Origin: Flavobacteriaceae bacterium
GTDB taxonomy: Bacteria; Bacteroidota; Bacteroidia; Flavobacteriales; Flavobacteriaceae
Length of the DNA: 39,899 nucleotides
Direction: 5' to 3'
NCBI GenBank assembly: GCA_002707745.1
Contig: PANU01000026.1
Span: 1-39,899, forward strand
A program made the translations under genes and the position numbers. Positions 1-39,899 of this stretch are shown here, piece by piece; the stretch's first letter is position 1; each line of letters begins with the position of its first letter. A model generated the notes under the pieces. That model saw nothing but the letters and a program-made list of their open reading frames with translations. It did no database searches and had not been told where the DNA came from.

Positions 1-244
1 CATTGGCTCCGTTGCTTTCTCCTTGTATTAATTGAGAACCATTTCTCAAATATATACTAGCCTGGGTAGTAGGATCTACCGTGTTTTCAACTAGTTCTAT
101 TTCATCTTCGACAAAAAGAACCTGATCATTCACGTAAATGTAAGAGTCTGACGGGGTACCACTGGTATTGGGCGCAACATATAATTGAGCCATCGACATA
201 GCCGAAACAAGCAGTGTAGCTGGGATAAGTAGTAGGTGTTTCAT
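1..244 (-). CDS. Secreted protein, N-terminal fragment (cut by window start)
   Basis: The track omits this frame because it runs off the window. Read on the minus strand from the ATG at 244 it gives MKHLLLIPATLLVSAMSMAQ, a clear Sec signal peptide with probable cleavage after the Ala-Gln region. About 60 mature residues follow (YVNDQVLFVEDEIEL, then SIYLRNGSQLIQG). From memory this opening resembles large Flavobacteriaceae cell-surface proteins exported by the type IX system, but the C-terminal sorting domain lies outside the window and cannot be checked. Its 5' leader contains a hairpin (263-283). Function unknown. The reading frame and signal peptide are solid. Confidence 0.8.
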   Translation of the reverse strand, partial: MKHLLLIPATLLVSAMSMAQLYVAPNTSGTPSDSYIYVNDQVLFVEDEIELVENTVDPTTQASIYLRNGSQLIQGESNGAN

Positions 245-262
245 AAGTTGGTTTTTTATAGC

Positions 263-283
263 AACGCTTTGGGGGAAAGCGTT
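263..283. repeat. Perfect 8-bp stem-loop in the leader of the secreted-protein gene
   Basis: AACGCTTT and AAAGCGTT form a perfect 8-bp inverted repeat around a 5-nt loop (GGGGG on plus, CCCCC on minus). It lies about 20 nt upstream of the ATG at 244, so it would sit in the 5' UTR of the minus-strand gene. No T-tract follows on either strand, so it is not an obvious intrinsic terminator. It could stabilise the mRNA or act as a leader structure; no function can be assigned. Confidence 0.4.
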
Positions 284-401
284 ACTTTTCCGCGTTAAAT
301 TTAAAAATAATTTTATTACTAACATAATATTCAGGCAAGTTTTATAAAGTTTTAAGTATAAATGTGTTAGCGTTTGTTAATGTAATTTTCAATTTATAGT
401 T

Positions 402-409
402 TATTTTTG
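402..409 (+). promoter_or_regulatory. Bacteroidota -7 element (TATTTTTG) before the Smr gene
   Basis: TATTTTTG matches the Bacteroidota -7 consensus TAnnTTTG and ends 9 nt before the ATG at 419, implying a leader of only a few nucleotides. No well-spaced -33 TTTG is visible, so the call rests on the -7 match and its position. The element includes the TTG that the ORF track uses as a start, which argues against that start. Confidence 0.4.
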
Positions 410-418
410 CTTTTTTAT

Positions 419-961
419 ATGAAAAAAGGTGATACAGTTTCTGCTATTGATGAACCCATATCCGGGGTTGTAATTTCTATTGAAGGAAATGAAGTTTTTG
501 TGGAAACAGCCGATGGTTTCCCAATGACATTTCAGAAGAATGAGTTAATTGTTGAAGGCACATTTTTAAAGAAAAATGTAGCTACAAATAACATGGCCGC
601 GCTTCTTTCAGAAAACGAAATTAAGCCTAAAAAGAAAAAGAGAACTATAAAGCCAAAAGAGCGGAACATTCCTCCAATGGAGGTAGATCTGCACATTCAT
701 AAATTAACCGGGGCAAGACATCTTTCTAATTACGATATGTTAACCATACAATTAGATACGGCAAAACGGCAATTGGATTTTGCTATTAAAAAACGCATTC
801 CGAAAGTTATTTTTATCCACGGGGTCGGGGAAGGGGTTCTAAAAACGGAGCTGGAATACCTTTTTAGACGTTACGATGCTGTAAAATTTTATGAAGCAGA
901 TCCCAGAAAATATGGCTCCGGTGCTACCGAGGTGTATATTGTGCAAAATACTACATCGTAG
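419..961 (+). CDS. Smr-domain protein
   Basis: The protein is 180 aa when started at the ATG at 419 (MKKGDTVSAIDEP). The ORF track begins at a TTG 12 nt upstream that lies inside the likely -7 element, so I prefer the ATG. The N-terminal 60 residues look like a small beta-rich domain. A Lys/Arg-rich linker (KPKKKKRTIKPKER) leads to a C-terminal Smr domain with the hallmark VDLHIHKL and IHGVGEGVLK motifs. Smr domains, also found in MutS2, bind or cleave nucleic acids. In Bacteroidota, stand-alone proteins of this layout are common but poorly characterised. The gene converges on the lipoprotein gene and overlaps its 3' end by 11 bp. Confidence 0.85.
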   Translation: MKKGDTVSAIDEPISGVVISIEGNEVFVETADGFPMTFQKNELIVEGTFLKKNVATNNMAALLSENEIKPKKKKRTIKPKERNIPPMEVDLHIHKLTGARHLSNYDMLTIQLDTAKRQLDFAIKKRIPKVIFIHGVGEGVLKTELEYLFRRYDAVKFYEADPRKYGSGATEVYIVQNTTS

Positions 962-1829
962 GGAAAGCTGGTGTAATTAAGGTGGTTCCTGTTGCGAAAT
1001 TAGTAATGTTTCCAAAGTCCAGACTTTCTTGTGTTATTTCTTCTTCTCCATTAGAAAACACAGCATTGTTAACAAACAGCACTACGCTACTAACAAAATC
1101 ATAGGAGTGTTCAATATAAAATTCAATAGGAGTTTCTACTTCAATTTCAGGGTTTAGGTAATCGGCACCAACAGCAGGATCTGTAATATTATTCTGTGGA
1201 TTTGGATCATCTTTGGTAGCTTCGTTTCTTGTTGGTACGCCATCACCATCGTCATCTTTGTCCAGGTAATTTGGTGTACCATCTCCATCTGTGTCTATCG
1301 GGTTATTGGGATCGCCTCCAATTTCTTGGGCAGTAGGTACGTTGTCTCCATCATCATCAAAATCGTAGTAGTCTAATAACCCGTCCATATCTGTGTCCAG
1401 GGTACTTTCTATATCTTCCTCTATATTATCGTTGTCGTTAAATACAGCAGTTACCAGTAAGGTGGCAGTGCCATCTGGTGCAAAATAATCCTGTAGCACG
1501 GTAGGAGAGGTTGGTGGAATGCTGTTGCAAAAATATCCAGCATCGGGAGCTGTGTTATAGGTTCTGTAGTTTAAAAAGGTAGTAGTTCCATCCAATGCAA
1601 ATTGTAACGAATCAGTTTCAGCAAAAACAGCATCTTCTGCATTTATTTGAAGGGAAAGGCTTTCATTGCTTTCAGTATTAATTTTAAAAAACACCAAACT
1701 ACTGGCACCTTCACAAAATTGTAGGCTGGCATCCTCAAAGTTAAAACTGGTTACCAGCACATCTCCATCGTCACATGAACTAACCAGAATTGCCAGTAGT
1801 ACAAAAGCACGTAAATTCTTCATAAGCAT
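951..1829 (-). CDS. Lipoprotein with thrombospondin type-3-like Ca-binding repeats
   Basis: The 292-aa product begins with a lipoprotein signal (LRAFVLLAILVSSC), whose lipobox Cys would be lipidated after cleavage. A second in-frame ATG at 1823 (MKNLRAF) is an equally good start. The middle carries Asp-rich repeats such as DTDMDGLLDYYDFDDDGD and DTDGDGTPNYLDKDDDGDG, typical of thrombospondin type-3/EF-like calcium-binding loops in Bacteroidota surface proteins. The flanking parts have no domain I recognise. It is probably an outer-membrane, calcium-stabilised lipoprotein. It stands alone and converges on the Smr gene. Confidence 0.8.
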   Translation of the reverse strand: MLMKNLRAFVLLAILVSSCDDGDVLVTSFNFEDASLQFCEGASSLVFFKINTESNESLSLQINAEDAVFAETDSLQFALDGTTTFLNYRTYNTAPDAGYFCNSIPPTSPTVLQDYFAPDGTATLLVTAVFNDNDNIEEDIESTLDTDMDGLLDYYDFDDDGDNVPTAQEIGGDPNNPIDTDGDGTPNYLDKDDDGDGVPTRNEATKDDPNPQNNITDPAVGADYLNPEIEVETPIEFYIEHSYDFVSSVVLFVNNAVFSNGEEEITQESLDFGNITNFATGTTLITPAFPTM

Positions 1830-1897
1830 AGTAGTTTACTAGGGTAAAGTAACATAATTCTTTGCAATTTAGCATTACTTAATTTTATATAAAAATG

Positions 1898-1905
1898 TAT
1901 TTTTG
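1898..1905 (+). promoter_or_regulatory. Probable -7 element (TATTTTTG) for the cysteine desulfurase gene
   Basis: TATTTTTG matches TAnnTTTG and is the best candidate in the 167-bp gap between the divergent lipoprotein and cysteine desulfurase genes. It would give a leader of about 85 nt. No good -33 box is seen at the usual 19-21 nt spacing, so confidence is limited. Confidence 0.35.
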
Positions 1906-1996
1906 CTCGTGTTATAATTCCTATACACAAATTTAATACAATCAGGGTACATTAATTAGGGGTTATACGTTTCTATATAAAGATTATTAAATCCAT

Positions 1997-3145
1997 ATGA
2001 AAAAAGTATATTTCGACAGCGCTGCTACAACCCAATTACGAAGTGAGGTAATTCGTTGTATTTCTGAAGTATTAAAAACAGAATACGGCAACCCCTCATC
2101 TACCCATGCTTATGGGAGATCGGCAAAGTCCTTACTGGAAAATGCCCGTAAAGAAATTGCCAAACACTTAAATGTTACAGCAGCCGAAATTATTTTTACA
2201 TCTGGTGGTACCGAAGCCGATAACCTTATTATAAATAGCTGTGTGCGTGATTGTGGCGTGACCCGAATTATTTCAAGCAAAATTGAACACCACGCTGTAC
2301 TTTATGCTATTAATGAGATGAAGGAAAAGCACAATATTACAGTAGATTATGTGCAACTGGACGAATGTGGACAGGTAGATTATGAACATCTAGCACAATT
2401 GCTTAGCAACACTACACATAAAACCCTGGTAAGTTTAATGCACGTTAACAATGAGGTTGGTAATGTTCTGGATATAAAAAAAACAGCCCAGCTTTGTGAA
2501 AAATACGGAGCGCTTTTTCATAGCGATACTGTACAATCTGTGGGGCATTATGAAGTAGATTTTGCTGAAGTCCCGGTACATTTTGCAGCCGTTGCAGCAC
2601 ATAAATTTCACGGTCCTAAAGGTGCTGGTTTTGCTTTTGTGCGTAAAAACACAGGCTTAAAGCCCCTTATTTTTGGCGGGGCTCAGGAAAGAGGACTCCG
2701 TGCAGGTACCGAAGCAGTATATGCCATTGCCGGTATGGCCGAAGCGTTAAAAATTTCCTATCAAAACCTTGAAAAGGAACGCGCCTATATTACCGATCTT
2801 AAAAATTATTTTAAAGAACAACTCACAACTGAAATTCCCGGAGTAAAGTTTAACGGTTCCTGCGACGATAATGATCGTAGTACCTATACCTTATTGAATG
2901 TTTGCCTACCCATCCCGTCAGAGAAAGCAATGATGTTGCTGTTTCAACTCGATTTACATGGGATTGCTTGTTCCAAAGGTAGTGCCTGTCAAAGTGGAAG
3001 CTCTAAAGGGTCGCATGTGTTAACCGAAATACTTTCCGAAGAGGATATGAAAAAACCCTCTATTCGATTTTCTTTTTCAAGTTTTAATACGAAAGAGGAG
3101 GTAGATTATGTAGTAGGCGTTTTAAAAACCTTTATTGACGGATAG
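1997..3145 (+). CDS. Cysteine desulfurase (NifS/IscS family)
   Basis: This 382-aa class V aminotransferase-fold, PLP-dependent enzyme removes sulfur from L-cysteine as an enzyme-bound persulfide for Fe-S cluster or thio-modification pathways. Visible landmarks are the N-terminal YFDSAATT, FTSGGTEADN near 67-76, EHHAVL near 97, the PLP lysine at about K203 in AHKFHGPKGAGF, and the catalytic Cys at about C331 in SKGSACQSGSSKGSHVL. Length and motifs fit the IscS-like group. No iscU, iscA or suf genes lie nearby. Bacteroidota usually build clusters with SUF, so this copy may serve tRNA thiolation or another route. The exact paralogue (iscS or nifS) cannot be fixed from sequence alone. Confidence 0.92.
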   Translation: MKKVYFDSAATTQLRSEVIRCISEVLKTEYGNPSSTHAYGRSAKSLLENARKEIAKHLNVTAAEIIFTSGGTEADNLIINSCVRDCGVTRIISSKIEHHAVLYAINEMKEKHNITVDYVQLDECGQVDYEHLAQLLSNTTHKTLVSLMHVNNEVGNVLDIKKTAQLCEKYGALFHSDTVQSVGHYEVDFAEVPVHFAAVAAHKFHGPKGAGFAFVRKNTGLKPLIFGGAQERGLRAGTEAVYAIAGMAEALKISYQNLEKERAYITDLKNYFKEQLTTEIPGVKFNGSCDDNDRSTYTLLNVCLPIPSEKAMMLLFQLDLHGIACSKGSACQSGSSKGSHVLTEILSEEDMKKPSIRFSFSSFNTKEEVDYVVGVLKTFIDG

Positions 3146-3167
3146 CACCTTCCGCGCTCAAGTACTG

Positions 3168-3203
3168 CTGAAATTTAGTATCTTCGGGATATTAAAATTT
3201 CAG
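3168..3203 (+). promoter_or_regulatory. -7 element (TATCTTCG) inside a perfect inverted repeat before the DinB-like gene
   Basis: CTGAAATTT (3168-3176) and AAATTTCAG (3195-3203) are a perfect 9-bp inverted repeat. Between them, TATC and GATA pair around TTCGG. The -7 motif TATCTTCG (3179-3186) fits TAnnTT[TC]G and sits in the centre. The ATG follows at 3206. The layout suits an operator over the promoter, or a hairpin ending the upstream cysteine desulfurase transcript, although no T-tract follows. Confidence 0.45.
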
Positions 3204-3205
3204 TA

Positions 3206-3721
3206 ATGCAACCCAAACAAATTTCAGATAAAGAATTCAATAATTATTATAAGGGCTATGTAAACAAAGCCCTTGGCAAATCTTTACTGCAAGGTTTGGC
3301 TGAAGGCATGTTGGAAACTCATGCTTTTTTTGAAGCCATCCCTAAAGAAAAGGAGGAATACCAGTATGCAGAAGGCAAATGGACTCCCAAAGAAATATTA
3401 CTGCATTTAATAGATACCGAACGTGTTTTTGCGTACCGGGCGCTTTTTTTTGCCCGGGCAACCCAGGTAGAGCTAAAAGGTTTTGATCAGGATGAATTTG
3501 CCTTAAACTCCAATGCTAATAAAAGGAGCATGGAGGATTTATTGGAAGAATACATAGCTGTGCGAACTTCCAGTGTTGTATTGTTTACTTCCTTTTCTGA
3601 AGAAATGTTACAGCAAATGGGGGTTGCAAGTAATTTTCCGCTTTCTGTAAGAGCTGCGGGCTATATTATTTGTGGTCATGAAAAACATCATACGGCCATA
3701 CTACAGGAACGCTATTTATAA
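3206..3721 (+). CDS. DinB-like/YfiT-type putative metal-dependent protein
   Basis: The 171-aa product is a four-helix-bundle protein of the DinB_2 type. Conserved elements are GKWTPKEILLHLIDTE near 58-72 and CGHEKHHTAIL near 157-166. H67, H158 and H161/H162 are the probable metal ligands. The family includes DNA-damage-inducible DinB (not DNA polymerase IV) and bacillithiol transferases; the substrate here is unknown. The stop is immediately followed by the ATG of the YihY gene, so the two are probably co-translated. Confidence 0.82.
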   Translation: MQPKQISDKEFNNYYKGYVNKALGKSLLQGLAEGMLETHAFFEAIPKEKEEYQYAEGKWTPKEILLHLIDTERVFAYRALFFARATQVELKGFDQDEFALNSNANKRSMEDLLEEYIAVRTSSVVLFTSFSEEMLQQMGVASNFPLSVRAAGYIICGHEKHHTAILQERYL

Positions 3722-4678
3722 ATGCAAATCTTTACACTTCTTAAAAAAACGTATCTAAGCTGGGATAAAAACGATCCCTGGGCGCAAAGTGCTATTGTAG
3801 CATATTATGCGCTATTTTCTCTTCCCTCCTTATTAATGATTACAGTATATGTGGCGGGTGTTTTTTTAGGGCCCGAGGCAGTACAAGGAAAAATTACAGC
3901 CGAAGTTGGCGGGTTAATAGGGAAGGACAGTGCTTCGGCTATTGAAGAAATGATTGCCAATGCGGCACTGGAAAACAGTTCGACCCTTACTGTCATCATT
4001 GGAGTGGGAATGTTGATTTTTGGAGCCACGGGGGTTTTTTATCAGCTTCAAAGAACATTAAATACAATTTGGAGTGTCCGTTCAAAAAAAGTAACTATTA
4101 TAAATACTTTAAAAAGACGTGCAACTTCTTTTGGGGTAATTATAGCTATTGGTTTTTTATTACTTATTTCTTTATTTCTTTCGGCTATAGTTTCACTGTT
4201 TAGTGAATTAATAGCAACCTATTATACAAAGCTTTCTTCTGTAGTTGTTGAAATACTAAATTTTATTGTAACTGAAATTTTTATACTTTCTTTATTCGCC
4301 ACGATATTTAAAGTGTTGCCAGATGTTCATATAAAATGGAAAACTACCTTACTTGGTGCCCTGGTGACTTCCTTGTTGTTTCTGGTGGGGAAATATGTAT
4401 TAGGATTCTATTTTAGTCAAGCGGACCCCGGGTCGGTGTACGGTGCGGCAGGTAGCGTTGTTTTAATCTTATTATGGGTGTATTATACCTGTCTTATTTT
4501 GTTTTTTGGTGCCGAGTTTACCGTAAACTGGGCATTGTTAAAAGGAATAAAAGTGGAGCCTACCTCCAACGCAACCTTCTCTTACCAAAAGGAACTGGTA
4601 GCACTTCGGAACTATAAAAAGAAAATTGAAGAGGAGAAAAAAAATGCAAAGGAATTAGCCAATAACTCTTCTTCGTAA
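3722..4678 (+). CDS. YihY/BrkB-family inner-membrane protein
   Basis: The 318-aa multi-pass membrane protein has about six hydrophobic segments. Family signatures include the N-terminal DPWAQSAIVAYYALFSLPSL, FGATGVFYQLQRTLNTIW near 100, and the C-terminal GSVYGAAGSVVLILLWVYY and FFGAEFTVNWA. This is the YihY/virulence factor BrkB family, once mislabelled RNase BN. Its transport or structural role is not settled. The C-terminus is a charged cytoplasmic tail. The ATG abuts the stop codon of the DinB-like gene with no spacer, which implies one operon. Confidence 0.9.
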   Translation: MQIFTLLKKTYLSWDKNDPWAQSAIVAYYALFSLPSLLMITVYVAGVFLGPEAVQGKITAEVGGLIGKDSASAIEEMIANAALENSSTLTVIIGVGMLIFGATGVFYQLQRTLNTIWSVRSKKVTIINTLKRRATSFGVIIAIGFLLLISLFLSAIVSLFSELIATYYTKLSSVVVEILNFIVTEIFILSLFATIFKVLPDVHIKWKTTLLGALVTSLLFLVGKYVLGFYFSQADPGSVYGAAGSVVLILLWVYYTCLILFFGAEFTVNWALLKGIKVEPTSNATFSYQKELVALRNYKKKIEEEKKNAKELANNSSS

Positions 4679-4717
4679 AACATTAACAAACTTTAGTATA
4701 AGCTTAATACGCAATCC

Positions 4718-4747
4718 TTGGCTTTGGGTGGGTTGCGACGTATATTG
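4718..4747 (+). promoter_or_regulatory. Possible promoter of the DJ-1/PfpI gene
   Basis: TTG at 4718-4720, a 20-nt spacer and TATATTG at 4741-4747 give an imperfect Bacteroidota promoter 39 nt before the ATG at 4786. The -7 box lacks one T of the consensus, so this is a tentative call. Confidence 0.28.
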
Positions 4748-4785
4748 TTATAAATAAATTAGTAATTAAAACAGATAGAAAGATT

Positions 4786-5334
4786 ATGGAAAAGAAAATA
4801 GCAATAGTTGCAACAAACGGATTTGAAGAAAGTGAATTAACGTCACCTAAGAAAGCTATGGAAGCAGAAGGTTTTACCGTAGAGATAGTGAGTGAAAAGT
4901 CGGGTACCATAAAATCATGGAGCGACGGAAACTGGTCTAACGATTACCTGGTAGATAAAACCTTAGATTCGGTTTCTGCAAAAGATTACAATGCTCTGGT
5001 ACTTCCGGGCGGAGTTATTAACCCAGATAAGTTAAGAAGAAACGAAGATGCCCTTTTATTTATACGCGACTTTTTTAAGCAGGAAAAGCCTGTTGCCGCA
5101 ATTTGCCACGCCCCGTGGACCTTAATTTCGGCCGATGTAGTAAAAGGTAGAAAAATGACATCTTTCGAGTCTATTAAAGACGACCTGATTAATGCAGGTG
5201 CTAATTGGGTAGATGAAGAGGTTGTAGTAGATTCAGGGTTTGTAACCAGTAGAAATCCTGACGATTTGCCCGCATTTAATTCAAAATTAATTGAAGAAAT
5301 TAAAGAAGGTAAACATAAAGAACAACACGCCTAA
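4786..5334 (+). CDS. DJ-1/PfpI-family protein (class I glutamine amidotransferase-like)
   Basis: The 182-aa protein has the DJ-1/PfpI fold. Early landmarks are IAIVATNGFEESEL, where E15 or E16 is the conserved acid, and VLPGG near 72-76. The nucleophile elbow AAICHAPW gives C107 with H108 beside it. This is the arrangement of PfpI/YhbO-type proteins, described as proteases, chaperones or glyoxal-adduct deglycases; the activity here is not predictable. A strong bidirectional terminator follows 16 nt after the stop. The single gene probably has its own promoter upstream. Confidence 0.9.
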   Translation: MEKKIAIVATNGFEESELTSPKKAMEAEGFTVEIVSEKSGTIKSWSDGNWSNDYLVDKTLDSVSAKDYNALVLPGGVINPDKLRRNEDALLFIRDFFKQEKPVAAICHAPWTLISADVVKGRKMTSFESIKDDLINAGANWVDEEVVVDSGFVTSRNPDDLPAFNSKLIEEIKEGKHKEQHA

Positions 5335-5350
5335 TAAAACGGTGTACTAT

Positions 5351-5384
5351 AAAAAAAGAGGCTCATTGTGGAGCCTCTTTTTTT
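5351..5384. terminator. Bidirectional intrinsic terminator
   Basis: AAAAAAAGAGGCTC and GAGCCTCTTTTTTT form a perfect 14-bp inverted repeat with a 6-nt ATTGTG loop. A T7 run closes the stem on either strand. It lies between the converging DJ-1/PfpI gene (plus) and the small acidic protein gene (minus), and can end transcription from both. Confidence 0.92.
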
Positions 5385-5415
5385 ATATACAGTTGGAAGT
5401 TAAAAAATGTACAGA

Positions 5416-5709
5416 CTATTCTTCTTCGTCCAGATGCTTTTTAGCATCCAGGTCTACAATAGCTTCCTGGTAATCGTCATTGTCGTAATCGTCCTCTTCA
5501 AATGCGGCCATACTGTTTTCAAGTTTAGTACTTACCTTAACTAAATAAATAGTGTCGTCTGTACGAACTTCAACAGCTTCTACAGTTTCATTCTGGGCAT
5601 TTTTAAACTTAATGATGTGATCGTCATCATATCCATAAGGATATTTATCTACCAGCATCGAGAGTATTTCCGGGGTTAGTTTTCTAAAATCTACAATTAC
5701 GCGTTTCAT
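5416..5709 (-). CDS. Conserved small acidic protein (unknown function)
   Basis: The protein is 97 aa from the ATG at 5709 (MKRVIVDFRKLTPEIL). The track extends 16 residues upstream to 5757, but that part is A/T-rich and contains a likely promoter. The N-terminal half has a compact alpha/beta look, with HIIKFKN and VEVRTDDTIYLVKVS. The last 30 residues are very acidic (EEDDYDNDDY, HLDEEE). I do not recognise a named family. It follows aroB on the same strand after a 65-bp gap and ends at the bidirectional terminator. Confidence 0.75.
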   Translation of the reverse strand: MKRVIVDFRKLTPEILSMLVDKYPYGYDDDHIIKFKNAQNETVEAVEVRTDDTIYLVKVSTKLENSMAAFEEDDYDNDDYQEAIVDLDAKKHLDEEE

Positions 5710-5743
5710 TATAAAAGTTTGATGATTTGTTATTTCGTTTGGG

Positions 5744-5773
5744 TAAATGTAAAACACTTACCAGTAACTCAAA
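5744..5773 (-). promoter_or_regulatory. Possible promoter of the small acidic protein gene
   Basis: On the minus strand TTTG (5773-5770), an 18-nt spacer and TACATTTA (5751-5744) resemble a Bacteroidota promoter with a TTTA-type -7 box. It lies in the aroB/small-gene gap, so the small gene could be transcribed without aroB. The match is imperfect. Confidence 0.28.
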
Positions 5774-5774
5774 A

Positions 5775-6851
5775 TTAATTTTTGAAATTTTTATAAAATT
5801 TAAATGCGCTACGTATCAGGTTATTATCCACTTGTTGGTCTATAGCGTAGCGATTAAAGTCTTCAAGAAGGACAAAATTTACGTTTCCATGGGTGTTTTT
5901 CTTGTCAAATTTTAAAAGCTGAATGATGGCTTCAATATCTTTTTCGGTAAAATTATATTTTTTATACAGTGTAAGTAAGGTTTGGGTAATGTTGTTTAAT
6001 TTTTCCTTTGGAAATCCTTTTAGTTCAGCCGAAAGATAGGTAGCCAAAAGCATTCCAATTGCAACAGCTTCTCCGTGTAAAAGCGGTTCTTTTTTTGGGT
6101 TTTCAAGACAATAGGATTCTATAGCATGCCCCAATGTATGTCCGTAGTTCAGTGTTTTTCGAAGGTTCTTTTCGGTGGGGTCTTTTGTAACTATACCGTT
6201 TTTAATTTCTATAGATTCCCAGATGTATTTTTCGGCTGAAGTGGTGTGTGAAACATCAAAATTCTGTAATGCATTCCAGTAGTCTTCCGAAGCAATGAGC
6301 CCGTGTTTTAGCATTTCAGCAAAACCAGACTTAACTTCGGCCTCTGGCAGGGTTTTTAAAAAATCTATAAAAACAAAAACAGCTATAGGATTTTGAATGA
6401 CACCTATCTGATTTTTTAAATGTCCCAGATCTACTCCATTTTTACCACCAACCGAGGCATCTACCATGGCCAATAGTGAGGTAGGGATGTTTATAAAATT
6501 AATTCCCCGCTTAAACGTACTGGCTACAAATCCACCCAAATCGGTTACAACGCCTCCGCCAAGATTTATGAGTAAACTATTTCTATCTGTTTCCAAATCG
6601 CTTAACTGTTGCCAAACATGAGTGCAGGTTGTAATAGTTTTGTGAGTTTCTCCTGCAGGGATGGTAATAATTTGGTATGCCAATGTAGCCGGAAACTGAC
6701 TTTTAAAATACGGCAAACAATATTTTTTGGTATTGTTATCTACTAAAAGTACAATTTTTGAAGGTTTTTTCTGTTCTAAAATTTCTCGGAAAACATCCCA
6801 GGCCTGAGTGCCACAAAAAACCGATCCGCTTTCTTTTTTTATTTTTTTCAT
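5775..6851 (-). CDS. aroB: 3-dehydroquinate synthase
   Basis: The 358-aa enzyme converts DAHP to 3-dehydroquinate, the second step of the shikimate pathway, using NAD and a divalent metal. The glycine-rich NAD site INLGGGVVTDLGGFVAST is near 95-112, followed by NIPTSLLAMVDASVGGKNG near 121-139. Metal-ligand motifs are SGFAEMLKHGL near 175-185, NYGHTLGHAIE and LLHGEAVAIGM. Length matches the family. It is divergent from proline dehydrogenase across a 89-bp gap. No other shikimate gene is adjacent, although pabB, which uses the pathway end product chorismate, lies 11 kb away. Confidence 0.97.
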   Translation of the reverse strand: MKKIKKESGSVFCGTQAWDVFREILEQKKPSKIVLLVDNNTKKYCLPYFKSQFPATLAYQIITIPAGETHKTITTCTHVWQQLSDLETDRNSLLINLGGGVVTDLGGFVASTFKRGINFINIPTSLLAMVDASVGGKNGVDLGHLKNQIGVIQNPIAVFVFIDFLKTLPEAEVKSGFAEMLKHGLIASEDYWNALQNFDVSHTTSAEKYIWESIEIKNGIVTKDPTEKNLRKTLNYGHTLGHAIESYCLENPKKEPLLHGEAVAIGMLLATYLSAELKGFPKEKLNNITQTLLTLYKKYNFTEKDIEAIIQLLKFDKKNTHGNVNFVLLEDFNRYAIDQQVDNNLIRSAFKFYKNFKN

Positions 6852-6913
6852 ACGTTTTATGGGAGCCTTTATTAAGTTTGATTTGTGAATGTTCTTGCGT
6901 GGGTAAATCTACT

Positions 6914-6921
6914 TATATTTG
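6914..6921 (+). promoter_or_regulatory. -7 element (TATATTTG) of the proline dehydrogenase gene
   Basis: TATATTTG is an exact TAnnTTTG match ending 19 nt before the ATG at 6941. It is in the short divergent gap with aroB. A TTG at 6895-6897 is 16 nt upstream, closer than the usual 19-21 nt, so the -33 box is uncertain. Confidence 0.5.
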
Positions 6922-6940
6922 CGCATATTTTTCTCCAAAT

Positions 6941-8113
6941 ATGACCAGAAATCCTATTTTCAATAATACCGAAACTGCTTTTAAGTTAAAGACAGATTCG
7001 CAATTAGAACGCGCTTATTTTCTTTTTAAAATGATTGCCAATGAGCCTTTGGTACGTATTGGTACTGCTGCAACAAAACTAGCCCTTAACTTGCATTTGC
7101 CTGTGGAAGGGTTAATTCGTTCAACGGTTTTCGATCATTTTTGCGGGGGAATAAACGAACAAGATTGTATGCCGGTGGTAGATAGCTTGCATGAAGTTGG
7201 AATGCACTCTGTATTAGATTTTTCGGTAGAAGGAAAAGAAGAAGATGCCCAGTTTGATGCTACATTAGCAAAGGTAATCGAGTTAACAAAGTTTGCGGAA
7301 CATAAAGAAGCAATGCCATTTTCAGTTTTTAAACCTACGGGCTTGGGACGCTTTAAAATCTGGGAGAAAGTTTCAGCAAAACAACCGCTTACCGAATTGG
7401 AAGAAAAACGCTGGCAGCGCATACAGGAAAGGTACGATACTGTATGCAAAATCGCACATTACTGTTCCATTTCGTTATTGATAGATGGTGAAGAATCCTG
7501 GATGCAGGATGCCGCAGACGAGCTGTGCGAAGCTATGATGCAAAAATACAATACGGAAACCCCTATTGTTTTTAACACCCTACAATGCTATCGCTGGGAT
7601 AGACTGGATTATTTAAAAAATGCTCATAAACGAGCCAAAGAAGGAGGGTATAAATTAGGCTTTAAGGTAGTGCGTGGTGCTTATATGGAGAAAGAAAACG
7701 ATCGCGCCGAAGAAAAAGGCTATCCAACACCTATATGTGCCAGCAAACTAGCAACCGACGATCATTTTAATGCGGTAATGCAATATATCCTGGACAACCT
7801 TCAGGACATTTCACTCTTTTTAGGGACGCATAATGAAAACAGCAACTATCTGGCTATGGAAATTATTGATGCAAAGGGGTTAATGAAAAACGACTCCCGT
7901 ATTTGGTTTGGCCAATTATACGGCATGAGTGATCACATAAGCTATAACCTTGCCGAAGCTGGTTTTAATGTAGCAAAATATATCCCTTTTGGTCCTGTAA
8001 AGGATGTAATGCCCTATCTAATTAGACGTGCCGAAGAAAACACCTCTGTTGCCGGACAAACCAGCCGCGAACTTACCTTGCTTAAACGTGAAAAAGAACG
8101 CAGGGGAATTTAA
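6941..8113 (+). CDS. Proline dehydrogenase
   Basis: The true product is about 390 aa, starting at the ATG at 6941 (MTRNPIFNNTETAFKL). The track's longer 451-aa version reads back through the promoter and the aroB start, so it is rejected. It is a stand-alone FAD-dependent TIM-barrel enzyme oxidising proline to pyrroline-5-carboxylate. Family motifs are FNTLQCYRWDRLDYL, GFKVVRGAYMEKE, LGTHNENSN and the C-terminal KYIPFGPVKDVMPYLIRRAEEN. The partner P5C dehydrogenase is not in the window. The gene is monocistronic by appearance. Confidence 0.93.
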   Translation: MTRNPIFNNTETAFKLKTDSQLERAYFLFKMIANEPLVRIGTAATKLALNLHLPVEGLIRSTVFDHFCGGINEQDCMPVVDSLHEVGMHSVLDFSVEGKEEDAQFDATLAKVIELTKFAEHKEAMPFSVFKPTGLGRFKIWEKVSAKQPLTELEEKRWQRIQERYDTVCKIAHYCSISLLIDGEESWMQDAADELCEAMMQKYNTETPIVFNTLQCYRWDRLDYLKNAHKRAKEGGYKLGFKVVRGAYMEKENDRAEEKGYPTPICASKLATDDHFNAVMQYILDNLQDISLFLGTHNENSNYLAMEIIDAKGLMKNDSRIWFGQLYGMSDHISYNLAEAGFNVAKYIPFGPVKDVMPYLIRRAEENTSVAGQTSRELTLLKREKERRGI

Positions 8114-8296
8114 ATGGCATGCTATACATTTGGTATTGTAAATTGACTACACTTTAATTTTTTTGTAAAGAGATGTGTTTTTTTGAAAATTTATACAGTA
8201 TTAATTTTTGGCTGCAAATTGTAACATTCCTTTAATCTCTTCAACTCATACATAGCAAAACCAAAAGCAAGCTATTAAATTCTTAAACACAAAATA

Positions 8297-9097
8297 ATGA
8301 ATGCACACGAAATAGATTACAAAATCTACGGCGAAGAAATGCAATACGTAGAAATTGAACTGGATCCTAATGAAGGCGTTATAGCCGAGGCCGGAAGCTT
8401 TATGATGATGGACGATGGCATAAAAATGGAAACCATCTTTGGAGATGGCTCTGCCAATGACAAAGGCTTTATGGGGAAAATTTTTGGTGCCGGTAAGCGT
8501 TTACTCACTGGGGAAAGCCTGTTTATGACAGCTTTCTATAATGTAGCTGTTGGAAAAAAACAGGTGAATTTTGCGTCGCCATATCCAGGAAAAATTATTC
8601 CAATAGACCTAACACGTTTTGGAAATAAGTTTATATGTCAGAAAGACGCTTTTTTATGTGCAGCTAAAGGCGTTAGTATTGGAATTGAGTTTTCAAGAAA
8701 ACTGGGACGTGGCCTTTTTGGTGGTGAAGGTTTTATCATGCAAAAACTTGAAGGGGACGGCATGGCATTTGTACACGCCGGAGGTACTACAGCTACTAAA
8801 GAATTGGCTCCTGGTGAAAAATTAAAAATAGATACAGGCTGTATTATTGGTTTTGACCACACCGTTACCTACGATATTGAGTTTGTGGGAGGTATTAAAA
8901 ACACACTTTTTGGGGGAGAAGGGCTGTTTTTTGCAACATTAACCGGTCCTGGAACTGTGTTTGTGCAATCACTTCCATTTAGCAGGCTGGCTAAAAGAGT
9001 CTGGGCATCTGCGCCTCAGGGAGGGGGCAAGGATAAAGGAGAAGGTAGTATACTAGGTGGCTTAGGTGATCTTTTGGACGGAGATAACAGGTTTTAA
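8297..9097 (+). CDS. TIGR00266/AIM24-family protein
   Basis: The 266-aa protein is recognised by the conserved opening YVEIELDPNEGVIAEAGSFM and the following MMDDGIKMET, the GESLFMTAFYN block near 75-85, and Gly-rich repeats such as GGEGLFFATLTGPGTVFVQS. The family (DUF124, AIM24/TRAP-like beta fold) is widespread, but its bacterial function is unknown; yeast AIM24 is mitochondrial. The C-terminal 25 residues are Gly-rich and probably disordered. It sits alone after a 183-bp gap, where TTTG at 8182 and AATTTTTG at 8203 could be a weak promoter. Confidence 0.88.
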   Translation: MNAHEIDYKIYGEEMQYVEIELDPNEGVIAEAGSFMMMDDGIKMETIFGDGSANDKGFMGKIFGAGKRLLTGESLFMTAFYNVAVGKKQVNFASPYPGKIIPIDLTRFGNKFICQKDAFLCAAKGVSIGIEFSRKLGRGLFGGEGFIMQKLEGDGMAFVHAGGTTATKELAPGEKLKIDTGCIIGFDHTVTYDIEFVGGIKNTLFGGEGLFFATLTGPGTVFVQSLPFSRLAKRVWASAPQGGGKDKGEGSILGGLGDLLDGDNRF

Positions 9098-9223
9098 TCT
9101 ATAATAACTTATTAACAAGCTTATTTTTTTAAAAGATTTTTTATATCTTGAAGCAGTTTAAATCATAAAAATAATTTGCTTATAGAAAAATACTACCTAA
9201 CCTAATTAATACCGAATTTTACT

Positions 9224-9421
9224 ATGGCTAGAGCAATGTATGACTACACCAAAGCTGTTTTAAAAAAAGTTAGTTTTGATGTAAACTTATTCTGTAAAGA
9301 GTTGAAAAAGGCGATGGAGCGATTACTTCCTTACGAAATTGAGGAACTTAAATTATGGGTAGATGCACTTATAAAACAGAATCCTCAACTAAATCAATGT
9401 TTAATATACTTAAATCCCTAA
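9224..9421 (+). CDS. Small conserved hypothetical protein, 65 aa
   Basis: MARAMYDYTKAVLKKVSFD starts a 65-residue, mostly helical, charged protein with a KELKKAMERLLPYEIEELKLW core. I recognise no family. Support for reality comes from a good ATG, an intergenic position that no other frame explains, and a strong terminator 4 nt after the stop. The preceding 126-bp gap is A/T-rich. The role is unknown; a small regulatory or adaptor protein is only a guess. Confidence 0.65.
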   Translation: MARAMYDYTKAVLKKVSFDVNLFCKELKKAMERLLPYEIEELKLWVDALIKQNPQLNQCLIYLNP

Positions 9422-9424
9422 AAG

Positions 9425-9454
9425 AAAACCCTGCTACTTTGCAGGGTTTTTTTT
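9425..9454. terminator. Bidirectional intrinsic terminator between the 65-aa gene and oxyR
   Basis: AAAACCCTGC and GCAGGGTTTT pair perfectly (10 bp) around TACTTT, followed by T8 on the plus strand. The oxyR stop codon falls inside the loop region, so the last oxyR codons form one arm. It serves both converging genes, although the minus-strand T-run is only four bases. Confidence 0.88.
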
Positions 9455-10378
9455 AGTGGGACTTATAATTTCGATGTCCTGAAAAGTAATGGCTCCTCTT
9501 ACTACCCCTGCTATGGTGTCGTATAATGCATTTATAATTTGAAGTTTTAGTTCACTGGTACTATATAGTAAACTAACTTCGCGCGAGGGTAATGGTTTTT
9601 TAAAGTGCTTTAAATTCTCTTTACCTTCCATATCCAGTGTATGCAAATACGGTAACAGAGTCATTCCCAGACCTTCGTTGCTTAACTTTATTAATGTTTC
9701 AAAACTTCCACTTTGTAACTGAAAAGATTGATTGTTATTTAATTTTGACGTCTTACAAAGGTTTACCACCCCATCCCGGAAACAATGCCCATCTTCAAGT
9801 AATAAAATATCTTCAATTTCTAAATCTGACGTTTCAATTTCTTTTTTACTGGTTAATCTGTGCGTTTTTGGAATGTATCCTACAAAGGGTTCATAATACA
9901 GTGCACGCTCCTTAATTTTTTCCTGATAAAGCGGAGTTGCAGCAATAGCAGCGTCTAGGTGGTTGTCGCTTATTTTTGATATAATTTCGTCTGTAGTTAA
10001 TTCTTCAATTTTTAACTGAACTTTGGGATGTCGTTTTGTAAACGTTCGTAAAAACATGGGTAGCAGTGTAGGCATAATGGTAGGAATGATTCCCAATTTA
10101 AACTCTCCGCCTATAAATCCCTTTTGCTGGTCTACTACATCTTGCATTCTATCGGCTTCGTTTACGATACTTCGTGCCTGGGTTACTATTTTCTTTCCAA
10201 TTTCGGTAAGTTCGATAGGTTTTTTACTCCGGTCAAAAATTAATATATCCAGCTCATCCTCCAGTTTTTGAATTTGCATACTTAGCGTGGGTTGCGTGAC
10301 AAAAGTCTTTTCGGCCGCTTTAGTAAAGTTTTGATGTTCGGCTACTGCGAGTACGTATTTTAGCTGGGTAATGGTCAT
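9434..10378 (-). CDS. oxyR: Hydrogen peroxide-sensing LysR regulator OxyR
   Basis: The 314-aa LysR-type activator has an N-terminal winged HTH (QLKYVLAVAEHQNFTKAAEK, then TQPTLSMQIQKLE, residues 5-40) and a substrate-binding-like C-terminal domain. It carries the redox motif LLLEDGHCFRDGVVNLCK. The two cysteines fall at C199 and C208, the same positions as the peroxide-sensing pair of E. coli OxyR. This makes peroxide-driven disulfide switching likely. No catalase, ahpC or dps gene is adjacent. The final residues (PTKKNPAK) are encoded within the terminator hairpin. Confidence 0.93.
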   Translation of the reverse strand: MTITQLKYVLAVAEHQNFTKAAEKTFVTQPTLSMQIQKLEDELDILIFDRSKKPIELTEIGKKIVTQARSIVNEADRMQDVVDQQKGFIGGEFKLGIIPTIMPTLLPMFLRTFTKRHPKVQLKIEELTTDEIISKISDNHLDAAIAATPLYQEKIKERALYYEPFVGYIPKTHRLTSKKEIETSDLEIEDILLLEDGHCFRDGVVNLCKTSKLNNNQSFQLQSGSFETLIKLSNEGLGMTLLPYLHTLDMEGKENLKHFKKPLPSREVSLLYSTSELKLQIINALYDTIAGVVRGAITFQDIEIISPTKKNPAK

Positions 10379-10511
10379 TTTAAAGTACGGTTTTAGAACT
10401 ACTGGATACTAAAGAAATCTACTTGTTTCAGTAGAAAAAGAGTACATCAAAGATACAAATACTATCAATAAAAACTATTTAAAAATTAAACTTTAAAGGT
10501 TTTGGTTATTT

Positions 10512-10543
10512 AAAAGGTCAAATACTTAAGATTTGACCTTTTT
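10512..10543 (-). terminator. Intrinsic terminator after the DUF2141 gene
   Basis: AAAAGGTCAAAT and ATTTGACCTTTT form a perfect 12-bp stem with a 7-nt loop (ACTTAAG). It is 39 bp downstream of the DUF2141 stop on the minus strand and upstream of oxyR, separating the two transcripts. A T-run follows on both strands (four on minus, five on plus). Confidence 0.8.
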
Positions 10544-10581
10544 AAAGTGTAGCATTTTGTTTTTAGATGTATGCGGTTTGG

Positions 10582-11007
10582 TTACATAATAATTTCCATT
10601 TCAACCGGGGTAGTAGTTACAGTGAATTTAGCGTCTTTCCATTGCGGAGGACCAAAGCTCATCACATTGTTGGAAACCCCATAATTTTCTTTTGGCATGC
10701 CGCTGGTTTCAAAATCCATTATTTTATTGCTATTGGTGTCGTGAAAAAGTGTGATTCCGTATTCTCCCGGAGCTACGTTTGTAAAAGTTACCGTTGCTTT
10801 TCCGTTTTCAATAGTACTGCTTAGCCCATCTAAGGGAGCGGCCTTCATAAAAGTAGCTTCGTTATAAAGGGCAACTATTATTTCGCCCGTATTGGTTTTT
10901 ACAGGAACGGTTACGGTAATGGTTGTTCCTTCGGTTTTACCGGCATCTTGTGCGTTTAAAAAAGATAGGGTAAGAGCCAGAACGATTGTAGTAAAGATAG
11001 TTTTCAT
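10582..11007 (-). CDS. Secreted DUF2141-domain protein
   Basis: The protein is 141 aa from the ATG at 11007 (MKTIFTTIVLALTLSFLNAQ), a good Sec signal peptide. The track start at 11091 adds 28 residues of non-signal sequence and is rejected. The mature part shows DUF2141 features: GEIIVALYNEATFM near 40-55, VAPGEYGITLFHDTNSNKIMD, then SGMPKENYGVSNN. The family is a beta-sandwich with unknown function, common in Bacteroidota and proteobacteria, and likely periplasmic. It is followed by its own terminator. Confidence 0.87.
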   Translation of the reverse strand: MKTIFTTIVLALTLSFLNAQDAGKTEGTTITVTVPVKTNTGEIIVALYNEATFMKAAPLDGLSSTIENGKATVTFTNVAPGEYGITLFHDTNSNKIMDFETSGMPKENYGVSNNVMSFGPPQWKDAKFTVTTTPVEMEIIM

Positions 11008-11207
11008 AATATTTAGTTTAAAGTGTTTACTTGTTTTGAACACTTCAAAAGTGAGAAGAACACATGCTAATAAAAATTGAAATCTACCCAACTGTTGTTT
11101 TTTACTGATGAAATGTTGAATTAGTTGGTAGGCAGGCGGACTATTTTGCTTGCCCTTTTTATTGAATGATTTTGGAACAACGTAACACTTCAGTTAGTTT
11201 TCTTCGT

Positions 11208-11387
11208 TTACGGTTTCAGTTTAAAAACTGGAAGGATTAAAATAGGAGTCAATCGCTGAAACCACGCCATCATTAATGCTAATCCAACTATTATTTGATA
11301 ATACCCAATAAAATTTTAGTAAAAACCTGTTTGGTACATGCTTTCAAAAAATAGCCCCACAGGCGAAAGTGATTTTTGTGACCTAAG
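11208..11387 (-). pseudogene. Decayed DoxX-like membrane-protein relic
   Basis: The 382-bp gap 11008-11389 is not empty. Read on the minus strand from 11387 it gives SPVGLFFESMYQTGFY, a stop (TAA at 11316-11318), then NFIGYYQIIVGLALMM and RLTPILILPVFKLKP before a second stop at 11208. The spacing and hydrophobic pattern resemble the middle of DoxX/DoxX-like four-TM proteins (FIGxxQxxxGLxLM...PI). No start or C-terminus remains. I judge it a relic of a membrane-protein gene. Family assignment is by eye only. The rest of the gap (11008-11207) holds nothing I can name. Confidence 0.5.
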
Positions 11388-11389
11388 TT

Positions 11390-11816
11390 TTATTTTTTTA
11401 TCCTTTTCTGCTGAAAAATCATATACCCAATGAGCAAGATCGTTAAAAGAATTACAAAAGGCAGAAACCAGAGACCAAGAGATTTCATTGTCCCCAGCGC
11501 AATTAAAACATTGGCAACCCCTATATATGTAGTTAAAATCATGACATATAACCCTATAATTTCAGCGAAGAGTGGTGGTTGCTTCTTTTGTTTGGGCATA
11601 TATGAGGCACCTCTTGTAATTGCAAAAATAATCAACAAGTTAATAAGGTTCAAAATTGGAAGCAACCAAATAGTGCTTTTATTGCCAAAACCATGCTTTT
11701 CCTGCAGCATTAAAATGTATAGGGATTTGTTCTGGTAATTGTGCATAATAGAATGCTGGAAACAGAAATGAGAGCAGGACCAGGGCGAGTATACTAATTC
11801 TAAGTGTTGTTTTCAT
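11390..11816 (-). pseudogene. DUF1648 membrane protein, frameshifted
   Basis: The track shows a 118-aa ORF from 11746, but the true start is the ATG at 11816, which overlaps the DUF58 stop as ATGA. That frame gives an N-terminal TM segment and LPEQIPIHFNAAGKA, the DUF1648 signature, then runs into a stop. The remainder, GFGNKSTIWLLPILNLINLL plus two more TM segments, continues in another frame. The break lies near 11693; restoring two bases (for example GCA-GAT-GGT) would give AAGKADGFGNKST, a normal family sequence. Either the gene is dead or this is a sequencing error. DUF1648 proteins are small membrane proteins, some SdpI-like. Confidence 0.8.
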
Positions 11817-13144
11817 AGGAGTCCTTTGGCTTTTATTTCAAGATACTTATTAATAGTATTTACGGTAAGGTCTTCAGGAGCTGTTAAAACAGTTTGTATA
11901 CCGCGTTGCTGTAACTCACGCACCATTACTTTTTTATCATACTGAAACTGCTCTGCAATGGTTTTATCAAAAATATCAGGAATGGTATGGGCTTGGGTTT
12001 CGCTTAGCTTTCGGAGTTCTGTGTTTTCAAAAAAGATAACTACCAAGACGTGTTTTTTAGCAATTGCCTGTAAGTAGGGAAGTTGTCTGTGTAGGGATGA
12101 AATATGTTCAAAATTGGTATATAATAATAACAGGCTTCGATGATTAATACGTCTGCGAACCATAGCCTGTAAGGCTCCAAAATCTGAATCTAAATATTTT
12201 GAGTCTATATTATACAGTGTATCCAGAATGTTGTTAAGGTAGGTTTTTTTAGCCTGAGCAGGTAAAAAACTCCCTATTTTATTACTGAAATCTACTAAGC
12301 CAACTTTATCATTTTTCTTTAATGCAATATTACTAAAGGCAAGAGTACTGTTAATGGCATAGTCTATTAATTTCAATTCATTAAAGGGCATTTTCATAAC
12401 GCGGCTGGTGTCAATAACACTGTATACAGGTTGCATTTTTTCATCCTGAAACTGATTTACCATTAACCGTGCGTGTTTTGCAGTTGCTTTCCAGTTTACC
12501 GTGCGCACGTCGTCACCTACAACATATTCTTTTATTTGCTCAAACTCCATGGTGTGACCAATCTTCCTGATTTTTTTAAGTCCTATATGCGACAACCTGT
12601 TATCTATAGCGAGGAAGTCATATTTTTTCATCTGAATAAAAGAAGGATATACTTTCACCATTTGCTCTTTATTGAAGGTAAAACGCCGTCTTACCAATCC
12701 AATTACAGAAGTTACATATAGGTTTAAATTTCCGAAGACATATTCTCCACGTTCCACAGGGCGTACCATATAGGGATACGTGCGCCGCTGTTTTCCTTCA
12801 ACTTTAATAGCTTGAAAGAAATCCCGTTTCTGAAACTGTACGGGTAGTTCGTCTACAATTCCAACTGTAACTGTGAAAGCATACTTGTTTTCCAGCTGAA
12901 GAAGAACTTCATTTTCATCGCTATTTGAAAATTTTTCGGGTAAATGCCTGCTTCCTCTTAGACCTTTAGTACTATACAACATTGAAATTTCCAGCAACAT
13001 AAAAACCACGACACCCAATAACAGTACCCATGTAATTCCGTACAGTTCTAACCACCAATTTGAAATGATGAACAGTACCGATAACACGGCAAGCACGTAG
13101 AAAAAACGTGGTGTTAAGTAAAGCGATTTAAAGAAACTGATCAT
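11813..13144 (-). CDS. DUF58-domain protein (MoxR-associated)
   Basis: The 443-aa protein begins with two closely spaced TM helices (residues about 10-50). A beta-rich region follows, then the DUF58 block YVVGDDVRTVNWKATAKHARL with downstream DEKMQPVYSVIDTSRVM, which looks like the start of a vWA-like fold (D-x-S motif). DUF58 proteins are the regular partners of MoxR ATPases and are thought to help assemble or fold membrane or periplasmic complexes. The ATG overlaps the moxR stop by 1 nt (TAATG), and the stop overlaps the DUF1648 ATG (ATGA), so translation is tightly coupled. Confidence 0.92.
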   Translation of the reverse strand: MISFFKSLYLTPRFFYVLAVLSVLFIISNWWLELYGITWVLLLGVVVFMLLEISMLYSTKGLRGSRHLPEKFSNSDENEVLLQLENKYAFTVTVGIVDELPVQFQKRDFFQAIKVEGKQRRTYPYMVRPVERGEYVFGNLNLYVTSVIGLVRRRFTFNKEQMVKVYPSFIQMKKYDFLAIDNRLSHIGLKKIRKIGHTMEFEQIKEYVVGDDVRTVNWKATAKHARLMVNQFQDEKMQPVYSVIDTSRVMKMPFNELKLIDYAINSTLAFSNIALKKNDKVGLVDFSNKIGSFLPAQAKKTYLNNILDTLYNIDSKYLDSDFGALQAMVRRRINHRSLLLLYTNFEHISSLHRQLPYLQAIAKKHVLVVIFFENTELRKLSETQAHTIPDIFDKTIAEQFQYDKKVMVRELQQRGIQTVLTAPEDLTVNTINKYLEIKAKGLL

Positions 13145-14160
13145 TACCTCGGTATTTCAATGCTTTGGGCAATCATATCGATCACGGTTTCTGGGGTCAT
13201 GCCTTCCATTTCACGCTCTGGCGAGAGGATGATGCGGTGGCGCAATACAGGAGCCAGGCTTCTTTTTACATCGTCAGGAGTTACAAAATCCCGTCCGTTG
13301 ATGGCAGCAAAAGCCTTGGAGGCGTTCATAATTGCCAGCGATGCTCTTGGGGAACCTCCCAGGTATAAATGTGGGTGATTTCTGGTTTTGTCTACCACCT
13401 GCGCTATGTAATTAAATATTTTATCTTCAATGAGTATTTCCTGAACCTGCCCGCGAAACTTCTTTAAATCTGTAGCACTTAGCACGCCTTCAATTGCATC
13501 CTGCGGCACAGCCAACTTGCGATCGTGGTGTGTTTTTAAAATAGTAACTTCTTCTTCCAGTTTTGGGTAGCCCACCTTTATTTTGAAAAGAAAGCGGTCT
13601 AATTGTGCTTCTGGCAGGGCATAGGTGCCTTCCTGTTCTACAGGGTTTTGGGTTGCCAGCACCATAAAAGGGTATTCCATGGTGTATTTGGTGCCATCCA
13701 TAGTAATTTGGCGCTCTTCCATAACCTCAAAAAGTGCAGCTTGTGTTTTAGCGGGCGCACGGTTAATCTCGTCAATTAAAATAACATTGCTAAAGATAGG
13801 GCCCTTTTTAAACTCAAACTCTGAAGATTTCATATTCAGGATTGAAGTTCCCAACACATCACTGGGCATTAAATCTGGCGTAAACTGAATTCTGCTAAAA
13901 TCGGTTTTCAGGGTTTTGGCAAATAACTTTGCGGTGATGGTTTTTGCTATTCCCGGTACGCCCTCTATTAATAAATGACCATTTGCCAGCAATCCAACTA
14001 CAAGCAATTCAATAAAGTCTTCTTGCCCAATAATTATTTTACGTAATTGAGCTTTTATAGCATTTACAGAGGTTTTTAATTCTTCCAAGGGAATGCGGTT
14101 ATTAAACTGTAGCTCTTCGTTCTGTTGAGGGGGGATTGGGTTTTCTTCAGGATTTTCCAT
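13144..14160 (-). CDS. MoxR-family AAA+ ATPase
   Basis: The 338-aa AAA+ ATPase has Walker A GVPGIAKT (67-74), Walker B VILIDEINRAPAKTQAALFE (126-145), sensor 1 in FMVLATQNPVEQEGTYALPEAQLDRFLF, and a C-terminal lid domain with GGSPRASLAIMNASKAFAA. MoxR ATPases act as chaperones for vWA/DUF58 partners and are linked to stress tolerance and envelope functions in Bacteroidota and proteobacteria. It overlaps DUF4350 by 14 nt upstream and DUF58 by 1 nt downstream, placing it at the centre of the operon. Confidence 0.96.
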   Translation of the reverse strand: MENPEENPIPPQQNEELQFNNRIPLEELKTSVNAIKAQLRKIIIGQEDFIELLVVGLLANGHLLIEGVPGIAKTITAKLFAKTLKTDFSRIQFTPDLMPSDVLGTSILNMKSSEFEFKKGPIFSNVILIDEINRAPAKTQAALFEVMEERQITMDGTKYTMEYPFMVLATQNPVEQEGTYALPEAQLDRFLFKIKVGYPKLEEEVTILKTHHDRKLAVPQDAIEGVLSATDLKKFRGQVQEILIEDKIFNYIAQVVDKTRNHPHLYLGGSPRASLAIMNASKAFAAINGRDFVTPDDVKRSLAPVLRHRIILSPEREMEGMTPETVIDMIAQSIEIPR

Positions 14161-15364
14161 CTGTTTTTTGTTTATAGGTGGTAATATTTTTATTCAGTTT
14201 TGAAAGTATTTCTGGTGTAATGGCAGGCTGATGCTGTATTTGTTCCATAAAAGTAAACAAAGTGGTGGTATCTTCCAGTGTATTGCCGCTTCGGGCCGCT
14301 ACGGCTTTAAAGAAACGGGTATTTAATTGCTCGGTAGGAATTCTTAATCGGGTGCGAATGTATTCCATAAACAGCGTAATTTGCTTATCGGCAATAGCTT
14401 TATAGTCTTTTTGGTCATAATACATTCCTGCAATAGTACGGGTGTATTCAAAAGTTTTGTTGGCAGGAGGAAGTACGATGGGTATTTTTCGTTGTTTTCG
14501 TTTCCCTTCAAATAAAACAAATAATAAAGCACCAATAAGCATTGTATAATAGGCCCATTTAAGGTATTTGTTATTCAGTAAAATATATAATGGCGACGTT
14601 TCAATGGGCTTTCCGGATTTATAATGGTTGTCCCAATACACGAGTTCCTGCTCATTAATATAGGACAGTACCCCTTCGGTATACCCGGCATTGTCTTTTT
14701 CTAATAAAAAATAATTGGTAAATGTTTCAGGTTGTAGGTGCAGAAAAAGCGTTCCATTTCCAAAAGGAGCTTTTATAAAATTGGGTTTTGGGTTGCTTAT
14801 TGTTAGGGTGTCATTGTATACCTGCGTTACCCCTAAAACTGTTTGATGTAAAGTGTCTAGCTCATAAAAAGTACCAATATTAAGATCGCGTTCTATACGG
14901 TATGGCTGTGCAGATGTTAAGTTTTTGTTGGTAAGCTCCAGCATTGGCTGGGTGCCAAAGGTTTTAAGGCTGTATTCTGTATCTGTTTCCAGTGCCAGGG
15001 TATCCAGCAGTTCTCTGTTGAATCCGTGGGAAGCTATAAAAACGGTATTGCCTTTTTCAGTCCAGCGTAGTAATTTGTTCAGTTCTTCTCCATATATATT
15101 TACATAATTATTTAAGAAGAAATAGGTTCCCTGTATGGTAGTATCGTTTAAAACTTCAAAAGGAGGACGGTCTGTTTCAATGAAATTTTCATCTAGCTTT
15201 TCCTGTAATAAGTCGTGTAATACGTATGTGCCAAACGGAATTTTATCCACCCTGCTATAGCTTTGAAACCAATTAACAGGTTGCGGTTTGGTGGCTTCTA
15301 CATACACCAGTAGTGCCAGGATGCCCAGCAATGAAAAAACGCCTATTTTTTGCAGTTTGGTCAT
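14147..15364 (-). CDS. DUF4350-domain membrane protein
   Basis: The 405-aa protein has an N-terminal TM anchor (residues 7-24), a long extracytoplasmic part beginning SYSRVDKIPFGTYVLHDLL that is typical of DUF4350 (a GATase-like or FleQ-like alpha/beta fold), a second TM near 270-288 (YYTMLIGALLFVLFEGKRK), and a cytoplasmic helical tail with ARSGNTLEDTTTLFTFMEQI. The ATG overlaps the upstream DUF4129 stop by 4 nt. Family function is unknown, but the association with MoxR and DUF58 suggests a membrane subunit of that system. Confidence 0.88.
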   Translation of the reverse strand: MTKLQKIGVFSLLGILALLVYVEATKPQPVNWFQSYSRVDKIPFGTYVLHDLLQEKLDENFIETDRPPFEVLNDTTIQGTYFFLNNYVNIYGEELNKLLRWTEKGNTVFIASHGFNRELLDTLALETDTEYSLKTFGTQPMLELTNKNLTSAQPYRIERDLNIGTFYELDTLHQTVLGVTQVYNDTLTISNPKPNFIKAPFGNGTLFLHLQPETFTNYFLLEKDNAGYTEGVLSYINEQELVYWDNHYKSGKPIETSPLYILLNNKYLKWAYYTMLIGALLFVLFEGKRKQRKIPIVLPPANKTFEYTRTIAGMYYDQKDYKAIADKQITLFMEYIRTRLRIPTEQLNTRFFKAVAARSGNTLEDTTTLFTFMEQIQHQPAITPEILSKLNKNITTYKQKTDGKS

Positions 15365-16149
15365 GAGGATTTTGGGATACTACGTTCTAGGTGAATGAAA
15401 ATTGTTTGTGCTTTATTAAAATCGGTTTCGGTTACCGTAAAGTTTCCATACCAGATATAATCGTAAATATTGGTTGCTTTTCTAAAACCAGTATTTAATT
15501 TTTCTGAAGTAATTTCAGCAAAGTAATCGCTGTTGGTCTTGTCAAATTCATATTCAATAAGTTCGGCTTCGGTAAGACGTTTTAGTACTAATAGGTAATA
15601 ATAACGCACTGCCAGACGATACTTTTTTTTCTGAATGGCTTTGTCTATTAATTTTTGAATATCCCGCGTTTTGATAATTTCTTCCTCTTCGGTAAAAAAG
15701 ACATCTGGTGTTGCTTTAGATTTCATAAGCTTGGCGCCGGGATTCAGTTTATAAAACAGCCAGACTATAAAACCAATAAGCACCGCCAGAATAATATAGG
15801 GAAGTACATGAATTACAAAGCCCCACAAAGTACTTCCTTCGGCATTGGGCATGATCCATTCCCAAAACGAACGCCACACCCGACCTAACCAGCTAAAAAA
15901 CCGACTAACCTGGTCGCCAATCCAGCCCGTGAACTGTTTCCACCAATTATCGGTTTCTTTGGGTGGTTTGTAATTAAAATCGGGATTGTTTTTAAAACCT
16001 TCAATCTTATCTTTGTTTAATGAGAGCGGTGTTTTTGGGCTATTGGTGTCGTACCGAACTATTTTTTCTTTAAGAGGGGCAATACTGTCCTGAGCTGAGG
16101 TAATTTCAGCTACAAAGAAAAAAAGTACAATGAAAAGTATTCTAAGCAA
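15361..16149 (-). CDS. DUF4129-domain protein, first gene of the MoxR operon
   Basis: The 262-aa protein has a signal peptide (LRILFIVLFFFVAEITSAQ), an extracytoplasmic stretch, a TM helix near 110-130 and a cytoplasmic C-terminal helical domain. The segment LAVRYYYLLVLKRLTEAELI and the later IYDYIWYGNF are the DUF4129 signature. The start is a TTG: a stop codon lies two codons upstream in frame and no ATG precedes the signal peptide. A rare start on the first gene could limit expression. The stop overlaps the DUF4350 ATG (ATGA). It is probably the membrane partner of the MoxR/DUF58 system. Confidence 0.86.
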   Translation of the reverse strand: MLRILFIVLFFFVAEITSAQDSIAPLKEKIVRYDTNSPKTPLSLNKDKIEGFKNNPDFNYKPPKETDNWWKQFTGWIGDQVSRFFSWLGRVWRSFWEWIMPNAEGSTLWGFVIHVLPYIILAVLIGFIVWLFYKLNPGAKLMKSKATPDVFFTEEEEIIKTRDIQKLIDKAIQKKKYRLAVRYYYLLVLKRLTEAELIEYEFDKTNSDYFAEITSEKLNTGFRKATNIYDYIWYGNFTVTETDFNKAQTIFIHLERSIPKSS

Positions 16150-16564
16150 TCCTTATTTTATTGTCAATGCCTGAAATAAGTTGATCATTTTCGGTTAGAA
16201 AATTCTAATCAAAGATGGCAAATTTAAATGATTTAAAAAAAGAGTTTTTACACCAGAGACACCAGTACTTTAAAAAACAAATTTCCGGATTGCTAGAAAC
16301 TATATTTTTTTAATATAGCACCCTTACCGCCAGCTATTTTACTTGTTTATGGATGGTTACTATGTGATAAGCCTGTACGTTTATACTTTTTAAACAGTAA
16401 GAACTAAGGGATGGAAAAATGGTATTTTTAACAGGATATCTGCTATTGTAAAGGAATTATATGGTACCTACACAGTGGGATATAAGGGAATATTTTAAAA
16501 TGGTACTTCGTAAATCTACAATCAAAATAGTACCTTTGCATTTCACATCAAAAAAACACTAAAT
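16150..16564. other. 415-bp divergent intergenic region
   Basis: The gap between the MoxR operon (minus) and lpdA (plus) holds no ORF or gene relic that I can support. Visible features are an A/T-only hairpin CTATATT-TTTTT-AATATAG (16300-16318), an inverted repeat TTAGAA-AA-TTCTAA near 16196-16209, and the lpdA promoter at its right end. No convincing minus-strand promoter for the MoxR operon could be picked out. Confidence 0.5.
16507..16538 (+). promoter_or_regulatory. lpdA promoter
   Basis: TACCTTTG (16531-16538) is an exact TAnnTTTG -7 box. TTCG at 16507-16510 lies 20 nt upstream and could serve as a one-mismatch -33 box. The ATG follows 26 nt after the -7, implying a leader of about 20 nt. 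Confidence 0.55.
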
Positions 16565-17965
16565 ATGTCTAAATACGACGTTGCAGTAATAGGTTCTGGT
16601 CCTGGAGGATATGTAGCAGCAATCCGTTGCGCACAGTTAGGTATGAAAACCGCAATTATTGAAAAATATAATACCTTAGGAGGTACTTGTCTTAATGTAG
16701 GCTGTATTCCAAGTAAAGCACTTCTGGATTCTTCGCACCATTATGAAGAAGCCATCCATCATTTTGAAGCGCATGGTATTGAAATTCCAGGTGAGGTGAA
16801 GCTCAATTTTAAGAAAATGATTGAGCGCAAGGCTGCCGTAGTAGATCAAACTACCAAAGGCATCGATTTTTTGATGAATAAAAACAAAATTGATGTATTT
16901 ACCGGAATGGGTAGTTTTAAGGACGCTACTCATATTACAATAGATGGGGAGAAAAAACAGACCATTGAAGCTACAAATACCATTATTGCTACCGGGAGCA
17001 AGCCAGCTAGCTTGCCTTTTATTGAACTGGACAAAGACCGTATTATTACTTCAACCGAAGCCTTGAGCCTAAAAGAAATTCCAAAGCATATGATTGTGAT
17101 TGGAGGAGGCGTTATTGGCCTCGAATTGGGTCAGGTGTACCGCAGACTGGGAGCTGAGGTTTCCGTGGTGGAGTATATGGACCGTATTATTCCAACAATG
17201 GACAGTGCACAGAGCAAGGAATTAACCAAGGTGATGAAAAAGCAAGGGGTTAAATTTTATGTTTCGCATAAAGTTTCAGCTGTTGCCAAAAAAGGAAAAG
17301 AAGTAACGGTAACTGCAACCGATAAAAAAGATAAAGAAGTAACCTTTACAGGCGACTATTGTTTAGTTTCAGTAGGAAGAAGAGCCTATACAGATGGGTT
17401 AAAAGCAGAAAATGCAGGTGTAAAAATTACCGAACGAGGCCAGGTGGATGTAAATGAACATTTACAAACCAATGTTAAAAATATTTACGCTATAGGCGAT
17501 GTGGTACGAGGAGCCATGCTGGCACATAAAGCAAGCGAAGAGGGATCTCTAGTAGCCGAAATTATTGCCGGACAAAAACCACATATAGATTATAATTTAA
17601 TCCCAGGGGTGGTTTATACCTGGCCAGAAGTTGCCAGTGTGGGTAAAACCGAAGAACAACTAAAAGAAGCCAAAGTTGAGTATAAAAGTGGGCAGTTTCC
17701 AATGCGTGCCTTGGGAAGAAGCCGTGCCAGTGGAGATACCGACGGATTTATAAAAATTTTAAGCGATAAAAAAACAGATGAGGTTTTGGGAGTCCACATG
17801 GTTGGAGCCCGCGCAGCCGATCTTATTGCGGAAGCAGTTGTGGCTATGGAGTTTCGGGCAAGTGCCGAAGATATAGCACGTATGAGCCATGCGCACCCAA
17901 CCTATGCAGAAGCTGTAAAAGAGGCCGCTTTAGCAGCTACCGACGATAGAGCATTGCATATTTAA
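16565..17965 (+). CDS. lpdA: Dihydrolipoyl dehydrogenase (E3)
   Basis: The 466-aa FAD flavoprotein reoxidises dihydrolipoamide in the pyruvate and 2-oxoglutarate dehydrogenase complexes and the glycine cleavage system. FAD site VIGSGPGGYVAAIRCAQLG (8-26); redox disulfide GGTCLNVGCIPSK with C42 and C47; NAD site VIGGGVIGLELGQVYRRLG; second FAD motif YAIGDVVRGAMLAHKASEEG; active-site base in HAHPTYAEAVKEA near the C-terminus. Length and motifs are fully canonical. It is a single gene with its own promoter and terminator, away from E1/E2 genes. Confidence 0.97.
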   Translation: MSKYDVAVIGSGPGGYVAAIRCAQLGMKTAIIEKYNTLGGTCLNVGCIPSKALLDSSHHYEEAIHHFEAHGIEIPGEVKLNFKKMIERKAAVVDQTTKGIDFLMNKNKIDVFTGMGSFKDATHITIDGEKKQTIEATNTIIATGSKPASLPFIELDKDRIITSTEALSLKEIPKHMIVIGGGVIGLELGQVYRRLGAEVSVVEYMDRIIPTMDSAQSKELTKVMKKQGVKFYVSHKVSAVAKKGKEVTVTATDKKDKEVTFTGDYCLVSVGRRAYTDGLKAENAGVKITERGQVDVNEHLQTNVKNIYAIGDVVRGAMLAHKASEEGSLVAEIIAGQKPHIDYNLIPGVVYTWPEVASVGKTEEQLKEAKVEYKSGQFPMRALGRSRASGDTDGFIKILSDKKTDEVLGVHMVGARAADLIAEAVVAMEFRASAEDIARMSHAHPTYAEAVKEAALAATDDRALHI

Positions 17966-17986
17966 ATTTAACATGAAAATAAGCCC

Positions 17987-18024
17987 AGTACCATCTCAAA
18001 CTTTTTGAGATGGTACTTTTTTTT
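17987..18024 (+). terminator. Intrinsic terminator of lpdA
   Basis: AGTACCATCTCAAA (17987-18000) pairs perfectly with TTTGAGATGGTACT (18004-18017) around a 3-nt CTT loop. A run of eight Ts (18017-18024) follows. It lies 21 bp after the lpdA stop. The right arm also contains the likely -33 box of pabB. Confidence 0.93.
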
Positions 18025-18035
18025 CAATACCTTCG
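18004..18035 (+). promoter_or_regulatory. pabB promoter overlapping the lpdA terminator
   Basis: TTTG (18004-18007), a 20-nt spacer and TACCTTCG (18028-18035) form a good Bacteroidota promoter, allowing the common TTCG variant. The -33 box is the start of the right arm of the lpdA terminator. The pabB ATG (18042) is only 6 nt after the -7 box, so the transcript would start at or next to the start codon. Confidence 0.6.
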
Positions 18036-18041
18036 TGTGTG

Positions 18042-19331
18042 ATGCGCGTAACCAAAAAAAAATCTGCAAATCTTACTCCGCTGTTAAAGCAACAATTGTT
18101 ATTGTGGGCAAGCCAGTTTGAAGAAGTAGCCTGGCTGGACAGCAATGCCTATCTTCAAAATCACGGCTCCTATCAGGCGCTTCTTGCCGTAGATGCCTTT
18201 ACAGCGATAAAAACAGATTATTACAATGGTTTTAAAAAACTGGACGAATACCAGCAACTTACCAGGGACTGGTTGTTTGGCTATTTAAGTTATGACCTTA
18301 AAAACGATGTAGAGCGGCTTACTTCCAATAACTTTGATGGTCTTGGTTTTCCAGACTTGTATTTTTTTCAACCCAAAAAAATCTTTCTTTTTTCTGAAAC
18401 TGAAGTTGAAATGCACTACCTGGCTATGGTAGATGATGAGCTGGAGACCGACTGGGAGGAAATTTTACAAACTGAAATTTTACAAACCGAAACCACTTCT
18501 GAAGCACTAAAAATAAAGCTCCGCACTTCAAAAGATAGCTATGCCGAAAAAGTTGCGCATATGCTTCAACATATAGAACGCGGGGATATTTATGAAGCTA
18601 ATTTTTGTCAGGAATTTTATGCCGAAAACACTACTATCAACCCAGAGCAGGTTTTTTTTTCGTTAAATAATATTTCTAAACCTCCGTTTGCCACCTATTT
18701 AAAACTGGATTCCCACTATGTACTTTCAGCTTCTCCGGAGCGGTATCTCAAAAAGACGGGAAGCACCCTAATTTCACAACCTATTAAAGGAACCGCTAAA
18801 CGATTACAAAATGCGGTAAGCGATAAGGAAATGGCAAGTGCATTAGCCAATGATCCCAAAGAGCGTAGCGAGAATATTATGATTACAGATTTGGTGCGTA
18901 ACGACCTCTCACGTATTGCCAGAAAAGGTACAGTTACTGTTGAGGAGCTTTGCGCTATCTATACTTTTGAGCAGGTACACCAAATGATTTCAACCATTTC
19001 CTGTGAAGCTAAACCCGAATTTTCACCTGTGCAACTTCTTAAAAATACCTATCCCATGGGGAGCATGACGGGGGCTCCTAAAATAAGCGCTATGAAAATT
19101 ATAGAACAACTGGAAGATGCCAAAAGAGGAGTGTATAGTGGTACCATAGGCTATTTTGCCCCTAATGACGATTTCGATTTTAATGTGGTTATTCGAAGTA
19201 TTTTGTATAATAAGGCAAATCAGTATGTGAGTTTTTCGGTGGGAGGTGCTATAACTTCCAAGTCTACCATAGAAGCCGAATATGAGGAATGCCTACTAAA
19301 AGCCAAAGCTATGCGAAGCGTTTTGGAATAA
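18042..19331 (+). CDS. pabB: Aminodeoxychorismate synthase component I
   Basis: The product is about 429 aa from the ATG at 18042 (MRVTKKKSANL). The track starts one codon earlier at a GTG. Chorismate-binding enzyme motifs: ASPERYLKKTG, SQPIKGTAKR, MITDLVRNDLSRIA, GSMTGAPKISAMKIIEQLE and GVYSGTIGYFAPNDDFDFNV. The Lys in PIKGT is the mark of PabB (TrpE has Ala there), pointing to 4-aminobenzoate synthesis for folate rather than tryptophan. The glutamine amidotransferase partner (pabA/trpG) is not adjacent. A 15-bp tandem duplication at 18459-18488 adds EILQT in frame in a variable loop. Confidence 0.92.
   Translation: MRVTKKKSANLTPLLKQQLLLWASQFEEVAWLDSNAYLQNHGSYQALLAVDAFTAIKTDYYNGFKKLDEYQQLTRDWLFGYLSYDLKNDVERLTSNNFDGLGFPDLYFFQPKKIFLFSETEVEMHYLAMVDDELETDWEEILQTEILQTETTSEALKIKLRTSKDSYAEKVAHMLQHIERGDIYEANFCQEFYAENTTINPEQVFFSLNNISKPPFATYLKLDSHYVLSASPERYLKKTGSTLISQPIKGTAKRLQNAVSDKEMASALANDPKERSENIMITDLVRNDLSRIARKGTVTVEELCAIYTFEQVHQMISTISCEAKPEFSPVQLLKNTYPMGSMTGAPKISAMKIIEQLEDAKRGVYSGTIGYFAPNDDFDFNVVIRSILYNKANQYVSFSVGGAITSKSTIEAEYEECLLKAKAMRSVLE
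18459..18488 (+). repeat. 15-bp in-frame tandem duplication inside pabB
   Basis: GAAATTTTACAAACT is followed at once by GAAATTTTACAAACC (14 of 15 identical). It encodes EILQT-EILQT in an acidic, poorly conserved region between the N-terminal and chorismate-binding parts. The length, a multiple of three, preserves the frame. Confidence 0.85.
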
Positions 19332-19436
19332 CCTTAGCGTCAGGACTTTTGTACAGCTTAAAAAGCTGATATTTTAAAAAAAAACATCAAATTAATACGG
19401 TATGTTTTGTCATTTCATTAGTTGTATATTTTAATG

Positions 19437-19500
19437 CATAAACGGTGTTTATGTACTTTAGACAACATAAATATACTTTATGTATTCTTGACAACATAAA
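19437..19500 (+). promoter_or_regulatory. Operator array upstream of satD (five inverted half-sites)
   Basis: Two near-identical elements TTTATGT-N10-ACATAAA occupy 19448-19471 and 19477-19500, 29 bp apart. Both right halves read GACAACATAAAT. A further half-site CATAAAC (19437-19443) faces GTTTATG (19447-19453) across GGT. The array ends 5 bp before the -7 box TATATTTG (19506-19513), so a bound protein would cover the -33 region. The most likely ligand is the HTH of SatD itself (autoregulation); this is inference. Confidence 0.6.
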
Positions 19501-19505
19501 TTTTA

Positions 19506-19513
19506 TATATTTG
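19506..19513 (+). promoter_or_regulatory. -7 element (TATATTTG) of the satD operon
   Basis: TATATTTG is an exact TAnnTTTG match, 14 nt before the GTG start of satD. The only TTG nearby (19488-19490) is 15 nt upstream, which is short for a -33 box. A weak core promoter dominated by the operator array would fit. Confidence 0.5.
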
Positions 19514-19527
19514 TAAAAAATAGTATA

Positions 19528-20214
19528 GTGAATTATTCGGTAATTTCGGGAGATATTATATCCTCAACCAGTTTAGGTAGTGGGGATAAGCAAATTCTAG
19601 AAGCACATCTACAAACGTTACTAGAAACGCTGAAAGAGCATTTTAACAGTTATGGACGGGTGCTTAAAGGCGACTATCTGGAGTGTGTAATCCCTAACGC
19701 AGCAGAAGCGCTACGGGTATGCCTGGCCATAAAGAGTTACGTAAAAACCATTCCTATTTCAGAAAAATCGCTTAAAAGAGATAAAAACAGAGCTAAATTA
19801 TTTAAAGAATACGGAGTACGTCTGGCTATTGGCTATGGCACGTTAGACAGGTACGATCCTGCAAAAGGAGTGATAGACGGGGAGGCTATTTATTATTCTG
19901 GGCGTAAAATTAGTAGTAAATCTACCCACGACAAAGAGCGGGTGGTAATTAAAAACACCATGTTTTTTATGTCTAAAGACGAAGTCATGAATAAAAAATG
20001 GACCGCTATACTAGAATTATTAGATGTGCTTTTTACTAAAGCTACCCAGCGTCAGTGTGAGGTTGTGTATTTAAAACTACTGGGAAATAATGAGGACGCT
20101 ATTGCCAAAAAACTGGGCATAGACCAGTCTGTTGTAAATCGTCACTCTACAAACATTGGATGGAACGCCATAGAAACGGCCGTTTCGTATTTTAACGAGT
20201 CTCTTACCGAGTAA
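19528..20214 (+). CDS. SatD-family protein with cyclase-like domain and C-terminal HTH
   Basis: The 228-aa protein starts with GTG; the -7 box is just upstream and no better start exists. The first 150 residues read like a small class III nucleotidyl cyclase fold: SVISGDIISST with D9, VLKGDYLECVIP with D49, GVRLAIGYG near 96-104, GEAIYYSGRKI near 118-128. Both potential metal-binding Asp positions are kept, but the usual catalytic Asn before the conserved Arg is Tyr, so activity is doubtful. Residues 172-215 (TQRQCEVVYLKLLGNNEDAI, then AKKLGIDQSVVNRH) look like a sigma-region-4/HTH. The name comes from the streptococcal sat operon. The DUF3307 gene follows after 2 nt. Probably a sensor-regulator. 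Confidence 0.8.
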   Translation: MNYSVISGDIISSTSLGSGDKQILEAHLQTLLETLKEHFNSYGRVLKGDYLECVIPNAAEALRVCLAIKSYVKTIPISEKSLKRDKNRAKLFKEYGVRLAIGYGTLDRYDPAKGVIDGEAIYYSGRKISSKSTHDKERVVIKNTMFFMSKDEVMNKKWTAILELLDVLFTKATQRQCEVVYLKLLGNNEDAIAKKLGIDQSVVNRHSTNIGWNAIETAVSYFNESLTE

Positions 20215-20216
20215 TT

Positions 20217-20954
20217 ATGGAAATAAACACTTTTTTAGCATTACAATTCCTGGCACACGTATTGGCCGATTATTTTTTGCAGACACAAAAAATGGCCCGT
20301 GAAAAAAATGACCTCGGATTTAAGAGCAGGTTATTACCATGGCATGTTTTTATGGTTTTTGTATGTTCCTGGGTGCTATCCTTCCAGATCGAGTTTTTTG
20401 TAGGGGCTGGTATTATTGCAATACTTCACTATGTTATAGACGGATTTAAGGCTCAAGCCAATAGACATTCCAAGTTATGGAAATATGCTTTTTTTATAGA
20501 TCAGGTCTTACATATACTGGTTCTTGTGGTGGTGTCGCTATTTTTTAAAATATATCACGGCTTACAACCACTTTTTGAAATCCCTGTTTCTGCAACCGTT
20601 ATAGCTATAGTTACAGCGTATTTAATTTGTTTAAGACCTGCCAACATTTTTATAAAAGAAGTATTTAGATCTTCACAAATAGATGTAGCCATTGCCGAGC
20701 AGGAAAAAGCTGAAATACTGGATGGCACAGACGAACTCCCAAATGCAGGGAAACTTATTGGTATTCTGGAACGTATTTTAGCACTTACTTTTATACTCAT
20801 TGGACAATACCACGCTGTTGGATTTTTAATTGCCGCCAAGTCTATACTAAGATACAAAGACACAGACACCCTTAAAACAGAATACGTCCTCATTGGAACC
20901 ATGCTAAGCTTTGGTATTGCCGTAGTTTTAGGTATTTTAGCGGGAGCTATTTAA
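20217..20954 (+). CDS. DUF3307 membrane protein, partner of SatD
   Basis: The 245-aa membrane protein has about six TM segments. The family signature is at the N-terminus: LALQFLAHVLADYFLQTQKM with a following lysine-rich loop, then LHYVIDGFKAQANRH near 75-90. His and Asp residues placed within or beside the first helices (H14, D17) suggest a metal or ion site. The ATG lies 2 nt after the satD stop, and satD/DUF3307 pairs recur in Bacteroidota, so the two probably work together. Molecular function is unknown. tilS follows after 5 nt. Confidence 0.85.
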   Translation: MEINTFLALQFLAHVLADYFLQTQKMAREKNDLGFKSRLLPWHVFMVFVCSWVLSFQIEFFVGAGIIAILHYVIDGFKAQANRHSKLWKYAFFIDQVLHILVLVVVSLFFKIYHGLQPLFEIPVSATVIAIVTAYLICLRPANIFIKEVFRSSQIDVAIAEQEKAEILDGTDELPNAGKLIGILERILALTFILIGQYHAVGFLIAAKSILRYKDTDTLKTEYVLIGTMLSFGIAVVLGILAGAI

Positions 20955-20959
20955 ACCTA

Positions 20960-22279
20960 ATGCTTTCAGAATTTAAAACACACCTTGCAGCCAATTTTCC
21001 TTTTATGGAAAACTCACAAATACTCATCGCTTGTAGCGGTGGACTGGATAGTGTGGTGTTAACGCAGCTACTTTTTAAGCTGAAATATAACATAGCCATT
21101 GCCCATTGTAATTTTTCATTACGTGGCAAGGAAAGTGATGAAGATGCCCTTTTTACAGAAAATGTAGCCGAAATTCTCGATATTCCCTTTCATTCCGAAA
21201 CTTTTAATACCAAAGCCTACGCAAAAGAACACAAGCTCTCTACACAAATGGCAGCACGGGAGTTGCGCTATGTGTGGTTTCAGGAAGTTGCCAAAAATTT
21301 TAACTATGCCTACATTCTAACTGCGCATCATGCCGATGACGATTTAGAAACATTTTTTATTAACCTCTCTCGTGGAACGGGGTTACGGGGGTTAACAGGA
21401 ATTCCTAAGCAAAATGAAAAGGTGGTTAGACCCTTACTCAATTTTTCCAGAGATGAAATTTTAACCTATGCAAAAGAAAATAATTTGTATTGGCGGGAAG
21501 ACAGTAGCAACACGAAAACCGATTATTTACGTAACCAGTTGCGGTTAGAAGTCCTGCCTGGCTTTAAAAAAGTTACCGATAAACCGCTTCAGAATTTCAG
21601 GAAAACACAAGAACATTTACAGGCATCACAAGCGCTGGTAGAAGATTATATGGCGTTGGTATATAATTTGGTGATTTCAGAAATTGAGGAAGGTTATAGT
21701 ATTAATGTCGCTAAAATTTCAGAATTACCCAATACCGAAGCCGTACTTTACGAGTTATTACATCCTTTTGGGTTTTCTGCCTGGGAAGATGTTGTTAATT
21801 TGTTGCAGGCACAAACCGGAAAAGAAGTTTTTTCTGCTTCGCATAGGTTACTTCGCAACAGAAATGAGCTTATTTTGACGGAAATTGTGGAAAATTCAGA
21901 AAAAAATGAGTTTTTCATAAAAAAAAATCAACAACAAATTAACAACCCAATCCAACTAAGCCTTATTCCTACCGAAAAAATAGGGCATATTGATACTACT
22001 ACCGTTTACGTAGATGCAGACAAACTAAACTATCCTTTGCAACTTAGAAAATGGCAGGAGGGTGACGTTTTTCAGCCTTTCGGGATGAAAGGAAAGAAGA
22101 AATTGAGTAAGTTTTTTAAAGATGAAAAGTTATCTTTGGTCGCCAAACAAAAAGTGTGGCTACTTTGTAGCGACAACCAGATTGTTTGGGTTGTTGGCCA
22201 TCGGTTGGATGATCGATTTAAAATTACACAATTAACAAAAAGTATTTTAAAAATCTCTTACAAACCTACTAATTTATGA
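20960..22279 (+). CDS. tilS: tRNA(Ile)-lysidine synthase
   Basis: The 439-aa enzyme attaches lysine to C34 of tRNA-Ile(CAU), making lysidine so that AUA codons are read. The N-terminal N-type ATP pyrophosphatase has the PP-loop ACSGGLDSVVL (25-34), then AHCNFSLRGKESDEDA and LTAHHADDDLETFFINLSRG. The C-terminal TilS domain ends with RKWQEGDVFQPFGMKGKKKL and VGHRLDDRFKIT. Length fits the family. It is an essential gene inside an otherwise accessory-looking operon. Its TGA overlaps the dsbD ATG (ATGA). Confidence 0.96.
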   Translation: MLSEFKTHLAANFPFMENSQILIACSGGLDSVVLTQLLFKLKYNIAIAHCNFSLRGKESDEDALFTENVAEILDIPFHSETFNTKAYAKEHKLSTQMAARELRYVWFQEVAKNFNYAYILTAHHADDDLETFFINLSRGTGLRGLTGIPKQNEKVVRPLLNFSRDEILTYAKENNLYWREDSSNTKTDYLRNQLRLEVLPGFKKVTDKPLQNFRKTQEHLQASQALVEDYMALVYNLVISEIEEGYSINVAKISELPNTEAVLYELLHPFGFSAWEDVVNLLQAQTGKEVFSASHRLLRNRNELILTEIVENSEKNEFFIKKNQQQINNPIQLSLIPTEKIGHIDTTTVYVDADKLNYPLQLRKWQEGDVFQPFGMKGKKKLSKFFKDEKLSLVAKQKVWLLCSDNQIVWVVGHRLDDRFKITQLTKSILKISYKPTNL

Positions 22280-24246
22280 AGAAGGTATTTTCTCTGTTTG
22301 CACTTACGGTTTCATTACTACTAAGCACAGCTGGCTTTTCACAAATTTTTGAACCCGTAAAATGGAATACGGAAATTGAGGACCTGGGTGATGGAACATT
22401 CAATTTAATAATGAAGGCAACTATAGACGATGGCTGGTATTTGTATTCTCAAAATGTTCCTGACGGTGGTCCTATCCCTACAGCATTTACCTTTACTAAC
22501 GAGGACGGTGCTTTTGAGGTGCTGGGAGAAACCCTTGAGAGCGAAGGAAAAACTAAGTTTGACAAGGTTTTTGAGATGGAATTAACCACGTTTACAAATG
22601 AAGCCACCTTTACACAAAAGATTAAGCGGCTAGATGGCGGAGTTACTAACATAGCCGGGATAGTAGATTTTCAGTCTTGTGATGATGAGAAATGTATTTT
22701 TGAAATGGCAGACCTTTCTTTTGATCTTCCAAAAGGGAAAGAATCTGTTGCAGACAAGAAAGATACTGAACAAGCTGCCGATTTAGATGACGATGAGGAC
22801 GAAAGCGATAGAGGGCTTTGGGCAATTTTCTTTTTAGCGTTCTTTTCAGGATTTGCAGCCTTGTTAACCCCTTGCGTATTTCCAATGATTCCTTTAACGG
22901 TAAGTTTCTTTACAAAACAAAGTAAGACCAGGGCTGTAGGGGTTAAAAATGCCATCCTATACGGGGTATTTATCATTGTAATATACGTGCTGTTAGGTTC
23001 TATGGTTACCGCTATCTTTGGATCGGACGTGTTAAACGAACTGTCTACTTCGGTATGGTTTAATGTGGTGTTCTTTATTTTACTGGTTGTTTTTGCGATC
23101 TCCTTCTTAGGAGCTTTTGAAATTACACTACCGCAATCCTGGGCCAATAAAGTAGACAACAAAGCCAATAAAGGGGGGATTGTAGGTATCTTTTTTATGG
23201 CACTGGCACTGGCCATTGTTTCTTTTTCTTGCACAGGACCCATTGTTGGTGGATTATTAGTAGAAGCTGCCTCAAAAGGAGGCTTGGCACCTATTATTGG
23301 AATGTTAGGGTTTTCATTAGCCATCGCATTACCGTTTACGCTATTTGCTATCTTCCCGGGATGGTTAAATTCGCTTCCTAAAAGTGGCGGCTGGTTAAAT
23401 ACAGTAAAAGTGGTGTTAGGGTTTTTAGAACTGGCATTTGCCTTTAAGTTTTTATCACAGGCAGACCTGGTGTTGCAATTGCATTTGTTGGAAAGAGAAG
23501 TGTTTATAGCCATCTGGATTGCTGTTTTTGGAGCCTTGGCATTATACCTTCTTGGAAAAATACGATTACCGCATGATGGTCCGCTTACACATATCTCAGT
23601 AGGTAGGTTGTTACTTGGTCTATTAACCTTATCATTTGTTATATATATGGTTCCCGGACTTTGGGGCGCTCCGTTAAAACTTATAAGTGCATTTCCCCCA
23701 CCATTGGACTATAGCGAATCCCCGTATGGTGTTGGGTATACAAAACTGGGAGGTGGCTCTGCGGCGCTTGGCGCAGAAGTACTACCAGATGGAGGCCATT
23801 TAATGGCGCCACACGATATTTTACATTTTTACGATTACGAGAAAGGATTAAAATATGCCAAAGAAGTGAACAAACCTGTTATGATAGATTTTACAGGCTG
23901 GGCGTGTGTAAACTGCCGTAAAATGGAGCAAAATGTATGGCCAGAGCCTGGTGTATTAAGAATTTTAAAAAATGAAGTGGTGCTTATATCATTGTATGTA
24001 GATGAAAAACGTGATCTGCCCGAAGAAGAACAATACGTAAGTCCTGAAACAGGTAAAAAAATTAAAACTATTGGTAATAAATGGAGCGATTTTCAGATTA
24101 AAAGATATCAGACAAATGCCCAGCCTTATTACGTTTTAATGGATCACAATGAAAAAAATCTTGTAAAGCCGGAAGATTATAACCCAGATGCCGAAGCATA
24201 TGAAGCCTGGTTGAAAAGAGGGGTAGAAGCTTTTAAAAATCAATAA
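22276..24246 (+). CDS. dsbD: Thiol:disulfide interchange protein DsbD
   Basis: The 656-aa protein carries electrons from cytoplasmic thioredoxin across the inner membrane. It has a signal peptide (1-22) and an N-terminal DsbD-alpha-like domain with a C135/C140 pair (DFQSCDDEKCIF). A Lys/Asp-rich linker follows, then an eight-TM-type electron transfer domain with C200 in LLTPCVFPMIPLTVSFF and C319 in SFSCTGPIVGG. The C-terminal periplasmic thioredoxin-like domain carries GWACVNCRKME (C544, C547). All three redox pairs are present, so it should be complete. It overlaps tilS by 4 nt and precedes the CocE hydrolase by 9 nt. Confidence 0.95.
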   Translation: MKKVFSLFALTVSLLLSTAGFSQIFEPVKWNTEIEDLGDGTFNLIMKATIDDGWYLYSQNVPDGGPIPTAFTFTNEDGAFEVLGETLESEGKTKFDKVFEMELTTFTNEATFTQKIKRLDGGVTNIAGIVDFQSCDDEKCIFEMADLSFDLPKGKESVADKKDTEQAADLDDDEDESDRGLWAIFFLAFFSGFAALLTPCVFPMIPLTVSFFTKQSKTRAVGVKNAILYGVFIIVIYVLLGSMVTAIFGSDVLNELSTSVWFNVVFFILLVVFAISFLGAFEITLPQSWANKVDNKANKGGIVGIFFMALALAIVSFSCTGPIVGGLLVEAASKGGLAPIIGMLGFSLAIALPFTLFAIFPGWLNSLPKSGGWLNTVKVVLGFLELAFAFKFLSQADLVLQLHLLEREVFIAIWIAVFGALALYLLGKIRLPHDGPLTHISVGRLLLGLLTLSFVIYMVPGLWGAPLKLISAFPPPLDYSESPYGVGYTKLGGGSAALGAEVLPDGGHLMAPHDILHFYDYEKGLKYAKEVNKPVMIDFTGWACVNCRKMEQNVWPEPGVLRILKNEVVLISLYVDEKRDLPEEEQYVSPETGKKIKTIGNKWSDFQIKRYQTNAQPYYVLMDHNEKNLVKPEDYNPDAEAYEAWLKRGVEAFKNQ

Positions 24247-24255
24247 ACAGAAACT

Positions 24256-26100
24256 ATGAAATATAAACTTTCAGTAGTAATTGTCCTCTTTTTTGTTGCA
24301 TTCACTTTTGCTCAAACCCCAGATTACGTACAAATTAATTATAGTAAATCTGAAACGTATATTACCATGCGGGACGGCACTAAGTTGTTTACGTCTATTT
24401 ATTCCCCTAAGGATACCTCAAAAACATATCCTATTTTATTTCAAAGAACGCCGTATAGTTGCAGACCTTACGGAGAAGACCAGTTTAAGTCTAAAATTGG
24501 CCCTAATGAGTTTATGATGAAGGAAGGCTACATTGTAGTATATCAGGACGTGCGTGGCCGTTGGATGAGTGAGGGAACCTACGACAATATGCGCCCTTAT
24601 ATCCCCAACAAAAAAGGGACACAATTTGACGAAGCAAGCGATACCTACGATTCTATAGACTGGATGGTAAAAAATATCCCGAATAACAATGGTAATGTAG
24701 GTACGTGGGGAATTTCATATCCTGGTTTTTATGCTACTTATTCCTTATTAGATGCACATCCAGCGTTAAAAGCGGCATCTCCGCAAGCGTGTATTGGCGA
24801 TTTCTATTTTGACGATTTTCATCATAATGGCGCGTATTTATTAAGTTATTGGCGTGCAACGGCTGTATTTGGATATGAAAAAACAAAACCTACCAAAGAA
24901 GCCTGGTATAGTTTCCCGGAACTCGGTACTGAAGATCAATATCAATTTTTCTTAGATGCTGGCCCGCTTTCAAATCTGGACGAATATTATAAGGAAGACA
25001 ATGTGTTCTGGACACAGTTAAAAGAGCATCCTAATTATGATGAATTCTGGCAAAAACGTGGGATTATTCAACACTTAAAAAATATTAAACCCGCCGTAAT
25101 GGTGGTAGGAGGGTTGTTTGATGCCGAAGACCTGTACGGTCCTTTTGAAACCTACGAGAAAATTGAAGAAAACAGTGCCAATTACAATACTGTAGTTTTT
25201 GGTCCCTGGAGTCACGGGGACTGGGCGCGAAATAAAAAACGTCAAGCCATTGGAAATGTATATTTTGGAGATGATATTTCTACTACGTACCAACGGGATA
25301 TTGAAACCAAGTTTTTTAAACATTTCTTAAAGGATGGTGGAAAAGGAAAGCCAGATTTAGCCGAAGCCTATATGTTCGATTCGGGTAATTTAGCGTGGAA
25401 AGAATATACTCAGTGGCCTCCCAAAAATACTGAAAAGAAAACCTTTTGGCTACAAAATAACCAACGCTTAAATCCTTTTGCTGAACGGAGCTACACCTTT
25501 GAAGAGTTTGTAAGTGACCCTAAAAAACCTGTTCCGTATTCAGAAGATATTAAAATGGTGTTTACCCCAAGAAAATTTATGACAGACGACCAGCGGTTTG
25601 CAGCAAGACGTCCGGATGTCCTGGTGTTTGAAACCCCTGTTTTAACCGAAGATATCACCTTAGCCGGCGAAATTCTTGCAAAGCTAAACGTAGCTACTAC
25701 AGGAACCGATGCCGATTGGATTGTAAAAGTTATAGATGTTTTTCCTGCAGATGCCAAGGATACCGAAGAAACCCAGGCATATCTTAAAATGGGTAACTAT
25801 CATATGATGGTTCGTAGCGAAGTGATGCGTGGCAGGTACCGAAACAGTTTTAGCAAACCAGAACCCTTTGTACCCAATCAAAAAACTTCCGTAAACATAA
25901 AATTGCAGGATGTGCACCATACATTTAAAAAGGGACATAAACTTCAAATACAAGTGCAAAGTACCTGGTTTCCTTATATAGATTTAAATCCGCAGACTTA
26001 CGTAGAAAATATTTTTAAGGCAAAGGAAGAGGATTTCAGCAAACAAACACACAAAGTTTTTAACGATTCTTCCATAGAATTTACGGTGCTTCCCAACTAA
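24256..26100 (+). CDS. Secreted CocE/NonD-family hydrolase (S15-type)
   Basis: The 614-aa alpha/beta-hydrolase has a signal peptide (MKYKLSVVIVLFFVAFTFAQ). Catalytic elements: nucleophile S154 in GTWGISYPGFYA, acid D289 or D292 in VGGLFDAEDLYG, and H320 in FGPWSHGDWA. A C-terminal jelly-roll domain follows (KLNVATTGTDADWIVKVIDV). The architecture matches X-Pro dipeptidyl peptidase S15/CocE relatives, including glutaryl-7-ACA acylases and alpha-amino acid ester hydrolases. The natural substrate is probably an N-terminal peptide or ester in the periplasm. Last gene of the satD-tilS-dsbD run. Confidence 0.93.
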   Translation: MKYKLSVVIVLFFVAFTFAQTPDYVQINYSKSETYITMRDGTKLFTSIYSPKDTSKTYPILFQRTPYSCRPYGEDQFKSKIGPNEFMMKEGYIVVYQDVRGRWMSEGTYDNMRPYIPNKKGTQFDEASDTYDSIDWMVKNIPNNNGNVGTWGISYPGFYATYSLLDAHPALKAASPQACIGDFYFDDFHHNGAYLLSYWRATAVFGYEKTKPTKEAWYSFPELGTEDQYQFFLDAGPLSNLDEYYKEDNVFWTQLKEHPNYDEFWQKRGIIQHLKNIKPAVMVVGGLFDAEDLYGPFETYEKIEENSANYNTVVFGPWSHGDWARNKKRQAIGNVYFGDDISTTYQRDIETKFFKHFLKDGGKGKPDLAEAYMFDSGNLAWKEYTQWPPKNTEKKTFWLQNNQRLNPFAERSYTFEEFVSDPKKPVPYSEDIKMVFTPRKFMTDDQRFAARRPDVLVFETPVLTEDITLAGEILAKLNVATTGTDADWIVKVIDVFPADAKDTEETQAYLKMGNYHMMVRSEVMRGRYRNSFSKPEPFVPNQKTSVNIKLQDVHHTFKKGHKLQIQVQSTWFPYIDLNPQTYVENIFKAKEEDFSKQTHKVFNDSSIEFTVLPN

Positions 26101-26216
26101 AACCTTAGAAGAACATAACGTACTGGTAGTAAAGATAATGAATGCCTCTTCTTCGGAGAGGTCTGGATTGGTTTGTGGGCAATTCTGGCTGCGGACAGTA
26201 ATTCTGGGTATGTTAT

Positions 26217-26246
26217 AAAAAAAGCGTCCCTTAAAAAAGAGACGCT
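26217..26246 (-). terminator. Orphan minus-strand intrinsic terminator
   Basis: The minus strand reads AGCGTCTCTT-TTTT-AAGGGACGCT and then TTTTTT. This 10-bp stem contains one G-U wobble and has a tetraloop and a U-run. On the plus strand the stem has an A-C mismatch and is followed by CATAAC, so it is unlikely to end the CocE transcript. Confidence 0.72.
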
Positions 26247-26350
26247 CATAACAAACCTAACTTAGTGATTAATTTATGTAGTATATACCAAACTTTTTAT
26301 CCCCACAAAAAGAAAAGTAATATACTATTCACTAATTCACATCAAATATA
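26217..26350 (-). ncRNA. Candidate small RNA with its own -7 box, folded core and terminator
   Basis: On the minus strand an exact -7 box TATATTTG (26350-26343) predicts a start near 26336. From there TTAGTGA and TAGTATAT pair in nested order with ATATACTA and TCACTAA (26329-26335 with 26262-26268; 26320-26327 with 26279-26286). The RNA would end at a hairpin AGCGTCTCTT-TTTT-AAGGGACGCT followed by T6 (to 26217), about 120 nt in all. The terminator stem has a G-U pair on this strand but an A-C mismatch on the other, and the T-run exists only here. No -33 box is obvious. No minus-strand gene otherwise explains the terminator. Confidence 0.5.
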
Positions 26351-26429
26351 ATGAGAGATTTTCAATTGGCATATACGTACATACACGTATTTTTTTGGTG
26401 TAACCTTATCTTAATATAGCCTATGGAGG

Positions 26430-26460
26430 TTGTACAACATACATAAATAGAGTAGCTTTA
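26430..26460 (+). promoter_or_regulatory. pfkA promoter
   Basis: TTG (26430-26432), a 20-nt spacer and TAGCTTTA (26453-26460) match the Bacteroidota pattern with one mismatch in the last base of the -7 box. The ATG of pfkA starts 5 nt after the box, so the mRNA would be leaderless or nearly so. The rest of the gap 26101-26465 holds the candidate small RNA. Confidence 0.42.
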
Positions 26461-26465
26461 CAGCA

Positions 26466-27452
26466 ATGAGTGCAACTATAAAAAAAATTGCGGTTCTTAC
26501 CAGTGGTGGTGATGCACCAGGGATGAATGCTGCTATAAGAGCTGTAGTACGGTGTTGTACTTTTCATAACCTGGAATGTGTAGGGGTATACCGTGGCTTA
26601 CAAGGGTTAATTGAAAACGATGTTACACCACTGGGTCCCAGAAGCGTAAAAAACATTATTAACAGAGGAGGAACTTTTTTAAAATCGGCCAGATCTAAGG
26701 AGTTCAGAACCAGAGAAGGGAGAGAAAAAGCATTTCAAAATCTGCAAAATGAAAGTATTGACGCGCTTATAGTTATAGGCGGCGATGGTACCTTTACAGG
26801 AGCAAAGATCTTTAATGAAGAATACAGCTTCCCAATAATTGGTTTGCCAGGGACCATTGATAATGATATAAATGGCACCGATTTTACGATTGGGTACGAC
26901 ACAGCGCTGAACACGGTTGTGGAAGCCATTGATAAAATAAGAGATACAGCAAATTCTCATAACCGCTTGTTTTTGGTGGAGGTGATGGGAAGAAATGCTG
27001 GCGATATAGCACTAAATGCCGGAATAGGTGCCGGAGCTGAAGAAATCCTAATACCTGAAGAAGATTTAGGACGGGATAGGTTAGTGGCATCTTTAAAACG
27101 CAGTAAAAAAGCAGGTAAAACTTCCAGTATTGTAGTGGTTTCAGAAGGTGACCAGATAGGGAAAAATATTTTGGGCTTAGCAGCGTATATCCAGGAAAAT
27201 TTAAACGAATACGAAGTAAAAGTAACCGTCCTTGGACATATTCAACGTGGCGGAGCTCCTAGCTGTTACGACCGTGTTTTGGCAAGCAGGCTAGGTGTTG
27301 CAGCTGTAGATGCGCTGTTAGCAGGAAAACGAGATGTAATGATAGGCATTAAGCATGGCAAGGTAGTAGCCGTACCTTTTGCTGAAACTTTAACGGGCAC
27401 AAATGAAATAGATAAAGATTTAATACGAGTGGCAGACATTACTTCGTTATAA
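26466..27452 (+). CDS. pfkA: ATP-dependent 6-phosphofructokinase
   Basis: The 328-aa enzyme phosphorylates fructose 6-phosphate to the 1,6-bisphosphate, the committing step of glycolysis. Motifs: LTSGGDAPGMNAAIRAVVR (11-29), IGGDGTFTGA (104-113), GLPGTIDNDINGTDFTIGYD (127-146) with catalytic D132 or D134, and EVMGRNAGDIAL. Gly rather than Asp at the GGDG position marks the ATP-using group, not the pyrophosphate type. The C-terminal LGHIQRGGAPSCYDR is canonical. It is followed by gapA after a 101-bp gap. Confidence 0.97.
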   Translation: MSATIKKIAVLTSGGDAPGMNAAIRAVVRCCTFHNLECVGVYRGLQGLIENDVTPLGPRSVKNIINRGGTFLKSARSKEFRTREGREKAFQNLQNESIDALIVIGGDGTFTGAKIFNEEYSFPIIGLPGTIDNDINGTDFTIGYDTALNTVVEAIDKIRDTANSHNRLFLVEVMGRNAGDIALNAGIGAGAEEILIPEEDLGRDRLVASLKRSKKAGKTSSIVVVSEGDQIGKNILGLAAYIQENLNEYEVKVTVLGHIQRGGAPSCYDRVLASRLGVAAVDALLAGKRDVMIGIKHGKVVAVPFAETLTGTNEIDKDLIRVADITSL

Positions 27453-27553
27453 AATATTAGGAACCTTCCGCCTAAACAGCATAAAAGCTGAAATGTGGAA
27501 GCAAAAGGTAATTAATTGGAACAAAAAAACACCCGCTTTTGCGGACATAAAAG

Positions 27554-28549
27554 ATGATAAAAACAGGAATTAATGGCTTCGGAAGAATAGGCAGATTAGC
27601 TTTTAGAGTAGCCTCACAACGAGACGATGTGGAAATAGTCGCTGTAAATGATTTATTGGACGTAGACCACTTAGCGTATTTACTGGAATTCGATTCGGTA
27701 CACGGGAAATTTCCAGGGGAAGTTTCAGTAAAAAATGGAAACTTAGTAGTGAATGAAAAAACGATTCGGGTAACTGCTGAAAAAGACCCGGCAAATCTTG
27801 CCTGGGATAAGGTTGATGCCACGATGGTAATGGACTGTACCGGAATTTTTAAGGAAATAGATACAGCACAAGCACACCTGAAAGCAGGAGCAAAAAAAGT
27901 AGTGATTTCGGCACCCTCCAAAACAGCTCCTATGTTTGTAATGGGTGTAAATCATACCGACGTTAAAAAATCGGATACCTTAATTTCAAATGCTTCCTGC
28001 ACTACCAACTGTTTAGCCCCAATGGCAAAAATTATTGATGATGCCTTACATATTGAGGAAGGGTTAATGACCACGGTACATTCGGTAACTGCTACACAAA
28101 ATACGGTAGATCAGCCTTCCCGAAAAAACTATAGAATTGGACGTAGTGCCCTCGCCAATATTATACCAACAACAACAGGAGCAGCCGTTGCAGTAACCAA
28201 AGTAATTCCTGCCCTGGAAGGTAAACTTACCGGAATGGCGTTCCGGGTGCCCACGGTAAATGTTTCGGTGGTAGACTTAACAGTGCGCACAAAAAAACCT
28301 GCTAGTTATGAGGAGATAAAAAAAATCTTTAAAAATGCTTCGGAAGGATCATATAAAGGGGTAGTAAGTTATACCGAAAAAGCAGTTGTTTCCCAGGATT
28401 TTGTAAGCAATCCACATACTTGTAATTTTGATGCAGAAGCCGGAATTGCATTAAATGAAAACTTTTTTAAGCTAATAGCCTGGTACGATAATGAGTATGC
28501 TTATTCGGCAAAACTTGTAGAACTAACAGCCTACGCGGCCAACTTGTAA
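27554..28549 (+). CDS. gapA: Type I glyceraldehyde-3-phosphate dehydrogenase
   Basis: The 331-aa NAD-dependent enzyme oxidises glyceraldehyde 3-phosphate to 1,3-bisphosphoglycerate. Motifs: [14 protein letters not shown] (5-18), D33 after the second strand (favouring NAD), [13 protein letters not shown] with catalytic C149, and H176 in [30 protein letters not shown] is near 230-250, and [15 protein letters not shown] is at the C-terminus. The usual KDWRGGR stretch reads [10 protein letters not shown], marking a divergent subgroup, but all catalytic residues are present. A small CCGC-TTTT-GCGG hairpin lies just upstream. The sugar kinase follows after 1 nt. Confidence 0.95.
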
Positions 28550-28550
28550 T

Positions 28551-29414
28551 ATGGTACTATTTACAGACGGAGGTTCTACAAAATGTGATTGGGTACTTTT
28601 AAATGCCAAAGGGAAAAAGATATTGCAAACACAAACACTGGGTCTTAACCCAACTGTTATTTCTCCTGAAGAACTGGAAAGCAGAATCCTGTACAATCCT
28701 CAGTTACGTGAGATAATGATGGAAGTAGAAAAAGTGGATTTTTACGGTGCTGGTTGTGGTACCAAAACGCCCAGAAATGTACTGCATCAAGTATTAAAAG
28801 AGCTGTTTTCTAACGCTGCTGTTACCGTACAGGAAGATCTGGCAGCGGCAGTGTATGCCGTAACTACACTGCCTGGAATTATTTGTATTCTGGGAACGGG
28901 TTCCAACAGTTGTTTTTTTGATGGAACACACATACACAGCCCCATTCCCGCATTGGGGTATAGTATCATGGACGAGGCAAGTGGTAATTACTTCGGAAAA
29001 CAATTGCTGCGGGATTATTTTTACCAGAAAATGCCCACCCATCTTGCCGAAAAATTTGAAGAAAATTTCAATCTGAATGCAGACGAGATTAAAGTAAACT
29101 TATACCAAAAGTCTAATCCCAATGCCTATCTGGCCTCATTTGCACAGTTTATTTTTACTGAAAAATGTGCCGACCCATATTTTAAAGCATTACTGGAAGA
29201 GGGATTGGAGCGTTTTATCCAAGCCAGAATATTAACTTTTAAAGAAGCACGGAATTTTCCTGTTCATTTTATTGGAAGTATAGCTCATTTTAGTAAAGAA
29301 ATAATTGAAAATTGCTTTGCCAGATATGGGCTCCACTTAGGAAATGTGGTACAACGCCCTATGGATGGCCTGGTAACGTATTACCAACAAAAAATACAGT
29401 CTTCTAAGCACTAG
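28551..29414 (+). CDS. BadF/BcrA-type sugar kinase (N-acetylglucosamine kinase-like)
   Basis: The 287-aa protein belongs to the ASKHA ATPase superfamily. The N-terminal phosphate-1 loop is FTDGGSTKCDWVLL, the phosphate-2 region is ILGTGSNSCFFDG near 110-122, and SIMDEASGNYFGKQLLRDYF follows. This pattern is typical of the BadF/BadG/BcrA/BcrD family members annotated as N-acetylglucosamine kinases in Bacteroidota. The 1-nt spacing from gapA implies co-translation and a role in sugar entry to glycolysis. Substrate identity is inferred, not proven. Confidence 0.85.
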   Translation: MVLFTDGGSTKCDWVLLNAKGKKILQTQTLGLNPTVISPEELESRILYNPQLREIMMEVEKVDFYGAGCGTKTPRNVLHQVLKELFSNAAVTVQEDLAAAVYAVTTLPGIICILGTGSNSCFFDGTHIHSPIPALGYSIMDEASGNYFGKQLLRDYFYQKMPTHLAEKFEENFNLNADEIKVNLYQKSNPNAYLASFAQFIFTEKCADPYFKALLEEGLERFIQARILTFKEARNFPVHFIGSIAHFSKEIIENCFARYGLHLGNVVQRPMDGLVTYYQQKIQSSKH

Positions 29415-29500
29415 TACAGAGTTGTTTGCAAGATAAAGTTACAAGAGTTGCAGGGAAGGGGATTTTGGATATGTTATACTGAAAAATTAAACCACCATAA

Positions 29501-29536
29501 TATTTTCGTTTTTCTATTATCGTTTTTCTATTTTCG
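29501..29536 (+). repeat. 14-bp tandem repeat carrying three -7-like elements before pgi
   Basis: TATTTTCGTTTTTC, TATTATCGTTTTTC and TATTTTCG run head-to-tail with a 14-bp period (about 2.6 units). Each unit contains a -7-like box (TATTTTCG, TATTATCG, TATTTTCG), the TAnnTTCG variant. It is about 80 bp before the pgi ATG. Slippage in this repeat would change the number of -7 boxes. Several AATTGAAA copies follow at about 29545-29590. Confidence 0.65.
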
Positions 29537-29616
29537 TAACCACAAATTGAAATGATAATTGAAATCATTATTGCAATTGAAATTGAAAATAATAAAATCG
29601 TAATTCACACGTACAA

Positions 29617-31173
29617 ATGTCGTTATTGCCAAAAATAGATCCTACTACAACCAAAGCCTGGCAGGCATTACAAGTGCATTATGAGGCTACGAAAGATATT
29701 CATATAAAAAATCTGTTTGCAGAAGATGCTAATCGAGGAGATGATTTTGGGATGTTCTGGAATGATTTTTTTGTAGATATTTCAAAAAACAGAATTACTG
29801 CTCAAACACGGGATTTATTGCTTCAGCTGGCTGAAGAAGTACACTTAAAACAAGCAATTACTGCTCAGTTTCAAGGCGAAAAAATAAACGAAACAGAAAA
29901 CAGGGCAGTCTTGCATACGGCATTACGCGATTTTAGTACTATGAAACCTGAAGTGACTGCCTGCCTTCAAAAAATGCAGGAGTTTTCAGATAAAGTTAGC
30001 AATGGAAACTATAAAGGTGCCACTGGAAAAGCAATAGACACCCTTGTAAACATTGGTATTGGTGGAAGTCATTTGGGTCCAGAAATGGTGTACGAAGCTT
30101 TGGCAAGCTATAGAAAAGGCATTCAACTTCATTTTATTTCAAACATAGATGGAGATGCGGTGCAGGAAACGCTAAGAGCTGTTAATCCTGAGACGACCTT
30201 GTTTGTAATTGTTTCAAAAAGTTTTACCACCAATGAAACGCTTGTAAATGCAGCATTTGTTAAACAGTGGTTTGTTGATAAACTTTCAGCAAAAGCAGTG
30301 GAAAAGCATTTTATTGCAGTTTCAGCAAATAGGGAAGAAGTAGCATCTTTTGGAATTTCAGAAGAAAAAACTTTTCCAATGTGGGATTGGGTAGGAGGCA
30401 GGTTCTCTTTATGGAGCGCCGCAGGACTTTCAGTTTGTTGTGCTATTGGGTATAAAAATTTTGAAGCCTTGCTCCAAGGTGCCTATGAAATGGATCAACA
30501 TTTTGCAACGGCACCATTTCAGGAAAACATTCCTGTTACTTTAGGACTTCTTTCGGTATGGTATAACAATTTTTATAACTGCGAAACCGAAGCTGTTATT
30601 CCCTATTGCCAGGCATTACATAAATTGGTTCCATACCTGCAACAGGCAATTATGGAAAGCAATGGAAAAACAACAGACCGAAATAATAAAAAAATAACAT
30701 ACCAAACAGGAACTATTGTATGGGGAGCAACAGGAACCAATGCCCAACACGCCTTTTTTCAATTATTACACCAAGGAAGTAAACTTATTCCTTCAGATTT
30801 TATTTGTTTTACCAACCCATTAGGAGATGCCACAAAAAATCACGAAATACTGATGGCAAATTGTCTCGCGCAAACCGAAGCTTTAGCAAAAGGTAAAGTA
30901 CAAGATGCTGCGATGCCCTATAGTGCTTTTTCTGGAAATAAGCCCAGCACGTCTGTTTTTATAAAATCCTTAACCCCTAAAAACTTGGGAAGCTTGATAG
31001 CGATGTATGAACATAAAATATTTGTACAAGGAATTGTATGGAATATTTTTAGTTACGACCAATGGGGAGTGCAATTGGGTAAAGAAGTAGCAAGTGCTAT
31101 TTTACAAAATGAACCCCTGTTGCATGGTAAAAACGCAATGCAATTTTACAGAAAACTAAAAAAATACGATTAA
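29617..31173 (+). CDS. pgi: Glucose-6-phosphate isomerase
   Basis: The 518-aa protein interconverts glucose 6-phosphate and fructose 6-phosphate. Family motifs: VNIGIGGSHLGPEMVYEAL near 147-165, IVSKSFTTNETLVNA near 199-213, DWVGGRFSLWSAAGLS near 260-275, the signature GSKLIPSDFICF, and VQGIVWNIFSYDQWGVQLGK near the C-terminus. Slightly shorter than the E. coli enzyme. It is in the same block as pfkA, gapA and the sugar kinase, but a 202-bp gap suggests its own promoter (the tandem -7 repeat). Confidence 0.97.
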   Translation: MSLLPKIDPTTTKAWQALQVHYEATKDIHIKNLFAEDANRGDDFGMFWNDFFVDISKNRITAQTRDLLLQLAEEVHLKQAITAQFQGEKINETENRAVLHTALRDFSTMKPEVTACLQKMQEFSDKVSNGNYKGATGKAIDTLVNIGIGGSHLGPEMVYEALASYRKGIQLHFISNIDGDAVQETLRAVNPETTLFVIVSKSFTTNETLVNAAFVKQWFVDKLSAKAVEKHFIAVSANREEVASFGISEEKTFPMWDWVGGRFSLWSAAGLSVCCAIGYKNFEALLQGAYEMDQHFATAPFQENIPVTLGLLSVWYNNFYNCETEAVIPYCQALHKLVPYLQQAIMESNGKTTDRNNKKITYQTGTIVWGATGTNAQHAFFQLLHQGSKLIPSDFICFTNPLGDATKNHEILMANCLAQTEALAKGKVQDAAMPYSAFSGNKPSTSVFIKSLTPKNLGSLIAMYEHKIFVQGIVWNIFSYDQWGVQLGKEVASAILQNEPLLHGKNAMQFYRKLKKYD

Positions 31174-31269
31174 AACAGTAATTAGTTGATAAATACACAG
31201 CTTTTTGCTTTTAAAATTAGTATTAGTTTAATAACATTGCAATTCATCTTTTTTAATTAAAAATAAACT

Positions 31270-33747
31270 ATGAAAAAAAGTAACATGTTGTCGTTTCTTT
31301 TTATGTTTTGTGTAGCTTTTGGGTTTGCACAAACAGATGCAGAACGAAGAGAAATTATTAGTAATTACGATCTTGATGCACTGTCAGAAATGGAAGCGCA
31401 ATTTGCAGCTACTTTTGCTGCCGAAAAAGCCGAAGCACTTGCATTGGCAGCTATCTACGGATGGCAAGAATTTATTGAATTGGAAAATGGCGGGCAAGCA
31501 GAACTCGTAGGTGTATTTGCATCTGGAGCACCTATTTACTACCAAACCGATAATCCTGAAGGAGCCATTACAACCCGAACCGATAAAGTACATACTGGCG
31601 GTGGCGCTGGTCTGGATCTAAACGGAGAGAATATGGTTGGGGGTATCTGGGATGGAGGTCGTGTTCGTGAAACACACGAACTTATAGGAGGCCGTGCCGA
31701 CCAAATTGATGGTACAACAACTATTAGCAACCACTCTACTCACGTAGCAGGAACCATGATTGGAACTGGTGCGGTGAATGGCGGTAATGCTAAAGGGATG
31801 GCACCTATGGCTTCACTTTTAGCACATTCATTTAATAATGATGAAGCCGAAATGACGGCAGCAGCAGCAGCAGGGTTATTAGTTTCTAACCACTCTTATG
31901 GTATTCCGGCTGTTAGCCAATCTGGAAATCCAGTAGATTTGTACTACCTTGGGTATTACGATTCTAATGCAAGAGATCTGGATGCAATAGTGTACAACGC
32001 ACCATTTTATTTACCTGTTTGTTCTGCAGGAAATGACGGTCAAGCCGGAATAAACAATACGGGAAGGTATGACTATTTAACCGATAAAAGTGTTTCAAAA
32101 AATTCTGTGGTTGTAGCAGCAGTAAACGAAGTATTAAACTATACAGGTCCTAATAGTGTGAACATGTCTAGTTTTAGTAGCTGGGGACCTACAGATGACG
32201 GAAGAGTAAAACCAGATATTTCTGCGAAGGGAGTTAATATGTTTTCTGCTACAGGAACCTCAAACACTGCTTATGGGAATATGAATGGAACCTCTATGGC
32301 TGCTCCAAATACTTCTGGAAGCCTTATGTTGTTACAGCAACATTATAATGACCTTAACGGAAACTTTATGTTAAGTTCAACACTTAGAGGCGTAGCATTA
32401 CATACCGCAGACGAAGCAGGATTTGATCCAGGACCAGATTTTCGTTTTGGATGGGGATTGCTTAACATCGAAAGAGCTGCAGAGGTTATTTCTAATAACG
32501 GTACTAGTTCTCTCATAATTGAAGAAACCCTGGCACAAGGTGATGTTTATACTATTACAGTACAATCTGATAATATTAACGATTTAATAGCCTCTATTAC
32601 CTGGACAGATCCTGCAGGAACTGTACCTCCTCCAGGAAATGAAGATGCATTTATCCCAGCTTTAGTAAATGACCTGGATTTACGTGTATCTCAGGATGGC
32701 GGAGCTACTTTTATGCCATGGAAACTTGATGCGGCTAACCATGCTGAAGCAGCAACTACTGGCGATAATTTTGTAGATAATATTGAAAAAATTGAAGTAG
32801 GTGGAGCTTCTGGAGAATACATTATCAGAATTTCTCATAAAGGAGCCATCACGAATGCAACACAAGATTTTTCACTAATTGTAAGCGGTATTGCTGTAGA
32901 AGATTACAGAGTATCTACGCACGATGGGGTTGAAATAGTTTGTGACGAGGATATTACAGCTTCTTTTATTGTAGATATGCTGTTTGAAGATGGTTTTAAC
33001 GATACTGTTAATTTTACAACTGAAGATTTACCTGCAGGAGTAAATGCAACTATTGTTCCTTCAACCTTAACTACCAGTGGTGCTGCAGTTGTAGCGCTTA
33101 CAGGAATTGAACCTTTAGCTCCGGGTGACTACCAGTTTAAAGTGGTAGCAACAGGAACATCACAAACTGTTAATTTGTATCCAGTACTAAGTATTGCAGA
33201 AGGAGATTTGGAAGCAGTAGCTCTAAACATCCCTGCAAATGACGCTGTGGCAATTCCAACAGAAGTTGTTTTTGAGTGGGACGAAGTTGGTGCTACCAAC
33301 TCGGTACAATACGAATTTGAGTTAGCAACAGACGAAGCATTTACAGTGCTAGTTGCTTCAAGTACTACAACCCAGCCTACAACTACGGTTTCCAACTTAA
33401 ATGAAGGTACCGAGTATTTCTGGAGAGTTCGTGGAATAAATGATTGTGATGAAGGAGACTTCTCAGACACATTTAATTTTACGACAGAAGGTGTTTTAGG
33501 TATTAACGAAACTACCATTGCAGGTTTAGTTGTATATCCTAACCCTACTTCAGGGATGTTAAATGTTACAGCTGCAGCACAAGTAACCTCTGTTGAAGTA
33601 TTAAATATTTTGGGACAAACCTTGTTGAACCAACAAATAGGTGCAACACAAGCACAAATAGACCTTTCTGCCTTAGCTGCAGGAAACTATTTTGTACGCG
33701 TGCAAGCCGAAGATGCTGCTACAGTAATTCAAATTGTGAAGAAATAA
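31270..33747 (+). CDS. Secreted S8 (subtilisin-like) protease with T9SS sorting domain
   Basis: The 825-aa protein has a signal peptide ending near FGFAQ (21). The S8 catalytic domain shows D128 in VGGIWDGGRV, H158 in NHSTHVAGTMIG, oxyanion N255 in CSAGNDGQ and S342 in MNGTSMAAPNTSG. A P-domain-like beta region (about 420-540) and further beta segments follow, then a fibronectin III-like module (VVFEWDEVGATNSVQYEFEL to TEYFWRVRG). The C-terminus is a type A T9SS sorting domain: VYPNPTSGMLNV, VEVLNILGQTLLNQQIG, LAAGNYFVRV and a closing IVKK. It is probably released or anchored at the cell surface by the PorU-type machinery. A terminator follows. Confidence 0.95.
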   Translation: MKKSNMLSFLFMFCVAFGFAQTDAERREIISNYDLDALSEMEAQFAATFAAEKAEALALAAIYGWQEFIELENGGQAELVGVFASGAPIYYQTDNPEGAITTRTDKVHTGGGAGLDLNGENMVGGIWDGGRVRETHELIGGRADQIDGTTTISNHSTHVAGTMIGTGAVNGGNAKGMAPMASLLAHSFNNDEAEMTAAAAAGLLVSNHSYGIPAVSQSGNPVDLYYLGYYDSNARDLDAIVYNAPFYLPVCSAGNDGQAGINNTGRYDYLTDKSVSKNSVVVAAVNEVLNYTGPNSVNMSSFSSWGPTDDGRVKPDISAKGVNMFSATGTSNTAYGNMNGTSMAAPNTSGSLMLLQQHYNDLNGNFMLSSTLRGVALHTADEAGFDPGPDFRFGWGLLNIERAAEVISNNGTSSLIIEETLAQGDVYTITVQSDNINDLIASITWTDPAGTVPPPGNEDAFIPALVNDLDLRVSQDGGATFMPWKLDAANHAEAATTGDNFVDNIEKIEVGGASGEYIIRISHKGAITNATQDFSLIVSGIAVEDYRVSTHDGVEIVCDEDITASFIVDMLFEDGFNDTVNFTTEDLPAGVNATIVPSTLTTSGAAVVALTGIEPLAPGDYQFKVVATGTSQTVNLYPVLSIAEGDLEAVALNIPANDAVAIPTEVVFEWDEVGATNSVQYEFELATDEAFTVLVASSTTTQPTTTVSNLNEGTEYFWRVRGINDCDEGDFSDTFNFTTEGVLGINETTIAGLVVYPNPTSGMLNVTAAAQVTSVEVLNILGQTLLNQQIGATQAQIDLSALAAGNYFVRVQAEDAATVIQIVKK

Positions 33748-33769
33748 AAACACGCTTATATTTTATACG

Positions 33770-33800
33770 AAAAACCTTCGCCTAACGCGAGGGTTTTTCT
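33770..33800 (+). terminator. Intrinsic terminator of the subtilase gene
   Basis: AAAAACCTTCGC pairs with GCGAGGGTTTTT around CTAAC, a 12-bp stem with one T-G wobble. A T5 run forms the end of the right arm. It is 22 bp after the stop. Confidence 0.85.
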
Positions 33801-33874
33801 ATTTTTAGACTTCAACAATATAGGGTGTTTAAGACCTTGTGATACGCCCAGCAAATTAACTAAAACCAAAAGCA

Positions 33875-34249
33875 ATGAGTGAACAAGACAAAAAAATTAG
33901 TTTAGCAACCGCACAAACCTGGACGCAGGAATGGCGTTCGGTAGAGAGTGACTACAACAGCCACAACGAGTGTAATGCCTTTTTAATCCCAGTACAGGAT
34001 TTGCAGGGCGTTCTCGCAGAAATTGGAGCCAACCCAGGAGACGATGCCTGTGTACGTGCTTATTTAGGGGTTGATCCAAGTACCAACGAAGAAAAATTGA
34101 TCATTGTAGGGACCCAAAAAGATAGAAACGGGGTGTATAGGGATCTTTTACCCAATGCAGCCGATGGCGATGGGGGTGACGGAAATAGTATCTGGGATTT
34201 TACGAAGGCTTGTCCGCCTATGTGCGACGACAGGAGTTCTTTAAATTAA
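33875..34249 (+). CDS. Small Cys-containing protein, first gene of the 7-TM/kinase module
   Basis: The 124-aa soluble protein has no signal peptide or TM segment. It contains four cysteines: C33 and C59, plus a C-terminal CPPMC motif (C113, C117) in a segment IWDFTKACPPMCDDR. The middle has LIIVGTQKDRNGVYRD, followed by an Asp/Gly-rich stretch. I know no named family. A spaced CxxxC pair could bind metal or form a redox disulfide. The 7-TM gene starts 7 nt after the stop, so they are probably one operon. Function unknown. Confidence 0.72.
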   Translation: MSEQDKKISLATAQTWTQEWRSVESDYNSHNECNAFLIPVQDLQGVLAEIGANPGDDACVRAYLGVDPSTNEEKLIIVGTQKDRNGVYRDLLPNAADGDGGDGNSIWDFTKACPPMCDDRSSLN

Positions 34250-34256
34250 TTGTTTG

Positions 34257-34886
34257 ATGTCGGAGATTCCTATTTATTTAGGTGATATACAAGTTTTACT
34301 GGCATTAATTCTAGCTGTGATTTATTTTATAGGCTTTTCAAAATACGGAAAGGCCTATAAAATTTTCACCTTATATTTAGCAGTTATCGCCATAATTCAA
34401 TTGATAACTTTTTATTATGCACTTTATAAGTGGAACAATATTTTCTTTTTTCACTTTTATTTTATTAGTCAGTTTATTTTTATGTCGTTGTTTTATTACA
34501 ACCTACTGAAAAATAATTTTATTCTTTTAATACTGGGATTAGGTCTTGTAGTAATAAGTGCTCAATTTGTTTTGGATCCCACAATTTTCTATGAATATAA
34601 TACCTATGGTGTTAGTTTAACACAAAGTATAATAGTATTATACGCTATAATTTATTATTATAGATCTTTGTCTGTTGCTAATCCTTTTATGCTTATAAAC
34701 ACAGGAGTGCTACTGTATTTTATAACGAGTATTTTATTTTTTGCTTCCGGAAATCTGTTCTTGCATCCAGATATACCAAAGGAAACCAAACGATACATAG
34801 GGCTTATTAACCAATTTCTCTACTTTGTTTTCCAGGTTCTGATTTTTTTAGAATGGTACCGCAATTATCGGATAAAGAAAGTGTAG
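34257..34886 (+). CDS. 7-TM membrane protein, paralogue A
   Basis: The product is about 209 aa from the ATG at 34257 (MSEIPIYLGD); the track starts one codon earlier at TTG. It has about seven hydrophobic helices with positively charged loops after helices 1, 3, 5 and 7, giving an N-out/C-in topology. Conserved with its downstream paralogue: FSKYGKAYKIFT after helix 1, YGVSLTQSIIVLYA, NTGVLLYFITSILFFASGNL and LIFLEWYRNYR. No family name is known to me. The layout resembles a membrane sensor or receptor. It follows the 124-aa gene after 7 nt. Confidence 0.8.
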   Translation: MSEIPIYLGDIQVLLALILAVIYFIGFSKYGKAYKIFTLYLAVIAIIQLITFYYALYKWNNIFFFHFYFISQFIFMSLFYYNLLKNNFILLILGLGLVVISAQFVLDPTIFYEYNTYGVSLTQSIIVLYAIIYYYRSLSVANPFMLINTGVLLYFITSILFFASGNLFLHPDIPKETKRYIGLINQFLYFVFQVLIFLEWYRNYRIKKV

Positions 34887-34990
34887 CAATTTTTTGCCGG
34901 TTTTTTACAATTAAATAAAGCCATTTTTCTCATTAAAGACTATAATTTTCTTTCGCACTTGCTCTTTAAAACACATTTTTAGCAAAATTG

Positions 34991-34998
34991 TATCTTCG
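34991..34998 (+). promoter_or_regulatory. -7-like element (TATCTTCG) before paralogue B
   Basis: TATCTTCG is a TAnnTTCG match in the 208-bp gap between the two 7-TM genes, giving a leader of about 90 nt. The same octamer precedes the histidine kinase gene (35774). No clear -33 box. Apart from this element I see nothing else in the gap. Confidence 0.42.
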
Positions 34999-35094
34999 CT
35001 CTATAGCAACATACAATTCAGAAAGTGGAAATAAAAGTATCAATTTTACATATAGTGGACTGTTTCAGCTTAAGGAATAAAGCATAGTGAATTT

Positions 35095-35733
35095 ATGGAA
35101 GGAGAACTTTTAATTAGAGACTTATTAATTCTTCCATCACTTGTTTTACCAATTTTGTACCTTATTGGATTTACGAAGCATGGTAGGGCTTACAAGGTAT
35201 TTACAGCTTATTTAACCTTTATCGCTATACTACAGTGTATTCTGGTGGTGTATGCTTTATATAAGGAAAACAATCATTTTTTATTCACCTATTATTTTAT
35301 TGGGCAATTTTTATTTATGTCCCTCTTTTATTATTTTTTACTGAAAAAAAAATGGATATGGTGGGTAATGGTAATTGTTTTAATAGCTTTAGGTTTTCAA
35401 TACATTTTAGCCCCTGCCAGCTTTATAAACTTTAATAGTTTTGGAGTAAGTATTACACAGAGTATTATTGTGCTATATGCTTTGTTATATTACTACAAGT
35501 GCTTATCTGAAAAAGCCATTTTTCTATTGTTGAATACGGGAATTCTTTTTTATTTTTTAACCAGCATTTTATTTTTTGCTTCTGGGAATTTAATGTTGGA
35601 TTTAAATTTACCGCAACAAACGTTACTGCAATTTGAATATATAAATGATTTTTTATACCTGACTTTTATGCTATTGATATTTCTGGAATGGTATCGTAAT
35701 TATCGCCCAAAAAAACATAAGAAAACTACTTAA
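35095..35733 (+). CDS. 7-TM membrane protein, paralogue B
   Basis: The 212-aa protein is a tandem paralogue of the preceding gene, with the same length and seven-helix pattern. Shared blocks: FTKHGRAYKVFTAYL, QFLFMSLFYYFLL, FGVSITQSIIVLYALLYYY, NTGILFYFLTSILFFASGNL and LIFLEWYRNYR. The C-terminal tail is Lys-rich (RPKKHKKTT), so cytoplasmic. The two copies differ most in the first 10 residues and in the extracytoplasmic loops (APASFINFNS here, DPTIFYEYNT in A), as expected if they detect different signals. The histidine kinase gene follows after 53 bp. Confidence 0.8.
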   Translation: MEGELLIRDLLILPSLVLPILYLIGFTKHGRAYKVFTAYLTFIAILQCILVVYALYKENNHFLFTYYFIGQFLFMSLFYYFLLKKKWIWWVMVIVLIALGFQYILAPASFINFNSFGVSITQSIIVLYALLYYYKCLSEKAIFLLLNTGILFYFLTSILFFASGNLMLDLNLPQQTLLQFEYINDFLYLTFMLLIFLEWYRNYRPKKHKKTT

Positions 35734-35773
35734 TTCCTCTTTCTTCACAACCTCACAAATAAAGGTAAAATCG

Positions 35774-35781
35774 TATCTTCG
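35774..35781 (+). promoter_or_regulatory. -7 element (TATCTTCG) of the histidine kinase gene
   Basis: TATCTTCG ends 5 nt before the ATG at 35787, so transcription would start at or beside the A of the start codon. No convincing -33 box was seen. Confidence 0.48.
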
Positions 35782-35786
35782 TCCTA

Positions 35787-36587
35787 ATGCAAAATAACCT
35801 GGCCGAAGAAATACAAATTATCCCCATCATTCTTATTGGTATCTCTCTTTTGATATTAATGAGCGCCGCTATTGTTCTGTTTTTCTACCTTTCACGAAAA
35901 AAAATTGTAAAAACCGAACTGGAAAAAGCAACCCTGGAGATTCAGCATCAAAGAGAAATGCTGCAAACCACATTGCTAACCCAGGAAGATGAGCGCAAAC
36001 GCATTGCCCAGGACTTGCACGACGACATAAGCAGTAAGCTTAATATTGTTTCCCTGCATGCCAGTCTCGTACGAGAGGAAGGAATTACCCCACAGGAAGC
36101 AAATACCCTGGGTGCTAAAATTGCAGGGATTACTACCACCGTACTTGAAAGCTCGCGGCGCATTGCCCATGCACTCTTGCCCCCTTCTTTGGAAAAATTT
36201 GGCTTGGTGGCTGCCCTTGAAGAACTTTGTGACCAACTTGAAAGTTCAAAAAAATATGAAATAACCACCGTATTTCAATATGAAGAAGAAATCCTTCCTA
36301 AAGACCATGAGTTGCATGTATTTAGAATTGTACAGGAGCTTATTAACAATACTGTAAAATATGCCGATGCAAAAACTGTTAACCTCTCCTTGCAGTCTAC
36401 CAAAAACACCTTACATTTACACTACGAAGACGACGGAAACGGATTTGACCTTTCAGAAGGTAAAAAAGCAAAAGGATTAGGGTTGTCGGGAATTAAAAAC
36501 CGCGCTGCTATTATTGGAGCAACAATTAGCCTGCAATCCCAGCCTCAAAAAGGAATGTCCCTAGACGTTGTTAAACAGTTAACCTAA
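35787..36587 (+). CDS. Membrane-bound histidine kinase (HisKA_3/NarL-type)
   Basis: The 266-aa kinase has a short N-terminus, one TM helix (about 12-35), a coiled-coil linker and a HisKA_3 dimerisation domain. The phosphoacceptor is H78 in ERKRIAQDLHDDISSKLNIV. The HATPase domain has the N-box ELINNTVKYA (N187/N188), YEDDGNGFDL as the G1 box and GLGLSGIKNRAAIIGA as the G2 region. There is no sensor domain, so it must sense through its TM helix or a partner; the adjacent 7-TM proteins are the obvious candidates. The cognate regulator follows after 11 nt. Confidence 0.9.
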   Translation: MQNNLAEEIQIIPIILIGISLLILMSAAIVLFFYLSRKKIVKTELEKATLEIQHQREMLQTTLLTQEDERKRIAQDLHDDISSKLNIVSLHASLVREEGITPQEANTLGAKIAGITTTVLESSRRIAHALLPPSLEKFGLVAALEELCDQLESSKKYEITTVFQYEEEILPKDHELHVFRIVQELINNTVKYADAKTVNLSLQSTKNTLHLHYEDDGNGFDLSEGKKAKGLGLSGIKNRAAIIGATISLQSQPQKGMSLDVVKQLT

Positions 36588-36598
36588 ACCTACTTATT

Positions 36599-37267
36599 TT
36601 GATTATAAAAGTTGCCCTTGCAGATGATGAGGAGCTATTTCGTGCGGGTATTGCGCTTATCCTATCCAGGGATCCGGAAATAGAAGTGGTTTACCAGGCG
36701 GAAAATGGCCAACAACTGCTGGATTTTCTAGAATCACAGTCTGACCTCCCGGATATTGTGGTAACCGACATAAAAATGCCTGAACTTAACGGAGTAGAAG
36801 TAACTAAAGTGCTTCGGAAAAAATACCCTGAAATAGGGGTAATAGCCCTTACCACCTATAATACAAAGCCTTTTATTAGAAACATGATAAACGTTGGAGC
36901 TAGTGCATATCTGGTTAAAAATTCGGCACCTGCACATATGGTTCACACGGTAAAACAAGTGTTTCATAATGGTTTTTACTACGATAAATATGTGATGGAA
37001 GTACTTAACACAAGGCATTCTAAAGTAAGTGAAGAAAAATCCGCATACGATGCCGATTTCCTTACCGATCGCGAAACGGAAGTACTAACCCTTATTTGTC
37101 AGCAATACACAACTGCCGAAATTGCAGAGAAACTTCATATTAGTCCGCGTACCGTAGAAGTACATCGTAAAAATTTATTGGCAAAAACAGCTGTTAAAAA
37201 TATTGCGGGATTGGTAGTGTTTGCTATTCAAAATGCCTTAGTTGCACCTTTTGAGGTAGAAGCATAA
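36599..37267 (+). CDS. LuxR/NarL-family response regulator
   Basis: The 222-aa protein has a receiver domain with acidic pair DDEE (9-12), phosphoacceptor D57 in PDIVVTDIKMPELNGVEV and the conserved Lys in SAYLVKNSAP. The LuxR-type HTH (about 152-215) contains TDRETEVLTLICQQYTTAEI and AEKLHISPRTVEVHRKNL. The start is a TTG, since no ATG occurs before the first receiver strand and the 11-nt spacing to the kinase stop fits. The weak start may keep regulator levels low relative to kinase. Direct partner of the preceding kinase. Confidence 0.9.
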   Translation: MIIKVALADDEELFRAGIALILSRDPEIEVVYQAENGQQLLDFLESQSDLPDIVVTDIKMPELNGVEVTKVLRKKYPEIGVIALTTYNTKPFIRNMINVGASAYLVKNSAPAHMVHTVKQVFHNGFYYDKYVMEVLNTRHSKVSEEKSAYDADFLTDRETEVLTLICQQYTTAEIAEKLHISPRTVEVHRKNLLAKTAVKNIAGLVVFAIQNALVAPFEVEA

Positions 37268-37362
37268 GAGTACCAGGTTTTAAAATTTCAGAAATTAGTT
37301 GAACCCTCAATTCCATTTCATGGTAGAGAGCTTTTTTCAGTTACATAAAACTGGCTTGTATT

Positions 37363-38256
37363 TTAATTTATCTCCTGAGTGGTGTCTCGTGCTCCAATAT
37401 TTTCAATAGTCTCTATAGTCCCTGTAAAATGTTTCTTTTCGTTTAAATTGAAATAAATAAACCCCGTAGTAAGAACAATAATTACATACAATACGTATTG
37501 TACCAGTAAAGCAATGCCGTTTAGGGCAATATAAATGCCATCGAACATAGAAGTGGGGTCTGATGTGTACGTTTCGGCCACTGTGAGCATTTTAATGAAA
37601 AAGTAGATATACTGTGGGATTTGGGCGATCATTATAATAACATAATACAAAATAAACATCACTAAAAGAGTAGCAAAGGTAATCCACCATTCTCCTTTTA
37701 TAAGTTCAAAACTATAACTAATGCTATCGGATATGCTGCGTTTTTCAAACACTAAAATTCCATAGGTAGTTGCTAGAACTACACCCAGGTAAATCCCTGG
37801 AGCTACGCATACTACAAAACCAAAACCAATAATTAATCCTGTTAGCAAACTCATCCCCATCAGCTTCCAGAAGTCTTTTTTTACACGAGCAATTACTTCT
37901 TTTTTATTTATTTCGCCACCATTTTGTATATAGGATTGTATACTGTGCATTACGGTGCCATACATCAGTCCGTAATACGCAACACCCGATAGAATCATTA
38001 ACAGGAGCGATAGTATAACAGAGAAGCCAAAATTGGTGTCTCCATATAAAAAGGGATTTGTTTCAAAAGCCCCAAGGGAGCCAAAAACTGTTTGCATATA
38101 AAACACATAGGCTACAACCAAAAGAATAAGGGCAGGACCGGCAATACGAAATATTAAACCAAAGAGAGGTTTCCACTGCAAACGAATAAACTTAAAGGTG
38201 TCCCCCAAAATGGCTCCTAAATCGCGTTGTTTTTTAAATTGGATGCTATCCTGCAT
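37363..38256 (-). CDS. Multi-pass membrane protein of the SpoIIM/RDD cluster
   Basis: The 297-aa protein has about six TM helices and an N-terminal amphipathic KKQRDLGAILGDTFKFIRLQ segment that is common in Bacteroidota membrane proteins annotated as GDPD-membrane-domain or DUF4013-like. GYISYSF-type features include SISDSISYSFELIKGEWW near 180. The exact family is not certain. It is 27 bp downstream of spoIIM on the same strand and probably co-transcribed. The gap to the preceding response regulator (95 bp, convergent) holds only a weak CAGTT-AACTG hairpin. Confidence 0.78.
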   Translation of the reverse strand: MQDSIQFKKQRDLGAILGDTFKFIRLQWKPLFGLIFRIAGPALILLVVAYVFYMQTVFGSLGAFETNPFLYGDTNFGFSVILSLLLMILSGVAYYGLMYGTVMHSIQSYIQNGGEINKKEVIARVKKDFWKLMGMSLLTGLIIGFGFVVCVAPGIYLGVVLATTYGILVFEKRSISDSISYSFELIKGEWWITFATLLVMFILYYVIIMIAQIPQYIYFFIKMLTVAETYTSDPTSMFDGIYIALNGIALLVQYVLYVIIVLTTGFIYFNLNEKKHFTGTIETIENIGARDTTQEIN

Positions 38257-38283
38257 AATCGTGTAAAATGTTTAATAGTTGGT

Positions 38284-39276
38284 TTAGGTGAGTTCCGGTC
38301 TGTTGGGTTTGTCGAATTGTAACCGTAACTTTCGTTTTAGCTTTAGAGGGTATATAACATAGTAAAATACTATAAATGCCAAGGAACTCCCTATAATAAA
38401 AATGGCCAGCCAGTCTGGCATTTCGGTATGTCTGGTTACAAAGCCCTCCAGAAAGCCGGCAATTATAAAAAACGGAATGGTGCTTATTAAAATTTTAACC
38501 CCATCTTTGGCACCTCTTACAAAAGATTGTACCCGGGAATAGGTGCTAGGAAATAAGATACTGTTGCCCAAAACCAGCCCGGCACAACCGGCTATAATTA
38601 TGACTGAAATTTCAATGGTTCCGTGAATCCAAATCGTTCTGGCACTTTCCCACAACAATCCCTGGTCGTAAAAAAAGTATTGAAAGGAGCCCAGCATAAT
38701 GGCATTACGCATTATAATAAACAAGGTTCCCAAACTTAAAAACAAGCCAAAAGCAAATGCCATAAGTGCCACTCGAATGTTGTTAATGGTGATTCCCAGG
38801 GACATATTCAGCGCATTCATTTCTTTATACACGCGCATAGGATCGCCGTCTTCTATATTTTGAAGGGTCATATTAACATAACCGTCTCCTAAGATTAAAC
38901 GCACAAAATCTCCGTTGGTAGCTGCCGAGTAGGCGCCCACAACCGTAAAAATAGCAAAGGTTACAAATGCAATAAGCAGTTGTTTTTGGTATTGAGCAAA
39001 AAACAGTGGAAATTCTTTGGTGTAAAAAGTGATAAGCCGTTTTCGGGATTCGCGTTTGGTTTTATAAATTTTTTGATGCGCCAGTACCGATATCCCATTT
39101 AAATACATTAATGTATTGCTTTTGGGGTAAAAAGTCTGGGCGTAACTAAGGTGATCTGTAATTTCTACGTACAACGCGCTTAACTCATCTGGAGAAACTT
39201 GAATATTATTCCGTAGAACATTTTCAAATCTTAGCCATTTGTCTTTATTTTGTTTCGCAAAAGCGGCTTCGCGCAT
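38284..39276 (-). CDS. Stage II sporulation protein M-like membrane protein
   Basis: The 330-aa protein of the SpoIIM (DUF95) family has about six to seven TM helices. Characteristic parts: LSYAQTFYPKSNTLMYLNGI near 70, LNMSLGITINNIRVALMAFAFGLF near 155-178, then IWIHGTIEISVIIIAGCAGLVLGNS near 215-240. Despite the name, members outside Firmicutes are not linked to sporulation; in Bacteroidota they accompany RDD, MoxR and DUF58 genes. It is divergent from the RDD gene across 33 bp. Confidence 0.9.
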   Translation of the reverse strand: MREAAFAKQNKDKWLRFENVLRNNIQVSPDELSALYVEITDHLSYAQTFYPKSNTLMYLNGISVLAHQKIYKTKRESRKRLITFYTKEFPLFFAQYQKQLLIAFVTFAIFTVVGAYSAATNGDFVRLILGDGYVNMTLQNIEDGDPMRVYKEMNALNMSLGITINNIRVALMAFAFGLFLSLGTLFIIMRNAIMLGSFQYFFYDQGLLWESARTIWIHGTIEISVIIIAGCAGLVLGNSILFPSTYSRVQSFVRGAKDGVKILISTIPFFIIAGFLEGFVTRHTEMPDWLAIFIIGSSLAFIVFYYVIYPLKLKRKLRLQFDKPNRPELT

Positions 39277-39293
39277 ACGTAGCAGGTTTTTTT

Positions 39294-39325
39294 CAAAGAA
39301 ACATATTTAATGGATAATTTTCAAA
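39294..39325 (-). promoter_or_regulatory. Possible spoIIM promoter inside the RDD gene start
   Basis: On the minus strand TTTG (39325-39322), a 20-nt spacer and TTTCTTTG (39301-39294) form a near-consensus promoter with one mismatch in the -7 box. The -33 box lies within the first codons of the RDD gene because the divergent gap is only 33 bp. Confidence 0.4.
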
Positions 39326-39899
39326 TAGAAACAGCGCAAAATGTCAACATTGCGCAAAACGTTGGGGGAGTAGGAGAACGGGTGTTGGCTTTTATTGTAG
39401 ATTATTTTATTATTTTTTGCTACATCTTCGTGGTATCTATTGCTATTTCAGCCTTACCCTTAGATAGCGATTATATGCTAATTGTGTATATGACCGCGGG
39501 TTTGCCCATTTTTACATACAGTTTGTTGTGGGAAACGTTCTGGAACGGAAGAAGCCCTGGAAAAGCACTTATGAAGCTGCGCGTTGTAAAACTGGATGGG
39601 TCTAAACCTGCATTTTCAAATTATTTTATTCGTTGGTTATTGCGCATTATAGATGTAACTATAACAAGCGGAGCACTGGCACTTGTTACGGTGTTGTTAA
39701 ATGGAAAAGGCCAGCGGTTGGGAGATATAGCCGCAGCTACTACTGTAATTACCGAAAAGAAAACCATGAGTCTTTCCCAAACCCTGGTTTTAGATTTGCC
39801 GGATGACTACACTCCAAAATATCCCCAGGTTACCGTTTTTACCGATGCAGAAATGAGTACTATTAAAACGCTTTTCTGGGAAGCAAAATACAAAGGAAA
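39310..39899 (+). CDS. RDD-family membrane protein (cut by window end)
   Basis: Not in the track because it runs off the window. From the ATG at 39310 it reads MDNFQIETAQNVNIAQNVGG, then the RDD signature GERVLAFIVDYFIIFCYIF with Arg and two Asp-type positions, NGRSPGKALMKLRVVKLDG, and RWLLRIIDVTITSG. About 196 codons are visible with three to four TM helices; the tail beyond the RDD domain is cytoplasmic. RDD proteins are small transport or sensing membrane proteins of unclear function. It is divergent from spoIIM, the usual Bacteroidota arrangement. Confidence 0.9.
   Translation, partial: MDNFQIETAQNVNIAQNVGGVGERVLAFIVDYFIIFCYIFVVSIAISALPLDSDYMLIVYMTAGLPIFTYSLLWETFWNGRSPGKALMKLRVVKLDGSKPAFSNYFIRWLLRIIDVTITSGALALVTVLLNGKGQRLGDIAAATTVITEKKTMSLSQTLVLDLPDDYTPKYPQVTVFTDAEMSTIKTLFWEAKYKG

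Follow-up and report, generated by a model that had tools for sequence, protein, structure and literature searches.

The satD-like gene of a flavobacterial contig (the window, i.e. the whole stretch of 39,899 nucleotides that was analysed) is preceded by an array of three 24-bp inverted repeats with a 29-bp period, which ends directly upstream of the -7 box. On the basis of sequence comparisons we hold with high confidence that this array serves the satD-DUF3307 operon as a dedicated operator, with SatD as its cognate and most likely self-repressing binder. The features of the locus are as follows.

18039 to 19331, + strand: gene for a chorismate-binding enzyme of the pabB/anthranilate synthase I type, the upstream neighbour, outside the system
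19419 to 19442: operator unit 1 (distal), TAGTTGTA-N8-TGCATAAA, left arm decayed, in 29-bp register with units 2 and 3
19448 to 19471: operator unit 2, TTTATGTA-N8-AACATAAA, one of the genome's only two exact copies
19477 to 19500: operator unit 3 (promoter-proximal), TTTATGTA-N8-AACATAAA, covering the -33 region
19506 to 19513, + strand: -7 box TATATTTG, fitting the Bacteroidota sigma-A consensus TAnnTTTG
19528 to 20214, + strand: satD-like gene with a GTG start, 228 aa, cyclase-fold domain plus C-terminal helix-turn-helix (HTH)
19528 to 19977, + strand: class III cyclase-fold domain, about residues 1-150 (AF2/Foldseek), with invariant Asp9 and Asp49
20125 to 20157, + strand: recognition helix, residues 200-210 (QSVVNRHSTNI), a helix of the AF2 model that covaries with half-site bases
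20217 to 20954, + strand: gene for a DUF3307 (PF11750) membrane protein, starting 2 nt after the satD stop codon, same operon

A preliminary description of this region had reported a TTTATGT-N10-ACATAAA pair repeated with a 29-bp period, an additional half-site and a gap of 5 bp to the -7 box, and all of these were found: two perfect copies are located at 19448-19471 and 19477-19500 (29 bp from start to start), the first TTTATG has a partner in (G)CATAAA at 19436-19442, and TATATTTG at 19506-19513 lies 5 bp 3' of the array. The five half-sites counted there are real, but as units they form three 24-bp dyads, the outermost arm of which (TAGTTGTA, 19419-19426) has decayed. The array is read as three units (19419-19500) with one decayed arm because the arrays of homologues hold only whole 24-bp units. 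Unit 1 has the sequence TAGTTGTA-tattttaa-TGCATAAA and is joined to unit 2 by the linker cggtg, unit 2 (TTTATGTA-ctttagac-AACATAAA) is followed by tatac, and unit 3 (TTTATGTA-ttcttgac-AACATAAA) is connected to TATATTTG, the -7 box, by tttta.

For the comparison, SatD-like genes were gathered from relatives, from named genomes and by a profile search of 400 genomes of the family (80 positive) and 396 of the phylum (39 positive), and further loci were then added by coordinates, giving a set of 143 distinct SatD-family proteins; locus L065, a murG-like false match, was discarded. Direct 7-mer repeats in 58 regions upstream of SatD homologues, taken together, peaked at exactly 29 bp (1363 versus 48.6 in shuffled sequences) and a second time at 58 bp (489 versus 37.6). 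A search for the best array, which allowed any arm sequence, dyad lengths of 16-30 and periods of 22-40, returned a period of 28 or 29 bp upstream of 134 of the 143 genes, compared with 9.6% of 429 random segments taken from the same loci as controls. Strong arrays (score of at least 26) were present in 88 of the 143 upstream regions and in none of the 429 controls, and every one of the 88 has a 28- or 29-bp period. Three units are the rule (87 of 115 arrays) and four are found in 23 of 115. The arrays begin and end with whole 24-bp units, there is no odd half-site at the ends, and the next would-be half-site at either end matches little or no better than background; on the same ground a 19-bp dyad across the gap (ACATAAA-N5-TTTATGT) was rejected as the unit. 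A check before satD orthologues had been proposed, and an array of this kind precedes nearly all of them, even homologues of about 24% identity in Gammaproteobacteria. An array was not detected before about six of the 143 homologues (L009, L026, L103, L104, L108, L157). The genes without a detectable array include those of a Maribacter MAG (L009/L046, upstream of 1501/3001) and of an Aequorivita MAG (L026, upstream of 525), where the upstream region is G+C-rich and may be a misassembly. The family is split by period into members with 28 bp (e.g. L111, L119 and L146) and members with 29 bp (L011, L109), the former being mostly proteins of the MTSxITGDI type.

The geometry of the arrays is constant, and the letters of the half-sites differ among lineages. 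In the genus of the window the half-site is TTTATGTA/TTTATGCA, in Aequorivita TTTATTAG or TTTATAAG, in Echinicola TTTATAGG, in Lutibacter-like genomes TTTAAAGG and among distant homologues AATATCGG. Plasmid-borne homologues of Vibrio lentus and Salinivibrio (about 24% identity) and a further homologue in Pseudoalteromonas are preceded by the dyads TTAGCC/GGCTAA, TTGCT/GGCTAAA and GTAAC/GTTAC, the period being exactly 28 bp, and the next gene is again DUF3307 (by annotation, and in Pseudoalteromonas by its sequence). Five distant members (L154, L106, L107, L017 and L117) have very different dyads in 28-bp arrays (GTTGATTT-type, GGAATA, GCATAT), which would be useful for extending the recognition code described below. 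Pairs of satD and DUF3307 are located on plasmids at L162, L163, L164, L165 and L166 (Salinivibrio, Vibrio lentus, Pseudoalteromonas and Segatella copri), and the Vibrio lentus plasmid p1, which carries such a pair, is conjugative. No match was found in the phages or viral contigs searched for a phage origin.

The gene that comes next after satD, in the same orientation, is DUF3307 at 141 of 141 loci. The -7 box of Bacteroidota sigma-A promoters has the consensus TAnnTTTG (PMC9723704), to which TATATTTG conforms. Transcription is predicted to start near 19520, so that the leader ahead of the satD GTG codon would be only about 8 nt long. Among 115 arrays, 45 are followed by a TAnnTTTG box at a distance of 3-7 bp, 25 overlap such a box with their last half-site, and 44 have no such box recognised beside them. 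Autorepression is the likeliest consequence of SatD binding, since the array extends over the -33 region or into the -7 box. Arrays of several units that cover the core promoter are typical of repression. Given binding, we therefore consider autorepression highly probable, although the preference for repression over activation, like the role of a nucleotide as signal, is inferred. An improbable alternative is that SatD binds the array but activates its own operon, e.g. from a class II site beside sigma: in the window and in many relatives only 3-7 bp separate the array from the -7 box, a place at which a bound protein could replace a weak -33 element, and the HTH of SatD resembles LuxR and sigma region 4 domains. 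An activator is difficult to reconcile with the 25 arrays whose last half-site overlaps the -7 box itself and with the multi-unit layout over the core promoter. In addition, satD of Streptococcus pyogenes, an accessory gene, is essential in strains that have it (PMC11323703). This agrees better with a protein that represses a harmful neighbour than with an activator, but we regard it as a lead only.

The preliminary description had called for a genome-wide motif scan, and in the genome to which the window belongs (2.76 Mb, about 82% complete) exact TTTATGTN10ACATAAA occurs only twice, both times before satD, while sites with up to two mismatches are at background level (42 versus 73 for a reversed control pattern). 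In four genomes of the same genus the pattern is found at satD and in at most two other places, and in the two Aequorivita genomes tested the local pattern is confined to the three sites before satD. A wider regulon was rejected, as no second array was present in the genomes tested (the window's own, the four of the same genus and the two of Aequorivita), in which the operator lies beside its own gene and essentially nowhere else. A one-mismatch copy of the 24-mer elsewhere in the genome, at G000:C15:2552-2575, is probably coding sequence, and slightly changed single sites occur in two relatives.

The main evidence that SatD would read the ladder is a rank test of covariation carried out in two non-overlapping sets of sequences. 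For each position of the half-site, the column that best explains the base was sought among about 200 variable columns of the SatD alignment, with similar sequences down-weighted; the other columns serve as the control because all columns have common ancestry. Among the orthologues, column 208 ranks first for half-site position 5, column 199 first and 205 second for position 6, column 202 first for position 7, and column 205 first for position 8. The distant set, which does not overlap with the orthologues, again has column 199 first for position 6, and 205 is first there for positions 7 and 8. The top columns (199, 202, 205 and 208) are located in or directly beside the recognition helix (residues 200-210) of the AF2 model. 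Residue 205, which is an arginine in SatD of the window (codon at 20140-20142), follows a simple code: Asp or Glu accompanies C in 10 of 10 cases, Arg accompanies G in 7 of 8 and Gln accompanies A or T in 71 of 71, these counts taking in sequences as well as independent events. With a looser cut and a tree built without the HTH, Asp or Glu goes with C in 13 of 13. No independent pair changes in the wrong direction, the pairs on well-supported branches being too few for formal significance. Exceptions are 3 of 10 Arg-205 proteins that lack G6, and Ser or Gly at this residue accompanies A, C or T. The change to Arg205 and G6 seen in the window probably arose once or twice. Regulator and operator covary as in a single-target autoregulator, and these data strongly suggest that SatD binds its own promoter. 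The autoregulation that had been proposed as the simplest model is thus supported by the presence of the array before nearly every orthologue and by the specific covariation of half-site bases with the recognition helix. If the code for residue 205 is true, a SatD variant with Arg205 replaced by Gln would prefer CTTATAAA arrays over ACATAAA.

It is very unlikely that the array is the site of another, possibly global, regulator and that its link to satD is merely positional. Dense inverted repeats before genes can serve other regulators, but such a regulator would leave unexplained why the bases covary specifically with the SatD recognition helix in two non-overlapping sets, why the tested genomes have the array at the satD promoter and essentially nowhere else, and why the geometry is conserved while the letters change. 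The notion that the repeats act as hairpins in RNA or DNA (a terminator, an attenuator or a recombination site) and not as protein-bound operators can be dismissed, for although perfect dyads can fold in this manner and the array sits after the pabB stop codon, the units are A+T-rich, the array is outside the satD transcript from the TATATTTG promoter because it is located upstream of the -7 box, and neither the 28-29-bp period nor the residue-specific base changes would be accounted for.

For SatD of the window an AF2 model with a pLDDT of 91.3 was obtained. When this model was used in a Foldseek search, the top 50 PDB matches consisted entirely of class III nucleotidyl cyclases, among them a cyclic UMP synthase (best E value 2e-4, TM about 0.4-0.5), and the N-terminal domain shows the class III fold. 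Asp9 and Asp49 are invariant in 143 of 143 homologues and, judged from their position in the fold, presumably are the metal-binding aspartates, so that binding of a nucleotide by SatD can be inferred. Arg126, the putative transition-state arginine, is present in 59 of 59 orthologues and in 38 of 84 distant members; enzymatic activity is doubtful in the latter because this residue is not conserved there. The C-terminal HTH predicted from the sequence is present in the model. The name SatD stands by family continuity through homologues, although the protein of the window itself has no match to PF16264 at E values up to 1 and none in NCBIfam and is a divergent member. PF16264 matches with E values up to 1 were obtained for 15 of 40 close relatives. 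A profile of the close orthologues retrieved homologues that exceed the PF16264 cut-off of 29 bits over nearly their full length (L109, 35.3; L137, 31.0; L103, 37.8) and that have the same gene order with DUF3307.

These properties suggest the following mechanism of self-repression. One SatD dimer would bind each 24-bp dyad, the helices of the C-terminal HTH reading the arms, and usually three dimers would sit side by side at the fixed distance of 28-29 bp. Neighbouring dimers presumably touch each other, because this spacing is kept while the letters drift, and cooperative binding by a multimer is likely because the spacing is strictly conserved. The description of the operators as phased does not hold in the sense of one helix face: 28-29 bp correspond to 2.67-2.76 turns (2.76 for the 29 bp of the window), and therefore successive units of the window point to different sides of the double helix, around which the dimers would wind. 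The proximal dimer would cover the -33 region, or elsewhere the -7 box, and in this way block sigma and repress the satD operon. The likely sensor is the N-terminal domain with its class III cyclase fold; binding or turnover of a nucleotide would release or tighten the array and thereby control the amount of the DUF3307 membrane protein.

The SatD family (PF16264) is that of the streptococcal sat operon, and homologues of the window protein align with it nearly over their full length and above the cut-off. The literature found links streptococcal satD only to acid tolerance and essentiality; in a search of mainly non-subscription literature, which is no proof of absence, neither a published operator for SatD, nor a part for it in DNA binding, nor a report on the regulation of DUF3307 was found. 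In the LacI family, local autoregulation with a readable code of residues and bases is known (PMC2978694). As there, local autoregulation would allow operator letters and recognition residues to change together, so that the code can be read by comparison alone, but SatD has another fold and another sensor domain, its ladder comprises about three dyads with a rigid period of 28-29 bp, and its only evident target is its own promoter. SatD shares with class III cyclases the fold (all of its top 50 PDB matches) and both invariant metal-binding Asp positions; it differs from them as a small single domain fused to an HTH, and many of its distant members have lost the putative transition-state Arg. 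The two-gene operon with the regulator first, several operator copies, patchy distribution and occasional location on plasmids is reminiscent of toxin-antitoxin systems with an autorepressing antitoxin, but DUF3307 is not a known toxin and inspection by eye shows pabB still beside the satD locus in related genera. DUF3307 had no match in the defence library; the library match obtained, a weak HTH similarity only, was rejected.

The proposed mechanism is concrete and comes with a ready test for a barely studied and widespread two-gene family. The many half-site types, the one helix-position rule and the unchanging 28-29-bp architecture together constitute a natural experiment in the joint change of repressor and operator, and the results suggest that a small transcription regulator can use a cyclase fold as its sensor. 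More tentatively, and as a possibility that we rate below even, SatD and DUF3307 may be a self-contained module found across phyla, in which a nucleotide-sensing, cyclase-derived repressor forms a short helical filament on the ladder and silences a potentially harmful DUF3307 effector, as a toxin-antitoxin or stress module would. A testable prediction is that satD would be essential only in strains that carry it because it silences its neighbour.
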